Source of the DNA: a virus
Reading direction: 5' to 3' (one strand)
Length of the DNA: 23,617 nucleotides
IMG/VR virus record: IMGVR_UViG_3300037432_000001
Span: 1-23,617 of that record
Part shown: positions 1-23,617 of the stretch, one piece after another
Layout of the letters: every line of letters begins with the position of its first letter
Position numbering within the stretch: the stretch's first letter is position 1
The notes under the pieces: model-generated
Told to the model about the DNA's origin: nothing
The model's database searches: none
The model's input: the letters and a program-made list of their open reading frames with translations, nothing else
Translations under genes and position numbers: made by a program

Positions 1-1
1 C

Positions 2-190
2 ATAGATATACCTGTTAGAAACCTGTCTCTTACTCTGAATGAACTTATAAAGAAAGGGTGGCTGGAGCTACTTTCACCAGACTCCTACCGCATCGACCCC
101 TCAGTGGGTACCTCTGCGAGAGACAGAGTCAGAGTTTCTCAAACATATATGGATACAAATAAGTGGGCTCCAGGCTCTGAACCCCTATAG
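2..190 (+). CDS. C-terminal end of an unidentified, possibly winged-helix DNA-binding protein (partial)
   Basis: An open frame enters from the left edge and stops with TAG at 188-190, leaving 62 residues. The first part (LTLNELIKKGWLEL, then YRIDP) alternates a helix with a short hairpin, as in the end of a winged-helix domain. The tail is polar and probably disordered. The rest of the gene is outside the window, so its full function cannot be named. Composition is more AT-rich than the structural genes to the right. The open frame and winged-helix-like pattern are seen; a role as regulator or replication initiator would be inference. Confidence 0.5.
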   Translation: MDIPVRNLSLTLNELIKKGWLELLSPDSYRIDPSVGTSARDRVRVSQTYMDTNKWAPGSEPL

Positions 191-204
191 CTCGGCCCCT
201 CGAT

Positions 205-233
205 TTGTATAGAAACGGGGTGCTCTATATATG
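205..233 (+). promoter_or_regulatory. Weak promoter candidate ahead of the HNH gene
   Basis: TTGTAT at 205-210 is followed after 17 bases by TATATG at 228-233, inside a short AT-rich patch (TATATAT at 226-232). It lies in the only gap between the first partial gene and the HNH gene. The match to a sigma-70-type promoter is modest and nothing else supports it. Confidence 0.25.
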
Positions 234-407
234 GCCCTCTCAGCCCAACAGATCTGGCTCAACCTTCAGGGCATTCAGCTAGCAAGAGAAAAACTGCGCA
301 GTGAAGAAGAAGATAGGTCACCCCCACTACAAGTCGCTTCGCTGGAGGAATCTCAGGGAAGTAGTGCTGCTGAGAGACAACTACCAGTGCCAGCTGAGGG
401 GGCCTAG
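231..407 (+). CDS. Possible 58-residue small protein overlapping the HNH gene start
   Basis: ATG at 231 opens a 58-codon frame ending at TAG 405-407. The first half is helical and charged (AQQIWLNLQGIQLAREKLR, then an acidic stretch). The second half runs antisense to nothing but shares 107 bases with the HNH frame and looks less protein-like. The Shine-Dalgarno match is poor. It could be a short upstream gene that feeds ribosomes to the weakly led GTG of the HNH gene, or a chance frame. Low confidence. Confidence 0.22.
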   Translation: MALSAQQIWLNLQGIQLAREKLRSEEEDRSPPLQVASLEESQGSSAAERQLPVPAEGA

Positions 408-558
408 ATGTAAGGGCTCAGCCACTAGTGCAGACCACATCCTGCCCAGGTCTAAGGGTGGGAGTGACAGTCTCAGGAACCTAGTCGCAGCCTGTGATAC
501 GTGCAATAAGAGTAAGGGTGATTCACTGGTAGCACCAGTGGTCACAGTCAACTGGTGA
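301..558 (+). CDS. HNH endonuclease
   Basis: An 85-residue protein that is almost entirely an HNH nuclease domain. Zinc-binding cysteines are C30, C37, C65 and C68. The DH pair of the beta-hairpin is D45-H46, followed by the NL at N60 and the final N69 in CNKSKGD. This is the compact phage HNH type commonly found next to terminase genes, where it nicks or cuts DNA during packaging at cohesive ends. I chose the GTG at 301 because the frame is closed just upstream and the domain begins at once. The ribosome site is weak (AAGAGA about 12 bases upstream). The position, just before the hairpin-rich gap and the large terminase, fits a packaging role. Confidence 0.9.
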   Translation: MKKKIGHPHYKSLRWRNLREVVLLRDNYQCQLRGPRCKGSATSADHILPRSKGGSDSLRNLVAACDTCNKSKGDSLVAPVVTVNW

Positions 559-568
559 AAGGTCGACG

Positions 569-874
569 ATGACTGTTGTATGGGAAGATCCACCTAAGGG
601 CCGTATCGGTGGTGGGACCAGGGAGCGTAGTCCTCTGCGTAAAGAGATGGATGCCATGCTCGATGAGCTGGCTCAGCATCCAGGTCAGTGGGCTCGGCTC
701 TGGGACTTCGAGGATAAGGAAGAGGCAGACAAGCGGGCCAGTGTCCTGCGCTCAGTGTCTGGCAAGGGCTGGAACGTGGCTCTGCGACACACTGAGTATG
801 GCTGGTCTATCTTCTGCCGGCGACGTGAGAATCAGCCTGAAGAGGATACAGCTAGGGCTCCAGCGTTCCAGTGA
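569..874 (+). CDS. Small phage protein of unknown function at the usual small-terminase position
   Basis: A 101-residue protein started by ATG 569, with a GAAAGG ribosome site 8 bases upstream, only 10 bases after the HNH stop. It has a helical, acidic N-terminal half (LRKEMDAMLDELAQ) and a C-terminal half of alternating beta-like segments (WNVALRHTEYGWSIFCRRR) ending in a polar tail. Similar short proteins with the pattern GQWARLW...A..LR... are common hypotheticals in actinophages. The place between HNH and large terminase is where a small terminase subunit often sits, but I see no helix-turn-helix and the protein is short, so I do not call it TerS. The alternative frame 576-962 has poor composition and was rejected. 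Confidence 0.7.
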   Translation: MTVVWEDPPKGRIGGGTRERSPLRKEMDAMLDELAQHPGQWARLWDFEDKEEADKRASVLRSVSGKGWNVALRHTEYGWSIFCRRRENQPEEDTARAPAFQ

Positions 875-878
875 GGTC

Positions 879-939
879 AGTGGGCTGGGGGTTATCAGTG
901 TGAATGGCTTCCACTGGTGGGCAGAACTCCCAGCCCACT
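879..939. other. 15-bp hairpin with nested inner hairpin after the 101-residue gene
   Basis: Bases 879-893 pair with 925-939: 11 perfect pairs (AGTGGGCTGGG with CCCAGCCCACT), then one G-T pair and three more pairs. Inside the loop CAGTG 896-900 pairs with CACTG 912-916. The stem starts 4 bases after the stop codon of the preceding gene, so it could terminate transcription, but no T-run follows. It could equally be a structured RNA or part of a packaging site. Confidence 0.55.
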
Positions 940-1060
940 TCACTCCGTATGACTGGCAGTAGAGCTTAGCTCTGTGATGTCAGGAGTGCGGTACCTAGGT
1001 AGAGCGTAGTGACTAACTGTCAGGGCTACGGCAGGCCTGCAGGGTAGAGCTGCGCCACTA

Positions 1061-1107
1061 TGGATGGATGGGGCCTGATGCTACGGCGGGCTGGCCCTGT
1101 CCATCCA
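1061..1107. other. 15-bp hairpin directly upstream of the large terminase start
   Basis: TGGATGGA 1061-1068 pairs perfectly with TCCATCCA 1100-1107. The stem continues through two G-T pairs into GGGCC 1071-1075 with GGCCC 1093-1097, leaving a 17-base loop. The stem ends 15 bases before the terminase ATG, so in mRNA it would sit right beside the ribosome site (AGGATGG or GTAGAAG). The right arm contains GGGCTGGCCCTG, which recurs as one strand of the big stem in front of the capsid gene (4812-4823). Confidence 0.5.
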
Positions 1108-1122
1108 CCAGGATGGTAGAAG

Positions 1123-2856
1123 ATGGACTATGTCAAAGGCCTACCTCACAGCGGTAGAACCAAGTCGCCAGTGAAGTTAATCGATGCTGGACAACGTACT
1201 GGCTGCTGTGTTAGCGAGTGGGTTAGCGATAAGGACCCAGCCTGGAGCTGGGAAGGAAGTGGCAGGTCGGGCGGGGTATTGGAGCTAAGTTCAAACGCTA
1301 ACGGGTTAGCGGTAAATGGCGATTCTTTAGGTGTAAATCGGGGAGCGAGGACCGGCGATTCTTTAGGTGTAAATCGGGGAGCGAGGACTCCAGCCTTAGA
1401 GCTTACGTCTCTAGTTCGTCCCGAAGTATTTAACGCTAACGCCTCTGTAGATGGTTGGACATGGCCCCGCCTTAGCCCTAAATCTAGCGCTAAATATGAT
1501 TACAGCTATGGTAATGCTCTAGTGAACTGGAGCAGAGAAGTTCTAGGTGTAGAGCTGATGCCCTGGCAGCAATTCCTGTTGCGTGAGGGTTGTGCCAGAC
1601 GCAACGGCAGGTTCCGTTACCGCACTGTTCTAGCTGTAGTTGGCAGGCAGAACGGTAAGACTCTCCTGGCAACCATCAGAATACTGGGTGGACTCTGCCT
1701 ATTTGGTGAGAAGTTCTGCCTAGGGACAGCCCAGAACCGCAACATATCTGTGGAGACCTGGACACAGGCCTTTGAGATGGCGGAACAGGCTGGCCTGATG
1801 GTCACAGGTAGGAAGCAGTCCCAGGGCAACGAGGTCTTCCACGTGGGCTCTGGACGCTATCGAGTGGTGGCATCCACCAGGGGTGGCTCTAGAGGCTTCT
1901 CAGGGGTGGACCTCATCCTGATGGACGAGATACGGCAGATGACTGACTGGGATGGCTATGGGGCCATTGATAAGACCAGGAGAGCCAGGGTGGACTCCCA
2001 GCTCTGGGCTGTCACTACAGAAGGTGACCTGGAGTCAGTGGTGTTGAACAAACTGCAGGACCAGGGTAGAGAGGCTATCCAGACAAATAAAGAGATAGCT
2101 CTAGGCTATTTCGAGTGGTCAGCTTCTGCTGGTCAGCACCCTGGTAAGCCTGAGACCTGGGCCATGGCTAACCCTGCACTGGGTTACACCCTGGATGAAG
2201 AAGTGGTCAGAGCTGAGTATGAGACTGACCCTGCCAATGTCTTCGAGGTGGAAGTTCTCTGCCGGAAGGTCGCTGCAGTCCAGGGCTGGGTGGATGCTGC
2301 TGTCTGGGATGACTGCTCCACTGATGTTCCGTTCCCCACTGACCAGCCCTTCACCCTGGCTGTTGACTCTGGCCCTGAGCTGAGGCATGTCTCCATTGTC
2401 GCTGGCGCCCATCATGAAGGGTTCCACCACGTAGAACTGATTGCCAGCTACGCAGGCCCCCAGGCCCTCACCTCCGCTGAGAAGCGCCTGACCGACCTGG
2501 TGGCGAAGTGGAGACCAGCCGAGCTGGCCACGCTGCACAGGAGCCCTGTGGAGGCTCTGGTGGGCCGTGTCGCTGAGGCTGCGGGGATACCCCACCTGAC
2601 CGTCAGACCAGCTGACTGGGCCAGGGCCTGTAGGGCCTTCTACGCTGCAGCCAACCAGAGGACCCTCAGGCATCCAGGTGGGGTGACTATCTCCCAGGCT
2701 CTGGCTGGAACCAAGAGAGGACCTGATGGTCTGGTCTCTTCTGTCCACAGGGTGAACCCTGAGTCTGACATTGATGCCTGCATAGCTGCAGTCCTGGCTA
2801 TGTGGGTGCCCACTCAACACGTAGTCACGCCGGTGGCTAACTGGACGGTATTCTAA
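1123..2856 (+). CDS. terL: Terminase large subunit with an unusual N-terminal extension
   Basis: A 577-residue packaging motor: an ATPase that translocates DNA into the prohead, fused to a nuclease that cuts it. Walker A is VGRQNGKT at 173-180 and Walker B plus catalytic acid is DLILMDE at 263-269. The nuclease half has acidic residues at D415 (LAVDSG) and D549/D551 near the end. The conserved domain begins near residue 120 (GVELMPWQQF at 142-151). Residues 1-120 are unlike ordinary TerL: they contain a 12-residue tandem repeat (66-77, 78-89), use TTA/GTA/CGx codons and are not CpG-depleted, while the rest of the gene is. No better in-frame start with a ribosome site is visible downstream, so I keep ATG 1123 but note that the real start may be later. 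The downstream gene overlaps as TAATG. Confidence 0.93.
   Translation: MDYVKGLPHSGRTKSPVKLIDAGQRTGCCVSEWVSDKDPAWSWEGSGRSGGVLELSSNANGLAVNGDSLGVNRGARTGDSLGVNRGARTPALELTSLVRPEVFNANASVDGWTWPRLSPKSSAKYDYSYGNALVNWSREVLGVELMPWQQFLLREGCARRNGRFRYRTVLAVVGRQNGKTLLATIRILGGLCLFGEKFCLGTAQNRNISVETWTQAFEMAEQAGLMVTGRKQSQGNEVFHVGSGRYRVVASTRGGSRGFSGVDLILMDEIRQMTDWDGYGAIDKTRRARVDSQLWAVTTEGDLESVVLNKLQDQGREAIQTNKEIALGYFEWSASAGQHPGKPETWAMANPALGYTLDEEVVRAEYETDPANVFEVEVLCRKVAAVQGWVDAAVWDDCSTDVPFPTDQPFTLAVDSGPELRHVSIVAGAHHEGFHHVELIASYAGPQALTSAEKRLTDLVAKWRPAELATLHRSPVEALVGRVAEAAGIPHLTVRPADWARACRAFYAAANQRTLRHPGGVTISQALAGTKRGPDGLVSSVHRVNPESDIDACIAAVLAMWVPTQHVVTPVANWTVF
1210..1440. repeat. Cluster of five GTTAGCG motifs, two forming a palindrome
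   Basis: GTTAGCG occurs on the plus strand at 1210-1216, 1222-1228 and 1305-1311, and on the minus strand at 1296-1302 and 1434-1440. The first pair is 12 bases apart. CGCTAAC-GG-GTTAGCG at 1296-1311 is a perfect palindrome with a 2-base spacer. All lie within the 5' part of the terminase frame. They resemble protein-binding sites, but they may reflect repeated codons. Confidence 0.5.
1318..1388 (+). repeat. 36-bp in-frame tandem duplication inside the terminase gene
   Basis: Two identical 35-base copies, 1318-1352 and 1354-1388, repeat with a 36-base period. Each begins GGCGATTCTTTAGG and encodes GDSLGVNRGART. The identity at DNA level, including the codons, indicates a recent duplication. 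Confidence 0.9.
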
Positions 2857-3032
2857 TGCGCTCTATATTCATGGGGGTGATATGGGCTATCCAGCTGGTC
2901 TGCCTGGTCACTATCCTCTGGTCAGCCTGGGTGGTCCTCGATAGGGACCTCTTCGCACTGGTGGCATCCTCCATTGTTCTAGGGGTGACGCTGTACCTGG
3001 AGCATGTATTCCCACCCCCTGAGGAGGATTGA
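2856..3032 (+). CDS. Small membrane protein between terminase and portal
   Basis: A 58-residue frame starting with the ATG of TAATG at 2854-2858 and ending at TGA 3030-3032, where the portal ATG overlaps it. The protein has two hydrophobic segments, about residues 5-27 and 31-50, separated by VLDRD, and an acidic, proline-rich tail (PPPEED). Coupling on both sides shows it is translated with the head operon. A two-segment membrane protein of this size could be holin-like or a membrane-localised accessory of packaging. I recognise no family, so its function is open. It is the only two-segment membrane candidate among the late genes in the window other than the tape measure. Confidence 0.75.
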   Translation: MRSIFMGVIWAIQLVCLVTILWSAWVVLDRDLFALVASSIVLGVTLYLEHVFPPPEED

Positions 3033-4234
3033 TGGGGCTTCTGACACTCCTGCAGAGGGCCACCCCTAAGGTCTATTACCAGGGTGGTGGAGCCCTGGAT
3101 ACCAGCCTCTGGGCTCTGGCTAGGTGGCAGGAGGCTATGAGACCTGGGAGCTGGTCCACCGTCACTGGAGAGTTCCCCTGGTACTACTGCACTGAGGAGG
3201 AGGCTCTGGGGCTTCCTGTCATCGCTGGGTTTATGTCCATCACTTCCAGCCTGCTTCTGCAGATGCCCCTCATCGGTTACCGGACACTGCCTGACGGTAG
3301 CCAGCAACCCATCAGTCCCACTCCTCCCATCCTGGCTAATCCTGCTCCAGCCCCTGGCAGGACCTTTGTGGACTTCATTACTGAGTACCTCCACAGCATG
3401 ATCCTGTACGGCAACTATGTGGCCATCTTAGGGCCAAAGAATACTGCTGGCTGGCCTGAGATGATGCTTCCCATTCCTATGGGGCAGTGGAACGTCCAGG
3501 CTGACCAGGGCCGACGGTGGTACACCATCAACGGAGTGGAGTTCACTCCTGACCAGGTCCTGCATGTGATGATGAATAAGGCAGCTGGAGACCTAGTGGG
3601 GAAGGGTGCACTGCAGCTCTATAAGAGGCTTATTGCTAGTTCTGTGGCTGCTGAGAAGTGGGCTGCCACCTATTTCGAGGGTGGGGCCGTACCTCCTGGA
3701 GTGGTGAAGCATCCTAACCCTGAGCTGACCCAGGCCCAGGCTGATGCCCTTAAACTAAAGATGAAGGCTGTAGCCCAGGAGCATGAATGGGCTGTGGTCC
3801 CTGGTGGGACTGAACTGGAAGTGCTGAACTCCAATGCGGAAGAGTCCCAGCTGAATGAGACCAGGAAGCTGAATGCCCAGCAGCTGGCCATGGCTATGGG
3901 TATCCCTGGAGCCCTCCTGGGCCTGGACTCTCCCAGCCTGACGTACAGGAACATCACTGATGTCTTCCAGCAGTTCCTGACCACCACAGTCATGTCCTAC
4001 ATAGTGCCCCTGGAGCAGCAGCTGTCCTCCCAGTGCCTGCCCAGGACCACACAGGCCAGGTTCAACCAGGCTGCTGTGCTGCGACCTGATATGGCTGCCA
4101 GGGTGGACCTGGCCACTAAGGCTATTGCTTCAGGTCTGATGACAGTCCCAGAGGCTAGGGCCTTCTTTGCCCTCGATGTGGTGGCCATGGGTGACACGGT
4201 CGCTGAGCCCCAAACAGAAGAACAGGCAGCGTAA
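3032..4234 (+). CDS. Portal protein, HK97 family
   Basis: A 400-residue protein of typical length for HK97-type portals. The portal forms the dodecameric ring at one capsid vertex through which DNA enters and to which the terminase and connector bind. Diagnostic parts are the N-terminal wing with a hydrophobic strand-helix (GLPVIAGFMSITSSLLLQMP), the FVDFITEYLHSMILYGN stretch, the clip/stem region, and the late MAMGIPGALLGL...SLTYRNI...F motif seen in this family. I start at ATG 3032 rather than the TTG at 3029 because GGAGG at 3023-3027 is well spaced for it. It ends in TAATG overlapping the protease. Confidence 0.93.
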   Translation: MGLLTLLQRATPKVYYQGGGALDTSLWALARWQEAMRPGSWSTVTGEFPWYYCTEEEALGLPVIAGFMSITSSLLLQMPLIGYRTLPDGSQQPISPTPPILANPAPAPGRTFVDFITEYLHSMILYGNYVAILGPKNTAGWPEMMLPIPMGQWNVQADQGRRWYTINGVEFTPDQVLHVMMNKAAGDLVGKGALQLYKRLIASSVAAEKWAATYFEGGAVPPGVVKHPNPELTQAQADALKLKMKAVAQEHEWAVVPGGTELEVLNSNAEESQLNETRKLNAQQLAMAMGIPGALLGLDSPSLTYRNITDVFQQFLTTTVMSYIVPLEQQLSSQCLPRTTQARFNQAAVLRPDMAARVDLATKAIASGLMTVPEARAFFALDVVAMGDTVAEPQTEEQAA

Positions 4235-4791
4235 TGGATGTCTATACCAGGAGTTTCGAGACAGAGCTAGCAGTGATTGGTGATGGCAGGACTGTCTCAG
4301 GGATGCTGGCTCCCTACAATGAAGTGACCAGGGTAAACGATGGGTTCGGCGACTACTGGGAGACCTTTGAACCAGGCTGTTTCGCTAAGTGTCTGAAGCC
4401 CAGACCCAACTATCTCAGGGTGCAGCTCGAACATAATGGCCACTGGGTGGGTCGTGGGGCCATGTGGCATGACCAGCCCTCTGGCCTATGTGCGGACCTG
4501 AGACTGGATGACACAGAAGCTGGCAGAGAGGCAGCCTTCAAGATTAGGGATGGCCAGACTCCTGGGCTCTCTTTGGCCTTCCAGCCAGCCGCCTTTAATC
4601 CCACCATTAAGCATAGAGATGGCAGGGATGTGCTGCATAGAAAGAACGTCAAGGGGCTCCACCACGTGGCCCTGTGCCAGGTCCCTGCCTACCCATCAGC
4701 CCAGGTCACAGCAGTCAGAGAGGCTCCTCCTGGGCCACCAGAACGACTTGCTTACTGGCAGGAGTGGACACAAAGGGTGAAGCGTGGTTAG
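4234..4791 (+). CDS. Prohead protease, HK97 family (U35-like serine protease)
   Basis: A 185-residue protease that matures the capsid by removing the N-terminal scaffold-like domain of the major capsid protein inside the prohead. The likely catalytic residues are H67 in LEHN and S113 in GLSLAF, the pattern of this family (H then GxS followed by a hydrophobic strand). The strand order (VSGMLAPYN near the start, then VPAYPSAQV near residue 150) is typical. It starts within the TAATG of the portal stop. A long structured leader, rather than the usual short gap, separates it from the capsid gene. Confidence 0.9.
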   Translation: MDVYTRSFETELAVIGDGRTVSGMLAPYNEVTRVNDGFGDYWETFEPGCFAKCLKPRPNYLRVQLEHNGHWVGRGAMWHDQPSGLCADLRLDDTEAGREAAFKIRDGQTPGLSLAFQPAAFNPTIKHRDGRDVLHRKNVKGLHHVALCQVPAYPSAQVTAVREAPPGPPERLAYWQEWTQRVKRG

Positions 4792-4997
4792 CTGCAAATG
4801 AACCACCAGGTGGGCTGGCCCTGTTAGCTACCGTCCCTTCCTGAGCTCTGCATCCACGGCGCTTTAAACCCGGTGGCTACCTGTATTCACGATCAGGTAT
4901 CCAATAGCAGGGCCAGCCCTCCACCCCCATATCCTCACTGTTCCCCTGCCGGTAGGCAGCCATCCAGCTGAGAGAACCAGAACTTCTCTCTCACCTA
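4792..4997 (+). ncRNA. Candidate structured RNA: three-way junction and two hairpins in the capsid leader
   Basis: This 206-bp gap holds no gene but folds extensively as plus-strand RNA. Stem P1: 4812-4826 with 4905-4919, 15 pairs (12 perfect GC-rich pairs, one G-U, two A-U), extended by 4809-4811 with 4923-4925 across a bulge. Stem P2: 4827-4833 with 4871-4877, 7 pairs with one G-U. Stem P3: TACCTG 4878-4883 with CAGGTA 4894-4899, 10-base loop. P1 abuts P2 and P2 abuts P3 with no unpaired base; five bases (4900-4904) link P3 back to P1. Two hairpins follow: CTGCC-GGTA-GGCAG 4946-4959 and GAGAGAA-7 bases-TTCTCTC 4970-4990, the latter ending 7 bases before the capsid ATG and hiding the only Shine-Dalgarno-like bases. 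I recognise no known RNA family. Function is inferred to be control of capsid translation or mRNA processing. Confidence 0.55.
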
Positions 4998-6332
4998 ATG
5001 GATGATGACATGCCTACTACTGAACTTTCAGGAACTAAGAGACTGGACTGGCTCCGCCGTCAGCGTGACCAGGCTATGTCTGACGTTGAGTCCATCACCA
5101 GCAGGGCTGCCGATGAGGACAGAGACCTCTCTGACTCTGAGCAGTCCACCTGTGAAGCCAGACGTTCTCGCATCTCTGGCCTGGATGAGGACATCAAGGT
5201 GGAGGCTGGGCTAGCTGAACGGTCTGCCACCTATCAGGACCTGGTCTCCCATATCGGCCCTGCCCACCATCAGCAGGCCCAGGGGGTGGAACGTTCCGCT
5301 CAGCTGGAAGTCCCTACCTACAACACACCAGGTGAGTACCTGGTGGACTTCTGCCTCAGGAGTGAGAACCCAGAGGCTAGGGCTCGCTTTGACCGGTACC
5401 TGCAGAGGGCCGTTGCCCACCAGACCACTGCTCAGAACCCTGGCCTGCTCCCCACTCCCATCCTGGGGCCAGTCTTCACGCAGCAGACAGCCAGGCGTCC
5501 AGCCATTGAAGCCACCACTAAGCGCCCGCTGCCTGGCCCAGGTAAGACCTTCCAGCGCCCTAAGATTAGCCAGTACACCACTGCTGGTCCGCAGTCTGCA
5601 GAGAAGGCAGAGCTGCCCAGCCAGGTGATGACAGTGGACCCTGTGACTGTCACTAAATCTACGTACGGTGGAGTGGTGAACCTGTCCTGGCAGGATCGAG
5701 ACTGGACAGACCCGGCCATTATGGACCTGCTGGTTTCTGACCTGGCTGCCTCTTATGCTCAGGTCACTGATGCAGCCTTCTGTACATACTTCAATGGGCA
5801 GGTTACCCAGACTGAAGCTGCCGCTACTCCTGATGGCAAGGGGGTTCTAGGGGCTCTCTACGCTGCCTCAGGAGACATCTACGCTTCCACCAATGGCATG
5901 CCTGATACCCTCTGGGCTGCCCCTGATGTTTGGGGATCTCTGGGCTCTATGGTGGACGGCAGTGGCCGACAGCTGTTCCCCACTGTGAATCCCCAGAATG
6001 CGCTGGGCAATATCCAGCCCACCTCGATGACTGGCACTGTGGCTGGGTTCAGGATGGTTATTGATAAGAACCTGCCTGCCGGTACCGCCATCCTGGGTGA
6101 CAGCCAGTATGTGGAAGTGTATGAGACCATCGGTGGCCAGGTCTCAGCTATTGAACCCAGTGTCCTGGGTACTCAGGTGGCCTTCTATGGCTACATTGCC
6201 TGGCTGGTCCTCGAACCTGATGCCTTTGTGAAGGTGACAGGTATGCCTGCTGCCCCTCTTAGTGGTGGAACCCAGTCCACCGATGAGAATGGCGGAAAGG
6301 CTGCCTACCAGAGTTCAAAGGCAGCGAAGTAA
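4998..6332 (+). CDS. Major capsid protein, HK97 fold
   Basis: A 444-residue protein that forms the icosahedral shell. Residues about 10-75 are charged and helical, like the delta (scaffold) domain removed by the protease; cleavage probably falls between about residues 85 and 110. The following region has the HK97 pattern: an N-arm with prolines (GLLPTPILGPVF), an E-loop region, the A/P-domain core, and the late GYIAWLVLEPDAFVKVTG strand-turn. A short polar tail follows. The start is ATG 4998 or ATG 5010; neither has a clear free ribosome site because the adjacent bases can pair in a hairpin. The stop overlaps the next gene as TAATG. Confidence 0.92.
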   Translation: MDDDMPTTELSGTKRLDWLRRQRDQAMSDVESITSRAADEDRDLSDSEQSTCEARRSRISGLDEDIKVEAGLAERSATYQDLVSHIGPAHHQQAQGVERSAQLEVPTYNTPGEYLVDFCLRSENPEARARFDRYLQRAVAHQTTAQNPGLLPTPILGPVFTQQTARRPAIEATTKRPLPGPGKTFQRPKISQYTTAGPQSAEKAELPSQVMTVDPVTVTKSTYGGVVNLSWQDRDWTDPAIMDLLVSDLAASYAQVTDAAFCTYFNGQVTQTEAAATPDGKGVLGALYAASGDIYASTNGMPDTLWAAPDVWGSLGSMVDGSGRQLFPTVNPQNALGNIQPTSMTGTVAGFRMVIDKNLPAGTAILGDSQYVEVYETIGGQVSAIEPSVLGTQVAFYGYIAWLVLEPDAFVKVTGMPAAPLSGGTQSTDENGGKAAYQSSKAAK

Positions 6333-6661
6333 TGGCTCTGCCGACAGGGCCTGGCTGGCCTGATGTGGATGTCTACAAACAGTGGGCCAGGCTCTCTGAC
6401 TCAGTGGACGATGCTGCAGTGGACCAGGCCCTGTCGGCAGTCCAGGAAGCCATAGTCACTAGGTGCCCCTCCCTAGCCCTTATAGCCTGCCCCTATGATG
6501 CCCAATATGCCTGCCTGCTCTGGACAAACAGAGTTCTCAATAGACGCAACAGTCCTGATGGGATTGTGGGAGTGGCAGAGCTGGGAGTGGCCACCATCAG
6601 CAACTTTGACAAAGACATTGCTCAGATGCTGAGCCCCTATGTGGAACCAGTGATTGCCTGA
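6332..6661 (+). CDS. Head-tail connector (gp6-like adaptor)
   Basis: A 109-residue, mostly helical protein directly after the capsid gene. Pattern: a proline-rich start (PTGPGWPDVDVYKQW), helices that begin around DDAAVDQALSAVQEAI, then YACLLWTNRVLNRRNSPDGIVGVAELG, and the closing ...ISNFDKDIAQMLSPY. This is the signature of phage head-tail adaptors that dock under the portal (RRNSP.G..G..E.G motif). Start and stop codons overlap both neighbours, so it is translated with them. Confidence 0.82.
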   Translation: MALPTGPGWPDVDVYKQWARLSDSVDDAAVDQALSAVQEAIVTRCPSLALIACPYDAQYACLLWTNRVLNRRNSPDGIVGVAELGVATISNFDKDIAQMLSPYVEPVIA

Positions 6662-6996
6662 TGGGCACACTAGCTAGGGGCCAGGAACTGGTGGAGCTGC
6701 TGGAGGCTCAGGGTATCAGGGCCACCGTAGACCCAGCCCTGGCTAATCCTCCCTGTGTCCTCATCCCACCCCCCAACCTGACCTTTGACCTGGCCTGTGC
6801 AGTGGACGCTACCTGGCAGCTAGTGGCCCTGGCCCCTGCCGTCAACACTGCAGACCGGACCAGCTGGCAGGCTCTGGATGACTTGGTGGAGGAGGTCCAA
6901 GAGATAGTGGACCTAACGTCTGCAGATGTTGTCTCGTACTTCCTGAATGGCAGGTCCTATCCTGCCTACCTTATGTCCTTCACTGAAGGGATTTAA
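6661..6996 (+). CDS. Probable tail terminator or head-closure protein
   Basis: A 111-residue protein with an alpha/beta layout: N-terminal helix (RGQELVELLEAQG), then VLIPPPNLTFDLACAVDATWQLVALAP and a helix (SWQALDDLVEEVQEIV). The IPPP...V.ATW.L..L.P pattern is typical of small actinophage proteins just ahead of the major tail protein, where tail terminators lie; they cap the tail tube and join it to the head. Family-level assignment rests mostly on position and shape. It starts at the ATG in the TGATG of the connector stop and ends 2 bases before the tail tube gene. Confidence 0.65.
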   Translation: MGTLARGQELVELLEAQGIRATVDPALANPPCVLIPPPNLTFDLACAVDATWQLVALAPAVNTADRTSWQALDDLVEEVQEIVDLTSADVVSYFLNGRSYPAYLMSFTEGI

Positions 6997-6998
6997 CT

Positions 6999-7481
6999 AT
7001 GGCAGTTGTAGAGTCCAAGCTTAAGCAGGGCACCCTAACACTAGGTGGCACGGGCGACCCTGTTACTGGTGGAGTGGAGTTTGCGTGCCAGGCTACCAAC
7101 GTACGCATTACCCCTTCCTTCACGGAAGATGGAGACACCCTAGAGACCCTGTGTGGTGATAAACTGGCCCCCTCAGTGACCACTGAATGGGCTCTGGCTG
7201 GAACGTCCATCCAGGACTTTGATAACCCTGATGGGTTTGTGAAGTGGTCCTGGGACAATAACAAGACAGACCAGCCCTTCACCTGGAACCCCAACACTGG
7301 CACGACCAGCATTAGCGGTACTGTGCAGGTGAGAGCCCTAGAGATGGGTGGTGATGTGGCTAAGCGCATTACCTCTGACTTTGAGTGGAGGCTCCAGGGA
7401 GACCCTGACGCTACCTGGCCCTCTGCCACTGCCACTCGTTCTGGTTCAGACCGTAAGGACAAGGACTCTAAGGCAGCATGA
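6999..7481 (+). CDS. Major tail (tube) protein
   Basis: A 160-residue beta-rich protein: a tail tube subunit by position, size and pattern. It begins with VESKLKQGTLTLGG and contains TNVRITPSFTEDGDTLETLCGD, then WALAGTSIQDF and a C-terminal FEWRLQGDP strand, the usual order in actinophage tube proteins. The C terminus is short and charged (GSDRKDKDSKAA). The protein would stack in rings around the tape measure. The stop overlaps the next gene as ATGA. Confidence 0.85.
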   Translation: MAVVESKLKQGTLTLGGTGDPVTGGVEFACQATNVRITPSFTEDGDTLETLCGDKLAPSVTTEWALAGTSIQDFDNPDGFVKWSWDNNKTDQPFTWNPNTGTTSISGTVQVRALEMGGDVAKRITSDFEWRLQGDPDATWPSATATRSGSDRKDKDSKAA

Positions 7482-7831
7482 TAGAAGGGGCCGACCAGCT
7501 GGCTGCCAGCCTAGATGCCCTGGTGGACTCCCTGGAGCATATGTCCGAGGCTCATAGGGCAGCAGCCAGGATAGCTCTAGAGGCTGCCAGGGCCAGGGCT
7601 CCAATGCGTACCGGCAGGCTCAGGGCTAGTGGCTCCTACGATGCCACAGGCGTCAGTGGGTCTGTCATCTTCACTGCCCCTTATGCAGGTCCTGTCCACT
7701 GGGGAGTCCCATCCAAGAACATACCTCCCAGCCTCTTCGCTACCAGGGGTCTGAAGGCCAGTGAGAAGCAGTGGCTGGGAGTCTATGAGAAGGCCATAGA
7801 GACTGAGGTAGGGAAGGTGCATGGTGCCTAG
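7478..7831 (+). CDS. HK97 gp10-like tail/connector component
   Basis: A 117-residue protein. The N-terminal helix (LAASLDALVDSLEHM) leads to AHRAAARIALEAARARAPMRTGRLRASG, the well-known motif of the HK97 gp10 family (APMRTGRLR.S), followed by AGPVHWGVP, the Y/H-G-P loop. These proteins act at the head-tail joint. In many siphoviruses this gene lies before the major tail protein; here it comes after it, which is a less usual order. It overlaps the tail tube gene by 4 bases and the chaperone gene by 11. Confidence 0.83.
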   Translation: MIEGADQLAASLDALVDSLEHMSEAHRAAARIALEAARARAPMRTGRLRASGSYDATGVSGSVIFTAPYAGPVHWGVPSKNIPPSLFATRGLKASEKQWLGVYEKAIETEVGKVHGA

Positions 7832-8180
7832 TCTGAGGCAGCGCTTTACAGTGTCCTGGGATGATGGGGAACCAGTCACCATTCTGACCACAGTCCAGGA
7901 CCTCATCAATGCAGTGGACAGGGTAGCTGCTAACGGTTCAGCCAATAACCGCATCGCTATGCACGCTGCTCTTATGTACTCAGCTCTAGAGAGGCTGGAG
8001 CATAAGGTCCCACCCTATGACGAGTGGGTGAACCTGCTCGACACGTATGAGGAGGTCCCTGCGTCCAACGGCGCCGACGGCCCTACCCAGCCGGATCCGT
8101 TGCCTCCAGAGCTGTCATTGTCTCCTGTCTCACAGGAACAGATTGGAGAAGCTGGGTTGACGTCGACACCAGAGCCCTAG
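7821..8180 (+). CDS. Tail assembly chaperone, unshifted product (gpG-like)
   Basis: A 119-residue protein in the fixed position just before the tape measure. The N-terminal part (RFTVSWDDGEPVTILTTVQDLINAVDRV, then ALMYSALERLEHKVPPYDEWVNLLDTYEEV) is the usual actinophage chaperone domain. The last 40 residues are Pro/Ser/Glu-rich and low-complexity, as expected when the frame merely reads through the overlap with the shifted frame. Such proteins coat the tape measure before tube assembly. The start is ATG 7821 with GGGAAGG upstream; GTG 7824 is possible. Confidence 0.8.
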   Translation: MVPSLRQRFTVSWDDGEPVTILTTVQDLINAVDRVAANGSANNRIAMHAALMYSALERLEHKVPPYDEWVNLLDTYEEVPASNGADGPTQPDPLPPELSLSPVSQEQIGEAGLTSTPEP

Positions 8181-8230
8181 AGACAGCAGAAGAATTCCTA
8201 GTGGCATCAGGCCAGGCTGAGAGGAGGTGA
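8051..8230 (+). CDS. Minus-1 frame extension of the tail assembly chaperone (gpGT-like)
   Basis: In the -1 frame relative to the chaperone gene, reading is open from just after TGA 8048-8050 to TGA 8228-8230. Its last 30 residues (TDWRSWVDVDTRALETAEEF, then LVASGQAERR) are clearly protein-like and have no start codon of their own with a ribosome site. This is the classical layout in which a fraction of ribosomes slips and makes a longer fusion. No canonical XXXYYYZ heptamer is visible. Places where proline tRNA on CCT could re-pair with CCC are 8057-8060 and 8081-8084. The stop lies 4 bases before the tape measure GTG, completing the locus. Confidence 0.65.
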   Translation, partial: GGPCVQRRRRPYPAGSVASRAVIVSCLTGTDWRSWVDVDTRALETAEEFLVASGQAERR

Positions 8231-8234
8231 CCTA

Positions 8235-10787
8235 GTGGCTGAGAGTACCAAGCTTCTCATAGAGATTATTGCGAAGAACTCACAGGCTACTAAGGTCCTG
8301 AAGGACACAGCCTCTGATGTCACTGATGTGGGTAAGAGTGCTTCCACCATGGGCACTGCTATTGCAGCTGGCGCTGCTGCTGGTGTAGCTGGCCTGGTGG
8401 CCCTGGGAGTGGGAGCCTTCAATGCTGCTGAGGAGTCAGCCAAGATAGGCAGGGAGACTGAGAGAGTCATCCGTACCACTGGGGCCGCTGCCTGGACCAG
8501 TGCAGACCAAGTGGCAGAGCTGGCAGGGTCTATCTCAGATAAGACTGGGGCTGATGATGAAGCCATCCAGTCAGGCCAGAATCTCCTCCTCACCTTCACC
8601 AACATTCACAATGAGGTAGGCAAGGGTAACGACATCTTTGACCGGGCTACAGGGCTGGCTCTGGACATGTCCACTGCTCTAGGGACTGACATGTCTGCTG
8701 CCTCCATCCAGCTAGGTAAGGCACTAAATGACCCTATCAAGGGTATCACTGCTCTGTCTAAGGCTGGTGTGTCCTTCAATAAGGACCAGAAGGAACAGAT
8801 TAAGACTATGGTGGAGGCTGGTGATGTTCTGGGTGCCCAGAAGATTATCCTGGCTGAGCTGAGTAAGGAATTCGGTGGAGCTGCAGAGGCAGCCGGTACC
8901 CCTCTGGACAAGCTGAGAGTGAAGGTAGGGAACTTCCAGGAGGCAGTGGGAGCCAAGCTGATACCGGCAGTTGATGCGGTAGCCACAGCCCTGGGCAACA
9001 GTATGGGTCCGGCTGTAGAGAAGGCCACTAGCTTCCTGTCTGAGCATGAAGAGGCAGTGAAGGTACTGGCATCCATAGGTCTCACTGGTCTGGCTGCAGC
9101 CTATGTGCCAGTGCTAGCCAGGCAGGCCATGCTCATCGGCAGCAATATTGTGTCCTGGGCCTTCGAGGCTACAGCAGCAGTCTATGTGTTCACCACAGGA
9201 CTCCTGGAGACAGCAGCTGCTGAGGGGGTTCTCACTGCTGCTACGGCCCTCCTGGAAGCTTCTATGCTGCCTGTGATTGCCCCTGTGGTCCTGTTTGGAA
9301 CGGCCCTGTACGGCATCATAGGTGCTCTTACTGGAGCCTCGGAGGCTGCAGATAAATTCTACGGTGAAGTGACGCAGGATGTAGACACATCCTCACTGGA
9401 GGAGATGTCCAGGGCTACCTTCAAACTGGAAGGCCGGCTCCAGGACCTGAACACTCAAATCCAGGAGCACAACTTCGCTGACCTGGTGGTCGGTGCGGGC
9501 GATGTTCTGATCCCATTCCACAATATTGAGCAGTCCATTCTGGACCAGGAGTCTGAGTACCGTAACCTGGATGAGAAGCAGAAGGCGTACGTAGACAACA
9601 TCAATAAGGCTAAGGATGCCATAGCTGACTATGCAGCTTCTAGTGTCCTAGCAGTGCATGGTATTGATGACCAGGGTGACGCTGCCAAGACTGCAGCGGC
9701 CCAAACAGGTGACCTGCAGTTCCAGGTGAGGGGCACCCAATTAGCGCTGGAGGAGATAGCCAAGTCTAAGAAGATAGACCTCACTACTCCAGACGCTATT
9801 GACAGGGTGAAGGCTCTCTATGAGAAGACTCAGTTCACCACTGAATCCACCCTGGGCCTGAGCGATGCGCAGGAGAAGTACAGTGACGCAGCTGCCACTG
9901 CTAAGGATAAGACTGATGCCCTGAAGTCTTCATTTGATGCCCTCATCGGTATTCACCTGAGTGCCAGGGAAGCCGAGACCCAGTACAGCCAGAACAGTAT
10001 CAGCCTGATGAAGACTCTCACTGAGAACAAACTGGCAGTGAAGGGGGCCACAGAAGCCAGCGCTGGGGCCAACCTGGGTGAGATAGTCGCTATCAACAAC
10101 AACAATAAAGCTATCCAGGACAATGCCAAGTCTGCTCTGGACCTGGCTAATGCGAAGTTCAAAGAGACAGGCTCCCTGGATCAGGCGTCTGCCAGCCTGG
10201 AGAATAACCGTCAGAACCTGATTAATGTAATGATAGCGGCTGGATACAGTAAGGATGCCGCTGAAGCGTACGCAGACCAGTTAGGGCTGACTCCTAAGAA
10301 CATTCATACGGCAGTGGACTTGGATAATGCGGCTGCTAATGCTGGCATCCAGGGTACACAGCAGGGCCTGGACAAGGTCGGCAAGGGTGCTGACGCTACC
10401 GTTACTGCAGACACCTCTCAGGCTGAACGTAACATCAATAAGATTACGGTGATGCTGGATGGCTTCATTCAGAAGGCTGCCCAGGGTGCTGTCATTGGTG
10501 GTGAGTCCAGTATCGGCAGGAGGGCCACTGGTGGGCCTGTCAGGCCAGGAGGAGTCTACGTAGTGGGGGAGCGTGGCCCTGAGCTGTTCACCACATCCCA
10601 GGCGGGCAGCATCACTCCCATGTCTAAGGCTGGCCTAAGGTCTGTGGACTCTGGCGCTGTGTTCAACATCACTATCAATCACTCAGGCTTGGCAGTGGAT
10701 TCTCCCAGGCTCCAGCGAGACATAGTGGATGCCCTGAAGCGATACGGCAGACGCAATGGCAGAGCCAGCATCCCTTACACTGCCTGA
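8235..10787 (+). CDS. Tape measure protein
   Basis: An 850-residue protein, the longest in the window, that sets tail length and is ejected with the DNA. At about 0.15 nm per residue it would predict a tail near 125 nm. GTG 8235 is preceded by GAGGAGG at 8221-8227. Domains: short N-terminal helix, hydrophobic Ala/Gly segment at about 40-62, a conserved helical region (SISDKTGADDEAIQSGQNLL and ALNDPIKGITALSKAGVSFN, typical of tape measures), a long hydrophobic zone at about 275-370 with two or three membrane-like stretches, a helical coiled section to about 740, and the C-terminal GGPVRPGGVYVVGERGPELF motif near 763-782 that is widespread in actinophage tape measures. Confidence 0.93.
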   Translation: MAESTKLLIEIIAKNSQATKVLKDTASDVTDVGKSASTMGTAIAAGAAAGVAGLVALGVGAFNAAEESAKIGRETERVIRTTGAAAWTSADQVAELAGSISDKTGADDEAIQSGQNLLLTFTNIHNEVGKGNDIFDRATGLALDMSTALGTDMSAASIQLGKALNDPIKGITALSKAGVSFNKDQKEQIKTMVEAGDVLGAQKIILAELSKEFGGAAEAAGTPLDKLRVKVGNFQEAVGAKLIPAVDAVATALGNSMGPAVEKATSFLSEHEEAVKVLASIGLTGLAAAYVPVLARQAMLIGSNIVSWAFEATAAVYVFTTGLLETAAAEGVLTAATALLEASMLPVIAPVVLFGTALYGIIGALTGASEAADKFYGEVTQDVDTSSLEEMSRATFKLEGRLQDLNTQIQEHNFADLVVGAGDVLIPFHNIEQSILDQESEYRNLDEKQKAYVDNINKAKDAIADYAASSVLAVHGIDDQGDAAKTAAAQTGDLQFQVRGTQLALEEIAKSKKIDLTTPDAIDRVKALYEKTQFTTESTLGLSDAQEKYSDAAATAKDKTDALKSSFDALIGIHLSAREAETQYSQNSISLMKTLTENKLAVKGATEASAGANLGEIVAINNNNKAIQDNAKSALDLANAKFKETGSLDQASASLENNRQNLINVMIAAGYSKDAAEAYADQLGLTPKNIHTAVDLDNAAANAGIQGTQQGLDKVGKGADATVTADTSQAERNINKITVMLDGFIQKAAQGAVIGGESSIGRRATGGPVRPGGVYVVGERGPELFTTSQAGSITPMSKAGLRSVDSGAVFNITINHSGLAVDSPRLQRDIVDALKRYGRRNGRASIPYTA

Positions 10788-12129
10788 GCCCTGGCCAGGA
10801 ACCCCAGGAGGAGCCTACTCACCAGCATGGGGTGGGCCACTGAAACTCTACATATGGGCTGGCATCCAGGCTGGCTCTACGATGAAGTGGGGGCAGTCAG
10901 CGACCGACAACCTGGACTCAGGGAATGTCTTCAGTGGTGGAGCTGGGGCTAAGGCTGGGCCTGCTCCTCCTGCCGGCAGACTCTGGGTGGACCTCTCCTG
11001 TGATGTTCTGCACCTGGAGACCAGCGTGGGAGGCTCTAGGGCTGATGGGGCCATAGCTCAGGGTGACGCTGGGACCTGTTCCATCAGACTGGCAGACCCT
11101 GACAGGGTTTATGACCCCAGCAACCCAGACAGCCCCTACCAGTACGCAGGGCTCCCCAGGCTGGCTCCTGGCAGCAATATCATAGTCTTTGCTGAGTGGT
11201 GGGATGGCTCAGCCATAACCCAGAAGAGGCTGTTCACTGGGACGGTCGACACCTGGACTGAGGACTGGCAGCTTCACCCAGAGAAGAGGGTAGCTGAGGT
11301 CCAGGCATCAGACGCAGTGAAGGAACTAGTTAACAGGGACTATGGGGAGCAGCCTGCAGTAGGAGCAGGTGAGACAGTCTCTCAGCGCATCACCAGGGTA
11401 CTCAGCTATTACTCCTGGACTGGTCCCACGGCCCTGGACTCCAGCACTAACACCCTGCAGGCCACCACCCTAGCTAGGTCTGCCTGGGAGCTGGTAGGCA
11501 GGGCCACTGAGGATGAGCTGGGCTTTACCTTCATAGACCAGACAGGCAGACTGACCTTCAAGAATAGGGACACCTGGAGTGCAGGCCCTGACCCTGTCCT
11601 CACTCTGGGATGTGTACCTGACCATGATGCGGTCACAGACGCAGTCATCCAGGCAGCCTCCCTGAACATCAGAAATACGGTCTCAGCCTCCATAGTGGGA
11701 GGCACTATCCAGACAGCCCAGTCCACCACCAGTGTCGACAAGTATGGGATTTACAGCTATAAGAGAACTGACCTGGGCCTACAGACTGATGGGGCAGCCG
11801 GATCATGGGCCAGCTTCCTGGTCTCCCTGCAGTCCACTGTCAGGCCAGAGCTGACCAGTGTCACCGTACTGCCAGCCTTTGACCCTTCACTGTGGCTGCC
11901 CCTCCTGAGCCTGGTTCTTATCACTGACCGAGTCAGGGTGAAGTGGACTCCACCAGACCAGACAGCCACTACAGAGGTCATAGGAAGGGCTCTGGGGGTC
12001 TCGCACACAGTGTCCAGGGACCGCTGGGAAGTAGAGCTGGAGCTGGTGATGGCTGCTGTCTACGGCAGTGTCATGCACTGGGGAGCCCACGCTAAGGACA
12101 AACTGAACGCAGGGAATTCCTACCGTTAG
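10756..12129 (+). CDS. Minor tail protein (tail-tip, distal-tail-like)
   Basis: A 457-residue protein following the tape measure, where tail-tip proteins lie. It overlaps the tape measure end by 32 bases and has no strong ribosome site, so it is probably coupled. A beta-rich middle (LWVDLSCDVLHLETSVGG, RLADPDRVYDPSNPDSPYQY, RLFTGTVDTW) is characteristic of actinophage minor tail proteins that bind the tube end. A 15-residue motif occurs twice, at 43-57 and 440-454 (M-x-W-G-x-x-A-x-D-x-L-x-x-G-N), once near each end of the protein. The exact role (distal tail or hub) cannot be settled from sequence. Confidence 0.8.
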   Translation: MAEPASLTLPEPWPGTPGGAYSPAWGGPLKLYIWAGIQAGSTMKWGQSATDNLDSGNVFSGGAGAKAGPAPPAGRLWVDLSCDVLHLETSVGGSRADGAIAQGDAGTCSIRLADPDRVYDPSNPDSPYQYAGLPRLAPGSNIIVFAEWWDGSAITQKRLFTGTVDTWTEDWQLHPEKRVAEVQASDAVKELVNRDYGEQPAVGAGETVSQRITRVLSYYSWTGPTALDSSTNTLQATTLARSAWELVGRATEDELGFTFIDQTGRLTFKNRDTWSAGPDPVLTLGCVPDHDAVTDAVIQAASLNIRNTVSASIVGGTIQTAQSTTSVDKYGIYSYKRTDLGLQTDGAAGSWASFLVSLQSTVRPELTSVTVLPAFDPSLWLPLLSLVLITDRVRVKWTPPDQTATTEVIGRALGVSHTVSRDRWEVELELVMAAVYGSVMHWGAHAKDKLNAGNSYR

Positions 12130-12137
12130 GAGGGCTG

Positions 12138-12755
12138 ATGCCCTATAAAGTCTTTGTAGCAGGTGAGGAGGCTCTGGCTGCTGACGTCAATAACCACTTG
12201 ATGAGCCAGACAGTCAGTAGGCATGCCTCATCCTCTGCCAGGGCCAGTGCCATCTCAGCCCCAGCCCTAGGGCAGATGAGCCAGCTCAATAGTGATGTTA
12301 TTGACCTGCAGTTCTACAATGGGTCAGCCTGGCAATCCTTCCCCTGGTACTTCTCCAGCGTGACCAACTACACCACAGTTACCACCCTGGGACCCAGTGC
12401 CTCCGTGACCATTCCACTGGCAGCCAAGACCTTCCCCAGGGCCTGCTCCTACTTTGTGGACCTCCTGCTGTATGTCACAGTCTCCAGCGGCAGTGGGGCT
12501 GGCTCCCTGAACTCCTATGTGGTCACGAACGGTAATGGGACTAGTCCTGCTCTGAATCCTGGAGCAGTGGTCAGTAACAGTCCCTTTCTGGCTGCCACCC
12601 TTCCTGTCAAAGGGTTCTGGAGGAACCACCCTGCTAACGCTAATATGGCTCCTAATGTGTATGTAGCCACTGGGGCTAACGCTGCTGGCCTGGTTCTGAA
12701 GGTAGACCAGGTGGCTGGCTTCTATCATGTCTTCCCACCAGGGAGCGAATTCTGA
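12138..12755 (+). CDS. Minor tail protein with a fibre-type N-terminal module
   Basis: A 205-residue protein led by AGGAGGG 6 bases before ATG 12138. Residues 1-50 (YKVFVAGEEALAADVNNHLM, then QTVSRHASSSARASAI) form the anchor module found at the start of many actinophage tail proteins: an AGE.L.AADVN.yLM motif and an Ala/Ser helix. The remainder is beta-rich and Ser/Thr/Gly/Asn-rich, with repeated V.A..NAAG..LKV strands, typical of an exposed receptor-contacting domain. The stop TGATG overlaps the next gene. Confidence 0.72.
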   Translation: MPYKVFVAGEEALAADVNNHLMSQTVSRHASSSARASAISAPALGQMSQLNSDVIDLQFYNGSAWQSFPWYFSSVTNYTTVTTLGPSASVTIPLAAKTFPRACSYFVDLLLYVTVSSGSGAGSLNSYVVTNGNGTSPALNPGAVVSNSPFLAATLPVKGFWRNHPANANMAPNVYVATGANAAGLVLKVDQVAGFYHVFPPGSEF

Positions 12756-13735
12756 TGACCATGTCGTTCCCTGCAGTGGTGGACTACTCCTATGGTCGGC
12801 CCTCACCTGACTACATCAGGAACAGTGGCTACATCGGAGCCCTCAGATACCTGGGCCATGATGGACGCTGCCTCACTAAAGGTGAAGCGAATGGCCTGCT
12901 GGCGGCTGGCCTGGGCATTGGCCTGATTTATGAGGAGGCAGCCTCAGCCTGTCTGGGTGGCTGGAACACTGGGGTTCAGCATGCCAACAATGCCAACAGG
13001 TACGCAGATGAGGTAGGGGCTCCTAACGTTCCCATCTTCTATGCAGTGGACTTCCAGCCCAACCACGGCCAGCTCTACGGGCCTATTGTGGAGTATTTCA
13101 GAGGGGCCATGTCAGTGGGTGGCAGGGAGGTTAGGGCCTATGGCTGTGCCTCTGTCATGCAGTGCCTGTGTGGTGATGTGAAGCTGTTCCCTGACAGCTG
13201 GCAGTGTGCCGCCTGGAGCTACCCTGGCACTGCCCCTGGGACTCCCATCAGTGACGGTGGCTGGAACCTGGTCCTGAGCCCCTATGCCAGCATGCTGCAG
13301 TGCATCGGCTATGTCCTACAGGACACTTCAGACCACAACAATATGATTACCGCAGACCGTTCCTTTATGTGGGGTATGGAAGATGAGGATGTCATGACAG
13401 ACGATGACTGGAACCACCTGACTGCTATCGTAGGCAGTACTGTCCTGAACAAGTTCGCTATGCACAATGTGCAGGGAAACCTCATTGAAGATGACGATGG
13501 GCAATACTTCATCACTGTGGCTGGAGATGGCACCCTGAGGCGCTACCACCCCAGGAGTGCTGAGGAGGCTAACGCTCTCCAGGTGGTGGGCTTCTTGGCC
13601 AAACAGAAGCCTGAGAACCCTCCTGCGAACTGCCCCAGTGTCTTCAATGCCAGGGACCTGCCTGATCCCATCAGGGACGCCTTGAAGGCCATTCCCTGGG
13701 CTGGGGGCAGTAAGGAAGGGGCCGATGATGCCTGA
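12755..13735 (+). CDS. DUF1906 (Rv2525c-like) glycoside-hydrolase-like protein: endolysin or tail-associated hydrolase
   Basis: A 326-residue protein. Residues about 5-200 match the DUF1906 fold, a GH25-like TIM barrel: VVDYSYGRPS with D10, LGIGLIYEEAAS with E60/E61, PIFYAVDFQP with D99, and YGCASVM followed by AAWSY. Members of this family cleave, or are thought to cleave, peptidoglycan glycan strands in actinobacterial phages. After a short acidic linker (MEDEDVMTDDDW, about 208-219) the C-terminal 110 residues are a separate region that I do not recognise and that could bind cell wall. No signal peptide. It lies between minor tail genes and is TGATG-coupled to the upstream one, so it could be built into the tail tip to breach the wall on entry, serve as the lysis enzyme, or both. 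Confidence 0.82.
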   Translation: MTMSFPAVVDYSYGRPSPDYIRNSGYIGALRYLGHDGRCLTKGEANGLLAAGLGIGLIYEEAASACLGGWNTGVQHANNANRYADEVGAPNVPIFYAVDFQPNHGQLYGPIVEYFRGAMSVGGREVRAYGCASVMQCLCGDVKLFPDSWQCAAWSYPGTAPGTPISDGGWNLVLSPYASMLQCIGYVLQDTSDHNNMITADRSFMWGMEDEDVMTDDDWNHLTAIVGSTVLNKFAMHNVQGNLIEDDDGQYFITVAGDGTLRRYHPRSAEEANALQVVGFLAKQKPENPPANCPSVFNARDLPDPIRDALKAIPWAGGSKEGADDA

Positions 13736-13922
13736 GTACAGTGCCCTGCGTATGGCCCTCGATGAGTGGAGGGCTGCTGAGACTGAGGATGATAAGGCCA
13801 GGGCCGCTGCCAGGGTGGTACAGCTGGCCCCTCCTGGGAAACTCTGGGACCTCATCAGAAGACTGGATGAACTGGAGTCCATCAGGATGGAATATGGAGT
13901 CAAGCAATCAGACCCAGATTGA
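13725..13922 (+). CDS. Small helical protein of unknown function
   Basis: A 65-residue, strongly helical and charged protein (ALRMALDEWRAAETEDDKAR, later LWDLIRRLDELESIRMEYG), with no membrane segment. AAGGAAGGG at 13712-13720 is a good ribosome site for ATG 13725 or 13728. It overlaps the end of the hydrolase by 11 bases and the next small gene by 29. Association with the hydrolase (chaperone, regulator or partner) is guesswork. Confidence 0.65.
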   Translation: MMPEYSALRMALDEWRAAETEDDKARAAARVVQLAPPGKLWDLIRRLDELESIRMEYGVKQSDPD

Positions 13923-14067
13923 TGAAGTACCCCTGTGGAAGTGGGACTGGAAACAGATAGTGAGGCTGGAGCGTATCTGGCTCCGTAAGGCCCAGCGTAT
14001 GCCTAAGTGCTCAGTATGTGGTCAGCCCATGATGCTAGGTCAGAAGGTTAAGCATGACAGCTGTTAA
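13894..14067 (+). CDS. Small zinc-ribbon-like protein
   Basis: A 57-residue protein from ATG 13894, shorter than the full open frame from 13741, whose first part is only an antisense-like shadow of the preceding gene. It has a Trp-rich basic helix (LWKWDWKQIVRLERIWLRKA) followed by CSVCGQPM and a final KVKHDSC, a compact CxxC...H..C zinc-binding pattern. AGGATGG lies just upstream. It overlaps the next gene by 14 bases. Function unknown; small zinc-ribbon proteins of this kind are frequent in actinophages. Confidence 0.6.
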   Translation: MESSNQTQIDEVPLWKWDWKQIVRLERIWLRKAQRMPKCSVCGQPMMLGQKVKHDSC

Positions 14068-14419
14068 CGCAGTGCCACCGACACTGGACCTGAACCTGTA
14101 TGCAGGTGATGACCTGGCCCTGACCCTGACTGTCACTGCTGCCGATGGAGGAGCCTATAACCTCACTGGCTCTACGGTGGCTCAGATACGTAAGGCCCAT
14201 GCTCAGGAGCTGGTGGCCACTCCAGTAGTCAGTGTCCCTGATCCACCCTCAGGCATTGTGTACCTGTATCTGTCTGGCACTCAGACCCAGGCTCTAGGTG
14301 AAGGTGGGGGCCGACACTCCTGGGACCTGGAACACACAGACACTAACGGGCTGGTCACAACCCTTTGTAAGGGTGGAGTCTCCACAGCACTGGACATTAC
14401 GCAGGTGGGAGTGGCATGA
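14054..14419 (+). CDS. Minor tail/baseplate-like beta protein
   Basis: A 121-residue protein with the pattern of small phage baseplate/fibre-adaptor proteins: [22 protein letters not shown] (acidic-tipped beta strands), [15 protein letters not shown] (the N-L-T-G-x-x-V-x-x-Q-I-R element), [15 protein letters not shown], and [11 protein letters not shown]. Proteins with this layout are found before tail fibres in many siphoviruses and connect fibres to the baseplate. Start ATG 14054, stop overlapping the next gene by ATGA. Confidence 0.65.
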
Positions 14420-15396
14420 AGACCACAGCTAAGGTAACGGTACCTAAACCCACAGGGTCCATCACAGTGGCCACCGGTGGGCTCATCCCTGGACCTCCAG
14501 GCCCAGAAGGCCCAGAAGGGGACCCAGGTCCCCAGGGAGTTCCCGGCCCCACAGGTCCACAGGGGCCACAGGGTGAACCTGGCCCGGCCGGCGGTCCAGA
14601 AGGTCCTCCTGGCGTAGGGGTACCGGTAGGTGGCGGAGTAGGCAATGTCCTAACCAAGAACACCACCAACGACTATGACACAGCCTGGAGAGAGCCGCTC
14701 TATGCTTCCGACTTAAAGCTAGACCCCAGCAAGAACATACAGTGGTCGCCCGATGCCATTCTGAGACGCAGTGATGTAGGTGGGCTGGCCACATCAGGAA
14801 CTCTAATCGTAGCTGGGCCAGAGGCATCCACTACGCAATTACTGCGGGTGGGCCACGGTACCATTCCTAATTTCGCAATCCCTAGTGGAGTAACCTATGG
14901 GGTGAGATGCCAGCCTAGCAATTCAGGGGCCGCTGACGTAAGGGGTATGTGGTCAGGGCCGACCTTCCTGGGTGCAGGTGGCTCTATGGTCAGTCTGATC
15001 CCATATATGGGCCAATGTCAGGTGCAGAACACTACTGGCGTAGTTGGTACCGGTACCGTATTTGGTGCGCAGTCTCCCGTAGTCGTAACGGGTGGCACAA
15101 TAACGACAGCCATTGGAGTGGACATAGAAGCACAGAAGGTGGCAGGGGTGACTACTGGCTTTGGCATTCGCCAGAGGGGCTCCGCTGACCTGAATAGCTT
15201 TGCCGGCCCAACATCCTTCGCATCCAATGTGGGGTTCTGGGGTGTCAGCCCGGCCCCTCAGTCCACTGGCTGGAGTGTCACCCCTGGCTACACAGTGGAT
15301 AAAGCCTTCAGTCCTGAGAGCTGCACTGTCACCGAACTGGCCAGGGTAGTGGGCACTCTGCTGGATGTTCTGAAGTCCTATGGGATGCTGGGCTGA
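14416..15396 (+). CDS. Collagen-like tail fibre protein
   Basis: A 326-residue fibre. After a basic N-terminal strand (residues 1-22), residues 26-58 hold eleven Gly-X-Y triplets ([12 protein letters not shown] and so on), interrupted once near 59-60 and followed by two more triplets: a short trimeric collagen-like stalk. Then comes [16 protein letters not shown] (79-94), an attachment motif common in phage fibres, and a beta-rich receptor-binding part rich in Gly/Ser/Thr. The C-terminal [12 protein letters not shown]...[19 protein letters not shown] is the usual end of such fibres, with a trimerising helix. CpG frequency in this gene is higher than in the structural genes to its left. Confidence 0.82.
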
Positions 15397-16073
15397 TGCC
15401 TACCTTCGGCTCCGTAGTCACACAGACTGAGCTGTCCGGTGGGGGAACTCTCATCATCAATGGGACCAGACCCCCCACTGACACTGATGGGGCAGTGGGA
15501 GACTACTGGTTAGACACTGCCGGTAAGACTCTGTATGGGCCTAAGAATAGCGGCGGAGTCTATGGTCCAGAGCAGCCTGCACTCCCTGGCACTCCAAGCA
15601 CCTTCGCTAATGGAGGGGGCTCAACATATGGCACTGTTATGAAGTCTCTGGTACAGGGTCGGATCGGGTCACTTAGGTATTACCGGGCGCCTGGGCAGGC
15701 TGCCCATACGGCAACCCTGCTGCTTTACAGACAAAGTAACCAAACTGAACTGGGCAGGGTTGCAATTAGCAATTCAGCTAGCGCCGCTGCAGGATGGGTG
15801 ACTGGAGTGCTTCCTACTCCCCTTGACGTCACAGCTAATACTGACCTGAGGGTTGCCTACTTCATGATCCCAACTTCTACACAGATAGGCTACGCTGGAC
15901 CCTTCACCTATTCTTCCCTTATTCCTACTCTTGTCTCTGTAGTTGGTAGCTGTAACGCCTCAGGTTCACCTGCGTATCCAGGCAGTGACGCGGGCACTAT
16001 CTGTTACTTTGCGGACATCCTATTCCAGCCTCTACAGCCCACCTGGCCCATAGCCATTAAGTCTGCACCATGA
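15396..16073 (+). CDS. DUF4082-type tail fibre/receptor-binding protein, copy 1
   Basis: A 225-residue protein coupled to the collagen fibre by TGATG. Residues about 20-50 carry the fibre signature INGTRPPTDTDGAVGDYWLD followed by LYGPK. Residues about 75-200 fit DUF4082, a beta-sandwich found in secreted and surface-attached carbohydrate-associated proteins: GRIGSLRYYRAPGQA, LLLYRQSNQTELGRV, AAAGWVTGVLPTPL, TDLRVAYF. It aligns over its whole length with the next gene, including the shared CYF.D..FQPL and final P.A.KSAP. Likely contacts the host surface. Confidence 0.72.
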   Translation: MPTFGSVVTQTELSGGGTLIINGTRPPTDTDGAVGDYWLDTAGKTLYGPKNSGGVYGPEQPALPGTPSTFANGGGSTYGTVMKSLVQGRIGSLRYYRAPGQAAHTATLLLYRQSNQTELGRVAISNSASAAAGWVTGVLPTPLDVTANTDLRVAYFMIPTSTQIGYAGPFTYSSLIPTLVSVVGSCNASGSPAYPGSDAGTICYFADILFQPLQPTWPIAIKSAP

Positions 16074-16741
16074 CTAAGTTCGGAGATGTCCTCACCACAG
16101 ATGAAGTGCCCACCGGTGGGACTACCATCCTGAATGGCACCGGCCCTCCTGCTGATGCCCTGGGGGCTGTAGGGAACTATTACCTGGACACGACAGCTAA
16201 GATTCTGTATGGGCCTAAGAGTGCTACACAGGTGTACGGGTCAGATAGCTCGGTCTTTACGATAGCTCCTACCGCCATGCATAACATAGGTGCCTCCTCC
16301 TGTGAAGGAAGCCGAATAACTGTGGCGGCGGCCGGCCGAATAACAGGGTTGAGGTACTACCGCTACGGTGGTAATGCCAGTGCTCACAACATCACCTTAT
16401 GTCTCTATCTGCAGAGCACCCAGGCGGAGCTGGGACGTACGGTCATTAATAATGCGGCTAGCGCCCCCGCTGGGTGGGTAGTTGGCACGCTCTCCACCCC
16501 TGTGGCCGTGTCTGGGAGTACTGCCTATCGCACAGCGTCGACCTCATCGGCAGCAATAAACAGTAGTTACCAACAGGTCACGCCGACTTCTGGGTCTTCC
16601 CTTCTCGCCTATTTGGGAGGCTGTTGGACGATGGCCCCAACTAGTTATCCTGCCACTGATGACACTCCAGGGTGCTACTTTGTAGATTTAGTGTTTCAAC
16701 CCCTGACGCAATGGCCAGTGGCCCTGAAGTCTGCCCCCTGA
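16070..16741 (+). CDS. DUF4082-type tail fibre/receptor-binding protein, copy 2
   Basis: A 223-residue paralogue of the preceding gene, overlapping it by ATGA. The same parts occur in the same order: INGTGPP-like start (LNGTGPPADALGAVGNYYLD, LYGPK), GRITGLRYYRYGGNA, LCLYLQSTQAELGRT, APAGWVVGTLSTPV, and CYFVDLVFQPL to the end. DNA between the copies has diverged widely. This copy is close to normal in CpG (27 CpG in 16081-16560), unlike most of the window, which suggests it is the newest acquisition or evolves under different pressure. Confidence 0.72.
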   Translation: MTKFGDVLTTDEVPTGGTTILNGTGPPADALGAVGNYYLDTTAKILYGPKSATQVYGSDSSVFTIAPTAMHNIGASSCEGSRITVAAAGRITGLRYYRYGGNASAHNITLCLYLQSTQAELGRTVINNAASAPAGWVVGTLSTPVAVSGSTAYRTASTSSAAINSSYQQVTPTSGSSLLAYLGGCWTMAPTSYPATDDTPGCYFVDLVFQPLTQWPVALKSAP

Positions 16742-16787
16742 GCAGCCCCCAGAGGACCTGTGGGCCGGTAGGATGGGTGGCAGACAG

Positions 16788-16833
16788 CCAGGAGCCCCCC
16801 GACAGCCTTAGGGGGCCATACAGGGGGCTCTGG
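16788..16833 (+). terminator. Hairpin terminator candidate after the fibre genes
   Basis: GAGCCCCC 16792-16799 pairs perfectly with GGGGGCTC 16823-16830, and CCA 16788-16790 with TGG 16831-16833 across a one-base bulge; the loop is 23 bases. It sits in the 112-bp gap after the last fibre gene. There is no T-run, so the stop function is inferred from position; many actinophage terminators lack one. Confidence 0.45.
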
Positions 16834-16856
16834 TGGGATGCTAACCAGGAGGGGTG

Positions 16857-17054
16857 ATGGAGCTGTACGACAGGGAAGACGCAGGGAGGTTGGGCCTGGA
16901 CCCTGAGTCACTGGCTCAGGAAACCATCAGGCAGCAGATTCAGTCTGCCCCTGCCCGGGATGCTGACCACTGGCAGAAGCTGCTGAGTCTTGGCGCCACA
17001 CAGGAGTCACCCTGTCAGCCTGAAGACCCTTCAGACCCTTCCGTGACGCCTTAG
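16857..17054 (+). CDS. Small protein converging on and overlapping the integrase gene
   Basis: A 65-residue frame from ATG 16857 (GTG 16854 is an alternative) behind a strong AGGAGGGG at 16847-16854. The sequence is helical and acidic to about residue 45 (LGLDPESLAQETIRQQIQ, DADHWQKLLSLGAT), then a Pro/Ser tail. Its last 128 bases run antisense to the last 42 codons of the integrase, so the two genes share DNA tail to tail. The strong ribosome site makes me accept it; function unknown. Confidence 0.5.
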   Translation: MELYDREDAGRLGLDPESLAQETIRQQIQSAPARDADHWQKLLSLGATQESPCQPEDPSDPSVTP

Positions 17055-18525
17055 AGATATCCAGCCTCTCCAGCTCGGCCCTGGCCATCCTCCGCATGGC
17101 TGGGATGTCACCCTTAGCCTTAGCCTGCTCCCACTGGTCCACCGTATGTCTGGGGGCTGGCGCTGCCTGAGACCTGTTCCACTCCGCCCAGGCCTTCTGG
17201 ATGGGTGCCAGCTCCTGATTGATGTCTCGCAGGGTGCTCAGCTTCTCACTGAGGCTCATCTCCCTGGCCCGGTAGCGCTGGGCCACCTCCTCCAGCTGAG
17301 CCTCCCAGTGGTCCAGGTCAGCCTGCTGGGTGAAGGGCTGAGCCTCTGGGACCACAGCCACTGCCCTTTCTGTCCACAGGGCTGTCAACAGGTCTCCCAC
17401 ATGGCTGTCCAGGTGGGGGCCACTTATCGTGCAGCAGCCCTTCGCACACCGATAATAGTGGCGGCCCCTATCGCTGTAGAAGCAGCCATTCATAGCTTCT
17501 CCACAGACTGTTCCCCAGCAGAGCTGAGACAGCACATAACTGGCCCTGGTCTGGACAGCTTGCCTACAGCGGTCCCCCTTACCTGAGAGTTCAGTAATAA
17601 GGGCCTTCCAGGTCTGCTCAGTGAGGATGGCTGGAACTTGAGACCTGATGGGTCGGCCCTCATCGTCTGGAACAGTCCACTGGTAGATAGGTGGGGTCAG
17701 CTCTCCTGGCCTAGCCTTAGGCTTATGAACCAGGTAGCCCACTATCCTGGGGCTCAGGAGCATGTTCCTGATGGTACTTCTGGCCATCACCCCACCCTTA
17801 GGGCTAAGGATTCCAGCCTGGTCCCACTCTCGTTTGACCTCAGCGACAGACTTCCCCTGAAGGACATCCTTAGCAGCCTTCCTAATGAGGTCAGCCTCAG
17901 GAGACTCCTGATCATGGTTAGCCCCAGTGACTCCGAACATCCTAGGACCAACATAGCGGCCACTCTCCCTGAGCTGGGAGTGCCTATCGCTCTGTCGCTG
18001 GGACATGACCGCTAATTCGTCATAGCCCCTAGAGGCAGCACCATAGGCTGCAGCCCTACCCATAGGTGTAGAGAGGTCCAGAGCCTCCTGGGGAGTGGAG
18101 AATTTCAGGCCAGGGTGAGCCTCATAGACTCTGATCAGGACAGTGATGTCCTCTGGGTCCCTAACCACACGGAAGAAGTGGGAACCCACTAGGCCATCGT
18201 AGTTGCCCAGGTCTAGTAGGAGAGCCTGAAACTCTGGCCTGGCCCCCTTCCTGGTATCGGCAGACTTTGCCATGTCGCACCGCACTGCCACCACCACACC
18301 GCCCAGCTTCTTAGCCAGTGAGAGGCAGGTCTGGTATTGGCGCTGCAGGGCTAGTAGGTGATCAGACTCACTCACCTTCTCATTTGATAGCCTCAGGTAG
18401 GCGATAAGTCTGATCTGACCAGCCTTAGGGGTGGGGAAGGTGAGACTGGCCAGCCACCGGCCCGAGGGGGTCTGGCTGAGGTCCTTAGCAGGCTTCTTTG
18501 TGTACCTACGCTTCTGGGTCATCAT
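16927..18525 (-). CDS. int: Large serine integrase
   Basis: A 532-residue site-specific recombinase that integrates the phage at attB using its attP. The resolvase domain starts near residue 36: AYLRLS gives catalytic S47 and R45, and RPEF at 96-99 and LDL follow. The zone that aligns with the D-R-x-x-R of resolvases reads F118-R119-V-V-R122: both arginines are kept but the aspartate is Phe. The recombinase domain follows (LDLSTPMGRAAAYGAASRGYDE, then ESGRYVGPRMFGV, and KGGVMARSTIRNMLLSPRIVGY). The zinc ribbon uses C336, C341, C360 and C364/C365, then a coiled coil (about 395-450). Start is ATG 18525 or 18522; the ribosome site is weak. attP lies 26 bases upstream. Confidence 0.92.
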   Translation of the reverse strand: MMTQKRRYTKKPAKDLSQTPSGRWLASLTFPTPKAGQIRLIAYLRLSNEKVSESDHLLALQRQYQTCLSLAKKLGGVVVAVRCDMAKSADTRKGARPEFQALLLDLGNYDGLVGSHFFRVVRDPEDITVLIRVYEAHPGLKFSTPQEALDLSTPMGRAAAYGAASRGYDELAVMSQRQSDRHSQLRESGRYVGPRMFGVTGANHDQESPEADLIRKAAKDVLQGKSVAEVKREWDQAGILSPKGGVMARSTIRNMLLSPRIVGYLVHKPKARPGELTPPIYQWTVPDDEGRPIRSQVPAILTEQTWKALITELSGKGDRCRQAVQTRASYVLSQLCWGTVCGEAMNGCFYSDRGRHYYRCAKGCCTISGPHLDSHVGDLLTALWTERAVAVVPEAQPFTQQADLDHWEAQLEEVAQRYRAREMSLSEKLSTLRDINQELAPIQKAWAEWNRSQAAPAPRHTVDQWEQAKAKGDIPAMRRMARAELERLDISKASRKGLKGLQADRVTPVWRQDSAASASGQHPGQGQTESAA

Positions 18526-18550
18526 GCCCAGTTTATCGGCCCCTCAGCAG

Positions 18551-18600
18551 GTCTGGTAAATTGATTGTGCGAGGTCGCAGCAACATTCGATTTAGCACCT
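18551..18600. other. Probable attP site of the serine integrase
   Basis: A 50-bp imperfect palindrome centred between 18575 and 18576 lies just upstream of the integrase start. Arms match at offsets -22,-21,-19 to -15,-13,-12,-10 to -8 and -3: for example TAAAT 18557-18561 with ATTTA 18590-18594, GA 18563-18564 with TC 18587-18588, and TGT 18566-18568 with ACA 18583-18585. Length, arm spacing, internal mismatches and place next to int are those of attP sites of large serine integrases. The central dinucleotide would be TC. Confidence 0.65.
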
Positions 18601-18613
18601 CAGGACTAGCAGG

Positions 18614-18799
18614 TCAGGAGGGGTGCCTGTCCACACTGCTCTCCAGGTCTGCACTCCCACCTGTGGCCCCCAGCTCCAGAGCTTCCAGAGAGCCTGTAGC
18701 CAGGTTGGCACGGGCTAGGGCCAGCTCCAGGGCTGCTCTCCAGTTAGGGGCTGTCAGCCTCAGCTCTGCATCTGTGGAGTAGTAGGCAGTGAAGACCAT
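18614..18799 (-). CDS. Small protein of unknown function, last of the lysogeny small-gene string
   Basis: A 61-residue protein with AGGAGG 7 bases before its ATG and a TGATG overlap with the upstream gene. It begins with a beta-like segment (VFTAYYSTDAELRLTA) followed by an Ala/Leu-rich helix (NWRAALELALARANLATGSL) and a polar tail. Similar short proteins occur in actinophages near the immunity region. No catalytic motif or membrane segment is visible. Confidence 0.62.
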   Translation of the reverse strand: MVFTAYYSTDAELRLTAPNWRAALELALARANLATGSLEALELGATGGSADLESSVDRHPS

Positions 18800-18927
18800 C
18801 AGGGGTCCTCCTGCTGTTGGTAGTAGGACCTAGCCTCCTCCTGGCCCCGGTACCAGCCATAGGCCATTCCCCAGCAGCAGGCCACAAAGGCTATAGCGAA
18901 CATGATTAGACCCAGGTAGACCACCAC
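18799..18927 (-). CDS. Small single-pass membrane protein
   Basis: A 42-residue frame starting at GTG in TAGTG (18929-18925), behind GGAGGGG, and ending in TGATG. Residues 2-22 form one hydrophobic segment (VVYLGLIMFAIAFVACCWGM) followed by a charged, glutamine-rich tail (EEARSYYQQQEDP) likely in the cytoplasm. Start and stop both overlap neighbours, so it is translated with them. Function unknown; small membrane proteins of prophage arms can act in superinfection exclusion, which here is only a possibility. Confidence 0.6.
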   Translation of the reverse strand: MVVYLGLIMFAIAFVACCWGMAYGWYRGQEEARSYYQQQEDP

Positions 18928-19169
18928 TACCGGCCCCTCCTGCGTCTGAGAGCATCGATCTTCCTAGCCTGCTTCACTAGGGCTGTGTTCAGGCCGTCAG
19001 CCTCTCCACCGTTGGCCCTGATAGCCTCAGCCCAGTTCAGGCCCATAGCCTCCATCAGGCCTGTGGTGGATACTCCATTGTCTTCTGCCATTCTCTGCCA
19101 GCCAGCTTTAGCTAAGTTCGAGAGGTAGGCATGAATAGCCGACGGGGAAATATCCTTATCTGATGCCAC
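18927..19169 (-). CDS. Small helix-turn-helix-like regulator candidate
   Basis: An 80-residue helical protein started by GTG 19169 behind AAGGGA. Pattern: WQRMAEDNGVSTTGLMEAMG is close to the LAxExGVSxTxLLEAxG helix-turn-helix-like element found in small actinobacterial and actinophage regulators, followed by a helix and a basic end (VKQARKIDALRRRRGR). It is the best regulator candidate of the leftward arm and so could help maintain lysogeny, but the match is to a pattern, not a certain family. Confidence 0.6.
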   Translation of the reverse strand: MASDKDISPSAIHAYLSNLAKAGWQRMAEDNGVSTTGLMEAMGLNWAEAIRANGGEADGLNTALVKQARKIDALRRRRGR

Positions 19170-19172
19170 TAC

Positions 19173-19277
19173 TTAGTCCCTTCCTGCGTACCAATACAGA
19201 GCCACCATGAATAGACCTATCAGGACTGCCAGTAGGAGCAGGCCAGGGCTGTTAGTGGAATGGTCCAGGTAGTCCAC
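19173..19277 (-). CDS. Small single-pass membrane peptide
   Basis: A 34-residue frame from GTG in TAGTG (19279-19275) to TAA 19173-19175. Residues about 12-29 are a clean hydrophobic segment (GLLLLAVLIGLFMVALYWY) followed by AGRD. Its start overlaps the stop of the upstream gene and its stop is 3 bases from the next start. No family recognised. Confidence 0.55.
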   Translation of the reverse strand: MDYLDHSTNSPGLLLLAVLIGLFMVALYWYAGRD

Positions 19278-19474
19278 TAGTTAGTCCAGTCTTCTGGGAA
19301 GCGCCTATCCTTCAGGAGCAGTTTGACACGGTCTACCTTCACCATCAGGGCTTCCACTGCTTCTTCCATTGTCTCGAAGCGCAGGTTAGTTGCCAGGTAT
19401 TTGCCTCTCACCTGGACTGCGTAGAAATAGCCCTGCTCATCCTGGCCAACACCAAAGTGGAGTACCTCAGCCAT
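19277..19474 (-). CDS. Small protein of unknown function
   Basis: A 65-residue protein behind AGGAGG, 8 bases before ATG 19474. It has a beta-like N-terminal half (LHFGVGQDEQGYFYAVQVRG), a helix (FETMEEAVEALMVKVDRVKL) and a basic C terminus. The arrangement (strand, strand, helix) resembles small phage alpha/beta proteins. Its stop overlaps the next start as TAGTG. Function unknown. Confidence 0.62.
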   Translation of the reverse strand: MAEVLHFGVGQDEQGYFYAVQVRGKYLATNLRFETMEEAVEALMVKVDRVKLLLKDRRFPEDWTN

Positions 19475-19766
19475 CCCTGAGCCTCCTAATAAACTCTATG
19501 CGATAGTCAGTTCGGTCTAAGGCTTCCCCTCGATGGGCCTGGTAGCCCTCTGGGTACTCATAGGTCCTGCCCCCATGCACAGTCCTGGCCCCAGTCCTGG
19601 AATTGATGAGGTCTATCCTCCTGGTACCGCAGTGGGAGCAGGTCAGAATGAACTGGAAGAGAGTGGCCCCCTGGGCTTCAGCCTTAGCCAGGTCCCAGGT
19701 GTGGCCGAAGGTCCTGCAGTGCAGGAAGCGGACCTGATAATCCTGGGCAGGCCTGGGTCTAGCCAT
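19467..19766 (-). CDS. Small zinc-binding protein of the lysogeny arm
   Basis: A 99-residue protein with AAGGGA ahead of its ATG. C17 and H22 (CRTFGHTW) and C43-x-x-C46 (CSHC) form a plausible single zinc site of C-x4-H plus CxxC type. The rest is basic, with short strands (FQFILTCSHCGTRRIDLINS) and a C-terminal RIEFIRRLR. This type is common in actinophages next to lysogeny genes; DNA binding is likely but unproven. It overlaps both neighbours by 8 bases. Confidence 0.65.
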   Translation of the reverse strand: MARPRPAQDYQVRFLHCRTFGHTWDLAKAEAQGATLFQFILTCSHCGTRRIDLINSRTGARTVHGGRTYEYPEGYQAHRGEALDRTDYRIEFIRRLRDG

Positions 19767-20145
19767 TCCCTTCAGGGCCTTCCAGAATGTCAGCAGCGGC
19801 GTTCAGCCTCTTAGCCTCTATCTCCAGCAGCTCAGCCTGGGAGCGCAGACGCTGGGCCTGGGAGGCATTGTCTTCAGCCCTAGACCTGAGCATGGTCAGC
19901 ATCTGAGAGGAGGGGCCAGAGGACTTAGGTTGTATGGGCTCTGGTCTGGGCCTATGGTTGGGACGGTAATGGTTCCTGATCCAGTTCCCTACGCTCTTGT
20001 GGGCTGCCGCTTCGTGGGGGAAGCCAGGTTTAGCAACTAATAGGGAGCCATCTCGGTCACGTAATGAGTAGCTGTACGTACCGTCTGAGTCCTGTGTTAT
20101 TTCCTCTGTAAGACCCAGCTCCTGGGCTCTAGTAGGTCTGCTCAT
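19759..20145 (-). CDS. Coiled-coil protein, first gene leftward of the control region; paralogue of the gene at 21529
   Basis: A 128-residue protein. Residues about 13-62 form a small alpha/beta domain (TEEITQDSDGTYSYSLRD, LLVAKPGFPHEAAAHKSVGNW); 63-80 is a Pro-rich linker; 85-125 is a coiled coil (RAEDNASQAQRLRSQAELLE, AKRLNAAADILEG). The rightward gene at 21529-21891 shows the same order of parts and a shared end pattern (R-x-x-A-x-x-L-E-x-x-A-x-R-L-x-x-A...L-x-G). As the first leftward gene it is placed for a regulatory role. AGGAT precedes the ATG. Coiled coil suggests a dimer. No helix-turn-helix is evident. Confidence 0.65.
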   Translation of the reverse strand: MSRPTRAQELGLTEEITQDSDGTYSYSLRDRDGSLLVAKPGFPHEAAAHKSVGNWIRNHYRPNHRPRPEPIQPKSSGPSSQMLTMLRSRAEDNASQAQRLRSQAELLEIEAKRLNAAADILEGPEGNG

Positions 20146-20357
20146 ATCCTGAACCCTTCCTGAGGCTGTAGTGCCAATGAGTCAGGTGAAGGAACCTACC
20201 ATTATCATGCCCCAATGACCAGGACCTGACTGGAAATAATCTCTCAGACACCAGTATCAGTCACGCAGTGTGAGATAGACATGACATCTTCTTCCCTTTG
20301 GTGTTGTCCTCCACACACATAGCAACACATAGTGCGGTCATTGTTGTCGTACCCCAG

Positions 20358-20386
20358 TTGACCTGCTCAGACTGGTGGGGTACAGC
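20358..20386 (+). promoter_or_regulatory. Rightward promoter candidate
   Basis: TTGACC at 20358-20363 is followed by a 17-base spacer and TACAGC at 20381-20386. The -35 is good, the -10 is weak. The first GTGACG repeat lies 5 bases downstream of the -10, so a protein bound there would block initiation. Confidence 0.35.
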
Positions 20387-20391
20387 TAAGA

Positions 20392-20539
20392 GTGACGCAT
20401 CAGTGACGATGCCAGGGCCTGCGTGACGTGCGCAGGGGAACACCTTTCTGAAACGAGACACATCACTAGTTGCAGCTAGTGGTCTCAGTTCTTTAGGTCC
20501 AGGCCTAGAGGTCTGGTCTGTTCTCCCTGCGCTCGTCAC
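20392..20539. repeat. GTGACG repeats, probable operators
   Basis: GTGACG at 20392-20397, 20403-20408 and 20423-20428 on the plus strand (11 and 20 bases apart, one and two helical turns), and once on the minus strand at 20534-20539 just upstream of the exonuclease start. TGCGTGAC (plus, 20420-20427) also recurs on the minus strand at 20260-20267. The middle copy overlaps the 5-bp palindrome GCATC-N6-GATGC. Confidence 0.5.
20464..20481. repeat. CACTAG-N6-CTAGTG inverted repeat
   Basis: Perfect 6-bp arms with a 6-base spacer, nested in an outer GAGAC 20455-20459 / GTCTC 20482-20486 pair. The form suits a dimeric DNA-binding protein or a small hairpin in the leader of the rightward operon. Confidence 0.45.
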
Positions 20540-20558
20540 CCTTATGGGAAGGAATGGG

Positions 20559-21401
20559 ATGCCTGGACACAGGCCTTATGCGAAGAACCCCTATGCCCCA
20601 CCTTCAGTTACACAGGTTATCAACACTCTCGATAAGCCTGGGCTGAGCTGGGGAGCAGCAAGGGAGACTGCCAGTTACGCAGTACACCATAGCAATCAGT
20701 GGATGGACCTCCCAGCTCCAGACGCAGTGACCACACTATACCGTCACCATAGAGGAGTGTGGGACCACAGGGCACTAGTAGGTTCAGCTCTGCATGAAGT
20801 GAACGCCCAGTGGTGTCAGGGCAACACTGTCAGTCTGAAGGATGTAGTCAGCTCCATCAGGGACAGGTCCAGGCTCTGGCAGAGGGTTCCAGAAGCCGAG
20901 CTGTTCGCAGAGCTGGTCCCTATGGCTAACGGTCTGGCTGACTGGTGGCGGTCGGCTAAGCCTGAGCCTCTCAGCTGGGAAGAGGTTGTCCGCTGGACCA
21001 CCCACCCTGACCTGGCTTACGTGGGAACCCTCGACTGGAGGGCCAACATTAATGGTCAGCCCTTCCTGCTGGACCTGAAGACGACTGGTTCCAGGAAGCA
21101 TGGGAAGGGGAAGTACTGGGACTCCTGGAGGCTCCAGCTGGCTGCCTACCGGTATGCCACTGAGGCTGTCCTGTATGACGATGAGGACCAGGAAAAGGGC
21201 ACCTGTGAACTCCCACCAGTGGCAGCTGCTGCTGTCATCCATCTCTACATTGATGGTCACGTGGAGTTCCACCCTGTGGCTGCCGGGCCTGCTGAGCATG
21301 AAGTCTTCCTGAGCCTGAGAAAGGTGTTCGGCTGGAGGCAGGGTGAAGGCCAGGGAATGGGAGATGTGGATATCACCCCAGCTCTGGGGGTGGTGGGATG
21401 A
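20559..21401 (+). CDS. PD-(D/E)XK exonuclease (RecB/Cas4-like) of the recombination operon
   Basis: A 280-residue nuclease. I start at ATG 20559 because GGAAGG at 20548-20553 suits it; ATG 20544 upstream has no ribosome site. Motifs numbered from 20559: GSALHE with H79 (motif I), GTLDW with D159 (motif II), LLDLKTTG with D172 and K174 (motif III), then WRLQLAAYRYA with Q193 (motif IV/QxxxY). This is the RecB-family nuclease fold used in phage recombination systems to resect double-strand ends, giving single strands to the annealing protein. Bet lies in the same operon. No iron-sulphur cysteines are evident. Confidence 0.85.
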   Translation: MPGHRPYAKNPYAPPSVTQVINTLDKPGLSWGAARETASYAVHHSNQWMDLPAPDAVTTLYRHHRGVWDHRALVGSALHEVNAQWCQGNTVSLKDVVSSIRDRSRLWQRVPEAELFAELVPMANGLADWWRSAKPEPLSWEEVVRWTTHPDLAYVGTLDWRANINGQPFLLDLKTTGSRKHGKGKYWDSWRLQLAAYRYATEAVLYDDEDQEKGTCELPPVAAAAVIHLYIDGHVEFHPVAAGPAEHEVFLSLRKVFGWRQGEGQGMGDVDITPALGVVG

Positions 21402-21532
21402 GTGAGGACCAGCTACGGAGAATCCGGCTGCTCGTTGATGGGCTGTTGGATGAGGCAGAGATATGCCTAGCTGAGCTACGGATTAGATTGCATGAGGTGA
21501 GTGAAGAACTGGCAGGCAGGGGCCAAGAATGA
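21398..21532 (+). CDS. 44-residue helical protein
   Basis: ATGA overlap at both ends, with the exonuclease stop (21398) and the next gene start (21529). The sequence is one or two amphipathic helices (QLRRIRLLVDGLLDEAEICL, then LRIRLHEVSEELAG) with no membrane segment. Its fixed placement between the nuclease and the coiled-coil gene suggests a small partner. Too short for a family call. Confidence 0.6.
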   Translation: MSEDQLRRIRLLVDGLLDEAEICLAELRIRLHEVSEELAGRGQE

Positions 21533-21891
21533 CAATCATTTCTCATCGTACGGAAATAGTGCCCCTGGATAATGGGGACTATCTCTTTAAGATAACTAAT
21601 GGTAAGGGTGCGATTCTGCGTAAGTCTACTCACTCATCCCTGGATGCAGCCAGACAGGCTCTATATACCTGGGTGGGGCATCGGTCGCCTCTCAGTGAGC
21701 CTGGAGAGGCCCCCCTGCTAAGCCCAGAAGAAGAGAGCAAACTCTGCCTAGCTAGGGCAGAACAGGCCAGGGAAGAGGCTATAGAGCACCGAGAAAGGGC
21801 CAGGGAGCTAGAGACTCTTGCAACTAGGCTGGAGAAGGCGTCAAGGGTTCTATTGGGAGAGCCAGTGAGAGCTAAGAAGGCAGACGCATGA
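21529..21891 (+). CDS. Coiled-coil protein of the recombination operon; paralogue of the gene at 19759-20145
   Basis: A 120-residue protein. N-terminal small domain (RTEIVPLDNGDYLFKITNGK, AILRKSTHSSLDAARQAL, TWVGH), Pro-rich linker (about 51-66), then a coiled coil (RAEQAREEAIEHRERARELE, TRLEKASRVLLGEP). The order and the end pattern match the leftward gene at 19759-20145. Starts by ATGA overlap and stops overlapping bet by ATGA. Function unknown. If it forms mixed coils with the leftward paralogue it could antagonise it, which is inference. Confidence 0.65.
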   Translation: MTIISHRTEIVPLDNGDYLFKITNGKGAILRKSTHSSLDAARQALYTWVGHRSPLSEPGEAPLLSPEEESKLCLARAEQAREEAIEHRERARELETLATRLEKASRVLLGEPVRAKKADA

Positions 21892-22763
21892 CTCTCACCA
21901 CTAACAGTCTCAGAGACCAGGTGGACCTCATCAAGAGGACCGTAGCTAAGGGTGCTACAGACCTGGAGCTAGAGCTGTTCATCAAACAGTGTGAACGTAC
22001 GGGCCTAGACCCATTCTCGAGGCAGATTTATGCCATTAAGAGATGGGATGCCCAGGTTGGGGCAGAGGTCCTACAGACGCAGGTCTCCATTGATGGGCTC
22101 AGGACACTGGCTGCAGATACTGGGGAACTGGGTGGCCAGGATGGTCCCTTCTGGGCTGGCAGGACAGGAATGTGGACTGATGTCTGGCTCCAGGATGACA
22201 ACCCTAAGGCCAGCAAAGTCACTGTCTACCGGTATGTAGGAGACAGGAGAGCCAGCTTCACTGGAGTGGCCCTCTGGGACTCTTATTGTCAGCGCAAGAA
22301 GGATGGCAGCCCTACCAGGATGTGGGCTCAGATGGGACCAGAGATGCTGGCTAAGTGTGCAGAGGCCCTGGCTCTCCGTAAGGCCTTTCCCCAGGGCCTG
22401 AGTGGTCTCTATACAGGGGATGAATTGGCCCAGGCCAGCTCTGAGCAGCCCATTCAATCCAGAGGCTCCCAGAGGGCTCTCACAGGCCCTCCCAGCTCCG
22501 CCGATGGACCAGGACCCATGCTGGCCCCTCCAAACGCTCCTGAGGGCAAATCAGAGGCTCCTGGGCCGACGTCAGGGGCTCCAGCAGGCGTTCGGGATGC
22601 AGTGGCAGGCCTTCTGGGGAGGTTGTCGCCGGAGCAGCGTTCAGCTGTCTTGGTCTCTGTTGATGAACAGAAACTCAGGCTTCCTGATGACCCAGCCTTC
22701 ACAGTCGATGAGGCTAACACCTGGACTGCACTCATAACTGAGGTCAAGAGACATGCCAGTTAA
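21888..22763 (+). CDS. bet: Single-strand annealing protein, Bet family (RecT superfamily)
   Basis: A 291-residue recombination protein that anneals complementary single strands made by the exonuclease. The Bet signature is strong: LIKRTVAKGATDLELELFIK, TGLDPFSRQIYAIKRWD (residues about 37-53), QVSIDGLRTLAADTGELGGQ, a beta region with W-x-D-V-W-L, and MGPEMLAKCAEALALRKAFP, then GLYTGDELAQA. Residues about 185-235 are a Pro/Gly/Ser linker and the last 55 form a separate helical tail. Coupled to both neighbours by short overlaps. Confidence 0.92.
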   Translation: MTLTTNSLRDQVDLIKRTVAKGATDLELELFIKQCERTGLDPFSRQIYAIKRWDAQVGAEVLQTQVSIDGLRTLAADTGELGGQDGPFWAGRTGMWTDVWLQDDNPKASKVTVYRYVGDRRASFTGVALWDSYCQRKKDGSPTRMWAQMGPEMLAKCAEALALRKAFPQGLSGLYTGDELAQASSEQPIQSRGSQRALTGPPSSADGPGPMLAPPNAPEGKSEAPGPTSGAPAGVRDAVAGLLGRLSPEQRSAVLVSVDEQKLRLPDDPAFTVDEANTWTALITEVKRHAS

Positions 22764-23106
22764 CGGAAGAGTGAAGGGCCACAGCGCGGAGAGGGCCGCA
22801 GCTCGGTATCTCAGGGACGCAGGCTACCCACTGGCCATTACCAGCAGGAATGCACTGGGCCATGACGGTACTCCTCAGTCTGCAGACATCCTGGGTATCC
22901 CTGGAGTCTCCATTGAAGTGAAGAACAGGCAGAGTCTCAATATCGGGGCTGCTCTGTGTCAGGCATCAATCCAGGCAGGCCCTGAGAAGTTGCCAGTGGT
23001 CCTGGCTAAGCCCTACGGCATCAGTCTCGAGAATGTGGGTGCCTGGTGGTCGATTACGTACTTCAGGGACTTAGTCCCACTGTTTCCAGGAGAGGGGGCA
23101 TTATGA
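22753..23106 (+). CDS. Holliday-junction-resolvase-like PD-(D/E)XK nuclease
   Basis: A 117-residue protein. KGHSAERAAARYLRDAGY has the lead E13 of motif I; then SADILGIPGVSIEVKNRQ has D45 and the E55-V-K57 catalytic pair; a helix QASIQAG and strand VVLAKPYG follow. This fits the VRR-NUC/resolvase-like group of small phage nucleases that cut branched or structured DNA. It overlaps the bet stop by 11 bases, with GAGG upstream. A branch-cutting step after annealing is the natural role, by inference. Confidence 0.75.
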   Translation: MPVNGRVKGHSAERAAARYLRDAGYPLAITSRNALGHDGTPQSADILGIPGVSIEVKNRQSLNIGAALCQASIQAGPEKLPVVLAKPYGISLENVGAWWSITYFRDLVPLFPGEGAL

Positions 23107-23180
23107 CTGAAGATGTCTGGCACATCCTCATCCTGGCAGGGATCATTGCAGTACTGGTCATCATGTTGGTTCACCGGTAA
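23103..23180 (+). CDS. 25-residue membrane peptide
   Basis: ATGA overlap with the resolvase stop and TAATG overlap with the next gene. Residues 7-23 (HILILAGIIAVLVIMLV) are a single hydrophobic segment, with acidic residues before it and HR after it. It was found only by scanning between annotated frames. Coupled on both sides, so probably translated; function unknown. Confidence 0.55.
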   Translation: MTEDVWHILILAGIIAVLVIMLVHR

Positions 23181-23383
23181 TGGCTAAGAAACAGATTCCA
23201 GGCCAGGGCGAGCTGCTGGTGCAGCCTCTACCCTTAGTGGACATCTCCCATATCAGGTGCACTCACTGCGGATGCGCGTCAGGTTATGGTCTGCCGCCTT
23301 CTGTGAGTGAGTGCCCCTGTGAGTGTCATGACACAGCTCGGCTCTGGTGGTCCCTTAGGCCCTGGCGTCAGACGGAGGTCTGA
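23180..23383 (+). CDS. Small Cys-rich (zinc-binding) protein
   Basis: A 67-residue protein with CTHCGC near residues 27-32 and CPCECH near 45-50: a probable zinc site made of two close Cys clusters. Start in TAATG. No DNA-binding helix is clear. It belongs to the rightward operon. Function unknown. Confidence 0.6.
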   Translation: MAKKQIPGQGELLVQPLPLVDISHIRCTHCGCASGYGLPPSVSECPCECHDTARLWWSLRPWRQTEV

Positions 23384-23386
23384 GGC

Positions 23387-23569
23387 ATGTATAGGGATCG
23401 GCTTCTGGCCCAATACGCAGACATCAAGGCTGAGATGGACAAGTCAGACCTGAAGCCAACTGTCAATGATGAGGTCCTGGACGTCCTGACTGACGGGGAG
23501 CTGTCGACCTTGGTGAAGCATTCACTGTTCAGGCTGCTGAAGTTCAAGAACCTGGAAGGGGAGCTGTGA
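23387..23569 (+). CDS. Small helical protein of unknown function
   Basis: A 60-residue protein with GGAGG about 10 bases before ATG 23387. Two helices (RLLAQYADIKAEMDKSD and TLVKHSLFRLLKFKN) flank a short Asp/Val-rich middle. No motif recognised. The stop overlaps the next start as GTGA. Confidence 0.55.
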   Translation: MYRDRLLAQYADIKAEMDKSDLKPTVNDEVLDVLTDGELSTLVKHSLFRLLKFKNLEGEL

Positions 23570-23617
23570 ACAAAGAAGAGTTTGCTCAGATAGCTATGAA
23601 TGGTCCTCAGAACGTTC
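23566..23617 (+). CDS. N-terminal fragment of a further early gene (partial)
   Basis: GTG 23566 lies inside the preceding stop (CTGTGA) with GGAAGGGGAG just upstream. The frame stays open to the right edge and begins MNKEEFAQIAMNGPQNV. Too short to identify. Confidence 0.5.
   Translation, partial: MNKEEFAQIAMNGPQNV

Follow-up and report, generated by a model that had tools for sequence, protein, structure and literature searches.

A structured leader upstream of a phage major capsid gene as a candidate translational switch

The MS2 coat operator and that of T4 gene 32 are autogenous translational operators of phage proteins. The Mu-gpT-DE motif lies upstream of a Mu-type capsid gene and resembles the RNA considered here in being a candidate structured RNA tied to a major capsid gene. 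When RNase III binds the leader of the lambda cIII mRNA, the leader changes its conformation, and a structure that inhibits translation is relieved (review PMC2777011). The present analysis deals with the leader of the major capsid gene in a virus record of 23.6 kb; the whole stretch of 23,617 nucleotides is referred to as the window. This leader occupies a conserved position, is structured beyond chance, and shows covariation in the helices P1, P4, P5 and P6 (Table 1). On balance, it would appear to be a selected cis-acting RNA that governs translation of the capsid gene as a switch or operator.

The structural operon is of siphovirus type, with the order terminase, portal, S78 prohead protease, HK97-type major capsid protein, connector and tail genes; downstream of it lie a serine recombinase and then a RecT gene. 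The presence of this large serine recombinase (16927–18525, minus strand) and of the RecT-family gene (21888–22763, plus strand) suggests that the phage is temperate and brings its own recombination genes. Judged by capsid protein, the closest named relatives are mycobacteriophages (~32% identity), and prophage-like relatives with 32–39% capsid identity occur in actinobacterial genomes, e.g. those of Phytomonospora and Microlunatus; an actinobacterial host is therefore likely. A single profile, phrog_2263, covers both protease and capsid (4234–6332 in the window), so that in some phages the two may be made as one polypeptide; in the window, a leader of about 200 nt lies between them. Programmed bypassing from protease to capsid, prompted by this profile, was set aside because relatives differ in the codon that precedes the protease stop.

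Table 1. Features of the capsid leader and its flanking genes (window coordinates).
Feature	Position	Strand	Evidence or remark
Prohead protease gene (Peptidase_S78), upstream of capsid	4234..4791	+	domain/profile match
P1, 15-bp closing helix of three-way junction	4812-4826/4905-4919	+	pair probabilities 0.72-1.0
P2, 7-bp helix with inner hairpin	4827-4833/4871-4877	+	pair probabilities 0.98-1.0
Unpaired CCCUUCC, within P2 element	4835-4841	+	CCCTTCC recurs in leaders
P3, 6-bp helix	4878-4883/4894-4899	+	pair probabilities 0.74-1.0
Junction spacer UCCAA, P3 to P1, 5 nt	4900-4904	+	UCCAA in window, L002, L003; UCCAU in L033, L034
P4 (open fold), CTCACTG 4934-4940 with CAGCTGAG 4965-4972, one bulged C	4934..4972	+	family covariation
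P5, small hairpin, CTGCC 4946-4950 / GGCAG 4955-4959	4946..4959	+	family covariation
P6, hairpin, TGAGAGA 4969-4975 with TCTCTCTCA 4985-4993	4969..4993	+	family pair counts, cognate-swap
P6ext (predicted closed fold), CATCCA 4961-4966 with SD region TGGATG 4999-5004	4961..5004	+	probabilities 0.79-0.99; p 0.001 in window
P7-like predicted pairing of the window's clade, GTAGGCA 4952-4958 with TGCCTAC 5011-5017, over start codon	4952..5017	+	probabilities 0.96-0.98
Major capsid protein gene, ATG 5010	5010..6332	+	Phage_capsid_4, Phage_capsid, phrog_2263; start common to relatives

Capsid homologues begin at the Met that corresponds to ATG 5010 (MPTTELSG) and lack one at the position of 4998; the true start is therefore ATG 5010 and not 4998. 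An SD-like GGATG lies upstream of it at 5000–5004, so this start does own an SD-like element, and the original prediction was wrong in holding that the capsid ATG lacks a ribosome site. Its claim that the last hairpin masks the bases next to the start stands in part, in that CATCCA at 4961–4966 covers TGGATG at 4999–5004, but the start concerned is ATG 5010. Set against shuffled upstream sequence, the SD did not stand out as poorly accessible, and the comparison was indecisive; masking of the SD alone is therefore no proof of regulation.

The upstream part of the leader is a three-way junction. All three of its proposed helices, P1 to P3, were found in place and at the proposed lengths, with no spacer at the P1/P2 and P2/P3 joints, and two further hairpins are present on its 3′ side. 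Positions 4792–4997 fold far better than dinucleotide-preserving shuffles (MFE −75.8 vs −56.0 ± 4.3, n = 200; z −4.62; 0/200 as good); the z of only −1.65 for the window in the 30-leader survey described below reflects the fixed 190-nt slice used there, which cuts the 5′ arm of P1. The compensatory changes sought in P1 were also found: between the window and its relative L002, whose capsids are 90% identical, six of the 15 pairs are compensatory, eight are the same and one is disrupted. The precision of the junction, which had been called rarely due to chance, is real in the window but limited to its clade, since the strict architecture is clear only there and in the relatives L002, L003, L033 and L034; the remaining relatives have a long helix at the junction site, with varied interiors. 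The 7-mer CCCTTCC occurs in 9/22 leaders, with 0.6 expected and a maximum of 3 among 300 shuffle sets. The terminal loop of P2 (4851–4856) carries a second CATCCA, likewise present in L002, that is complementary to the SD TGGATG at 4999–5004, and a long-range contact between the two is possible.

Relatives were collected from 36 IMG/VR loci in a first search, to which L076, L160 and L174 were added later. About 30 distinct related viral leaders have a structured gap between protease and capsid, mostly of about 160–230 nt; the mean z for 30 of these is −3.68, vs −0.83 for capsid coding and −0.62 for protease coding controls. In 19 of 22 representatives, a helix of 11–21 bp has a 3′ arm that ends 74–89 nt before the start codon, and its sequence differs between clades. 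The individual lengths of this helix are often no longer than in shuffles, and the argument for it thus rests on its recurrence at one place and on compensatory changes. In distant relatives (35–40% MCP identity) the gap differs widely in length and is mostly less structured, with no credible match to the model of the 3′ module; a DNA similarity search of a phage collection with the leader gave no match either.

The better-conserved part of the leader is this 3′ module, which adjoins the capsid start. Alignment of the last 75–90 nt gives the order GCATGAC (strand a), P5, CACCCATG (strand b), P6, SD and ATG. Pairing of strands a and b forms P4. By hand count, 97% of P4, 95% of P5 and 100% of P6 pairs (the last over 20 leaders) are kept, and each of the five pairs in every helix shows changes on both sides, although a hand alignment leans towards structure and the sequences are related. 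In cognate-swap tests, P4, P5 and P6 each gave p 5e-5. An alignment made with the model gives 94.7% pairing for P4 and P5 and a covariation of 0.555 vs 0.163 when shuffled (0/500), and this covariation is lost once the pairing partners are slid. Three of the five P4 pairs are invariant in that alignment; independent changes come from L033 (CAAG/CTTG) and L008 (GGCTG/CAGCC). RNAalifold recovered P4 and P5 from a MAFFT alignment without the window's clade, and P5 only when that clade was included, a result put down to misalignment of the clade. Within the window, P4 alone is weak (−3.6 kcal/mol, p 0.096), and L004 has a mismatched P4. A model of the module built without the window's clade nevertheless matches the window at 4932–5012 with 17.8 bits (E 0.015 over 224 kb), the homologous place, albeit with a weak score and a rough E-value, and it sets the P4 strands of the window opposite each other. 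A scan for the D-type pattern of the module gave 15 stretches, every one of them on a contig that the capsid search had yielded before. A looser pattern gave one known leader and four stretches without a capsid leader; these four were taken as chance.

This arrangement is accompanied by a second set of predicted pairings. Strand b is complementary to the SD (P6ext) and strand a to the start-codon region (P7, which in most relatives outside the window's clade is GCATGAC with GTCATG; L030 and L076 have no P7). P4 and P6ext/P7 are mutually exclusive, because they use the same strands. In the predicted open fold (P4-P5-P6) the ribosome site is free. Among 16 representatives, the unconstrained MFE structure pairs the SD-AUG strand in every case (16/16) and lies 6–15 kcal/mol below the best fold in which that strand is unpaired; this open fold includes P4-P5-P6 in nearly all of them. 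In the full closed fold, P5 of the window is displaced (probability 0.02). Shuffle tests combined over the 16 gave 2e-15 for P4, 9e-10 for P7 and 1e-4 for P6ext, values that serve as guides since the representatives are related. Family-wide cognate-swap tests were suggestive only for P6ext (p 0.024) and P7 (p 0.030), both of which are predicted with weaker support. With stepwise lengthening of the transcript, treated as equilibrium folding of truncated RNAs and not as kinetics, the probability of P4 is mostly 0.7–1.0 before the SD and near 0 after it (low in L004 and L012; 0.99, then 0.04, then 0.0 in the window), and P7 rises at the AUG in most representatives. The closed fold is thus predicted to be the more stable at equilibrium, with P4 yielding once the SD emerges.

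These data can in principle be read in more than one way. The main rival to a translational switch is an element of mRNA processing or stability: RNase III would cut P1-type helices, or these would shield the 5′ end of the processed capsid mRNA, giving an excess of capsid over protease, with pairing of the SD incidental. A long GC-rich helix, variable in sequence and kept at one site in nearly all relatives, is what such an element would offer; its location between low-copy and high-copy structural genes would suit it, as would an SD no less accessible than in shuffles. Only P1 is accounted for in this way. The covarying P4, P5 and P6 beside the SD are not, and two exclusive folds are left unexplained, so that we regard processing or stability as a possible but rather doubtful account of the whole leader.

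A static operator would need no refolding at all; capsid, protease or another phage or host protein would bind P6 and the conserved AAC loop side and so block ribosomes. All leaders counted retain P6, 2–5 nt from the SD, and the AC that follows its 5′ strand does not vary across 28 leaders. The overlap of P4 with the SD-pairing strand would not be needed for this, yet P4 has the strongest shuffle support, and static blocking seems unlikely. Strong GC-rich stems within a non-coding gap might also belong to a stand-alone small RNA, a ribozyme or a transcription terminator, independent of capsid translation. No promoter-like site was found near the leader, and the only match to an intrinsic terminator (a GC-rich hairpin with a T run) at 4600–5100 is on the minus strand and not on the coding strand. 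Curated families of Rfam 15, ribozymes included, gave no match at the gathering threshold in the window or in 14 related loci, and a relaxed scan yielded only weak, chance-level matches far below gathering scores. This bears out the earlier statement that no described RNA family is placed here. A search of the literature found no description of this leader. With regard to a riboswitch, some conserved unpaired motifs (CCCUUCC, UCCAA) were observed but no widely conserved aptamer core. With its position fixed before the capsid gene and the D-type pattern confined to contigs from the capsid search, the stand-alone RNA offered as one option in the original prediction is unsupported, and this class of explanation is very improbable.

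The translational switch is supported because helices are kept by compensatory change (P1, and P4 to P6 by covariation) and because two exclusive folds are predicted around the SD and AUG; the original proposal of a capsid-gene switch is upheld to that extent, but as an overall reading only partly. Both the switching of the RNA and its trigger are inferred. In the open fold, strands a and b would pair as P4, stacked on the P6 hairpin, leaving SD and AUG free; the closed fold would place strand b on the SD and, in most relatives, strand a on the start-codon region (CATCCA/TGGATG plus GTAGGCA/TGCCTAC in the window). P4 would be able to form first, during transcription. The balance might be set by a partner: the capsid protein, the protease, a host factor (RNase III, for instance), or simply how transcription and the arrival of ribosomes are timed. 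The likely role of the P1–P3 element is to stabilise the capsid mRNA or to display CCCUUCC and UCCAA to that partner. How a single late operon of a tailed phage yields capsid in large excess over protease is poorly understood; this conserved leader, for which two exclusive folds are predicted and whose RNA family is absent from Rfam, provides a concrete and testable control point at the capsid start. More tentatively, the leader could belong to a hitherto undescribed RNA family of actinobacterial tailed phages, made up of bistable capsid leaders that would sense the state of assembly through free capsid or protease and so time capsid translation, with diverged hairpin-array counterparts before the capsid genes of other actinophages.

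Hairpins of another kind occur in the capsid leaders of the mycobacteriophages MooMoo (L039, 2381–2509) and prophiGD91-2 (L040, 2348–2473), namely three similar tandem hairpins whose stems differ yet pair (examples are GGCCGAACAGTAGTAGGCC, GACCGAATGGCAGTAGGTC and GGCTGAATTGCAGTAAGCC); they look like a protein-binding array. Further repeated hairpin-like units lie upstream of the capsid gene in JangDynasty (L038, 2314–2464), Bipper (L041, 2304–2485), L111 and L112: CTCGYTRGCCGAGAGGGCTG twice, GCCCTGGCACTGGGC twice, and units of GCGGCCACCC.

Set beside the described systems, the capsid leader shares with that of lambda cIII its place in a phage mRNA leader without a promoter of its own, in which alternative conformations, predicted for the capsid leader, would open or close the start region. 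The gene, the sequence and the host group are different; the effect of RNase III belongs to cIII, whereas the capsid leader is known from predicted folds, and it has in addition an upstream helix or three-way junction. Like the operators of MS2 coat and T4 gene 32, it has hairpins that adjoin or cover the SD, and the gene concerned encodes an abundant phage protein. Binding of their own product is a property of those two operators; the capsid leader is distinguished by two conserved, mutually exclusive predicted folds.
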